From IMG/VR virus record IMGVR_UViG_3300045995_000435, positions 1 through 35,806 of that record: a stretch of DNA of 35,806 bases; one strand, given 5' to 3'. Position 1 is the stretch's first letter. Each line of letters starts with the position of its first letter. The DNA comes from a virus. Of this stretch, positions 1 through 35,806 are shown piece after piece. Under the pieces are notes generated by a model. That model was not told where the DNA came from, ran no database searches, and saw only the letters and a list, made by a program, of their open reading frames with translations. The position numbers and the translations under genes are program-made.

Positions 1-1641
1 GTAGCACCATCAATAACGCCAACAGGGGTAAATGAAATCTCTACACCTGACACTTTATACAGAAAGATCTACATTGATAGTAAAGGACGATTAGTTTGGG
101 TTAGCCCAGACAAGTTAACGTCCCCTGTAATACAAAATGCATCAACTTCTGTATGGGGTATTATTAAACCAGGGGATGGTGTCAACATTGATTCAAATCA
201 TGTTATCTCAGTTAGTACCTCGTTTGCAAATCCATCAAATGACGCCACCACCAGCGTTAAAGGTATTCTTAAGGCGGGCACCAACGTCAGCGTCACGGCA
301 GGAGTCATCTCAATACCTAACGCCACAAATTCTAACCTTGGGGTCGTTAGCGCTGGAAGTAATATCTCAATAAGTAGTGGCACCATTTCAGTGGCCACCG
401 CGACCACCTCAAACTTAGGTGTTGTCAGCACAGGCACAAACATAACCAATACCGCGGGGGTCATCTCAATTCCACTTGCATCAACCTCTGTCAAGGGATT
501 GGCGCAGATAGGAACAGGACTAAACGTCAACGCTGGAATCGTTTCATTTGTCGCAAGTGAAATACCACTGGCCACCACATCATCACTTGGAACCATTCAG
601 GTAGGTAGTGGATTGCAGGTAAGCGCTGGAACCGTCGGTGTAAACACATCTTCTTTTCCAATCGCGTCATTGACTACAAAGGGCATCGCGCAGATAGGAA
701 CAGGATTATCAGTGACAGATGGAGTTTTATTTGTAAGCCCATCAGACGCCAGCGCTGGAAATAGAGGCTTCGCGCAGATAGGTGTTGGTTTAGATGTTAG
801 CGATGGGGTCATCTCAGCGCCATCAGCAACCCCTACTTCATTAGGAATAGTTCAAGCAGGTGTTGGCTTTAACGCGGACAATGGCACGATCTCTGTCAAT
901 CCACCTATCGCGACCACGTCAGCGATTGGAATGGTAAAGGTTGGTAATTATCTAAGCGTAAGTAGTGGGTCAATATCAACTACATCCATCGCGACAGGAA
1001 GTACCTATGGTATGATAAAGGTAGGTGCTGGACTAAACGTTAACAATGGGGTACTTAGCACGTCAAACGTTGCAGATGCAACCTATAGTTCAGTGGGAAC
1101 CATTAAGGTAAATCCTACCTATGGACTGACGGTGGACACGACTGGTCTTTTAACCCATGACTCAAGTGACTTTCTAAAGGACAGACAAGGACCCATCTGT
1201 CAAAAGATCTTAAGCAGCGCATCTCGTGCAGGTGAGATATATTGGAACGCATATTGGAGTGGAAACTATCCAATAATTTCCATCTACAGACCTGATGATC
1301 CAGTTGATTATACTTATGTCATTCCAGATAAAAATTATTATCTTCTTTCAGGTAGTGACGTAGGTAGAAGTCTTTGGTTTGACGTCTTTCGTCCTGGAGA
1401 GATTTACTTTGTCTTTAGCCGCGTTGCACAAACAACAGGATATCAGGTTAAGTGGCCGATGGTCTATGAAATGTATCAGGGTACCTTACAAAATGTCACG
1501 CATCCTCCAATATTTCCAACTTATCCTACAGGGTTTACAAAAAATGGTGTTGAATCGTTTTTTTCAAACACCTTGTATAACGCAACGATGGGATTTACCA
1601 TTCTTAGCAATGGTGTAAAAACATACTTTTTTCCAGATTAA
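1..1641 (+). CDS. Tail fibre protein, 5'-truncated by the window edge
   Basis: The reading frame is open from base 1, so the start lies outside the window; 546 codons remain. The visible part begins with a segment containing IYIDSKGRLVWV, close to IDTKGRI in the next gene, followed by about a dozen degenerate repeats of 23-27 residues built as ATTS..G, then VG.GL.V, then ..G.IS. This is the phage tail-fibre repeat style seen in long beta-structured trimeric shafts. From about residue 395 a non-repetitive tip of about 150 residues follows (DRQGPICQKIL onward, rich in Tyr, Trp and Pro), which would be the receptor-binding end. Its repeats and N-terminal segment are paralogous to 1662-3251 but the tips differ. 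The fibre call rests on repeat style; the receptor role is inferred. Confidence 0.85.
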   Translation, partial: VAPSITPTGVNEISTPDTLYRKIYIDSKGRLVWVSPDKLTSPVIQNASTSVWGIIKPGDGVNIDSNHVISVSTSFANPSNDATTSVKGILKAGTNVSVTAGVISIPNATNSNLGVVSAGSNISISSGTISVATATTSNLGVVSTGTNITNTAGVISIPLASTSVKGLAQIGTGLNVNAGIVSFVASEIPLATTSSLGTIQVGSGLQVSAGTVGVNTSSFPIASLTTKGIAQIGTGLSVTDGVLFVSPSDASAGNRGFAQIGVGLDVSDGVISAPSATPTSLGIVQAGVGFNADNGTISVNPPIATTSAIGMVKVGNYLSVSSGSISTTSIATGSTYGMIKVGAGLNVNNGVLSTSNVADATYSSVGTIKVNPTYGLTVDTTGLLTHDSSDFLKDRQGPICQKILSSASRAGEIYWNAYWSGNYPIISIYRPDDPVDYTYVIPDKNYYLLSGSDVGRSLWFDVFRPGEIYFVFSRVAQTTGYQVKWPMVYEMYQGTLQNVTHPPIFPTYPTGFTKNGVESFFSNTLYNATMGFTILSNGVKTYFFPD

Positions 1642-1661
1642 TCTTTACATAGGAATTGACC

Positions 1662-3251
1662 ATGACACAAGCAACAACATCATCTCTTGGAGAGATTCAA
1701 CTTTCTGGAGATCTAACAGGAACAGCCACCTTTCCAGAATTAAAAACAATAAGTGGATTGACCGCTGGTGAATACACCATTCCTAAGGTGACCATCGACA
1801 CCAAAGGTAGGATCACAAGTTGCGTTAATTCAACCGCGGGAGATTTTTACGCGATATTAGGTGCAACGTCATCTACCGCAGGCATTGTAAAGGTTGGCTC
1901 AGGATTATCAGTCGTTGGTGGAGTTATCTCTGTCGACACCTCAACATTTCCAGCGGCGTCAACTACAAATAAAGGCATCGCGCAGGTAGGCACCAACATC
2001 AACGTCGCTTCAGGCGTTATCTCTGTGGCCACCGCGACCTCAAGTGTGTTAGGACTTGTTCAAGTAGGTGCAAATATAACTAATACAGCAGGCGTCATCT
2101 CAATACCTACCGCGACATCAAGTGTGTTGGGACTTGTTCAGGTAGGCACCAACATCAATGTGTCAGCAGGCGTCATCTCAATACCTACCGCGACCACGTC
2201 AACCCCAGGCATCATGCAGGTGGGTAATGGGCTTTCAGTAAGTAATGGGATCGTGTCAACCACCTTACCACTTGCAACGACCTCAGCGCCAGGGATCGCG
2301 CAGGTAGGCAGCGGCCTTTCTGTAAACAATGGAGTCGTTTCATTTGATGGAGGTAGCTTGGCCACCGCGACCACGTCTGCTAAAGGGATCATTCAAATAG
2401 GTAATGGACTTGCCGTGACTGACGGCGTCGTCTCATTTAACATTTCTACCTTGCCAATCGCGTCAACGACCACCAAGGGCATAGTTCAAGTAGGCACTGG
2501 GTTAGGTGTCAGCAGTGGTAGCGTTTATGTACCAATCGCGACCACGTCATCAAGAGGGATAGTTCAAATAGGAAGTGGTCTTATCGTCAGTAATGGCACG
2601 ATATCTCTTGACACCACCATCTTTCCAATCGCGTCGACGACAATATGTGGAATGATATCAGTTGGGGCAGGCTTAAGTATAATCAATAAAGTCTTATCTG
2701 TTAACCTGGCGACACCTTCTGATTATGGGGTAGTAAAGATAGATCAAACCAATGGCTTATCTATCTCTGGTGGAATTCTTTCATTGACCGCCGCCAACAT
2801 GCCTAAGGCGACGTACACGACGGTAGGTGTAGTGTCTGTAAAGTCAGGTGGAGGTTTATCGGTAAGCAATGGTGAAATATCGATTGATTCAAGTACATTT
2901 GTCTTAAAGGCAGATAACTGGAACGTCAATAAGGTCATTGGTACCTCTACGTCATTTGCCAATCCTTCTATATCTTATGCACCTGATCTTTCATCAACAA
3001 ACATCGTTGACATCGTGCCATCAGGAAATATTACCTTGGCCAATCCAATATCTCCTGTCGCAGGAGCGGTCTATTACTTAATCGTTCATACCTCAACAGG
3101 AAAGGTCGTCACGTCCTTTGGAACCAATTACGTGTTTCCTAACAACACCCCACCAACGACCGCGCAGATGAATGTTGGAACGATGATCTTAAGATGTACC
3201 GCGTTAAACAGCAAGCTTTATGTTTCTTTCTGCACGGGGTATGTTGACTAA
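1662..3251 (+). CDS. Tail fibre protein, paralogue of the preceding gene
   Basis: 529 residues. I chose the ATG at 1662 (MTQATTSSLGEI) because AGGA at 1651-1654 is correctly spaced; a TTG six bases upstream is the alternative. The N-terminal 50 residues (SGDLTGTATFPELK, then VTIDTKGRITS) form an attachment-type segment. Residues about 65-420 are the shaft: repeated ATTS..GI, VG.GL.V, NG..S units. About 100 residues of unique tip follow (TSTSFANPSISYAPDLSS to the end). The gene sits 20 bases after the preceding fibre gene. Its stop overlaps the stop of the convergent gene 3248-3751 by three bases, leaving no terminator between them. The function in host binding is inferred from the repeat family; the receptor is unknown. 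Confidence 0.85.
   Translation: MTQATTSSLGEIQLSGDLTGTATFPELKTISGLTAGEYTIPKVTIDTKGRITSCVNSTAGDFYAILGATSSTAGIVKVGSGLSVVGGVISVDTSTFPAASTTNKGIAQVGTNINVASGVISVATATSSVLGLVQVGANITNTAGVISIPTATSSVLGLVQVGTNINVSAGVISIPTATTSTPGIMQVGNGLSVSNGIVSTTLPLATTSAPGIAQVGSGLSVNNGVVSFDGGSLATATTSAKGIIQIGNGLAVTDGVVSFNISTLPIASTTTKGIVQVGTGLGVSSGSVYVPIATTSSRGIVQIGSGLIVSNGTISLDTTIFPIASTTICGMISVGAGLSIINKVLSVNLATPSDYGVVKIDQTNGLSISGGILSLTAANMPKATYTTVGVVSVKSGGGLSVSNGEISIDSSTFVLKADNWNVNKVIGTSTSFANPSISYAPDLSSTNIVDIVPSGNITLANPISPVAGAVYYLIVHTSTGKVVTSFGTNYVFPNNTPPTTAQMNVGTMILRCTALNSKLYVSFCTGYVD
2027..2199 (+). repeat. 78-base near-identical tandem repeat inside the fibre shaft
   Basis: Inside the fibre gene, a 29-base stretch at 2088-2116 recurs exactly at 2166-2194. 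The flanking text TCAAGTGTGTTAGGACTTG at 2040 recurs with one change at 2118. The period is 78 bases (26 codons). Near-identity at DNA level, while most other shaft repeats are diverged, suggests a recent duplication that would change shaft length. Confidence 0.75.
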
Positions 3252-3751
3252 AGATCCTTCAGGTGCATGCAGCGGCCTGCTAGCTTCTTGCCCTTTTCAA
3301 TGAACTGTGCCTCGTTGATGTCCAACTTACCAGCCCACACGACGCCCCAACGCTTCTTCAAGTCATACTTGATGATGTAAAATTTGTTGAGCTCAAAAAA
3401 GTCAAACACGGTAGAGACATCTCGCTTCATCTTGGCCATAAACCTGCGACAGCCTTTTTCATAGATGATCACGTTTTTTTCTATTGACTTAACGTTGATA
3501 AACGCGTAGTTTGACAAATCTTCTAGCGTGGTGGTCCACGCCCCATCAATGCCCTCAATGATGTTGAAGACATCTCTGTTGATGTCGATGTGATGACTGA
3601 CCTCAATCTTTGGTTGGGTCAGTTCAAGCACCACTGACTTTGCGTTAATTGAGTTGATGATCTGGGTAATCTTGGCGTTGATGTCACCCGCCACTATCTC
3701 TTGTACGTTCTGCAGTTCCTTCAATTCCTCTTTTAATATTTTAATGTCCAT
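3248..3751 (-). CDS. Uncharacterised protein, convergent with the fibre genes
   Basis: 167 residues, not recognised. Residues 1-40 (MDIKILKEELKELQNVQE onward) have heptad-like hydrophobic spacing and could form a coiled coil. The rest is a mixed alpha/beta soluble domain with a C-terminal basic patch (KGKKLAGRCMHLKDL). No signal peptide or membrane segment is seen. AAGGAG stands 7 bases upstream of the ATG at 3751. A TATAAATA on the same strand at 3800-3807 is about 48 bases upstream, which would make this a late-expressed gene. Convergence with the fibre genes and late-type promoter sequence allow a virion or fibre-assembly role, but nothing in the protein itself shows it. Confidence 0.7.
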   Translation of the reverse strand: MDIKILKEELKELQNVQEIVAGDINAKITQIINSINAKSVVLELTQPKIEVSHHIDINRDVFNIIEGIDGAWTTTLEDLSNYAFINVKSIEKNVIIYEKGCRRFMAKMKRDVSTVFDFFELNKFYIIKYDLKKRWGVVWAGKLDINEAQFIEKGKKLAGRCMHLKDL

Positions 3752-3763
3752 TTAATACTCCTT

Positions 3764-3790
3764 AAAAATAGGTACAGGTGAAATACCTAT
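3764..3790 (-). terminator. Weak intrinsic terminator candidate
   Basis: On the minus strand ATAGGTA (3790-3784) pairs with TACCTAT (3774-3768) around a 9-base loop, followed by four to five U residues. It stands between 3822-4253 and 3248-3751. The stem is short and AT-rich, so it may be a leader hairpin of the downstream gene rather than a terminator. Confidence 0.35.
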
Positions 3791-3799
3791 ACCTATCCC

Positions 3800-3807
3800 T
3801 ATTTATA
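3800..3807 (-). promoter_or_regulatory. T4-late-like promoter element TATAAATA
   Basis: Minus-strand TATAAATA followed by GGG, 48 bases upstream of the start at 3751 and with no obvious -35. It matches the late promoter core known from T4-type phages and the sequence at 14051 upstream of the capsid genes. Confidence 0.45.
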
Positions 3808-3821
3808 GAGGAGTTTTTACC

Positions 3822-4253
3822 TTATTTTATCGATAATCCATAGTCAGGATTAAATAAGGCGACACTTTTGTTGGTATTTACGTCATAGATGAAGACTGGT
3901 TCATTATTTGACTTATCAATGGGTTGATCACTGGGTAAATTGTTATCATTGAATGCGTATAACCAAGCGGCAGACGCGATGCCAGTCTTTACTGAAAATT
4001 CCAAATTATCCCAGATCGCTGGTTTAACGTTGACGTGAACGTACTTACCATCGACATTAACATTCACGATCAGACCAGCAGATTGAAGTTTTTGTAAAAG
4101 GTGTAAGGGTGCCTTATCTGCAGGGGTGGTTCTTATCGCGACTGGCGCGACGTACTCAGTGGCTGGGTGTTCAGGTGCGCTGTTAATCATTGTGTAAAGG
4201 TGTGTAAAAAGCAGCACAAAAAGAACCGACGTTGTTATCCAAAATATTCTCAT
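3822..4253 (-). CDS. Small membrane-anchored or exported protein of unknown function
   Basis: 143 residues, not recognised. Residues 1-20 (MRIFWITTSVLFVLLFTHLY) are one hydrophobic segment after a single Arg, followed by TMINSAPEHPATEY. It can be read as an uncleaved signal anchor or a signal peptide with cleavage near NSA. The rest is polar and beta-rich (LIVNVNVDGKYVHVNV), without cysteines, and would face the periplasm. It lies 47 bases downstream of the endonuclease gene on the same strand and is probably co-transcribed with it. An envelope role (exclusion, lysis support) is possible from topology only. It lacks a lipobox and the Pro-rich or coiled-coil form of known spanins. Confidence 0.65.
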   Translation of the reverse strand: MRIFWITTSVLFVLLFTHLYTMINSAPEHPATEYVAPVAIRTTPADKAPLHLLQKLQSAGLIVNVNVDGKYVHVNVKPAIWDNLEFSVKTGIASAAWLYAFNDNNLPSDQPIDKSNNEPVFIYDVNTNKSVALFNPDYGLSIK

Positions 4254-4300
4254 CTTTATATCTCCAAAAAATTAAGACGTCCATGTCAGGGGTTTTTAAA

Positions 4301-4969
4301 TTATAACCATTCTTTCTTGCCATTAATCCAATGCCACTCAATGTTTTCTTTGGCACTGGTCTTTAATTTCTTTCCTTTTTTAGCCTTTGACATGTTTACA
4401 CACTGTTCAGGCGATTTTGCTTTACCTATTTGACTTTTTGACATATTTGCTCGGGCTTCTAAGGTATGCGTTTTTCCCTTTCCGGCTTTTGATAACTTTG
4501 CACATGTTTCAGGAGTAGGAGTTCTTCCCATTCCACCAGCAGATATACTTGCGCGATGTTCAGGTGACAATGGTATTCCTGTTCTCGCTTTTGAAATATT
4601 TTCGCAATGTTCAGGTGACTTTGACTTTCCTAAACTTAAATGGCCAGGATGGTCTTCTCCAACTCTTGCATATGGGTTTTTATGGCTATCTATTTTCCCA
4701 TTGATAAAGAACTCTGACTTATCAACCTTATATAATTTTTGAAGATAAATCTCTACTAACAATGCCTCTTCCCGCGTTTCAAAAGTTAATAACACGTAGG
4801 TTTTTAGTAGTCCTTCTCGATTTGCTCTTTTCCATTCATCAATGTACTTCTTTGACCTTACTGATCCATGATATCCTTTTTCAACGACTTCTATAGAAGA
4901 TGAACCAATATAAAACATTGGTAGTTTAAGGTTGAAACAGATAGTAAGGTAAACGCAATATTTTTTCAT
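4301..4969 (-). CDS. GIY-YIG homing endonuclease with NUMOD3 repeats
   Basis: 222 residues. The N-terminal nuclease domain (about 1-95) has CVY at 5-7 and YIG at 20-22 as a variant GIY-YIG pair, and Glu73 in EALLVEIYLQ at the place of the metal-binding glutamate of I-TevI-type enzymes. Residues about 112-205 hold five NUMOD3-type DNA-binding repeats of about 18 residues (KSPEHCENISKARTG, LSPEHRASISAGGMG and so on). The last residues (NIEWHWINGKKEWL) are an aromatic tail also found in the protein at 6363-6923. The start overlaps the end of 4966-5280 by four bases. Such free-standing enzymes cut cognate DNA lacking the insert and spread by repair. The family assignment is firm; the cut site is unknown. 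The gene is poorer in CG than the structural genes, which fits transfer. Confidence 0.9.
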   Translation of the reverse strand: MKKYCVYLTICFNLKLPMFYIGSSSIEVVEKGYHGSVRSKKYIDEWKRANREGLLKTYVLLTFETREEALLVEIYLQKLYKVDKSEFFINGKIDSHKNPYARVGEDHPGHLSLGKSKSPEHCENISKARTGIPLSPEHRASISAGGMGRTPTPETCAKLSKAGKGKTHTLEARANMSKSQIGKAKSPEQCVNMSKAKKGKKLKTSAKENIEWHWINGKKEWL

Positions 4970-5280
4970 AAATTCGTTAAGGCGGCAAGGCCTTCAAAGG
5001 TGTTTGTAGCGGCAACGATAGTTTTTAGTTCATCATCTGAGGCGGTCTTCACGATCATGCACAGGTTAAATCTTTTCTTTGGTTGGGCAAGCGTGTCAAA
5101 TGATGGTGCAAATTTTGCAAGGTCTGCAAGTAATTCTTCCTTGGTTTCAATGCGTGCAACATCACGACTGATCTTTGTTACATCTTCAATCGTCAGTGGA
5201 TCAGTTCCAGCAGTTCTAAGGTACTTTTTGTAATCTGAACGTTCTTGACGGGTGATTGGACTGGTGTTTAGTGGTTTCAT
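4966..5280 (-). CDS. Uncharacterised small protein upstream of the homing endonuclease
   Basis: 104 residues, not recognised. It is soluble and mostly helical by composition, with a basic N-terminus (SPITRQERSDYKKYLRTAG) and a C-terminal Ala/Thr-rich helix (FEGLAALTNL). No motif can be named. It is the first gene after promoter 5319-5347. Its 3' end carries the start of the GIY-YIG gene, so the endonuclease is translationally coupled to it or was inserted exactly at its stop codon. Confidence 0.65.
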   Translation of the reverse strand: MKPLNTSPITRQERSDYKKYLRTAGTDPLTIEDVTKISRDVARIETKEELLADLAKFAPSFDTLAQPKKRFNLCMIVKTASDDELKTIVAATNTFEGLAALTNL

Positions 5281-5318
5281 CTGGTTTATCCTCGGGTTAT
5301 TATCGGTTTGATATTATA

Positions 5319-5347
5319 ATTATAGTACATCCTGCCTAAAAGTATAT
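5319..5347 (-). promoter_or_regulatory. Promoter, nTRTAC-N17-TATAAT class
   Basis: On the minus strand: -35-like ATATAC (5347-5342), exactly 17 bases, TATAAT (5324-5319), about 40 bases upstream of the start at 5280. The -35 and spacer lie largely inside the inverted repeat 5328-5357. Confidence 0.6.
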
Positions 5348-5357
5348 AGGCAGGATG
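5328..5357. repeat. 11-base perfect inverted repeat overlapping a promoter
   Basis: CATCCTGCCTA at 5328-5338 and its exact complement at 5347-5357, with an 8-base centre. It covers most of the -35/spacer of promoter 5319-5347 and lies just after the stop of 5368-5748. It could be an operator, or a hairpin ending the upstream transcript, although no T-run follows on the minus strand. Confidence 0.6.
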
Positions 5358-5367
5358 AAATATATTT

Positions 5368-5748
5368 TTATTCGTCGTCTTGGTGCAAAAAGGTGTATTC
5401 TTTGTTTTGTGCCCGTTGGTAGGCCAAGGTACTTTTTTCTTCCCAGTTGTAATCAAAGTCATACTTGTTGGTGAAGATACCAAGTTGCAACATTTTGTTA
5501 GTTGCGTCACTTGCCTTATCCATCAACTTCTTGATTCCACCAAAGTCTTCTTCAGCGGTTCTATTAGTGATAGAACTTGTCAAGGCATGCATCAAGAAAG
5601 GTTGTGCATTTTTTGCCCAGATAAATTCATGAAAGGCAGATATCTGTGCATCATCTTCAATCACCAAGGTCTTTTTATAAACCTTATCATCTCTCTTTGT
5701 GCCGATAAAGATTGCAGCAGGATATTGTTTTTTAGTTTGAGCAGTCAT
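5368..5748 (-). CDS. Uncharacterised protein
   Basis: 126 residues, not recognised. It begins MTAQTKKQYPAAIFIGTKRDDK, a short beta strand then a charged stretch. It continues as a helix-rich acidic body (AEEDFGGIKKLMDKASDAT) and ends with an acidic tail (FLHQDDE). It has no cysteines, signal peptide or membrane segment. Its own promoter (5797-5825) lies about 50 bases upstream, with a 28-base element shared exactly with the upstream region of 6363-6923. It is therefore probably an early or middle accessory gene of the same regulon. The open frame on the opposite strand is an antisense shadow. Confidence 0.65.
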   Translation of the reverse strand: MTAQTKKQYPAAIFIGTKRDDKVYKKTLVIEDDAQISAFHEFIWAKNAQPFLMHALTSSITNRTAEEDFGGIKKLMDKASDATNKMLQLGIFTNKYDFDYNWEEKSTLAYQRAQNKEYTFLHQDDE

Positions 5749-6027
5749 CGTAATCTCCAGGTTTATTAAAAGTTGTTTTATTCATCTTACAGTATAATTA
5801 TAATACATTCTGGACAAATGTACACTGTTTTCAGAAAATAACCCGGGATTATTAGATATACAATTCATCGTTTATCTAATCCTGAGATAATAATCCAGTC
5901 TTTTAAAGATATATTTAGCAATTATCATCAGGAGGTGAGTGGGTCATCTCAGTCATCACTGGTGTCACACGGATAAAGTGGTAATATGTTCTTATATCTA
6001 TACTCACCTGCGTTTAACCTAAGTGAA
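5749..6027. other. Gene-free 279-base region with inverted repeats and an orphan Shine-Dalgarno sequence
   Basis: It holds promoter 5797-5825 (minus). GGATTATTA at 5846-5854 pairs with TAATAATCC at 5888-5896, and a competing pairing uses TATCTAATCC at 5873-5882. The plus strand has AGGAGGTGA at 5930-5938, a full anti-16S match, but only a 27-codon GTG frame follows. I see no supported gene. Confidence 0.5.
5797..5825 (-). promoter_or_regulatory. Promoter, nTRTAC-N17-TATAAT class
   Basis: On the minus strand: GTGTAC (5825-5820), 17 bases, TATAAT (5802-5797), about 50 bases upstream of the start at 5748. The 28 bases at 5786-5813 are identical to 6957-6984 at the next promoter of this class. 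Confidence 0.6.
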
Positions 6028-6345
6028 TTATTCAACATCAACGTTTTTCGCCTTCTTCTTGCCAGCAGAGATGGCGGCACGGTGCTCAGGCGTAAAGACC
6101 CTTTTCACTCCTCGCTTGGCCGCGGCCATCTTATCACGCGTTTCTTGAGATCTCACCCTACCAGAATTTTTTTCAGAGATGGCGTCCTTGACCTCCTGGG
6201 ATTGCTCATGCTTACCAATCCCACCCTTTGAAATATTGTCCTTGTGTTCTTCTGTTAAGGTCATCCCCATCCTACCCTTTGAGATGTTTGCTCGATGGGT
6301 AGGCGACTTGGGAACACCCTTTTGACCGTGTTGTTTTTCTGTCAT
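6028..6345 (-). CDS. NUMOD3-repeat protein without a nuclease domain
   Basis: 105 residues made almost wholly of about five NUMOD3-type DNA-binding repeats (KSPTHRANISKGRMG, LTEEHKDNISKGGIG, QSQEVKDAISEKNSG, RSQETRDKMAAAKRG, FTPEHRAAISAGKKK). No GIY-YIG, HNH or other catalytic domain precedes them. It has a proper start with AAGGAG 8 bases upstream and lies 17 bases after the stop of 6363-6923, so it is the second gene of that operon. It may be a stand-alone DNA-binding protein, or the remnant of an endonuclease whose catalytic half was lost. The repeat family is clear; the role is unknown. Confidence 0.8.
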   Translation of the reverse strand: MTEKQHGQKGVPKSPTHRANISKGRMGMTLTEEHKDNISKGGIGKHEQSQEVKDAISEKNSGRVRSQETRDKMAAAKRGVKRVFTPEHRAAISAGKKKAKNVDVE

Positions 6346-6362
6346 GATTATTCTCCTTAAGA

Positions 6363-6923
6363 TTATAACATTACTTTTTTGCTACCTTCATAGTGCCAAG
6401 TGATGCCCTCAGTGGCTGCTGTTTTGTACTTCATTCCACGACGTGCATCACCAATGTTTTTGTTCCATTCTTCTGTATGGACAGGACCTTTTCTTGAAGG
6501 CTCAGTAGGTACGGCGGCAGTTGAGTTGTCCATCCACTCTAACATCTCAAAATTGATGACCTTGGTATTGACTAACTTCATCAATTGATCCCAATAATCT
6601 TTACCAGTCGCGTGTACGTCAGTCATGTCTGAGTACTGATTCAGACCAATCAAGCAAGGTTTGTCATCACGATAGGTCACGTCCATGTTAATGACTGGAT
6701 GAAGACCTTTTGACGCAATACCAAAGGTGACCTTCTCTAAGTCACCATGTTTAACGTCACTGCTGAAGTGGCTCTTCAAGTGCTTCAAAATTTTGTTGCT
6801 TGGTTTGATTTGAATTCTAACCTTTTTGAGGTTGATCATCTTGTCAAAGACGTTTTTTATGGCGTCTTTTACTTCATTTGAGTCTTCATCACCGTAGTGA
6901 ATATAACCATTATAAGTAGTCAT
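6363..6923 (-). CDS. Unknown protein with a C-terminal homing-endonuclease-type tail
   Basis: 186 residues. Residues about 1-135 are not recognised (alpha/beta, with KVRIQIKPSNKILKHLKSHF and a DVTYRDDKPCLIGLNQYSD segment). After a linker (AVPTEPSRKGPV), residues about 147-163 form one NUMOD3-like repeat (HTEEWNKNIGDARRGMK). The end, TEGITWHYEGSKKVML, aligns with the end of the GIY-YIG enzyme at 4301-4969 (ENIEWHWINGKKEWL). No GIY-YIG or HNH signature is seen, so either the N-terminal part is an unrecognised nuclease or a DNA-binding tail has been fused to another protein. It has its own class-a promoter at 6968-6996 and is followed by 6028-6345. Confidence 0.7.
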   Translation of the reverse strand: MTTYNGYIHYGDEDSNEVKDAIKNVFDKMINLKKVRIQIKPSNKILKHLKSHFSSDVKHGDLEKVTFGIASKGLHPVINMDVTYRDDKPCLIGLNQYSDMTDVHATGKDYWDQLMKLVNTKVINFEMLEWMDNSTAAVPTEPSRKGPVHTEEWNKNIGDARRGMKYKTAATEGITWHYEGSKKVML

Positions 6924-6967
6924 CGTAGGTCTCCAAAAAGGTTTAAAATATTATTGCTTACAGTATA

Positions 6968-6996
6968 ATTATAATACATTCTGGGTAAAAGTATAC
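6968..6996 (-). promoter_or_regulatory. Promoter, nTRTAC-N17-TATAAT class
   Basis: On the minus strand: GTATAC (6996-6991), 17 bases, TATAAT (6973-6968), about 45 bases upstream of the start at 6923. It shares a 28-base identical block with 5786-5813. Confidence 0.6.
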
Positions 6997-7019
6997 AGTA
7001 AATGAAATTTATTTTACGC

Positions 7020-7054
7020 AAAAAAAGGGAGTGCCGCCACTACACGGCAATCCC
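7020..7054 (-). terminator. Strong intrinsic terminator
   Basis: On the minus strand GGGATTGCCG (7054-7045) pairs with CGGCACTCCC (7036-7027) over ten positions with one mismatch and an 8-base loop. Seven U residues follow (7026-7020). It ends the leftward transcript carrying 7105-7230 and 7246-7566 and insulates it from promoter 6968-6996. Confidence 0.8.
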
Positions 7055-7058
7055 TTAA

Positions 7059-7100
7059 GGTACTGAGATAGTTGGAGAGATAACCAACCTCAGTCGTACG
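7059..7100 (-). other. Bulged hairpin upstream of the terminator
   Basis: GTAC+TGAG at the left pairs with CTCA and GTAC at the right, and GTTGG pairs with CCAAC around AGAGATAA, with three-base bulges. Together with the terminator hairpin it makes a two-stem 3' end after the stop of the 41-residue gene. It may be an mRNA stability element or a small RNA. Confidence 0.4.
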
Positions 7101-7104
7101 ATAA

Positions 7105-7230
7105 CTATTTATCTTGAAGTAGTGAGATGATGAACGCCTGGTACTTTAACGCGATCTCTGCGTTAAGTTCTTTCTGAAGATCCATCAGTTGTAAAAGTTC
7201 TTCAGCCATCTCTTCTTGTTGCTTCGTCAT
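7105..7230 (-). CDS. 41-residue amphipathic helical protein
   Basis: A short gene reading MTKQQEEMAEELLQLMDLQK and ending SLLQDK. A good Shine-Dalgarno (GGAGAG) stands before the ATG at 7230. Almost the whole protein would be one amphipathic or coiled-coil helix with Leu/Met/Ile in heptad spacing. It lies 15 bases after the stop of 7246-7566 and is followed by the structured 3' end and terminator at 7020-7100. Too small to assign; a dimerising helper or inhibitor is possible. Coding status rests on the ribosome site, spacing in the operon and amino-acid pattern. Confidence 0.6.
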   Translation of the reverse strand: MTKQQEEMAEELLQLMDLQKELNAEIALKYQAFIISLLQDK

Positions 7231-7245
7231 CTTACTCTCCTTTTA

Positions 7246-7566
7246 TTAGTTTATTAAAAATATCTTTCTAAGTCGATTGAACGCAGGTTCTATTTCCATA
7301 AATCTAAACCCCATGTTGGATAATCCTTGGTTGTCATTACCCATTACATCTTTACCTGTATGATAATACCAAAATTCACCTTGTTCAGTATCATTAATAA
7401 TTTCTTCAGGTGTTGAACCACTATCAAATTCCTGTTCAAATATTGATTGAAAATCTTCAGGTTCATCATATCCTATTTTCCTCAACCACGCTATAAACGG
7501 TTCAGAGTAAATAATTTGACGTCCATTCTCAATCTTTTCTTCATTGGTTAAAATTTTATTTTCCAT
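7246..7566 (-). CDS. Uncharacterised acidic protein
   Basis: 106 residues, not recognised, strongly acidic in the middle (PEDFQSIFEQEFDSGSTPEE). It has aromatic clusters (EPFIAWLRKIGY, GEFWYYHTGKD) and a more basic C-terminus (FNRLRKIFLIN). It has no cysteines, signal peptide or membrane segment. AGGA stands upstream of the ATG at 7566 and a class-a promoter lies at 7597-7625. Small acidic proteins of this kind are common among early phage genes that act on host proteins, but nothing here identifies a target. It is more AT-rich than the structural genes. Confidence 0.65.
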   Translation of the reverse strand: MENKILTNEEKIENGRQIIYSEPFIAWLRKIGYDEPEDFQSIFEQEFDSGSTPEEIINDTEQGEFWYYHTGKDVMGNDNQGLSNMGFRFMEIEPAFNRLRKIFLIN

Positions 7567-7596
7567 TTTTATCCTATTTCATTAGTTTATTATGAT

Positions 7597-7625
7597 ATTA
7601 TAACACCTATTCACTGGTTGTACAT
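7597..7625 (-). promoter_or_regulatory. Promoter, nTRTAC-N17-TATAAT class
   Basis: On the minus strand: ATGTAC (7625-7620), 17 bases, TATAAT (7602-7597), 31 bases upstream of the start at 7566. It would drive 7246-7566 and 7105-7230 as one unit ending at 7020. Confidence 0.6.
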
Positions 7626-7673
7626 CATTTTCATCAATTTATCACTCTTGTCAGTTTGTATCAACATAACTAT

Positions 7674-7690
7674 TGCAACCTATGGTTGCA
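7674..7690. repeat. 7-base perfect inverted repeat, 3-base centre
   Basis: TGCAACC-TAT-GGTTGCA. It lies about 50 bases upstream of promoter 7597-7625 and about 130 bases beyond the end of the polymerase-like gene. It could be a regulator site; no T-run follows. Confidence 0.45.
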
Positions 7691-7816
7691 TCCATTCTGT
7701 TTAGACCATTTGAATAGGTGTAGGTATTAAACAGGTGTATCAGTTAAACAGGTAAATCAATTACCCAGGAAAATTTTTAATCAATAGTGAGGAATTATCT
7801 TTGAAGGAATTATAAA

Positions 7817-8920
7817 TTACTTTGAGGTCTTGAGTTCTACGTCATATCCCGTCTTAAGGAATATCTCTTCTTGAAGGGCGAGGCGATTAAATTTGTGGGA
7901 ATATTTTTTATGTAGGCGGAATCCATCATATTCACAGAAAAACCCTACGTTGGTCTGGCCTGTGATCGCGGATAGGTAGGTGATAAAGACCTCTGTGATG
8001 CGCGCCTCTTCCTTCAAGTAAAGGTTCCAATTTGCCTTGTCTTCTGGAACGAGGGGTAGTAGTACCTTCCACATCTCCTTGATGTCTGACTTTAAGTTAA
8101 TGATTTGTTGGTCGTGGCGCACCTGATCTAAGATTAACTTCTGGATGTTATGCGCCACCTTCTGTTTTTCTGTCTGGTTCTTTGGGGTTCGCCAGTTATT
8201 TAAACGGGCCCCATTAAATAATCCTGTGATCCATGGCTTTGCCACCTCTTTATTGACGCCATACCTTGCGGCGATGGTACTTCTAAATTCTGCCTTGTGG
8301 GTCAGGTAAAAGGAGATGTGGGGGAGTGGGTCATTCCCCTCATTGACGTAAAGTTGGTGAAGGAGATTTGGGGCACAGGCGCTGACGTCATAGTCATCCC
8401 AGTAGGCAAACAACTCCTCCTTAATTGGTCGTTCTACACCTATTACCGGGTGATAGTAGCGCCCACAAGGTTTAATCTCATACTTAAATGGTGCATCACA
8501 GTTGAGTTCTGAGTGATAGGAATTTCTTAAATCATCAACGATGGTCAGTCTCTTTGTCATTGGAGGGTCTCCTTGTTGGTTGGTGGCGTTTATTAATTCT
8601 TCATAAAATTCTTTGTTTATCACATATTGCATTGAAATCTTATTTGGAACATATGACCTGTCGGTGATGAATAGACCTGTCTTGAGCCAATGGGCACATG
8701 TACCTGGATGACGTACTGCTCCAGATATCTCTTTGGTAAATTTATATGAGTGAATGATGGCCTTGAAGTCATCGCGACAGTCAAGGTATTTGCGTGCCAT
8801 CTTCAGGGCCTTGCGTGCCAACTTGCACTGGGCACTGGACTGCCCTCTTGAATTGGGGGTTGATATCTTGCGTAAGAACTTAGCGTGTTCTTGAGAGGTG
8901 TAGGATGGTGAGATGTCCAT
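7817..8920 (-). CDS. Small palm-domain polymerase-like protein (A-family / single-subunit RNA polymerase type)
   Basis: 367 residues. Three blocks match the ordered palm motifs of A-family DNA polymerases and T7-type RNA polymerases. Motif A is YDVSACAPNLLHQLY with Asp178. The motif B-like helix is VNKEVAKPWITGLFNGA (222-238) with Lys224, Lys228 and Gly237. Motif C is EYDGFRL with Asp332. The motif B string aligns without gaps to T7 RNA polymerase around Lys631/Tyr639 as I recall it; the Tyr position is Asn236 here. A conserved-looking GRYYHP with a later Arg (153-164) precedes motif A. The protein is far shorter than T7-type (about 880) or Pol I-type enzymes and lacks room for an exonuclease domain. 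Residues 1-120 are Lys/Arg-rich and could bind nucleic acid. AAGGAG precedes the ATG; a 190-base structured leader lies upstream. Polymerase activity, DNA or RNA, is inferred. Confidence 0.6.
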   Translation of the reverse strand: MDISPSYTSQEHAKFLRKISTPNSRGQSSAQCKLARKALKMARKYLDCRDDFKAIIHSYKFTKEISGAVRHPGTCAHWLKTGLFITDRSYVPNKISMQYVINKEFYEELINATNQQGDPPMTKRLTIVDDLRNSYHSELNCDAPFKYEIKPCGRYYHPVIGVERPIKEELFAYWDDYDVSACAPNLLHQLYVNEGNDPLPHISFYLTHKAEFRSTIAARYGVNKEVAKPWITGLFNGARLNNWRTPKNQTEKQKVAHNIQKLILDQVRHDQQIINLKSDIKEMWKVLLPLVPEDKANWNLYLKEEARITEVFITYLSAITGQTNVGFFCEYDGFRLHKKYSHKFNRLALQEEIFLKTGYDVELKTSK

Positions 8921-8934
8921 TCAGCGATCTCCTT

Positions 8935-8952
8935 CACACCTTCTATGGTGTG
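8935..8952 (-). promoter_or_regulatory. Hairpin directly upstream of the polymerase-like gene's ribosome site
   Basis: CACACC (8935-8940) and GGTGTG (8947-8952) pair perfectly with a 6-base loop. On the minus strand the stem ends right at AAGGAGA before the ATG at 8920, so it could affect ribosome access. Confidence 0.45.
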
Positions 8953-9102
8953 TCAAAATTTCATTATCAGGCGGTCTCAAGGCCTGGGTGGTTCCTAAAC
9001 TACTAAAATAGACCGTCTGCTGAAATTTTGAATAAAAACTGGAGATTTTTACTGACGACGTTGGTTTGAGACCTTTTACAGACGGTCTATTTTAGTAGTT
9101 TA
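8953..9102. repeat. Three interleaved inverted repeats, including a 24-base perfect pair
   Basis: Element A 8953-8963 is repeated inverted at 9021-9031 (11 bases). Element C 8973-8980 is inverted at 9066-9073 (8 bases). Element D 8996-9019 is inverted at 9079-9102 (24 bases, no mismatch). The order A, C, D is kept in the second half, so every pairing crosses the others. AGAC-N-GTCT, itself palindromic, is in both D copies (9010-9018, 9080-9088). The region lies inside the leader of the polymerase-like gene and between divergent promoters. It may be a replication origin, an operator cluster or a pseudoknotted leader. Confidence 0.75.
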
Positions 9103-9108
9103 TAAGAT

Positions 9109-9137
9109 ATTATAACATCTATTTATAAGTTGTACAA
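9109..9137 (-). promoter_or_regulatory. Promoter of the polymerase-like gene
   Basis: On the minus strand: TTGTAC (9137-9132), 17 bases, TATAAT (9114-9109). This is the closest of the set to a housekeeping sigma-70 promoter. Initiation near 9102 would place the whole 24-base inverted repeat at the 5' end of the transcript. Confidence 0.65.
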
Positions 9138-9160
9138 CGTTATTTTATTTCTAACCACCT

Positions 9161-9189
9161 ATGTACTTCTGCCCAGAATGTACTATAAT
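9161..9189 (+). promoter_or_regulatory. Rightward promoter of the same class
   Basis: ATGTAC (9161-9166), 17 bases ending in AGAATGTAC, TATAAT (9184-9189), 26 bases upstream of the ATG at 9216. It is divergent from promoter 9109-9137, with 24 bases between the two -35 elements. Confidence 0.65.
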
Positions 9190-9215
9190 AGTAATATCAG
9201 CTAAAAGGAGTTTTA

Positions 9216-9683
9216 ATGCAGATCAAATTTTACGTAAAGATACCACGCGTCATGAAGAAAAGACACATGAACAAGATTGGCATAGATGGAAAAAAGTCAA
9301 TGATGGTCGATGAATCGTTTATCTCCTTTAAGCAGATGCTTAAAATTTATCGTCTTAACGTAAGAGGTAGAATTCGTTATTATACAAACAACACCTTCAT
9401 CAACATGACCGTCAAGCTCATTGATAACGATTATGAAAAAGATTTTTTGCTGGTGTACGTTGACATAAGTACCGACAACCTACCTCGCTTTGAACGCATA
9501 CTGAACCTAATACTTAACAAGATACCGTTGGACAACATCTTGATCGGTGCCGTCGGTGAAAATTTAACAGAAGAGTTAAAATATTATGAAATCCCAAACC
9601 CTGAAATACCTGTCATTGACCTGCCTACTTACTCTGACCACTTTAGCGACTGCTGCGGATACAGTCTTCATCAATTCAGTTAA
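9216..9683 (+). CDS. Uncharacterised protein, divergent from the polymerase-like gene
   Basis: 155 residues, not recognised. The N-terminus is strongly basic (MQIKFYVKIPRVMKKRHMNK onward), the middle alternates strands (GRIRYYTNNTFINMTVKLI), and the rest is helical then acidic, with CC near the end. No signal peptide is present. AAAGGAG at 9203-9209 and promoter 9161-9189 support the start. The basic N-terminus and divergent position next to a polymerase-like gene and inverted repeats would suit a DNA-binding regulator or replication partner, but no helix-turn-helix can be named. The last 98 bases also encode the N-terminus of 9586-9876 in another frame. Confidence 0.65.
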   Translation: MQIKFYVKIPRVMKKRHMNKIGIDGKKSMMVDESFISFKQMLKIYRLNVRGRIRYYTNNTFINMTVKLIDNDYEKDFLLVYVDISTDNLPRFERILNLILNKIPLDNILIGAVGENLTEELKYYEIPNPEIPVIDLPTYSDHFSDCCGYSLHQFS

Positions 9684-9876
9684 CGCCGCGGGGGTCTATG
9701 ACTACTCCTCCACCCAAGTCATTGACAGACTACCCAACTACGCTGGACAGCAACGCATCATCATCAACTTCGTCAATGCATCAGGAGTACGCGATGGCCA
9801 GCACTCAACCATCACCATCCCTGCAAACATTCACACGTCTATCCCAACGCTCATCATCATCCCCACCAACAGATAA
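9586..9876 (+). CDS. Small exported protein, starting inside the preceding gene
   Basis: 96 residues. Residues 1-24 form a classic Sec signal peptide: basic start (MKSQTLK), hydrophobic core (LSLTCLLTLTTLA) and AxA-like end (TAAD), with cleavage expected near residue 23. The mature part is about 72 residues, beta-rich, with a two-fold internal echo (INSVNAAGVYD and INFVNASGVRD). There is no lipobox, Pro-rich region or second membrane segment. It overlaps 9216-9683 by 98 bases in a different frame; a purine-rich AGAAGAG lies about 10 bases before its ATG. It could act in the periplasm or outer membrane, for example in exclusion or lysis; this is topology-based only. A third frame from 9698 is rejected. 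Confidence 0.55.
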   Translation: MKSQTLKYLSLTCLLTLTTLATAADTVFINSVNAAGVYDYSSTQVIDRLPNYAGQQRIIINFVNASGVRDGQHSTITIPANIHTSIPTLIIIPTNR

Positions 9877-9884
9877 ATAGATGT

Positions 9885-9975
9885 AGATAAGACGACGTCA
9901 ACTTATCTCCTTAGTGAAGTTTACGTTAGGCGCCTTTAACTTGCCAGTTTTCGCGCTTAATTCGTCGTCTTATCT
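9885..9975. repeat. 13-base perfect inverted repeat spanning the gap before the terminase region
   Basis: AGATAAGACGACG at 9885-9897 and its complement at 9963-9975, with 65 bases between including GGCGCC. On the plus strand CTTTTT follows. The right arm overlaps the stop of the minus-strand gene 9970-10431. It may be a terminator between converging genes, or part of a packaging site, since terS begins about 530 bases further on. Confidence 0.5.
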
Positions 9976-10431
9976 CTTTTTAAGAGGCAACCTGTTATAA
10001 ATCTCAACGTTGATCTTAGCCAACTCATCCTTTAAATACGCGTCGGCGGCCTTCAGATCAGCGTGTATCTCAGCAGACCTTGCAAATTCAATCGCCACCT
10101 TTTCCTTATAACCGTCCAGCGCGACGTCGTTGCTGTCAATTGAGCGACTTATCCCATTCCACGTCACAAAAATAGTCAACATCAGCGTACCAATCACCAC
10201 CGCCACGGCGCCCACTTGAGCCATCGTCAGCGTGGCTGTAGAAAAGCTATGGTCATTTGGATTTTTCTCTAAGTTAAGGATCTTTTCAGCCAGTACTCCC
10301 TGCTGCGTGTAGTAGTTAACCTTGTCAGCTGCCCTTCTATAGCCTAACCTCTGTTCCATGTCAGTGCCGCGTCTGTCGACCTCTGCGACCCTTCTGTCTA
10401 TAAAGTCTTTCTGTTCAGTTGTTTCTTCCAT
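9970..10431 (-). CDS. Single-span membrane protein with charged and coiled-coil flanks
   Basis: 153 residues from the ATG at 10431 (MEETTEQKDFIDRR), chosen because AAGGGG precedes it; a frame 18 codons longer exists but lacks a ribosome site. Residues 1-75 are highly charged and helical (RRVAEVDRRGTDMEQRLGYR). One transmembrane segment follows at about 80-103 (GAVAVVIGTLMLTIFVTW). The C-terminal 50 residues form an amphipathic helix (KEKVAIEFARSAEIHADLKA). It is transcribed against the terminase operon. Holin or inner-membrane spanin roles come to mind for a phage membrane protein of this size, but the long charged N-terminus is not typical of either, so I leave it unassigned. Confidence 0.65.
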   Translation of the reverse strand: MEETTEQKDFIDRRVAEVDRRGTDMEQRLGYRRAADKVNYYTQQGVLAEKILNLEKNPNDHSFSTATLTMAQVGAVAVVIGTLMLTIFVTWNGISRSIDSNDVALDGYKEKVAIEFARSAEIHADLKAADAYLKDELAKINVEIYNRLPLKKR

Positions 10432-10446
10432 TTTAATCCCCTTTTT

Positions 10447-10454
10447 GATAAATA
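10447..10454 (+). promoter_or_regulatory. Late-promoter-like GATAAATA upstream of terS
   Basis: GATAAATA followed by TAG, about 54 bases upstream of the terS start, no -35. Same element and spacing as at 14051, 18708 and 24531. Confidence 0.4.
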
Positions 10455-10507
10455 TAGTTATATTTAATAAAGTAAAATGACCCAATTAAAAAAGGACTAA
10501 AAATGTA

Positions 10508-10855
10508 ATGGCAAATCCATATCCAGTACTACCCGACATCAAGGATGAAGATCTTCTAAACCTTGCAGAGATTGGCGCGACCTATGAAGAGATGGCAAAG
10601 TTCTTCAAGACCACCCCAACCTGGCTCTCAAACAATAAGCGTGAACTCATCGACCTTGGCAGGACCAACATGCACTTAAAGTTGAGACGCAAGCAACTGC
10701 AGATCGCCAATGACGACACCCACAAGTCTCAGCACGTTATGTTGATCTTCTTAGGCAAGGCCATCCTTGGCCAGCGTGAGATCAGTGAGGTCATCAACAG
10801 AACGGACTTACCTCCAGCCAAGGAATTTGAGATGGCCCTCCTTGAAATCGTTTGA
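10508..10855 (+). CDS. Terminase small subunit (probable)
   Basis: 115 residues. Residues about 13-50 (DEDLLNLAEIGATYEEMAKF then TTPTWLSNNKRELIDLG) read as a helix-turn-helix of the kind used by small terminases to bind the packaging site. The rest (KLRRKQLQIANDDTHKSQHV and onward) is helical and would form the oligomerisation core. The gene directly precedes the large subunit, whose TTG start overlaps its TGA (TTGA), so the pair is coupled. AAAAAGGA stands upstream, and a bare ATG-TAA at 10503-10508 runs into its start codon. The assignment comes from the HTH, size and position; small terminases diverge too far for more. Confidence 0.75.
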   Translation: MANPYPVLPDIKDEDLLNLAEIGATYEEMAKFFKTTPTWLSNNKRELIDLGRTNMHLKLRRKQLQIANDDTHKSQHVMLIFLGKAILGQREISEVINRTDLPPAKEFEMALLEIV

Positions 10856-12069
10856 AGCTACTAAAGGCCCAATTTGAATTTGGTAAGGACTTAGACCATC
10901 GCTACTTAGCACTCGTCGCTGGCTATGGATCAGGCAAGACCTTTGCATTCTGCTTTAAGGCGGTCACCTTGGCGGCGCTTAACGTTGGCTATCAGGGCGT
11001 CATCATGGAGCCATCATTTGGCATGATCATTAGGACCCTGCTTCCAGAGATGGACAGGACCTTAGAAGAGATGGGCATACCTTACTCCTTTAGCAAGTCG
11101 CTGTTTACCTACACGCTACACTTTGCTGAAGGCGACACCAAGATCTTCTGCCTATCAGCGGAAAACTATCGCAGAATGGCAGGTATGAACCTAGCCTTCT
11201 TTGGCATTGATGAGGCAGACACGATGAAGAAGGACATTGCACGCGCCTGTTGGTACATGGGCATGTCGCGTCTTAGAAAGGGCAAGGTCTATCAAGGCTT
11301 CACGACCAGCACCCCTGAGGGATTTTCCTTCTTGTATGAGTTTTTTGTAGAGGGGGCCAATGCTGATAGGCATCTAATCAAGGGCAAGACCGTTGACAAC
11401 CCCTTTCTGCCACCTGAGTTTATCCAGTCGTTGATCGATAACTACCCACCTAACTTAATCAAGGCGTACCTTGAAGGTGAGTTTACCAATCTAACGTCAG
11501 GACAAGTTTATTACGCGTTTGACAGGCACAGACACGCCACCCACAAGACCGTGGGCCAGTACCCCAACCACATACTGCACGTTGGGCAGGACTTTAACGT
11601 TGGCAAGTGCTCATCAGTGGTGCACATCGTGGATGAAGGACGGCCATACGCCGTTGATGAGATCATGGGGGCACGCAACTCAGCAGAGACCGTGAGCATC
11701 ATCAAGCAGCGGTATCCTGGTAGAAAGATCATCATGTACCCTGACTCAAGCGGTGACTCAGGCCACTCTAACTCAGCGTTGACAGACATTCAACACTTTA
11801 GAGCGGCAGGCTTTGACATCATGGTGGCCAAGCGCAACCCCTTTGTGAAGGACCGCGTCAACTCAGTCAACGCCCTATTCGCGCATGACCGATATAAGAT
11901 CAATATCCAGCAGTGCCCTCTGACGGTCAAGGCACTTGAACAACAATGCTACAACAAGGCAGGTGAGCCTGACAAAGAACACGACCAAGATCATCCTAAC
12001 GACGCGTTAGGGTACTTCATTTGGCGCACCTTCCCATTGATTGGCAAGTCAAAAATTACAACATATTGA
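10852..12069 (+). CDS. terL: Terminase large subunit
   Basis: 405 residues. It packages DNA into the prohead with an N-terminal ATPase and cuts it with a C-terminal RNase H-like nuclease. Walker A is GYGSGKT (24-30). Walker B is FFGIDEAD with Asp120-Glu121. A TTSTPEG coupling-type motif lies at about 150-156. Nuclease acidic residues are Asp247 (GQDFNVGK), Asp298 (YPDSSGD) and Asp384 (HPNDALGY). The start is TTG at 10852: the next in-frame Met lies beyond Walker A, and TTG overlaps the terS stop by four bases. It is slightly short for the family (usually 420-600), with little sequence before Walker A. The assignment is firm. Confidence 0.95.
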   Translation: MKLLKAQFEFGKDLDHRYLALVAGYGSGKTFAFCFKAVTLAALNVGYQGVIMEPSFGMIIRTLLPEMDRTLEEMGIPYSFSKSLFTYTLHFAEGDTKIFCLSAENYRRMAGMNLAFFGIDEADTMKKDIARACWYMGMSRLRKGKVYQGFTTSTPEGFSFLYEFFVEGANADRHLIKGKTVDNPFLPPEFIQSLIDNYPPNLIKAYLEGEFTNLTSGQVYYAFDRHRHATHKTVGQYPNHILHVGQDFNVGKCSSVVHIVDEGRPYAVDEIMGARNSAETVSIIKQRYPGRKIIMYPDSSGDSGHSNSALTDIQHFRAAGFDIMVAKRNPFVKDRVNSVNALFAHDRYKINIQQCPLTVKALEQQCYNKAGEPDKEHDQDHPNDALGYFIWRTFPLIGKSKITTY

Positions 12070-12078
12070 GGACGTAAA

Positions 12079-13527
12079 ATGGCAAAGACCCTTATTGAAC
12101 TACTGGATACAAACGACGCAAAACGCTCTAAGATCCTTCTTGACTACTTTGACGGTAAACAGTCAGATCACTTCACCCGTTTGTTAGACACCCCCAACTC
12201 AGGCAGAAAAGATTGGCGCAAGAATGGGCTCATCCCACGTACGCGCAATTTGACCAAGATGATAGTGGAAAAGTCAGGTCTGCTCTTTAATGACAAGGCC
12301 CCACTGCTTAACATCTATGACGACAAGACCAGCACTGACGTCGATGAGGTGCAGTCAAAGGTCTTCTTAGAACTTCTTGAGCAGGTGGAGTGGATTCAGT
12401 TCTTCACCAACTTTGACTCAGTCGTCAGACTTCTTAAGACCGCCCTGGTCTTGGTTCAATATGATGAGATCGACAGAAAGCTTGTCCTTGACGTCCTCAC
12501 CCAGGAAAATTGCGCCGTCATCTTGGATGAACGCAGACGCATCAACACCTTGATCTATAAGACAGGCGTTGACGACGATGGTAATACGTTGATGCGCGTC
12601 TACACGGTGGAGTTGGTCAAGGACCTCAAGGTCGATAAGTATGGGGTGGAGGCCATCTTAAACCAATACCCAAACATCTACAACGCGATCCCCGTCTCTG
12701 TCTTTCATGACACCAACACCCCACGCAGCACCTTCTGGAACTACACCCCAGAGGATTTGCAGCAGTTGAATGAGATGTACAACTTTCACATCACTGACTC
12801 AGAATACTCCGCGTCATGGGCAAAGCTACAGACCCTCTTTACCAACTCTCCAATCAGCGCCGACAGCGCCTCAGTCAATCTTGAGACAGTGCAGGAATAT
12901 GCTTCCTTACTACCAAGGCAGGCATCTACTGGCGCGGCCAACGTTAAGATTGGTCCTGCCTCAGTCGTCTACTTAGACACCTCTGGAGTTGACGCCCCAT
13001 TCGCCGACTTTAAAGGACCTTCCGTCGACCTTCAACCTCTTGATGAGATGTTTAACAAGTGGGTCTCAGACTTTGCAGGAGATTGGTCAGTCAACGTCAA
13101 CTTTGCAGGTCATGGCAACGCGGACTCTGGCTTTAAACTGATAGTAGAGGAGATGCCTAACCTTGAACTACGCAAGAAGCGCGGTAAGATGATGTCAAAG
13201 GGATTTAACCATTTATTTCAGATCGTCAAGCAGGTCCTCAAGCCCCATGGCTTAGACTTCTTTTCTGACTCATCCATCGCCGCCGTTGAGTTCTATCCAC
13301 CTAACCTGCCCGTGGATGAAAAGCAGCAAGAAGAAGTTTGGTCACTTAGAATTTCAGAAGGCCGCGCCTCACGCCTTGACTACTTTATCTCTCAAGGTAT
13401 GACCAAGCCAGAGGCAGAGGAAAAGATCGCAGAGATTGACGCCCAACGTGGTACCAACTCCCTTGGCTCACCGCGCACCATCAACGTCACTAAGAACTTA
13501 ATGAATAAACCGACAGGAGCGCCATAA
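12079..13527 (+). CDS. Portal protein
   Basis: 482 residues, in the range of phage portals (400-550). It would form the dodecameric ring at the capsid vertex through which TerL moves DNA. Family-like features are the N-terminal region with KDWRKNGLIPRTRNLTKMIV, a Trp/acid-rich middle (STFWNYTPEDLQQLNEMYN), a long probable stem/clip region around 300-400, and a charged C-terminal tail ending in a Pro-rich stretch. No enzymatic motif is expected. It lies nine bases after terL, with GAGGACG as ribosome site, and overlaps the next start by one base (TAATG). The call rests on position, length and general pattern. Confidence 0.85.
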   Translation: MAKTLIELLDTNDAKRSKILLDYFDGKQSDHFTRLLDTPNSGRKDWRKNGLIPRTRNLTKMIVEKSGLLFNDKAPLLNIYDDKTSTDVDEVQSKVFLELLEQVEWIQFFTNFDSVVRLLKTALVLVQYDEIDRKLVLDVLTQENCAVILDERRRINTLIYKTGVDDDGNTLMRVYTVELVKDLKVDKYGVEAILNQYPNIYNAIPVSVFHDTNTPRSTFWNYTPEDLQQLNEMYNFHITDSEYSASWAKLQTLFTNSPISADSASVNLETVQEYASLLPRQASTGAANVKIGPASVVYLDTSGVDAPFADFKGPSVDLQPLDEMFNKWVSDFAGDWSVNVNFAGHGNADSGFKLIVEEMPNLELRKKRGKMMSKGFNHLFQIVKQVLKPHGLDFFSDSSIAAVEFYPPNLPVDEKQQEEVWSLRISEGRASRLDYFISQGMTKPEAEEKIAEIDAQRGTNSLGSPRTINVTKNLMNKPTGAP

Positions 13528-13736
13528 TGCAATTTTTTAACAAACATTCAAAACATCAAGATCATGAAAATTTAGAATTTCACACCAGCGTTGACAATAA
13601 GTTGGCCGCGCTTGAAGGAAAGGTACGCGACCTTAAGCACCGCCTTGATGAACGCGACAAGAGGTTTAGAGTAGCACTGCGTTATCTTAAACAGATCTGT
13701 TCAGTGTATGACGATGATGACTATAATCATCAGTAA
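13527..13736 (+). CDS. Small coiled-coil protein between portal and connector
   Basis: 69 residues. Residues about 27-60 (NKLAALEGKVRDLKHRLDER onward) form a strong amphipathic helix, probably a coiled coil. The N-terminus is His/Lys-rich and the C-terminus acidic (DDDDYNHQ). Start and stop each overlap the neighbouring genes by one base (TAATG), so it is certainly part of the head operon. It could be a portal- or scaffold-associated protein; no family is recognised. Confidence 0.7.
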   Translation: MQFFNKHSKHQDHENLEFHTSVDNKLAALEGKVRDLKHRLDERDKRFRVALRYLKQICSVYDDDDYNHQ

Positions 13737-14032
13737 TGGCGGGCATTGAACTTATAGTAGAGAGACCTGATGACATTCCAGTCGACGTCTTTGAGTCGGC
13801 GATGGAGGACTTCCTCTCACTACTCATGGTGTTGACCCCTGTGGACACAGGCAATTGCGTCAACTCTTGGTCTATCGACATCTCTGAGGACTCAGCCACC
13901 GCCACCAACGACGCAGAGTACGCGTCATTCTTGGACGACGGGTGGAGCCAACAAGCCCCAGATGGGATGACTGAGCCGGCGCTTGCAGAACTACCTGATA
14001 TGTTTAATCACTACCTTAACAGCTACTATTAA
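13736..14032 (+). CDS. HK97 gp10-like neck / tail-completion protein
   Basis: 98 residues. The core TPVDTGNCVNSWSI, then NDAEYASFLDDGWS, then an invariant-looking QQAPDGMTEPAL has the layout of the HK97 gp10-like family (TG..-S, then N..-YA..le.G, then a Pro with final pAl), which makes the connector between head and tail. It is shorter than usual (110-150), with a trimmed N-terminus. Its position ahead of scaffold and capsid is unusual, because such genes normally follow the capsid. A second gene of related type occurs at 22698-23135. The family is a pattern match by eye; the role is from the family. Confidence 0.65.
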   Translation: MAGIELIVERPDDIPVDVFESAMEDFLSLLMVLTPVDTGNCVNSWSIDISEDSATATNDAEYASFLDDGWSQQAPDGMTEPALAELPDMFNHYLNSYY

Positions 14033-14050
14033 ACGATTTTTCATTTTCTG

Positions 14051-14058
14051 TATAAATA
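14051..14058 (+). promoter_or_regulatory. T4-late-like promoter TATAAATA before scaffold and capsid
   Basis: Exact TATAAATA followed by GAATAA in the 62-base gap, 37 bases upstream of the scaffold ATG. No -35 hexamer lies at 16-18 bases. It is placed to raise capsid and scaffold expression. Confidence 0.5.
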
Positions 14059-14094
14059 GAATAACAAAACCATATATCCTGGACGGGAGCCATA

Positions 14095-14730
14095 ATGACA
14101 ATAGAAACACACACTGAGTCCACCAACTCAGCAGAAGAAGAAGCAACAACTATAAACTTGGATGAGTTTAATAAGTTAAAGGCAAACTATCATGACGCGG
14201 TAGCAGAGAGGGACAAGACCAAGATCAAGCTAAGATCGCTTGAGCAGGTCATTAATGAACACGCGGTCGTCAAGCAGAACTATGAAGCTCTGATAAATGA
14301 CAACGCCACTCTGAAGACCAACTATGATAAGTTGCAGACTGAAGTTAACCTTCAGAAAGAGACTGAAAAGAATAAGTTTATTGAGACATCGCTAACAGCA
14401 GCCCTTGAGGCGGCGGGGTCAATATCAATTCCAACGGCACTCAAGCTAATCGACAAAGGCAAGGTCACGTTTGAGGGGGACAACCTCTTAAATGATTCTG
14501 TAATCAACCTAATCAATGAACTAAAGGCGTCTGATCCAATCTTATTTGGAACGACTGACCCAAAGTTATTAGACGGGAAGCAGACGGGCCCTGGAGCTAC
14601 CTCATTAGGGATCCCTGTAAAACATGCAGGTGATAACGACATCAGCGGCGCCTTTGAAAAAGAACTACGCCAAACAAAGAACAATGAAGAAATTCAAAAC
14701 GTTCTAAGGAAGTATGGCAAAATCCAATAA
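14095..14730 (+). CDS. Capsid scaffolding protein (probable)
   Basis: 211 residues, acidic, immediately before the capsid gene. Residues about 25-105 form a long predicted coiled coil (HDAVAERDKTKIKLRSLEQV onward, with repeated NYEALINDNATLKTNYDKLQ). A Gly/Pro/Ser-containing region follows, and the end is basic and helical (KELRQTKNNEEIQNVLRKYG), as in scaffolds that bind coat protein through a C-terminal helix. Scaffolds guide procapsid assembly inside the shell and then leave. A protease domain is not seen. GGGAG at 14083-14087 is the ribosome site. The call rests on coiled coil, charge and position. Confidence 0.75.
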   Translation: MTIETHTESTNSAEEEATTINLDEFNKLKANYHDAVAERDKTKIKLRSLEQVINEHAVVKQNYEALINDNATLKTNYDKLQTEVNLQKETEKNKFIETSLTAALEAAGSISIPTALKLIDKGKVTFEGDNLLNDSVINLINELKASDPILFGTTDPKLLDGKQTGPGATSLGIPVKHAGDNDISGAFEKELRQTKNNEEIQNVLRKYGKIQ

Positions 14731-14751
14731 CCATTCAAGAGGAATTAAACA

Positions 14752-15675
14752 ATGGCTTTTACTATAAATTTAACGTCAACAGCTCAAGTAGATGATTCAA
14801 TCATCCTTGCGTTTGACCAATCATTCATCACAGCGGCCGCTCAGGCAGACGTGATGGATCAATTCATCCAATATAAGGCTGACATTGGTGCAAAATCAAT
14901 TCAATTTCCACGTTATGAACAACTTGCGCTGGCTACTACCCCACTGACTGAAGTTGATGACGTCGTTTCAGACGCGTTAGTCGACGCTCCAGTCTTACTA
15001 ACTCCTAAGGAGTATGGTAAGGTGGTCACCCGCACCAACCTCGCGTCACTTCAAACAGGTGGCACCGTCGACTTGGCCGCTTCAACCTTGGTAGGTATGA
15101 ACATGGCCGCCACTTCAAACATGCTTGCCATGAACGCGCTGGCACAGACTACTAACGTCTTAACACCAGCCGCCGCAGGTTCACTTGCAGGCACTGACAT
15201 TATCTCTGGTGGTTGGTTGAACAAACTTTACAATAAACTTGCTCGTGCCAACATCCCTGGTGTTTCAGGTGGTGAGTATGTCTTGTTTGCCCATGACGAC
15301 GTTATCGCTGACATCAGAGCAGACGGCACCGCATCTTCATGGACAGACGTCAACAAGTACAGCAACGCAAGAGAGGTCCTAAGAAATGAAGTTGGCTCTT
15401 ATAAAGGCTTCAGAATCGTTAGACAAAATGCTGCACCTTATGCTGATCAAACAGGTTCAGGCACCGTCGACATCTATGACTGCATCGCCATCGGCTTCAA
15501 TGCACTTGGTAAGGCGGTATCTCAAACACCAAAAGGCGTTATCTCTGGACCATTTGATAAACTTGGTCGCTTTGTGAACGTTGGTTGGTATGGTGTGTTT
15601 GAATACAAGATCATCGAGATGGACGCGGTCTGGAAACTTCAGGTAGCATCTTCAATCGGTGCAAACGCGGCTTAA
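14752..15675 (+). CDS. Major capsid protein
   Basis: 307 residues, expected HK97 fold. The N-terminal arm has TSTAQVDDSIILAFDQSFIT. A strand-rich region (ADIGAKSIQFPRYEQLALA then TEVDDVVSDAL) resembles the E-loop/N-arm of coat proteins of the P22/N4-like group. An A-domain-like part (GGEYVLFAHDDVIADI) is followed by the C-terminal strand (GRFVNVGWYGVFEYKIIEMD). It has a strong ribosome site (AAGAGGAATT) and lies directly after the scaffold-type gene, 21 bases apart. No prohead protease gene is present nearby, so cleavage of the N-terminus is not expected. The assignment is from length, fold-like pattern and position. Confidence 0.85.
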   Translation: MAFTINLTSTAQVDDSIILAFDQSFITAAAQADVMDQFIQYKADIGAKSIQFPRYEQLALATTPLTEVDDVVSDALVDAPVLLTPKEYGKVVTRTNLASLQTGGTVDLAASTLVGMNMAATSNMLAMNALAQTTNVLTPAAAGSLAGTDIISGGWLNKLYNKLARANIPGVSGGEYVLFAHDDVIADIRADGTASSWTDVNKYSNAREVLRNEVGSYKGFRIVRQNAAPYADQTGSGTVDIYDCIAIGFNALGKAVSQTPKGVISGPFDKLGRFVNVGWYGVFEYKIIEMDAVWKLQVASSIGANAA

Positions 15676-15687
15676 CAGGAGTAATCT

Positions 15688-16053
15688 ATGACAGCACAAT
15701 ATCAAACACCAGGGGTAGCAAATCTTGAAGCCCTTGGAATAACGGTGTCAGCAGCTCAGATCAACGCAGGTGGAGGGGCAGCACTCGTGTTGACCCCATC
15801 TACCGCCGTCGCGACAGATGTTGCAGGTGCTCCAATCTCATCTTCTACTACCGACGTTGAACTTGGTTATGTGCATGGACTAACGTCTTCAGCACAGACC
15901 CAACTCAATGGTAAGTTGAAGAATTGGGTTGCAGTTCCAGCCACAGCAGACGCAGCAGGTGCCGCAGGAGATATCGCCCATGAGGCAGGTTTCTTGTACG
16001 TCTGTACCGCGTCAGGTACGTGGGAACGCGTTGCTACCGCTACTTGGTCTTAA
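15688..16053 (+). CDS. Capsid-associated decoration-type protein
   Basis: 121 residues, small, Ala/Thr-rich and neutral, 12 bases after the capsid gene. The N-terminus (MTAQYQTPGVANLEALGITV) is followed by SSTTDVELGYVHGLTSSAQT, a motif common in phage fibre and appendage proteins (AEL.YL.G.TS.-QTQL). A beta-rich end follows (AHEAGFLYVCTASGTWERVA). The position suggests a capsid decoration or head-fibre protein. The motif means it could be trimeric and surface exposed; both points are inference. Confidence 0.65.
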   Translation: MTAQYQTPGVANLEALGITVSAAQINAGGGAALVLTPSTAVATDVAGAPISSSTTDVELGYVHGLTSSAQTQLNGKLKNWVAVPATADAAGAAGDIAHEAGFLYVCTASGTWERVATATWS

Positions 16054-16102
16054 AAAGAATGGGGTAGGCAACTACCCCTAATCCCTACTTAAAGGAACGT
16101 AT

Positions 16103-16276
16103 ATGAATAAGAAAAAGACAACACCTGAAGTTGACGCTGGTAAGGCATGGTACGTCGCGATTGATGACATTCACGCCCACATTAACGGCAGAGAGATCAT
16201 CGCTGACGTTGAGGACAGAATACAGTTGAATGAAGTTGAGTACCGCAATCTTAAGCACCTTGTCAAACCTGAATGA
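16103..16276 (+). CDS. 57-residue protein between capsid and connector genes
   Basis: Reads MNKKKTTPEVDAGKAWYVAI, then DDIHAHINGREI, and ends LKHLVKPE. AAAGGA lies upstream and the stop overlaps the next start (ATGA), so it is a coupled structural-operon gene. The middle (VAIDDIHAHINGREIIADVE then QLNEVEYRNL) has the layout of small phage proteins in which a short beta domain ends with an acidic helix carrying an E-x-x-x-L. The 62-residue gene at 23132-23320 has a similar layout (AGVLHEAGTEVELDDDTYEWL). No function is known. Confidence 0.7.
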   Translation: MNKKKTTPEVDAGKAWYVAIDDIHAHINGREIIADVEDRIQLNEVEYRNLKHLVKPE

Positions 16277-16782
16277 GCGTCTTAGTTTCAGTAGGCCTTG
16301 GAGCCAATAGCTTTCTATCCATCGCTGATGCAGACAATTTGTTTGCAGACATCTATGGGGCAGACGCCTGGACCACCTTTACCTCTGAACAAAAGCGCCA
16401 ACTACTGATAGATGCGACCACTAGGATCAACACGTTTAACTTCGCTGGTCTTAGGACCAACAGAGCGCAAAACTTAGTTTGGCCGCGCACTGGCATCTTT
16501 AGCTTTGAAGGAACTTATCTTAGCTCTGAACACGTGCCCATCCAAGTGATGCAGGCCACGTGTGAGCTTGCTAAGTGGATCTGGACTGAAAGTGAAAGGA
16601 ACATGTCTGATGATGAACTTCAGCAGTATAAGAGCGTCGCCATTGGTCCAATCAACGTGACGCCTAAGGGTAGCCCTATGTTGGTACCACAAAAGGTACT
16701 TCAACTGCTTGGCTCTATCGGTCCTGGTGTTCTTATTAATGTTAAGGCCTTTACAGGAAGTCAGATTGGTTTTGCAAGGTGA
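16273..16782 (+). CDS. Head-tail connector, phage DnaT-like family
   Basis: 169 residues. ANSFLSIADADNLFADIYGA, then a Trp, then EQKRQLLIDATTRINTFNFA-GLRT and QNLVWPR, then PIQVMQATCELAKW together match the family annotated in phages as DnaT-like (NSYvs..eA..Y...-eK..AL..At..Id, then LQWPR, then vA.cElA). Despite the name, in virion operons these act as head-completion adaptors below the portal. The C-terminal third is variable. It overlaps the upstream stop (ATGA) and the next gene starts on its own stop (GTGA). The family match is by eye but strong. Confidence 0.75.
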   Translation: MSVLVSVGLGANSFLSIADADNLFADIYGADAWTTFTSEQKRQLLIDATTRINTFNFAGLRTNRAQNLVWPRTGIFSFEGTYLSSEHVPIQVMQATCELAKWIWTESERNMSDDELQQYKSVAIGPINVTPKGSPMLVPQKVLQLLGSIGPGVLINVKAFTGSQIGFAR

Positions 16783-17339
16783 GCTTTGATCTACAAGTCT
16801 TTGAGGAGTGTGGCCCTGTAGTCAATGGAAGGGGGGCGGTGTATGAGATCACCAACATCAACTTCAAAAACTTCTTTGATTACAACACACCGTACTACTA
16901 TGAGTTCGCGTCTATACAAAGACCAGACAAGTACACCTTAGGGCACACGTACAATAAGTACATCTTCTTCAAGATATTTGGTGATCTACCAGACATCAAG
17001 GACCTGAAGATTACCATTAGTTCCTCTGACCCAGGTGGAGACACCGCGTCTTGTACAAAGATAAGAATGTTCTATGGAATGACCAACACCTATCGGTTAA
17101 ATGATGGCACGTTTGATGGAAGTTTGCTGTACCTGCCAACGCAGGTCATCATCTATCCAAGTTGGGGTATAGGATCACCGTCCGCGGCCAATGAAAGATC
17201 TCCACACATCTTTCCTGGTACAAAGACCTTGTTCACCAACTACCTCAAGATGCAGATGCACGTTGAAGGAGATGAGGACTGGAAGAACGTAGGGAACACG
17301 CCACAATATAACTTGAAGCTTGAATTCAAAAGCTTCTAA
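16779..17339 (+). CDS. Unknown virion-type protein
   Basis: 186 residues from a GTG start that overlaps the preceding TGA. Not recognised. It is rich in Tyr and Phe (NFFDYNTPYYYEF, KYIFFKIF) with alternating strands and few long helices, and ends KLEFKSF, a compact beta-sheet protein by composition. It is the first of a block of five appendage-type genes (to 21434) placed between head and neck genes, so a head- or neck-attached fibre base is plausible. No enzymatic motif is seen. Confidence 0.7.
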   Translation: MSFDLQVFEECGPVVNGRGAVYEITNINFKNFFDYNTPYYYEFASIQRPDKYTLGHTYNKYIFFKIFGDLPDIKDLKITISSSDPGGDTASCTKIRMFYGMTNTYRLNDGTFDGSLLYLPTQVIIYPSWGIGSPSAANERSPHIFPGTKTLFTNYLKMQMHVEGDEDWKNVGNTPQYNLKLEFKSF

Positions 17340-17350
17340 AAGGATCGCAA

Positions 17351-17692
17351 ATGGCAGCAGGTAAAATAAATTTTGACATTGAACAAAACGCTGACTTTAA
17401 TAGAATTATTACGATCACTGACTCAACGCCAGCGCAAAATAAGATAGACCTAAGTGGTTGCACCTTTGAGTCAAAGGCCAAACAGAACAGCACCGTCGAT
17501 GAGGTCTTGTTTGAGTTTGCCATCGTCCCAATTGACCTGCAACAAGGTAAGTTTAGGTTGAACGTAGATCACTCTACACTGTCGATAGTGACCGTTCCTA
17601 AAGGTGAGTATGACTTGCTGATCACATACGCCAGTGGTGAGGTTGACAGGGTACTTGAGGGGAACATCACCTTTAGTAAAGGTGTTTCATGA
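17351..17692 (+). CDS. Small beta-sandwich appendage protein
   Basis: 113 residues. The pattern DIEQNADFNRIITITDSTPA, then NKIDLSGCTFESKAKQN, then GEYDLLITYASGEVDRVLEG and NITFSKGVS resembles the N-terminal beta-sandwich found in baseplate or fibre-attachment proteins (..qG.df...i...d..g.pidLtg..-). It is followed, with a four-base overlap (ATGA), by the collagen-like protein, so it is probably its virion anchor. AAAGGAT is the ribosome site. The fold is inferred from the strand pattern; no database match was possible. Confidence 0.6.
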   Translation: MAAGKINFDIEQNADFNRIITITDSTPAQNKIDLSGCTFESKAKQNSTVDEVLFEFAIVPIDLQQGKFRLNVDHSTLSIVTVPKGEYDLLITYASGEVDRVLEGNITFSKGVS

Positions 17693-18114
17693 GTGACTAT
17701 AGCGTAATCGTTTCAGAAGATAACATCAATCGGGTTGAAGTCTTAACTGAAGATAACATTCGCGTTAGCTTAAACAGTAATGATAACGCCGTCTTAATTG
17801 AGGTATCTGAGACAGGACCACCTGGCCCACCTGGCCCACCTGGACAATCAGGTGCGGCAGCGTCTGTGGCCACTGAGGTCGCGGTGACACCAGCGTCGAC
17901 CTTTGCCTCAACTAACGTACAGTCTGCGCTTGAGGAGATATCAACTCTATTCTTTCAATCACTCAACGCCCCAACAGGAACTCCAGTAAGTGAAGGAGAT
18001 GTTTGGTATGACATGACGACAAGCATTCTAAAGGTAAGAAAACAGGGAGCTTGGGAACCTATTCAACTTCAAGCAGACATTGCAAATGCAAATTTGAATT
18101 GTGGTTATTTTTGA
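17689..18114 (+). CDS. Collagen-like appendage protein
   Basis: 141 residues. Residues 43-54 are collagen triplets (GPPGPPGPPGQSG), which would trimerise as a short triple helix. Before it is a 42-residue beta-rich head. After it come ASTFASTNVQSALEEIS, a fibre-type motif, and EGDVWYDMTTSILKVRKQGA, a small domain often found in phage fibres (GD.WyD..t..lk...-gW). The C-terminus NLNCGYF echoes IDCGTF at the end of 18775-19677. The last 56 bases are also the 3' end of the antisense endonuclease gene. A virion surface fibre is the likely role. Confidence 0.75.
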   Translation: MSDYSVIVSEDNINRVEVLTEDNIRVSLNSNDNAVLIEVSETGPPGPPGPPGQSGAAASVATEVAVTPASTFASTNVQSALEEISTLFFQSLNAPTGTPVSEGDVWYDMTTSILKVRKQGAWEPIQLQADIANANLNCGYF

Positions 18115-18685
18115 GGGCATCACGTATTAACTTATTTGCTGCTTTTGTAGCAGCAATTTTAACAAGATGTTCAGGTGAGCGATTAAGGGCTGCCTTTTGA
18201 TAGTTAGCAATATGTTCAAGAGTTCTAACTTTACCTGTGTTTGATTTGGAAATTTTAGCATCACGTTCAGGTGAGAATTTCATACCTGGATTATTACATG
18301 GATTTTTTTGAACAAGTTCAGGATCCATCTTTTTACCTTTATTGAGAATTGACATCTTTAGTTTGCTTTCAGCAATTTGCTCTTTTGTCATGTTGTCATA
18401 ATGAGTACCTTCGCCACCTCTGGTTTGATTGTAGCCATTATTAAAGCTGTCACAGATGTTGACGTAGAACCTCTCATATCCTCGTAAGAACTTTATGTTT
18501 ACAGGAATAAAGTCGATGTTGAAATTCTTAAAACCAAAATGACGGATTGCTTTATAAAGTGGAGTGTCATTTTTAAGTTTTTGTGCATTATAATAATGTG
18601 CTAAAACACGTTGTTCACAGTTGACAGAACGACCGACATATTGGTTGTCATCAGGTGCAGTAAAGATATAGATACCACAGGTCAT
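18059..18685 (-). CDS. GIY-YIG homing endonuclease inside the structural operon
   Basis: 208 residues. GIY at 4-6, YVG at 16-18, Arg26 on the following helix, Glu71 in GYERFYVNICDS, then GYNQTRGGEG: all canonical parts of the GIY-YIG domain (about 1-92). Residues about 100-190 are NUMOD-type DNA-binding segments (TKEQIAESKLKMSILNKGK, FSPERDAKISKSNTG, RTLEHIANYQKAALN, RSPEHLVKIAATKA). It is transcribed against its neighbours from promoter 18719-18747 with AAAGGAG before the ATG, and its last 19 codons lie antisense to the end of 17689-18114. No CGCG occurs in it, unlike the flanking genes, which agrees with separate origin. Free-standing homing enzymes spread within related phages. Confidence 0.92.
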   Translation of the reverse strand: MTCGIYIFTAPDDNQYVGRSVNCEQRVLAHYYNAQKLKNDTPLYKAIRHFGFKNFNIDFIPVNIKFLRGYERFYVNICDSFNNGYNQTRGGEGTHYDNMTKEQIAESKLKMSILNKGKKMDPELVQKNPCNNPGMKFSPERDAKISKSNTGKVRTLEHIANYQKAALNRSPEHLVKIAATKAANKLIRDALKNNHNSNLHLQCLLEVE

Positions 18686-18707
18686 ATCGATCTCCTTTAG
18701 TTATTAG

Positions 18708-18715
18708 GATAAATA
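18708..18715 (+). promoter_or_regulatory. Late-promoter-like GATAAATA before the fibre genes
   Basis: GATAAATAG on the plus strand, about 60 bases upstream of the GTG at 18775, in the gap created by the endonuclease gene. It could restore late transcription of the downstream structural genes. Confidence 0.4.
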
Positions 18716-18718
18716 GCT

Positions 18719-18747
18719 ATTATAACACATTTTTACGTAAATAACAC
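18719..18747 (-). promoter_or_regulatory. Leftward promoter of the endonuclease gene
   Basis: On the minus strand TATAAT (18724-18719), and at 17 bases a poor -35 (GTGTTA). It differs from the nTRTAC class at the -35. It lies 34 bases upstream of the start at 18685. Confidence 0.45.
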
Positions 18748-18774
18748 ACATTCTATAAGAAAAGGAAGGTAATT

Positions 18775-19677
18775 GTGGCAAATGTAATTCAAATTAAAAG
18801 ATCAGTAACCACTGATACACCAAGCACCCTTGCCGCTGGTGAGTTAGCCTATTCAGAAACCTCTGGCAATTTTTTCATCGGGACGGCAGGTAATTCCATC
18901 ACAAAGATCGGTGGTAATGCAGACGTCTTAAAGTTAAATGGCATCGCGGCAGGTGCTGACGTTAGCGCGGTCACCTCTGTAGCAGGACGTACAGGCGCGG
19001 TCACCATCGCGTTGTCAGACATCTCTGACTTCACTGACACAAACTTTGTCCACGTCACAGGTGCTGAATCAATCGCCGGCGACAAGACATTCAGCGACGA
19101 CGTCATCATCACTGGAGACCTGACGGTCAATGGGGTGACGACTACAATCTCTACCACTAACTTAACCGTCTCTGACAACATCATCGTCTTAAACAAGGAC
19201 GTGACTGGAACACCCGCCTTAAACGCTGGACTTGAGGTCAATCGTGGTTCATCTGACGCGGCACAGTTGCTTTGGTCTGAGACAGATGACAAATGGGGTG
19301 CTAAGATTGGTTCAAATGACTTCGCCGCCTTCATAAGAATTGGTGACACCCTTGCCTCTACCGCCATCTCTGACTTTAGCACAGCAGTTGGCAGCATCGT
19401 TGACGCGGTCAACATTGGTGATCTTGGTGATGTTTTAATAACCACTCCTACAAATGCAGACATCTTAAAGTTTAACAGCACCTCTGGTAAGTGGGAAAAT
19501 GGAACGACATCTTCTGGTGTTTCTACGTTCATCGCGTTGACAGACGTACCTTCTGCATATACCTCTGCAGGTGGTAAGTTCTTACGCATCAATGCAGGTG
19601 CAACCGGCGTTGAATTTGTAGCAGACCCTGGTTATCTTGTTTCAGGTACGGCCACCATAGATTGCGGCACGTTTTAA
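18775..19677 (+). CDS. Tail or head fibre-type protein
   Basis: 300 residues from GTG, with AAGGAAGG upstream. N-terminal ANVIQIKRSVTTDTPSTLAA and GELAYSETSGNFFIGTA is the standard start of many phage fibre or appendage proteins (I..KRS....P..L..GEla.n...-lyiG). The region SVAGRTGAVTIALSDISDFT is a frequent fibre motif. TFSDDVIITGDLTVNGVTTT then TNLTVSDNIIVLNKD is typical of neck and fibre proteins of large tailed phages. The C-terminus ends ATIDCGTF. The next gene starts with the same kind of N-terminus (ANSVKMKRSAVDGKVPTTTD), so both probably dock to the same site. Receptor binding is inferred. Confidence 0.8.
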   Translation: MANVIQIKRSVTTDTPSTLAAGELAYSETSGNFFIGTAGNSITKIGGNADVLKLNGIAAGADVSAVTSVAGRTGAVTIALSDISDFTDTNFVHVTGAESIAGDKTFSDDVIITGDLTVNGVTTTISTTNLTVSDNIIVLNKDVTGTPALNAGLEVNRGSSDAAQLLWSETDDKWGAKIGSNDFAAFIRIGDTLASTAISDFSTAVGSIVDAVNIGDLGDVLITTPTNADILKFNSTSGKWENGTTSSGVSTFIALTDVPSAYTSAGGKFLRINAGATGVEFVADPGYLVSGTATIDCGTF

Positions 19678-19715
19678 GTTAGCATAACCTCTGTACATAC
19701 AGAAAGGATAGCCAC

Positions 19716-21434
19716 ATGGCAAACTCAGTGAAAATGAAGCGATCAGCCGTAGATGGGAAGGTGCCCACCACCACTGACCTCGCGCTTGGTGAGATAGGTT
19801 TAAATACGTTCAATGGCAAGGTGTTCATTCTAAAGGACGACGGCACACCCGCGATAGTAGAGGTAGGTGCAATACCCGCCTTTTCAAGCATAACAGGTAA
19901 GCCAACCACGCTGTCTGGCTATGGCATCACTGACGCCGCACAGTGGCCCATTCAAACAGGCAACTCAGGTAAGTACCTCACCACCAATGGAACAAGTACC
20001 TCATGGGGTACCCTATCAATCTCGTTCAGCAGTTTATCAAGTATCCCTACCACGTTGTCTGGCTATGGGATAACAGACGCCGCGTCATTCCCTGATCAGA
20101 CAAGCAGCTCAGGTCTGTTCTTAACCACAGATGGAACAAGTGTATTATGGAGTACTTTTAATGGAAGACTATTTGACGTAAGAAATACAGCGATAGGAGA
20201 CTCCGCTTTAGCAGTTACTACAGGTGCAAACAATACAGGAATAGGATATTATTCACTTAAAGCTAATACTACAGGTTCAAGTAATACGGCAATAGGAGGT
20301 TGGTCTTTACTTACTAATACTACTGGAGCTTCTAACGTCGCGATAGGAACTTCTGCACTTAGATTAAATACTGCAGGTGGTTCCAACGTGGCGATAGGAT
20401 CTAGTGCCTTAGCTGCTAATACAACAGGTGGTTCCAACGTGGCGATAGGATCTAGTGCCTTAGCTGCTAATACCGTTTCAGGTGGTCTTACCGCGGTAGG
20501 ATCAAATGCCTTAGCTAAAAATACAGATGGAACATATAACGTCGCGGTAGGATCAACTGCCTTATATAATAATACTACAGGTTATGGTAATATGGCGTTA
20601 GGACCTACCGCGCTATATTCTAATACAATTGGTGTTGAAAATGTAGCGGTAGGATCAGCTGCATTATATTATAATACCGTAGGAAATTACAACGCCGCGG
20701 TAGGATCAGGTGCGCTTAAAGTTAATACCACAGGTGTAAGTTGCACCGCGATTGGATATCAGGCTTTAACCGCCAATACCATAGGAACTTCTAATACAGC
20801 GATTGGATATCAGGCTTTAACCGCTTGCACTACTGGAACTACAAATACCGCGGTAGGATATACTGCACTTTCAGCACTTACGACATATACTAATGCAACA
20901 GGATTAGGTAATTCAGCAGCAGTCACCGCGGCAAATCAAGTTCAATGTGGAAACAGTAGCACCACATTTTATGCCTATGGTACTTATAATAACCGTTCAG
21001 ATGAACGCGATAAGACAGACATTAGACCTACCATTCTTGGGTTAGACTTTATAAGTTCATTAACTCCTGTAGACTTCAAGTGGGATTATCGTGATGATTA
21101 TAAACCAGAACAACCATCACCTCTACCTAACGACGCGTCAGATGAACAAGTGGTGGCACATGACGCGGCACTGGCTGAGTGGTTAGAGGCGGTCAAGTTA
21201 GACAACTTGGTTCATGATGGTTCTAAAAAAAGAAATCGATATCATCATGGCTTAATCTCTCAACAAGTTAAGTCTCTATTAGATGAAAAACAGATCGACT
21301 TTGGTGGTTATCAAGATCACTCTATCTGTGGTGGTCAAGACGTGCAAACGATTGGCTATACTGAGTTAATTGGCCCTATGATCAAGGCCATTCAAGAACT
21401 TAAGGCAGAAATAGAACTGCTCAAGGCCAAATGA
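19716..21434 (+). CDS. Fibre with S74-type intramolecular chaperone domain
   Basis: 572 residues. Residues 1-60 are an attachment segment like that of the preceding gene. Two copies of PTTLSGYGITDAA follow (about 66 and 111). Residues about 155-405 are some 13 repeats of about 17-18 residues (NVAIGSSALAANTTG type), likely a left-handed beta shaft. From Ser428, SDERDKTDI opens a peptidase S74 / intramolecular chaperone domain with Ser428 and Lys433 at the self-cleavage site. LISQQVKSLL and a coiled coil (IGPMIKAIQELKAEIELLKA) end it. In this family the chaperone domain trimerises the fibre and then cuts itself off, leaving a mature fibre of about 427 residues. It overlaps the glycosyltransferase start by four bases. 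Confidence 0.88.
   Translation: MANSVKMKRSAVDGKVPTTTDLALGEIGLNTFNGKVFILKDDGTPAIVEVGAIPAFSSITGKPTTLSGYGITDAAQWPIQTGNSGKYLTTNGTSTSWGTLSISFSSLSSIPTTLSGYGITDAASFPDQTSSSGLFLTTDGTSVLWSTFNGRLFDVRNTAIGDSALAVTTGANNTGIGYYSLKANTTGSSNTAIGGWSLLTNTTGASNVAIGTSALRLNTAGGSNVAIGSSALAANTTGGSNVAIGSSALAANTVSGGLTAVGSNALAKNTDGTYNVAVGSTALYNNTTGYGNMALGPTALYSNTIGVENVAVGSAALYYNTVGNYNAAVGSGALKVNTTGVSCTAIGYQALTANTIGTSNTAIGYQALTACTTGTTNTAVGYTALSALTTYTNATGLGNSAAVTAANQVQCGNSSTTFYAYGTYNNRSDERDKTDIRPTILGLDFISSLTPVDFKWDYRDDYKPEQPSPLPNDASDEQVVAHDAALAEWLEAVKLDNLVHDGSKKRNRYHHGLISQQVKSLLDEKQIDFGGYQDHSICGGQDVQTIGYTELIGPMIKAIQELKAEIELLKAK
20374..20473 (+). repeat. 49-base perfect tandem repeat in the fibre shaft
   Basis: 20374-20422 and 20425-20473 are identical over 49 bases, period 51 bases (17 codons, one shaft repeat). 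The other shaft repeats are diverged at DNA level, so this copy is recent. Confidence 0.85.
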
Positions 21435-22072
21435 AGCGCGTCATCATCGGTACTCCTGCACATGACGGCAAGGTGGACGTACATTACACGATAAGTCTGA
21501 TAGAGACGATTAAGCTTTGCCATGACGTTGAGATTTATCCTATCTTTATGTCTTATGACTCGTTGATTCAACGCGCCAGAAATGACCTAATAAAGATGGC
21601 GATTGAGTCAGACGTTGATGACATCATCTTTATCGACGCAGACCAAGGTTGGAATCCTACAGACATCTTTAAGTTGTTAAACCATCCTGTAGACGTCGTT
21701 GGTGGGTTAGTACCAAAAAAGTCAGAGGAGATTGGGTTTAACGTTAAGATCCTACCTGATAGCCTGACCATTAATGCAGATGGTCTGATGGAGGTGGAAT
21801 ACATTGGGACAGGTTTTTTACGTCTTTCAAGAAAGGTGATGCACGCCGTTTGGGATAGTTGCACCCCCTATACTAACAATGGAACTGAGTGTAGAATGGT
21901 ATTTGACCTGCAGATCATCGACGGTGAGCTTGTCAGTGAGGATAACATCTTCTGTAAAAAGTGTAAAGACCTTGGATTTAAGGTGTTTATCGATCCTGAG
22001 ATTAATTGTGACCACATTGGCGTCAAGAAGTATAGCGTTAACTTTTTACATTTTTTAGAGGAATTAAAATGA
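21431..22072 (+). CDS. Glycosyltransferase, GT-A fold
   Basis: 213 residues. SLIQRARNDLIKMAIES then DDIIFIDADQGWNP, with the DxD-type Asp69-Ala70-Asp71, then PVDVVGGLVPKK, TGFLRLSRKVM and a C-terminal FIDPEINCDHIG match small phage and bacterial glycosyltransferases that use a nucleotide sugar and a divalent metal. It starts on the stop of the S74 fibre gene (ATGA) and its own stop overlaps the next gene, so it is made with virion proteins. That suggests it modifies a virion protein, with the fibre next door the obvious candidate. Acceptor and sugar are unknown; modification of host LPS is the alternative. Confidence 0.85.
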   Translation: MKRVIIGTPAHDGKVDVHYTISLIETIKLCHDVEIYPIFMSYDSLIQRARNDLIKMAIESDVDDIIFIDADQGWNPTDIFKLLNHPVDVVGGLVPKKSEEIGFNVKILPDSLTINADGLMEVEYIGTGFLRLSRKVMHAVWDSCTPYTNNGTECRMVFDLQIIDGELVSEDNIFCKKCKDLGFKVFIDPEINCDHIGVKKYSVNFLHFLEELK

Positions 22073-22701
22073 GCGGCCCATTACTTAAAAAAAGAATTAA
22101 CTTGGTCAACGCAAAGATCGCCAGACGCCTTGGCTTTCCTGCAAAACTTTATCGTTCATCTGACTACATTCATCCAGTTCAACCAAGCAACATAGTCGCC
22201 ACGCCCAGTTTATCTTGGTCTGTCGCCAAGGACTTCACCACTCCAGGTGGGTTGTCCTTTAATCAGTTTAACATCTACGTTGACAGCGCCATTAAGGTAG
22301 GCGACGTCGTTCAATGTGAGTCAGAAAACAGAACGTTTGTCATCGTTGACATAGGGCCACTTTCAGTACCTCAAGGTTTCGCGGTCACGACCTACTTCAG
22401 CATCTACAGACCTGCCTACACCCCAGGTACTGAGTTCAAGGCGACGCGTTCACTTATCTATCAAGACGTACCTGCCACCAGGATTGGTAGCACCTCTACT
22501 GAGATTAGAATGGCGTCAGCGACCCAACACGTCATGACAAGCAACCCTCAGTCTAATTGGGACGTCTATTGCTGGTTGCCAGAGGACTCAATCAAGGCCC
22601 ACGACATCTTTATCGATGATCATGGTGATGAGGCCCTCGTTAAGTCAATCTCTTACTCAGAGGTTGGTTATAAGATCACCGTGCAGAGCACCAAGATATG
22701 A
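22069..22701 (+). CDS. Probable head-closure or neck protein
   Basis: 210 residues, not firmly recognised. It has a basic N-terminal helix (KKRINLVNAKIARRLGFPAK) and then a beta-rich body (FNIYVDSAIKVGDVVQCESE, NRTFVIVDIGPLSVPQGFAV). The part after about 140 looks like a repeat of the same strand pattern (SNWDVYCWLPEDSIKAHD, EALVKSISYSEVGYKITVQS). Such 'coordinate-in, correct-units-out' beta barrels are typical of stopper and adaptor proteins. Four-base overlaps on both sides put it between the glycosyltransferase and the gpS-like protein. The role is from context. Confidence 0.6.
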   Translation: MSGPLLKKRINLVNAKIARRLGFPAKLYRSSDYIHPVQPSNIVATPSLSWSVAKDFTTPGGLSFNQFNIYVDSAIKVGDVVQCESENRTFVIVDIGPLSVPQGFAVTTYFSIYRPAYTPGTEFKATRSLIYQDVPATRIGSTSTEIRMASATQHVMTSNPQSNWDVYCWLPEDSIKAHDIFIDDHGDEALVKSISYSEVGYKITVQSTKI

Positions 22702-23135
22702 GCATCACCTATGATCACGCGGCGTTTGAGTCACAATTTGCCGCGCTCAGACTACACTGCCAATTTGATGAACAGTTCAAACGTAAGGTAGGTGCGCTCT
22801 TCTTAGCAGACGTGCGCAGAAAGATTAGACTGACCAAGGTAGGTCCTGATGACGTCAAGTGGGCACCATGGGCCCCAAGTACCGCGACAGCCCGTGCAAA
22901 GAAAGGAAATGCAGCGTTAGGGCTACTATTTGACTCAGGATCTCTTTACAATTCATTTGTGTTAGATGAAGAGCAGAAAGGATTTCAACTATACTCAACG
23001 TCACCTTACTTTGGCTTCCTTCAACAAGGTACTGACAAGATGCCTGCGCGCCCAATGTTAGGCATGTCTAAATCAGTCATTGAGCAGGTGACCAAGTTAA
23101 TCAATGAACGTTATGGAGCAAAGGCACTGGCATGA
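22698..23135 (+). CDS. Virion morphogenesis / tail-completion protein (gpS-like)
   Basis: 145 residues. RKIRLTKVGPDDVKWAPWAP, then LLFDSGSLYNSFVLDE, then GFQLYSTSPYFGFLQQGTDK and MPARPMLGMSKS match the P2 gpS-like family (W.p....t, then L..tG.L..s, then v.ig....YA..hQ.G, then PaRp.lG.s). Members complete the tail or join it to the head. Start and stop overlap the neighbours by four bases. It shares its functional niche with the shorter gp10-like gene at 13736-14032. Confidence 0.8.
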   Translation: MSITYDHAAFESQFAALRLHCQFDEQFKRKVGALFLADVRRKIRLTKVGPDDVKWAPWAPSTATARAKKGNAALGLLFDSGSLYNSFVLDEEQKGFQLYSTSPYFGFLQQGTDKMPARPMLGMSKSVIEQVTKLINERYGAKALA

Positions 23136-23320
23136 AAAAGATCTTACTACAACAACCATTAACAAAGGCGGGTGTCTTGCATGAGGCAGGCACTGAGGTT
23201 GAACTTGATGATGACACGTATGAGTGGCTGCAAAATCAGTATCTTCAGAAAAGAAGAGATGAGGTCAAGACCGTCGCGGCCGTTCAAAAGGAAATTCTAA
23301 AGTTTAAAAGGCCAGAATAA
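23132..23320 (+). CDS. 62-residue structural-operon protein
   Basis: MKKILLQQPLTKAGVLHEAG, then TEVELDDDTYEWLQNQYLQ, then a basic helix. The beta-hairpin plus acidic-helix layout is like that of the 57-residue gene at 16103-16276 and of small uncharacterised proteins often found between neck genes. It overlaps the upstream stop (ATGA) and is followed two bases later by the tail-terminator candidate. No function is known. Confidence 0.65.
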   Translation: MKKILLQQPLTKAGVLHEAGTEVELDDDTYEWLQNQYLQKRRDEVKTVAAVQKEILKFKRPE

Positions 23321-23322
23321 AT

Positions 23323-23754
23323 ATGATTAAAGAATTAATGCAAGACTTACAGACAAAATTAACAACGGTAGCGGCACTCTCAGGTAAGGTTGGTTTCCAA
23401 CTTGGTGGAACAGACACTGACCCTAATCTAACAGAGACACCACTACCATACGCCTGGATTATCTTTGGTGGGAAAACCCCAGGTGGACAAGAACAAGGGT
23501 CAGGACATCGTTGGAGGATTGATGCCTACACTTTTCATGTCATATTAGCAATTGGGTATGGAATGACGGATGTCAACTTTCTTACTAAATTGAAGATAGT
23601 AGAAGATGCCGCGCAAGCTGTAGCTGGCACCTCAGCAATAAGCAACACCGATTTATGGGAGGACGTAGGGGCAGAACTAAAATCTGTCTATCCAAATAGA
23701 CTTGTCTATCAACTTTCATTTTCCATAAATGGGCATCATCAATTAATTAATTAG
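23323..23754 (+). CDS. Tail terminator protein (probable)
   Basis: 143 residues. Layout: N-terminal helix (IKELMQDLQTKLTTVAALSG), then PYAWIIFGGKTPGGQEQGSG, a strand pair (WRIDAYTFHVILAIGYG), an acidic helix (LTKLKIVEDAAQAV) and a final strand (YPNRLVYQLSFSINGHHQ). This is the alpha/beta fold order of tail terminators (lambda gpU/HK97 gp10-neighbour type), which cap the tail tube before joining to the head. It lies directly before the tube gene, as expected. The sequence is divergent, so the call rests on pattern and position. Confidence 0.65.
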   Translation: MIKELMQDLQTKLTTVAALSGKVGFQLGGTDTDPNLTETPLPYAWIIFGGKTPGGQEQGSGHRWRIDAYTFHVILAIGYGMTDVNFLTKLKIVEDAAQAVAGTSAISNTDLWEDVGAELKSVYPNRLVYQLSFSINGHHQLIN

Positions 23755-23765
23755 AGGTATTACAC

Positions 23766-24512
23766 ATGGCTGACAAATATTTTGCAGTTCCACAGGGTAA
23801 GGTCTACATCGCGTCAAGAGACAGCACGGGAATAACTTCTGGTTATGCCTATGTTGGAGACTGCGATGGCTTTACCATTACATCAACCCAGTCTTTTTTG
23901 GACATCTATGAAAGCAACACTGGTAATAGAGCCATCGTCGCTCACATACCATCACAGACAGACTTGGCCACTGAACTTTCTGTTCTTAACATTGACGCTA
24001 CTAACCTGGCCAAGGCGTACTATGGAGACGTTGTCACCTCAGCATCAGGTTCAGTCACCGCTGAATCACACGCTGCGTACAATGGATCTTCATTCGCGTT
24101 GCTTCACCCTAACGTGACTACCGTCGTCGTGAAGAAGGGAGTTGCCTCACTGGTCTTAAACACTGACTACTCATTGGATGCTGCAACAGGCATCATCAAC
24201 ATCTTACCTGGTTCAACAAGCGTGACGGCAGGTGCCGCCTCAACTCTTCTGGTTGACTACACCCACGTTGGCTCATCTAAGATCCGTGGCTTAACCCAAG
24301 GCATCAAGGACTATGCATTGATGTTCGTTGGTAAGTCTAAGTTTGACAATGAAACTCAAATAGCGACCATTCACCGCGTTGCTCTTGATATCGCGGCCAG
24401 TCTATCATTGATCGGCACAGGCCTAAACAAATTGGTCTTGAAAGGAAAACTTCTACCTGCTTATGAACAACCAACAGGTGAAAGCCAGTACTTCACGTAT
24501 ATCCAAGAATAA
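23766..24512 (+). CDS. Major tail tube protein
   Basis: 248 residues. It begins MADKYFAVPQGKVYIASRDS, close to the start of tube proteins that form stacked hexamers around the tape measure. Residues about 120-165 (VVVKKGVASLVLNTDYSLDA then GIINILPGST) carry the Gly-x-x-L-..tDY-.-d...G.i.i signature common in tube proteins and their inserted beta domains. HRVALDIAASLSLIGTGLNK and GKLLPAYEQPTGESQYFTYI close the fold. It is followed by a terminator and then by the tail chaperone, the standard order. High expression is expected from the strong downstream stop. Confidence 0.82.
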   Translation: MADKYFAVPQGKVYIASRDSTGITSGYAYVGDCDGFTITSTQSFLDIYESNTGNRAIVAHIPSQTDLATELSVLNIDATNLAKAYYGDVVTSASGSVTAESHAAYNGSSFALLHPNVTTVVVKKGVASLVLNTDYSLDAATGIINILPGSTSVTAGAASTLLVDYTHVGSSKIRGLTQGIKDYALMFVGKSKFDNETQIATIHRVALDIAASLSLIGTGLNKLVLKGKLLPAYEQPTGESQYFTYIQE

Positions 24513-24530
24513 CCCTTTTTTTAGAAAAGG

Positions 24531-24538
24531 GATAAATA
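24531..24538 (+). promoter_or_regulatory. Late-promoter-like GATAAATA just before a terminator
   Basis: GATAAATA ends one base before the terminator stem at 24540, 55 bases upstream of the chaperone ATG. A transcript started about seven bases after it would begin inside the left arm of the stem. Confidence 0.4.
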
Positions 24539-24539
24539 A

Positions 24540-24568
24540 GGGTATAGGTTGCACTATACCCTTTTTTT
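24540..24568 (+). terminator. Intrinsic terminator after the tail tube gene
   Basis: GGGTATAG (24540-24547), loop GTTGCA, CTATACCC (24554-24561), then seven T. It is a perfect 8-bp stem. A second hairpin (CCCTTTT 24513-24519 with AAAAGGG 24525-24531) precedes it without a T-run. It separates the abundant tube transcript from the chaperone and tape-measure genes. Confidence 0.8.
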
Positions 24569-24593
24569 ATATCAGCTCATTGGAGACCCCAAA

Positions 24594-24989
24594 ATGACAG
24601 AACTTGAAATACTTTACCCTACTGGAATCGACGTCACCCTACATGGTGAGGTCTTCAACATTCGCCCATTCAAACTTGGGCACATCACGCTGGTCTTAAA
24701 GACCGTTCAGCAAATCATCGATCCAATCAAGAAGGCGCAAATTACTGGCAACGTCAATGACCCAATGGTCATCATGGCGATCCTTGCAGAGACAGGTGAT
24801 GACCTGATTAACCTACTGTCAAAGATCTTAGATCGCCCAGTAGAATTTGTCAACGACCTTGAACAAGATGAGTCAGTGAAACTCATCAGCGCGTTGATAG
24901 AGGTCAACAAAGATTTTTTTTCAAAGAGGGTACAACCAATTCTAAAAAAACCAGTTCTAAAGAAGAAGGAAGTTGGGCAGACGTTATAG
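24594..24989 (+). CDS. Tail assembly chaperone, short form (gpG-like)
   Basis: 131 residues from ATG 24594, preceded by TTGGAG; an upstream ATG at 24549 lies in the terminator and is rejected. MTELEILYPTGIDVTLHGEV then FNIRPFKLGHITLVLKTVQQ is the usual start of siphophage chaperones. The body is helical and the C-terminus is basic (ILKKPVLKKKEVGQTL). Together with the frameshifted long form it coats the tape measure and recruits tube subunits. It lies exactly between tube and tape measure, as in lambda-type tails. Confidence 0.85.
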   Translation: MTELEILYPTGIDVTLHGEVFNIRPFKLGHITLVLKTVQQIIDPIKKAQITGNVNDPMVIMAILAETGDDLINLLSKILDRPVEFVNDLEQDESVKLISALIEVNKDFFSKRVQPILKKPVLKKKEVGQTL

Positions 24990-25171
24990 TTCAGTTGGTG
25001 GGTATGGGCTTCACCCTGAACGACGTGGAGACAATGACCCTACAACAGGTGAACCTGTTTATGACCGCCGGCAACAAAAGAAACAGATCAGATTTCAAGA
25101 ACGACGTCTATGGATCTATGCTTGGAAGCAGAGGAAGCCCAGAAGAGATCAATAAACTTTTTAACACGTAA
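24594..25171 (+). CDS. Tail assembly chaperone, -1 frameshift fusion (gpGT-like)
   Basis: A programmed -1 shift joins the short form to the frame running to TAA at 25169-25171, giving 192 residues. Two slippery heptamers lie in the correct phase: T-TTT-TTT at 24914-24920 and A-AAA-AAA at 24944-24950. From either, the -1 frame is open to the end. The extension reads SWADVIVQLVGMGFTLNDVE then TMTLQQVNLFMTAGNKRNRS, the recognisable T-domain pattern (W..vv..L...G....e...mtl.q...l). The tape measure starts nine bases after its stop. The shift is the norm for this gene family; the use of one site or the other is open. The frame at 24973-25155 in the third phase is a shadow. Confidence 0.85.
24914..24950 (+). 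promoter_or_regulatory. Tandem slippery heptamers for -1 frameshifting
   Basis: T7 at 24914-24920 (after GAT TTT TTT in frame) and A7 at 24944-24950 (CTA AAA AAA in frame), 30 bases apart. Both fit X-XXY-YYZ for a -1 shift and give fusions of the same length, differing over ten residues. Confidence 0.75.
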
Positions 25172-25180
25172 GGAAACGTT

Positions 25181-27769
25181 ATGGCACAAGACTTAAACAT
25201 TCGCTTTGTCGGTGAGTTCATTGACAACATTGGACCAGCGCTTGAACACCTAAGAGCAAATTCAATTGAAGGTCTGATTCAGGGGTTAGGTCTTCTTGCG
25301 GCCGCGTTTGCGATGACTGAGATCGTCAACTTTATCTCAGACGCCATTGAGGCAGGTGACGCCCTTGATAAGTTATCCCAAAAGACAGGCATCGCCGTTG
25401 AGGCGCTGTCTGGTTTAGAACTTGCAGGTAAGTTGGCCGACGTCTCTACTGAGGGTATGGCCAACGGCATTAAGAAGTTAAACAAGGCCCTTGCAGACGC
25501 TCAAGATCCAACCGACAAACAGGCGTATGCCTTTAAGTCTCTTGGCATAGCGACCACTGATTCAACTGGGCATCTGCGTTCTGCCAACGACGTCTTACTT
25601 GACTTAGCAGACGTCTTTAAGAACTCTGAGGATGGCCCACTGAAGGTGGCCGCGGCGATGCAACTGATGGGCAAGGCGGGTACAGACATGATCCCGTTGT
25701 TGAATGGAGGTTCTGAAGAACTCAAGAAGATCACGCAAGAAAGTAAGGACTTTGGTTTAGTCTGGAGTAAAGACCAGACCGCGGCGGCGGCGGTCTTTAA
25801 TGATGACATGAAGAGGGTCTCAGAGGCCGTCAATGGCGCGTGGCAGGAGGTTGCAAAGGCCTTACTACCATCACTCGTCACCTTAGCAGAGTACTTTGTA
25901 GAAGGTGCAAAGGAAGGTGGTGTACTTCATGACATCCTCGCCGCCTTAGTACCTGTCGTTGAGGCGCTGGTCATCCCACTTAAGGCCGTTGCAGACATCA
26001 TCGCGTTGGTCTCAGCAGGATTTAACATCGCTGGTCACGCGATTGGTGGCACCATGGCCGCCATTCATTCTGCGCTGACAGGAGATTTTGCAGGTGCCAA
26101 GAACATCATGTCAGACATGGGTTCAGACATCGCCAAGATCACCAATGACTACACCAAGTTTGCAGACAAGTTATGGAGTGGAGCACCCGTCGATTCAGTC
26201 GCCAAGAAGGAAATCAAGTCGACCATTGGGGTCATTGGTGACCTTGGTGTTGAGAGTAAGAAGAACGCAGAAAGCATGGCCAAGGACGCAGAAAAGATCG
26301 CTGATGAGTATAGAAAGGCGCAACTTGACTTAGGTAAGACGTTATACGCGATCACCGCGTCTGGAAAGACAAGTGAGGTCGCCTGGCAAAATTCTTATGG
26401 GGCTTACTCTAAGTTTAACCCTGAGCAGAAGGAGACCCTTCTTAACCTTGCAAAGGAGATCGACCTGCAGACCACCTTGATGGCCATCTCTAAACAGAGG
26501 ATAGCGGTCAATGACAAGTACACTGACTCATTAAGGGCCGCGCAAAGTCTTTCAAAAAATGAAGGTGTCTCAGGAATAGTCAATAGAGGTGCCGCCAATG
26601 AGATAGACACGTACCTCGCGTCTGTTGATAAGTACCTTGCAGCTCAACGTGAGATCATTAAGAACTATGAAGGGGAGGCCAAGGCCAAGGCAGAGGCCGC
26701 GCTTGCCTCATATGAACTTAACGCAAAGTCAGATGAGACCGTCGCCAAGATCAGAGAGCAGGTCGTCGCGACAAAGGAGTTAAATCAAGAGACAGAGATA
26801 TGGACCAACACCATTCAAAACAACCGCGATTCCTATGAAAAACTTGGCACAGAGGTCGGCAAGTTAAATGAGTGGTTGAAGGAAGGTAAGATATCTCAAG
26901 ATGAATACACCAACGCGATGGAAAAGAATGGACGGAAGCAGCAAGACCTTTGGAAGAACCAATCAGAGGCCAATCGCCAGTACTATGACTTAATCATCGC
27001 GCAAAAGGAACAACACGCGATCCTATTAAAGTCTCAAGAGATGCTTAACACTGCGTACAAGGACGGCACCATCACCCTCGCTGACTACAACTACAAGATG
27101 AAGCAGGTGAATGACTCAATGCGCAACCTTGACAGCACCTACGCCATCGACCAAATAGATAAGTTGGATGGACAGATCAAGTCTGCCACCGCGTCCTTTG
27201 AAGGAATGTTTAGTGATTATATCTTTCAAGGGATGCAGGGCAACTGGCAGAACCTTGGTGACATGACCAAGAAGATCATCGACCAAATGGTGGCCAACAT
27301 GATCGCCGCCAAGTTGCAGATGATCCTATTTGGAGACGTTGGCTCAACACCAGCAGGAAAGACACCCGCCTCAACAGGACTGTTTGGTGGAGTGTTAGGC
27401 AACGTGTTTGGTGGCAGTCAATCTGCAGGTGGGGTAGGACCATCCTCTTCAAACAACACCACGTCGTCAGGGCCTTCAATGTGGTCTGGCATTGGTGACT
27501 TCTTTGGAGGTCTATTTGAAGGAGGAGGTGACGTCTCCCCTAATAAGTTCTACGTGACTGGTGAAAAAGGACCTGAGATATTTAGACCTAACGTACCTGG
27601 CTCGATCATCTCTAATAAAGAGGTCAACGCAGGTGGCACCTCAAACGTCAACTTCCACATCACCGCGATGGACAGCACCGACGTAATGCGCGTGCTTAAC
27701 AGCAGGTCAAGAGAGATCGCCCAGATGGTCACCCAAACAAATCAAACATACAACATGGCAGGAGCATAA
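25181..27769 (+). CDS. Tail tape measure protein
   Basis: 862 residues. The N-terminal region (SIEGLIQGLGLLAAAFAMTE) is followed by DALDKLSQKTGIAVEALSGL, a hallmark of tape measures, and GMANGIKKLNKALADAQDPT. Hydrophobic segments lie at about 250-300 (ALVIPLKAVADIIALVSAGF). Long helical/coiled-coil stretches lie at about 360-650. The Gly-rich C-terminus (FGGLFEGGGDVSPNKFYVTG then EKGPEIFRPNVPGSIISNKE) is the common ending (GG......y.vGE.GPE-lf.P...G.Ii). It sets tail length: at about 1.5 angstrom per residue, near 130 nm, consistent with a long flexible tail. RBS AAGGAAA. No lysozyme or peptidase motif is seen inside. Confidence 0.92.
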   Translation: MAQDLNIRFVGEFIDNIGPALEHLRANSIEGLIQGLGLLAAAFAMTEIVNFISDAIEAGDALDKLSQKTGIAVEALSGLELAGKLADVSTEGMANGIKKLNKALADAQDPTDKQAYAFKSLGIATTDSTGHLRSANDVLLDLADVFKNSEDGPLKVAAAMQLMGKAGTDMIPLLNGGSEELKKITQESKDFGLVWSKDQTAAAAVFNDDMKRVSEAVNGAWQEVAKALLPSLVTLAEYFVEGAKEGGVLHDILAALVPVVEALVIPLKAVADIIALVSAGFNIAGHAIGGTMAAIHSALTGDFAGAKNIMSDMGSDIAKITNDYTKFADKLWSGAPVDSVAKKEIKSTIGVIGDLGVESKKNAESMAKDAEKIADEYRKAQLDLGKTLYAITASGKTSEVAWQNSYGAYSKFNPEQKETLLNLAKEIDLQTTLMAISKQRIAVNDKYTDSLRAAQSLSKNEGVSGIVNRGAANEIDTYLASVDKYLAAQREIIKNYEGEAKAKAEAALASYELNAKSDETVAKIREQVVATKELNQETEIWTNTIQNNRDSYEKLGTEVGKLNEWLKEGKISQDEYTNAMEKNGRKQQDLWKNQSEANRQYYDLIIAQKEQHAILLKSQEMLNTAYKDGTITLADYNYKMKQVNDSMRNLDSTYAIDQIDKLDGQIKSATASFEGMFSDYIFQGMQGNWQNLGDMTKKIIDQMVANMIAAKLQMILFGDVGSTPAGKTPASTGLFGGVLGNVFGGSQSAGGVGPSSSNNTTSSGPSMWSGIGDFFGGLFEGGGDVSPNKFYVTGEKGPEIFRPNVPGSIISNKEVNAGGTSNVNFHITAMDSTDVMRVLNSRSREIAQMVTQTNQTYNMAGA

Positions 27770-27770
27770 T

Positions 27771-28145
27771 ATGGCCTTTGTAAACGCACTCTTTCCAAAC
27801 CCAAAGCTACTCAATGGTCTCAAACTTCAGTATTCTATGCAGACGCAGATCGTTGGTAATGGAACAAGTGAGTATAGAATTTCAAAGCAGGAGGCACCAC
27901 GCAGGATCTGGACTTGGTCCGCGCGTGCCATGAAGTCATCAGACCTTAAGGCCATTCATGACTTCTTACTCAACAAGAACATGCAACTATTTTCCTTTAG
28001 ATTTCATGACCCAAGAAGTGGTAATGAGTTTCACGTTAGGTTAAACCAAGCGACCATTGAAGAGACCATTGAGATCTATGACAGGATAGGAAATCCTATC
28101 TACTCAACGATGTCTGACATCTCATTGATAGAGGTCATTGAGTGA
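27771..28145 (+). CDS. Distal tail protein, DUF2460-like
   Basis: 124 residues, start one base after the tape-measure stop. FVNALFPNPKLLNGLKLQYS, then TQIVGNGTSEYRISKQEAPR, then RIWTWSARAMKSSDLKAIHD and FSFRFHDPRSGNEFHVRLNQ have the order of DUF2460 (FP...-g, fqT-i-..-G.E.Rn, r..y-.a.......l..Ff....-gfrf.D). In gene transfer agents the homologue is the distal tail protein between tube and hub. It is shorter than the usual 200 residues, lacking the C-terminal part. The match is by eye, supported by the next two genes. Confidence 0.75.
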   Translation: MAFVNALFPNPKLLNGLKLQYSMQTQIVGNGTSEYRISKQEAPRRIWTWSARAMKSSDLKAIHDFLLNKNMQLFSFRFHDPRSGNEFHVRLNQATIEETIEIYDRIGNPIYSTMSDISLIEVIE

Positions 28146-28978
28146 AGACAATAAACAGCAATTTACGCGCTGAGATAGACGCGGGCACCATCGCCAATTG
28201 CGTCAAGATCGTCTTAAGGAATGGCGTCATCCACGCCTTTACTGACCACGACAATAACTTAGTGCTTGATGGAATCACCTATCTACCCGCGCCTGGTCTT
28301 CAAAAGATCAAGATGATCAACCAGACGGGGCAGACACTTTCTAATCAAACGTTTGGCGCGGCATGGGTCGACGTACCTGAAACAGACTTGATAGCAGGCA
28401 ACTTTGATGAGGCCCACGTAGAGGTACATTGGGTCTCATGGAGGCATCCTGAGTATAGCTCATTCACGGCGTACGTCGGTACCCTTGGCTCGCTGACTTG
28501 GTCTGAGTCTGGCTTTGTAGCAGACATCTACAGTTATGCAAAAAACCTGCAGCGCATGATCACCCCAGTGGTCACGGCAAACTGCAGACACGTGTTGTAT
28601 GGAGGTCCTTGTAAGGGACAGGCAGGTTATTGTGGCGTCAACAGAGGCAACTTTACTGGACATGGCGCGGTGGCCACCGTCTTGACCCCAGGCTACACCT
28701 ATGACATGTCTGGCATATCTCAACCAAATGGTTTTTTTACCGCAGGCAGCATGGTGATGACCTCAGGTAAGTCAGCAGGCGCAAAGCTTGAGATAAAGTC
28801 TCACTATGGTGGTACCTTTAACCTGCGCATTCCATCACCTTACCCACTTGAGGTAGGTGACACGTTTGAGTGCTACGCTGGTTGTGATCTAACGCTGGCC
28901 ACCTGCAGAGACAAATTTGCAAATCTACCTAACTTTGGTGGATTTCCACACATTAAGGCACAGGTTAATTTCCAATGA
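28142..28978 (+). CDS. Tail hub protein, DUF2163 type with Cys cluster
   Basis: 278 residues from GTG overlapping the previous TGA. NCVKIVLRNGVIHAFTDHDN then YLPAPGLQ lies in the N-terminal half. The C-terminal half has CRHVLYGGPCKGQAGYC (Cys148, 157, 164) and FECYAGCDLTLATCRDKFAN (Cys244, 248, 255), then NFGGFPHI, the diagnostic end of the DUF2163/BR0599 family. In the gene transfer agent of Rhodobacter the homologue is a hub protein binding an iron-sulfur cluster through such cysteines. That binding is likely here but not proven. Its place between DUF2460-like and NlpC/P60 genes is the usual one. Confidence 0.9.
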   Translation: MKTINSNLRAEIDAGTIANCVKIVLRNGVIHAFTDHDNNLVLDGITYLPAPGLQKIKMINQTGQTLSNQTFGAAWVDVPETDLIAGNFDEAHVEVHWVSWRHPEYSSFTAYVGTLGSLTWSESGFVADIYSYAKNLQRMITPVVTANCRHVLYGGPCKGQAGYCGVNRGNFTGHGAVATVLTPGYTYDMSGISQPNGFFTAGSMVMTSGKSAGAKLEIKSHYGGTFNLRIPSPYPLEVGDTFECYAGCDLTLATCRDKFANLPNFGGFPHIKAQVNFQ

Positions 28979-29400
28979 CGATAAGAGATAAGATCATAGA
29001 AGAGGCAAGGTCATGGCTCTACACCCCATACCATCATCAGGCGGCGGTCAAGGGAATTGGCGTTGACTGCGCTTACTTCATCGGTGCCATCGCTGAAAAC
29101 GTTGGGTTGATAGATAAGTTCTACGTGGAGCCATACTCAATTGAGTGGCACATGCACAATCCAGAGGAAAAGATGCTGCAGATCATAGAGGGATTTGGTG
29201 CCGTCAAGGTAGAAAATTATAAGCCAGGCGACATCCTCGTCTTTAAGTATGGCAGAAGTTGTAGTCACCTCGCCATCCTGCTACCAGACAATTTTATAAT
29301 CCACGCGTCGATTAAACACAAGATGGTCCTTGCAGAAGAATTCCGTGATGATTACGTCACCCGTTATAAGTGCGCGTATGCCTATCCAGGTGTAGTATGA
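28975..29400 (+). CDS. Tail-tip NlpC/P60 peptidase
   Basis: 141 residues. ARSWLYTPYHHQAAVKGIGV-DC has the catalytic Cys32; SHLAIL has His98; FIIHAS has His110: the Cys-His-His/polar triad of NlpC/P60 enzymes. KPGDILVFKYG precedes the His as in the family. It would cut peptide bridges in peptidoglycan so the tail can cross the cell wall; in gene transfer agents the same gene follows DUF2163. ATGA overlaps on both sides. No signal peptide is present, as expected of a virion enzyme, and it is the only wall-degrading enzyme I recognise in the window. Confidence 0.9.
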   Translation: MTIRDKIIEEARSWLYTPYHHQAAVKGIGVDCAYFIGAIAENVGLIDKFYVEPYSIEWHMHNPEEKMLQIIEGFGAVKVENYKPGDILVFKYGRSCSHLAILLPDNFIIHASIKHKMVLAEEFRDDYVTRYKCAYAYPGVV

Positions 29401-29630
29401 TCCCTGAATACGCCACCACAGACATAGTACTCGCGGCCACCTTAAAGGTCATGAACTTTAAGTTAAGTAGGATCGACACTCAAGGAACCAAGGGCATCTT
29501 CTACTTTACAGAAGTTGACAAGGACGTACTTACGCAATATGACATGGGGTTGTTGTTGGTTGAACCCATCACCTTCAACAACGCGATTAGGCTACTGACC
29601 GTGGCCGTGAAGCGACAATTAAAACTATAG
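29397..29630 (+). CDS. Small DUF5659-like protein
   Basis: 77 residues from ATG 29397, which overlaps the peptidase stop (ATGA); a longer frame from 29370 adds nine residues without a ribosome site. EYATTDIVLAATLKVMNFKL then TKGIFYFTEVDKDVLTQYDM and FNNAIRLLTVAVKRQLK resemble DUF5659 (tsDl.lAa.L...-g..l......r..F.F....-.l...y..g...v.p..f....-.Lk). Unknown role; such genes occur in several phages near structural genes. Confidence 0.7.
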   Translation: MIPEYATTDIVLAATLKVMNFKLSRIDTQGTKGIFYFTEVDKDVLTQYDMGLLLVEPITFNNAIRLLTVAVKRQLKL

Positions 29631-29637
29631 GACAAGC

Positions 29638-30267
29638 ATGAGCAATTTACTAATCCCTGCCGGTGGTGCCTTAATTGGATCGATGTTTGGGCGTACAGGT
29701 GCGGCCATTGGTTGGTTGATTGGGTCTGCCTACTCAAGCAGTAGCAACAGCACCGCTCAACCAACCATTGGTGACCTTACCGTGCAGACCTCTCAGTATG
29801 GGGTCTCAATTCCATTTATCCTTGGAAGACAACGCGTGACGGGCAACATCATCTGGGCGGCCAACAAGGTGATGTATGAAAATAAGGATAGCTTCTTAGG
29901 GCATGGAAAGGGTGGCTCATCAAATAACTCTGGTTCAAACAACGCGTCTGTTCCTGGTACCACAAGTCAGCCAACTCCTGGCTACACCATCTCCTGTTTG
30001 ATCGCCATCTGTCAAGGACCTATCTTAGGGATTTCCCGCGTCTGGTCTGATGGAACGCTGATCATCTCCTCAGGCAACTTGATTGGCACCTTGTATAGAG
30101 GCACCATGGACCAGACGGTTGACCCATACTACGCGATGGCGGTAGGTATACCAAACGCACCTGCATATAGAGGCATCGCCTACATGGCGCTACACAATTA
30201 TGACCTTGGCATCACGGGCCGCGTGCCTCAATTTAGCTTTGAAGTCGTCAAAGAAGGAATTTTATAA
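29638..30267 (+). CDS. Tail hub protein, N-terminal part (gpJ/GTA hub type)
   Basis: 209 residues. It starts with a glycine-rich hydrophobic segment (GALIGSMFGRTGAAIGWLIG). GDLTVQTSQYGVSIPFILGR then QRVTGNIIWAANK follows, then an IAICQGPILGISRVWSDGT motif. This is the N-terminal region of large host-specificity/hub proteins (Gs..G-...iG...G, ...-s.yG..iP..yG..rv.G.iiW-, then c.Gpi..i..iw.dG). Those proteins usually run on for 1000 residues; here the frame ends with a stop (TAATG overlap) and the next recognisable hub part is at 33674. So the hub is encoded in separate genes. Confidence 0.8.
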   Translation: MSNLLIPAGGALIGSMFGRTGAAIGWLIGSAYSSSSNSTAQPTIGDLTVQTSQYGVSIPFILGRQRVTGNIIWAANKVMYENKDSFLGHGKGGSSNNSGSNNASVPGTTSQPTPGYTISCLIAICQGPILGISRVWSDGTLIISSGNLIGTLYRGTMDQTVDPYYAMAVGIPNAPAYRGIAYMALHNYDLGITGRVPQFSFEVVKEGIL

Positions 30268-33200
30268 TGGCCCAGATACCTCAAGGCAATGAGATCTATA
30301 AGTACTACACCGTCACCCCAGCAGGCACCCCAAAGGACCTGCTGCAGATAGGTAAGTACATCTGGGTGTTGACTGACAGCAACGTCTGCGTCTATTCTTA
30401 TTATGATTATGATAACCTGTATGACATCACTGAGTCAGAATATGACTGGACCGCGCGTGATGAGTTAAACCCATATGACTACGTGACCAAGATAAAGTTA
30501 ATCAAGAACGTCATCCCTACCACCGCGGATCACACGTTTGCAACCAACGTCGCCTACTTAGAAGGTGAGCAGACCATTGGTGGAACAGCAGTCGTTTCTA
30601 AAGACGTCGTTAGTTTAACTGGGCAGACAGATAGCACTCAAAATGGGTTGTACGTCGTCACTCAACTTTCTGACGCCATATCAAGTGGGAGTGCCACCGT
30701 GTATTCTAACTTTAACCTCGCGTCTTTATCAGGTGAGCAGGACATTAATGGCGTCAACATCGTCACTGGCAACATCGTCAACGCGCAGCATCAGACCATC
30801 ACTGGAAACAATGGGTTGTACTACGCCTCAACTTCTGCGTGGATCAAGATAAGTCCAACCACACCGATCATCTACTATGACGTCAATCAAGCCACGCTGT
30901 CTGGAGAGATAACGTTAGGTGGGATCAACGTGGTTGCAGGTAATTTAGTCACAGTCTCTGGGCAGACCATCACTGGTGATAATGGCACCTACGTCGTTCA
31001 AACAGGCGCGTGGAACAAGTTAACATCTACTACCCCAGCGTCAGTCACATTCAATGTAACTCCTCTAAGTGGAGAGAAGACCGCTTCTGGAACAACATTA
31101 TCTGTAGGTGTGATAGTCAATGCAAACGCGCAGACGACATCATCTCAAAATGGGCAGTACGTAGTACAGTCAGCGGCATGGACGTTGGTAGATCCATTCC
31201 TAAATGACTATTATAAATCAACAACAAATATTTCTTCATTAAGTGGATTACCTTCAATTACATACTTACATGTTAAGAATTATCCTAGTGGTAACACCGC
31301 GACATCATACACCCAAGTGGTCACGCAGGGGTACATCATCGTGGTTGGATTTCAGACAGATCCAACGCAAAATGGTACCTACGTTATTGTCTCAAGTGGT
31401 GCATGGGTTAAGATAGATCCAACCGCCACCATCCCTGAACCAACTTGGTATTTTGGGATTACAGGAAATAGTTTGACTACAAGTTACACCAAGTCAGGAG
31501 CACAGACGATTGGTGGAGTTAGTTGTCCAGTGGGATCTCTTGTAAAGTTATCCTATGGAGCTATTGGTAATAATGTGCAGATGTGGAATAGGGCTTTTGA
31601 TAACTGGCAGTTTACTAATTTCATTGGGATCTTCTTAGTTTGTAGTGGTGCTTGGATAAAGGTGCAAAGTAATATCTTAAATAACATTCCTCCTGCCACT
31701 AACATGACCTTATCTGGAACAGGTGCGTTTGCTGGAACTTTGTTGTCCGCAGGTTCTAAATTCAACCTATCAAGACAATCAAATACCTCAGAAAATGGAG
31801 TTTATACCTTCGTCGCCAATGGAAACTGTACTCAGTTTAGTAGTAGTAATGATGGGGCTTATCCTTACGTTGATGAGTATCTTGATACCATCAACCTATC
31901 GGCAAATCCTAAATATAACGTCAATGGGACGACTGTCAAGATAAACTACCGCTACGCTAACGTTGGAAACATAGTTAAGATTGCCAACCAGACGATCACC
32001 GCAAATAATGGAAATTATTTGGCGCAATCAGGTGCTTGGTTAAAACTTGGTAGTCTTACACCTGTAGTTTTAACTAGCAACGTTACGTTGAGTGGTACAT
32101 CGTCATTTGGCGCTTATAGTTACCTTGCAAATACCATCGCCACCTTGACCAACCAGACGACAACCTCTGAAAATGGGTCTTACTTGGTCAGCACAGGCGC
32201 GTGGACTAAGCTGACGTCGCTTACTCCCGTCGTCACTTCAATTATAAACATTACTTTAAGTGGGTTGCAGAACATTGATGGAACTCCAGTAATTACAGGA
32301 AATGTGGTCAGTCTAACTAATCAGACCAACACCTCTGAAAATGGGTTGTACATCGTTAAGTCAGGCGCTTGGATTAAGATACCTTCATTGACACCAACCA
32401 TCTCACCAACGGTCAACGTCGCGCTGATTGGAGAGCAAACGATCTATGCAGTTCCAGTTCATGCAGGAGATGTCGTTCACGTGGCCAATCAAACCAATTT
32501 AACTGAAGATGGGTATTATATCGTTAGTGCAGGTGCTTGGACAAAACTTAACACGCGTGGCTGGATTAAACTTACACCCCCATTTATCAACTTCACTACC
32601 GACGGGCACAAAGTTTATCTTAATAGAGGAACTTCAGTGATCGACATTGACGTCGATTCCATGGAGATCACCTCTACAAGTTCACTTGTCACGCTTGATT
32701 CAGGATTTACGTACACAAGCGCCATTTACGCTGATGGTTATCTATGGCGCATTAAGAAAAACACGTCAACAAAGTTTGACACCGTGCAAAGCATGGACCT
32801 AACTAACACGCGTACTTGGGTTGATTATTACAATTTTCCTATTAGACAGGTCGCCACCAGAAAATTTTGCTCAGGTAAGAATGGTTATCTTTACATCTCT
32901 TCTTGGAACACGGCAGAGGTCGTGAAGTTAAGTACCTCAGACCCACTTGACTACGCGTCAACGCGGTTTGACTTTACTCCAGACTTAATAAAGTTTGATG
33001 AAAAATTTAACAAGATCCTGGTACATACAGGGACAGATAAGATAGTCGCCATTGACAGAGGTACAGGCGTGGTGACAAATCTCTATTACACGACATGCCC
33101 AGTGATCGACATCAGCACCTTGTCTTCAGATGGGGCTCATTGGATAGTTAGAAGCGACAAGGTGGTCCACAAGATAAAGCCAGATGGAACGACCATGTTG

Positions 33201-33674
33201 AGGACAAAGGAACCAATTAAGATGAGCATTCCTGTTGTAGGAGGAGTCGCCAAGTTAAGCATTCCTGTGCTTGGGCTTGACGTGGCAGGTGGAGGTTCTG
33301 CAACGACAGACGTTGTCATTCCAATCACCAACACCAGGTTAAACAACGCGCTTGGGTTCATATCTCAAGATCTACCTAATCAAGTCATAACCATGGATGA
33401 AGTGACCTACTCATTTACGTTAAATGACATTGAACTTGCCAATATTATAAAGACAGACAACTGCACCACCCAATTACTACTTACACCTGAGTACAACATC
33501 ATCAATCACAACGATGGACATCCATTGCTGATCAATGAATACATAGTCTGCATCTCAGGTGCAAGCGTTTGGTTTGCACGTAATAAGAACAACTACTATA
33601 GAACAAGTACAATGAACATTACGGGACAGGCGATGGTCTACTCAGGAACTGACTTCTACACAGGAGAGGCATAA
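30267..33674 (+). CDS. Large repeat protein inserted between hub parts
   Basis: 1135 residues, the largest gene here. Residues about 91-770 hold around 11 degenerate repeats of 50-75 residues of the form LSGEQTI.G..V..G, V...Q(T/N)..(S/N)NG-Y.V..GAW.K, a module known from phage tail and fibre proteins. Residues 1-60 (LLQIGKYIWVLTDSNVCVYS) and about 775-990 (DGHKVYLNRGTSVIDIDVDS, GKNGYLYISSWNTAEVV, DKIVAIDRGTGVV, KVVHKIKPDGT) look like blades of a beta-propeller. The repeats may therefore be an insertion within one propeller. The C-terminal 140 residues are a further beta domain. It overlaps both hub genes by one base. It is probably a side fibre or tip protein. Confidence 0.75.
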   Translation: MAQIPQGNEIYKYYTVTPAGTPKDLLQIGKYIWVLTDSNVCVYSYYDYDNLYDITESEYDWTARDELNPYDYVTKIKLIKNVIPTTADHTFATNVAYLEGEQTIGGTAVVSKDVVSLTGQTDSTQNGLYVVTQLSDAISSGSATVYSNFNLASLSGEQDINGVNIVTGNIVNAQHQTITGNNGLYYASTSAWIKISPTTPIIYYDVNQATLSGEITLGGINVVAGNLVTVSGQTITGDNGTYVVQTGAWNKLTSTTPASVTFNVTPLSGEKTASGTTLSVGVIVNANAQTTSSQNGQYVVQSAAWTLVDPFLNDYYKSTTNISSLSGLPSITYLHVKNYPSGNTATSYTQVVTQGYIIVVGFQTDPTQNGTYVIVSSGAWVKIDPTATIPEPTWYFGITGNSLTTSYTKSGAQTIGGVSCPVGSLVKLSYGAIGNNVQMWNRAFDNWQFTNFIGIFLVCSGAWIKVQSNILNNIPPATNMTLSGTGAFAGTLLSAGSKFNLSRQSNTSENGVYTFVANGNCTQFSSSNDGAYPYVDEYLDTINLSANPKYNVNGTTVKINYRYANVGNIVKIANQTITANNGNYLAQSGAWLKLGSLTPVVLTSNVTLSGTSSFGAYSYLANTIATLTNQTTTSENGSYLVSTGAWTKLTSLTPVVTSIINITLSGLQNIDGTPVITGNVVSLTNQTNTSENGLYIVKSGAWIKIPSLTPTISPTVNVALIGEQTIYAVPVHAGDVVHVANQTNLTEDGYYIVSAGAWTKLNTRGWIKLTPPFINFTTDGHKVYLNRGTSVIDIDVDSMEITSTSSLVTLDSGFTYTSAIYADGYLWRIKKNTSTKFDTVQSMDLTNTRTWVDYYNFPIRQVATRKFCSGKNGYLYISSWNTAEVVKLSTSDPLDYASTRFDFTPDLIKFDEKFNKILVHTGTDKIVAIDRGTGVVTNLYYTTCPVIDISTLSSDGAHWIVRSDKVVHKIKPDGTTMLRTKEPIKMSIPVVGGVAKLSIPVLGLDVAGGGSATTDVVIPITNTRLNNALGFISQDLPNQVITMDEVTYSFTLNDIELANIIKTDNCTTQLLLTPEYNIINHNDGHPLLINEYIVCISGASVWFARNKNNYYRTSTMNITGQAMVYSGTDFYTGEA
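30540..32580 (+). repeat. About 11 protein-level repeats (NG-Y.V..GAW modules)
   Basis: Core endings TQNGLYVV, NNGLYYAS, DNGTYVVQTGAW, QNGQYVVQSAAW, QNGTYVIVSSGAW, ENGVYTF, NNGNYLAQSGAW, ENGSYLVSTGAW, ENGLYIVKSGAW and EDGYYIVSAGAW mark successive units. They are divergent at DNA level, so they are old. Confidence 0.8.
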
Positions 33675-35773
33675 TGGCCGACGCACCAAAAAAGAATTGT
33701 TTCAGATGTGATAGCACAGATAAGTCCGTCAAAAAGACTGCAGACACAGAGACGACAAAGACAAAGGACCTGCCTGACGCCGCAAAGTTAGATCAAGGGG
33801 TCTACACCGTGCATGATGATTGTGGTTGTACCAAATATATTGTTGTTGATGAAAATGGAAATGCTACCGTCACCAACACTCCTCCTGGTGGTGACCCAAC
33901 TACCCCTGAAAAGCCTGCGTCGTTGATCGATTCTGTTTGGGACTACATCAAGAACTGGATTGCAAATGCAGACATCTTTGATTGGTTAAAGGCCGCGTTG
34001 ATCTTAGGTGGTCTCATCTATGGTGGTAGTAAGTTGTTAGACCAATTCAACAAGAATGGTGATGAAAATAGTCCTGCCTTGTCCCATCCTTATGATGGAT
34101 CTCCTGTCTTTACTCAAAGTTATGTGGCACCTACCTTACAACAGGTGGTCGCCACCCTCTGTGAGATAGCGCAGGTTGAGTGTGACGTGTTTGGTTTATC
34201 TCAAGAACCTATCTTGATGACCATCGGCAACAACGTTAGCATCAACACCATCCTACAGCAACTTGGTCAGATCTACATGTTTGACGTGGTGCAATCTCCT
34301 GGTCCATTAAGATTTAAGCACCGCTACGTCAATGACCAAGTAGACACCACCATCAACCTGGTTGACATGGGTTATTCAGACAATTCTGCAAACCTACCTG
34401 ATAAGATCACCGTGAAGCGCCTTCAAGGTCTTGACCTACCGCGCTCAATCGCGTTGACCTACTTCATGGATGAGTTGAATGACACTAACTTTACCCAGAT
34501 GGCACGTCTACCTACCTACGTCTCAGGAAATGACATCGCGATCAACGCCTCAATGACCTTATCTCATCAAAAGGCCAAGGACATCGCTGAGATCATCTTG
34601 ATGGCCGCGCACATTGAGCGCACTTCTTACATTTTTAACACAAGTTATAAATACATTCATGTAGAACCAGGTGACATCGTCAGAAATGACCACGTGGGCA
34701 ACATGCGCGTCACTAAGATCACTGAGTCATCAGAAGGTGTGCTTTCATTTGAGGCGGTCAACGCAGGAATTGAGGATAGTTTGTCTGCCTATGGACAGGC
34801 ACCTGCTTATCCCGTGCCTCACATCGCGGGAGGTTCAAATCAATACTCTACCGTGACTGAGTCAAACGCGCTGTTTATAGACCCACCTTACATGATAGGT
34901 GAGGACCTTGATCAAACGCGTCTGTTGGCGGCCATTCATGGTTATGGAAATCCATCATGGACAGGAGCGTCTGTGTACGTCAGTAGAAATGGAGGAAGTT
35001 CTTACACGGTCATCGCCAACGCGCAGTCAGAGGCCACCTTTGGGTTATGTGCCGCGACCTTGGCTGGATGCAGTGCCCCTAACGTGTTAGACCTCGCGTC
35101 ATCAATCTCAGTCACCTTGAAGACAGGCTCACTGAACTCAGTCACAGACGTTGAGTTAAACAACGGCGCCAACTTGGCGTACATTGGGCAGGAACTAATT
35201 GGATATGGTGTGGCCACCTTGACTGGTGAAAAGACATACACCTTATCTCGCCTACTTAGAGGAAGATCTGGAACAAAGATGTTTATCAGTCAGCACACGC
35301 CAAATGAATTATTCGTGCTAAAGAACAGCTTAACCCCGATCAACCTTAGCCCAAGCGACGTTGGTCAGACCTTAAAGTTTAAGGTCGTTAGTACAGGACA
35401 GTCGGTCTCCTCAGTAGATGCACAGGACGTGACGGTCGCCTCAAACAACTTGAAGTTGTGGCAACCAACCAATGGTGGGCATACCTTGTCTGGAACCACC
35501 CATAACTTTACGTGGAGTGAGTCTATTAGAAAGCCAAATAGTACCGCGCCTCTTGCAACACCACATGACATAAGTTGGACGGCGTTTGCAATTGGTGTCT
35601 ATGACGTCAATGCAAACTTAAAGTCAAAGCAGGTGGTCACGACAAGTTCTTGGAGTTATCCAATCGCCCAACAGACGATTGATTTTGGTACAGCACCAAC
35701 CCACTTCTACATCTCAGTGGTGCCTATCTCCATGCAGCATGGTAATGGTTATCCACTAACAATCAACGTATAG
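33674..35773 (+). CDS. Tail hub protein, central and C-terminal part (Phage-tail_3 type)
   Basis: 699 residues. Residues about 150-400 (TLQQVVATLCEIAQVECDVF, DKITVKRLQGLDLPRSIALT, SLSHQKAKDIAEIILMAAH, EPGDIVRNDHVGNMRVTKIT) are the central domain of gpJ/GTA-type hubs. Residues 430-530 (LLAAIHGYGNPSWTGASVYV then ELIGYGVATLTGEKTYTLSR, LLRGRSGT) are the usual following domains. The end is Ig-like (TWSESIRKPNSTAPLATPHD). Unusual is the N-terminus: Cys pairs 9/12 and 50/52 (NCFRCD, DDCGCT), a Pro/Thr linker, and a hydrophobic segment at about 104-122 (WLKAALILGGLIYGGSKLL). It sits at the tail tip and contacts the host. Confidence 0.85.
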   Translation: MADAPKKNCFRCDSTDKSVKKTADTETTKTKDLPDAAKLDQGVYTVHDDCGCTKYIVVDENGNATVTNTPPGGDPTTPEKPASLIDSVWDYIKNWIANADIFDWLKAALILGGLIYGGSKLLDQFNKNGDENSPALSHPYDGSPVFTQSYVAPTLQQVVATLCEIAQVECDVFGLSQEPILMTIGNNVSINTILQQLGQIYMFDVVQSPGPLRFKHRYVNDQVDTTINLVDMGYSDNSANLPDKITVKRLQGLDLPRSIALTYFMDELNDTNFTQMARLPTYVSGNDIAINASMTLSHQKAKDIAEIILMAAHIERTSYIFNTSYKYIHVEPGDIVRNDHVGNMRVTKITESSEGVLSFEAVNAGIEDSLSAYGQAPAYPVPHIAGGSNQYSTVTESNALFIDPPYMIGEDLDQTRLLAAIHGYGNPSWTGASVYVSRNGGSSYTVIANAQSEATFGLCAATLAGCSAPNVLDLASSISVTLKTGSLNSVTDVELNNGANLAYIGQELIGYGVATLTGEKTYTLSRLLRGRSGTKMFISQHTPNELFVLKNSLTPINLSPSDVGQTLKFKVVSTGQSVSSVDAQDVTVASNNLKLWQPTNGGHTLSGTTHNFTWSESIRKPNSTAPLATPHDISWTAFAIGVYDVNANLKSKQVVTTSSWSYPIAQQTIDFGTAPTHFYISVVPISMQHGNGYPLTINV

Positions 35774-35781
35774 GAAGCATT

Positions 35782-35806
35782 ATGGTACAAGCGACAACAA
35801 CAACTC
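35782..35806 (+). CDS. Start of a further tail fibre gene (cut by window end)
   Basis: ATG with AGGAAG upstream; the eight visible codons read MVQATTTT, matching MTQATTSS of the fibre at 1662. It follows the hub gene by eight bases. Only the N-terminus is visible. Confidence 0.6.

Follow-up and report, generated by a model that had tools for sequence, protein, structure and literature searches.

The mini-polymerase gene and its flanking features

The stretch of viral DNA analysed here (the window, all 35,806 nt of IMG/VR record IMGVR_UViG_3300045995_000435) carries a gene for a protein of 367 amino acids, referred to below as the mini-polymerase, which is flanked by an inverted repeat on its upstream side and by a short array of direct repeats on its downstream side (Table 1). 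The original prediction described this open reading frame as a compact palm-domain polymerase and named D178, K224, K228, G237 and D332 as its key residues; the ORF is present as described (minus strand, ATG start), all five residues are found at the positions given for them, and the general reading is supported by the analyses that follow. The protein matches no family in Pfam, PHROGs, NCBIfam or PADLOC, it gives no match to the curated Pfam model of DNA_pol_A (PF00476), and a sequence search of the PDB with this single protein returned nothing.

Table 1. Coordinates of the features at the mini-polymerase locus (positions in the window)
Feature	Position	Strand	Evidence
Mini-polymerase CDS, 367 aa, ATG start	7817..8920	-	ORF list; homologues; conserved residues; AF2 model and PDB fold matches
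Predicted winged-helix-like domain (H-E-H-H-E-E-H) at the N-terminus, residues ~30-115	8576..8833	-	secondary structure, two models
R154, counterpart of the Arg that contacts the template in the T/R motif of Pol I	8459..8461	-	invariant in ten diverse members
Motif A, WDDYDVSACAPNLL (D178; A183 at the Pol I E710 steric-gate site)	8360..8401	-	
Motif B in the fingers (K228, N236, G237)	8204..8257	-	
Motif C, FFCEYDGFRL (D332)	7913..7942	-	
Left arm of the upstream inverted repeat (24 nt, perfect; arms separated by 59 nt)	8996..9019		
Right arm of the same 24-nt perfect inverted repeat	9079..9102		
Iteron-like direct repeat (17 nt, 2.9 copies), close to the gene on its downstream side	7726..7774		TRF; modest statistics

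Relatives of the mini-polymerase

Relatives were obtained by three routes, namely tblastn searches of plasmids, searches through the complete records of virus contigs that have related terminases, and alignment scans. The first route led to a protein of the Polaromonas plasmid pH8NP1 (tblastn E 3e-3; pairwise BLASTP 4e-10 across motifs A and B), from which we reached the pW9NP1 protein and relatives in the Microcystis phages LMM01/MaMV, in Vibrio phage GR11A and in Desulfovibrio phage 7757. The whole-record searches yielded a homologue of 355 aa (E 2e-24), and the alignment scans added further phage homologues of 346-368 aa, one of them a prophage copy in a genome from the same family as a Rhodoferax MAG. 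A prophage protein matches the 367-aa protein with a BLASTP E of 2e-20. Of 401 genomes from the family of the Rhodoferax MAG, 11 were matched by a hidden Markov model built from ten members; a class-wide search of 369 genomes gave nothing beyond the prophage already known, and no relatives emerged when the window protein alone was used for back-translated scans. The relatives occur in phages, prophages and small plasmids.

For Gordonia phage Gustav, the match to its annotated DNA polymerase I reached only E 0.1, and a tblastn match in MT837824 (E 0.5) was rejected as a chance match that lies inside a glycine dehydrogenase-like ORF. One Polaromonas plasmid relative (WP_181374945.1; L002 6095-7600) is annotated as "Clp protease N-terminal domain-containing protein"; the Clp match falls below the Pfam cut-off, and the protein appears to be a misannotated polymerase. 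A further branch of 490-540 aa, with HDA rather than HDG in motif C, is found in bacterial genomes of the same family (L046, L047 and L049), and a relative on a Synechocystis plasmid (L010 3377-4913) seems interrupted, with the motifs through the fingers in one ORF and motif C outside it.

Conserved residues

When ten members, phage and plasmid, are aligned, the sole invariant columns are R154, D178, K228 and G237, and the H/Y-D-G of motif C (D332) is nearly invariant; the seven close phage members share R154, D178, A183, K228, G237, D332 and G333 without exception. Together with the BLASTP matches, these alignments show that the motif pattern does not arise by chance. Among the catalytic residues predicted at the outset, D178, K228 and D332 are kept in the homologues but K224 is not. 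The motif list of the original prediction also lacked R154, which we add as the upstream Arg of the Pol I motif "GRLSS..PNLQNIP": in a profile alignment of the plasmid members its column is colinear with this motif of PolA, and several close members read "RLWHPLQN" or "GRLWHGLQNIP", resembling the Pol I sequence. In motif B, the replacement of Tyr by Asn that had been noted holds for the close family, where Asn, Gln or Ala is found, but the plasmid members have Tyr. The Lys of the RxxxK signature that marks the fingers of the transposon-virus polymerases (TV-Pols) is invariant, and the position four residues before it is occupied by Lys in the window protein, by Arg in that of L052 and by other residues elsewhere. 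In the window protein itself, Tyr stands in place of the motif C His, and the QG motif of the plasmid members is without its Gln.

Profile and structure evidence for the fold

Comparison of profiles with hhalign places the family near DNA polymerase I. The plasmid subfamily matches a PolA alignment with E 8.7e-7, colinear across the T/R, A, B and C motifs, and its score of 58.6 compares with a best score of 24.2 among 40 column shuffles. A joint profile matches PolA with E 1.1e-5; the subfamily of the window alone gives E 0.025, which is not significant, and this phage subfamily matches the plasmid subfamily at 3e-24. Nothing was obtained against the T7/SP6 RNA polymerases (E 0.5-0.8), and there was no match to the Pfam model of T7-like RNA polymerases either. 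By sequence profile the protein is not a T7-type RNA polymerase; its nearest kin are the A-family enzymes of the TV-Pol group (PMC2579912). With a wider profile, the top PDB sequence match was human Pol nu, in the right register but with an E of only 0.087; other weak PDB profile matches, such as CAP REPEAT, were set aside as repeat or chance matches.

An AF2 model built from seven sequences (pLDDT 76) contains an A-family palm, as had been proposed, and A-family structures top its PDB matches: only A-family DNA polymerases appear among the first 21 Foldseek matches (E 0.015 and prob 0.92 for the best), and all 50 of the matches listed by VIA are A-family polymerases (Z 9.6-10.8). Residues 130-367 of the model superpose on residues 409-696 of T7 DNA polymerase over 208 residues at 3.5 A. 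The helices predicted at 103-114 and 127-134 are not resolved as a two-helix thumb. We regard the predicted compact palm/fingers fold of superfamily A (Pol I type) as well supported because the profile matches are joined by the structure matches of the AF2 model. Enzyme activity, nucleotide choice and a role at an origin are what we infer beyond the fold.

The protein had also been described as lacking both exonuclease and promoter-recognition domains. The absence of an exonuclease stands, but the second part is doubtful, given the predicted winged-helix topology of residues ~30-115. Winged-helix proteins dominate the Foldseek and VIA lists of PDB matches for this N-terminal domain, with weak scores (Z up to 4.6), and include MarR, PadR, ORC, and replication initiator and terminator proteins. 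A winged helix is likely, though not proven by the fold matches.

Sugar-discrimination sites

The equivalent of Pol I E710 was taken as the fifth residue after the motif A Asp, a count that is also fitted by D169/E174 of CCPol (PMC7581432). This steric-gate site is Ala in all seven close phage members, and in 18 members it is Ala, His, Gln or Val and never Glu. At the site equivalent to F762 the close members have Thr or Asn, and of the others only GR11A has an aromatic residue. Together, the residues at these two sites would favour the use of ribonucleotides without amounting to proof; such use is probable because the steric-gate Glu of Pol I is replaced by Ala.

Repeats beside the gene

The 24-nt inverted repeat, located 75-182 nt upstream of the gene, is the longest perfect inverted repeat in the record at gaps of up to 120 (the next best has 13 nt, and shuffled sequences reach 9). 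Comparable repeats lie upstream of the gene in L053 (22 nt, perfect, 49 between the arms) and L052 (23 nt at 91%, 43 between the arms). The three repeats are unrelated in sequence, stand at similar distances and contain inner hairpins, with RNA fold z-scores of -10.9 (window), -7.6 (L053) and -7.0 (L052). They are absent in L054, L055, L057 and L059, so that three of the seven close members, all examined, have one. On the downstream side, L057 has an array comparable to that of the window (20 nt x 3.5). There is modest support from sequence for regarding the flanking repeats as a possible origin with iterons and an operator. In L052, three 75-nt direct repeats and four 24-nt repeats (9009-9294) begin at the end of the mini-polymerase gene.

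Genomic context

Two related genomes, G419 (34.7 kb) and G014 (33.4 kb), have the structural gene order of the window in common when their ORFs are compared, with different cut points: the end genes of G419 adjoin in G014, and the ends of the window adjoin in the G014 order. All three are listed as linear in IMG/VR; because the cut points differ within one gene order, they probably are complete or near-complete, circularly permuted genomes. In the block between the tail fibre and terminase genes, the mini-polymerase is the only ORF common to the three genomes and in each of them the largest.

No other replication polymerase and no DnaB was recognised in this setting. None of the seven records has a match to PF00476 or PF03796. 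The ORFs neighbouring the mini-polymerase match no family, with no SSB partner or helicase recognised adjacent to it, and the general family searches gave no helicase match in the block of the window, where the largest other ORF has 222 aa. In the two relatives the block includes a nuclease, a T7 endonuclease I homologue in G014 and an endonuclease VII homologue in G419. T7 endonuclease I and endonuclease VII are branch-resolving enzymes that act on replicating phage DNA. Non-homologous nucleases of the T7 endonuclease I type (L055 6275-6736) and the T4 endonuclease VII type (L053 8774-9316) thus lie in the same block of different relatives.

Relatives elsewhere are found beside other replication genes. 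The large phages MaMV and GR11A encode a relative of the mini-polymerase plus a standard PolA, and because they keep a PolA of their own, the mini-polymerase is not merely a PolA substitute. The Polaromonas plasmids that carry a relative have a separate RepA_C initiator (PMC6015842), and therefore the relative cannot be the sole initiator on these plasmids.

Relation to known polymerases

The TV-Pols (Iyer et al. 2008) include a Ma-LMM01 protein in their published list (PMC2579912), and our relative P0004 is a palm protein of Ma-LMM01, matched by phage and not by accession. The mini-polymerase resembles this group in its minimal superfamily-A core, in the conserved Arg, two Asp and fingers Lys, and in a distribution over mobile elements and viruses. 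It differs in that no D5 helicase is recognised adjacent to it, that RxxxK is cut to Lys in most close members, that the N-terminus is winged-helix-like, and that it is found in tailed phages of 33-36 kb which have no other gene outside the virion block in common. Linkage of TV-Pols to a D5-like helicase or a resolvase/integrase is frequent but not universal, and stand-alone forms have been described (PMC2579912). Its fold and motifs place the mini-polymerase in the superfamily-A core, of which the TV-Pol group is a part.

The CCPol-MP/PolA-SSB primases of SCCmec and Bacillota elements (PMC7581432, PMC10061031) likewise are exonuclease-less A-family polymerases of mobile elements, with a distance between the two catalytic Asp of 155 residues in CCPol (D169, D324) and 154 here. 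SCCmec CCPol is also similarly compact (PMC7581432), which tempers the suggestion that the mini-polymerase would be one of the smallest enzymes of its kind. CCPol has E174 and F225 at the sugar-discrimination sites and uses dNTPs, in contrast to Ala183 and Thr232 in the mini-polymerase, and we ruled out a CCPol-type PolA-SSB identity on account of these residues and of the missing Glu in the 18 members.

With Pol I itself (PF00476; T7 DNA polymerase, Klenow) the mini-polymerase has in common the palm and fingers fold and the T/R, A, B and C motifs, but it has no Pfam match, exonuclease, recognisable thumb or gate Glu, and EYDG replaces HDE. Its likeness to single-subunit RNA polymerases of the T7/N4 type consists in the superfamily, the lack of a steric-gate Glu and the K-x7-[Y/N]-G spacing of motif B; it differs from them in giving no profile match and in having less than half their size, and no T7-like promoter repeats were found.

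Proposed role and alternatives

We propose, with a probability of roughly 0.55, that the protein is a phage replication initiator-primase(-polymerase), an exonuclease-less enzyme of the TV-Pol branch that passes its work to the host replisome. The protein would bind sites beside its own gene (the inverted repeat, the downstream direct repeats or both), its two-metal palm site would make the first primer on locally opened DNA, probably from ribonucleotides, and the host replisome would then take over. The hand-over is proposed because neither a DNA polymerase I nor a DnaB or other large helicase can be recognised among the phage's own genes. There are precedents in CCPol-MP, which primes de novo (PMC7581432), and in the TV-Pols, which were predicted to be prim-pols (PMC2579912). 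In favour of this role we count the fold, the profiles, the context as the only shared ORF, the pairing with branch-resolving nucleases, the non-Glu gate and these two precedents. Against it we count the restriction of the inverted repeat to a minority of the close members, the shortness of the iteron-like arrays, the winged-helix Z of at most 4.6, the RepA_C of Polaromonas plasmids, the PolA of large phages, the motif C Tyr and lost QG Gln of the window protein, and the PolA E of 0.025. Sequence cannot decide between a replicase, a primase and a transcriptase; we favour a primase or initiator. Further replication genes may lie among the small ORFs that have no recognised family.

It is unlikely that the protein is instead a miniature single-subunit RNA polymerase for late phage genes, whose winged-helix-like domain reads the promoter. 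The superfamily is that of T7 RNA polymerase, the close family lacks the steric-gate Glu and an aromatic residue at the F762 site, and the window has a long structural operon on one strand; however, it is PolA and not T7/SP6 RNA polymerase that the profiles match, the structure search returns DNA polymerases, and the small plasmids that bear relatives need no late transcription. Moreover, no common 14-mer beyond those in shuffled sequences and no T7-like promoter set was found upstream of the late genes of the window. We consider it improbable, too, that the protein is an elongating replicase, i.e., a primer-dependent DNA polymerase that copies the whole phage genome. Fold and profile are nearest to DNA polymerases and no other phage PolA was detected, but the protein has no proofreading domain, clear thumb, Glu gate, or recognised helicase or processivity partner, and MaMV and GR11A have their relative beside a true PolA.

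Distinctly less probable is a polymerase that uses a structured RNA or DNA hairpin formed by the upstream inverted repeat, as in a retron-like or hairpin-primed replicon. The 22-24-nt repeats of the window, L053 and L052, with their unrelated sequences, similar spacing and inner hairpins, would suit such an enzyme, but the other four close members lack them, and the inverted repeat could be an operator, a terminator or an origin cruciform. Least probable is a catalytically decayed palm retained as a DNA-binding regulator, as suggested by the Tyr for His in motif C of the window copy and its loss of the LQN signature of relatives, since both Asp, the Lys, the Gly and the Arg are kept across highly diverged members.

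Primases usually are DnaG or AEP. CCPol-MP, the biochemically known A-family primase, needs a second protein and uses dNTPs (PMC7581432). The present family suggests a single-chain, phage-encoded A-family primase that may use rNTPs, for phages in which neither a DnaB nor another replication polymerase was recognised. It bears on the way in which folds of the Pol I type acquired their sugar choice and the ability to initiate de novo, a question that T7 RNA polymerase raises as well, and a function is proposed for a gene overlooked by the four family collections searched. Enzymes of this kind have been in the literature since 2008, with one member assayed; what is new is a phage version that lacks the steric-gate Glu, stands without a recognised helicase, has a winged-helix-like N-terminus and is the one non-virion gene common to its phages. 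More tentatively, and with considerable doubt on our part, the tailed phages of 33-36 kb could represent an undescribed kind of replicon, in which one protein of ~360 residues would combine winged-helix origin recognition with A-family RNA priming, working at iterons or a 22-24-bp hairpin next to its gene, without a phage helicase or other polymerase.

Other genes in the window

The accessory block of the window also contains, on the minus strand, a homing endonuclease gene of the NUMOD3/HNH type and a second NUMOD3-like fragment (4301-4969 and 6028-6345). At the left end, two long, repetitive tail-fibre-like genes with DUF5907-like repeats occupy positions 391-3251 on the plus strand.
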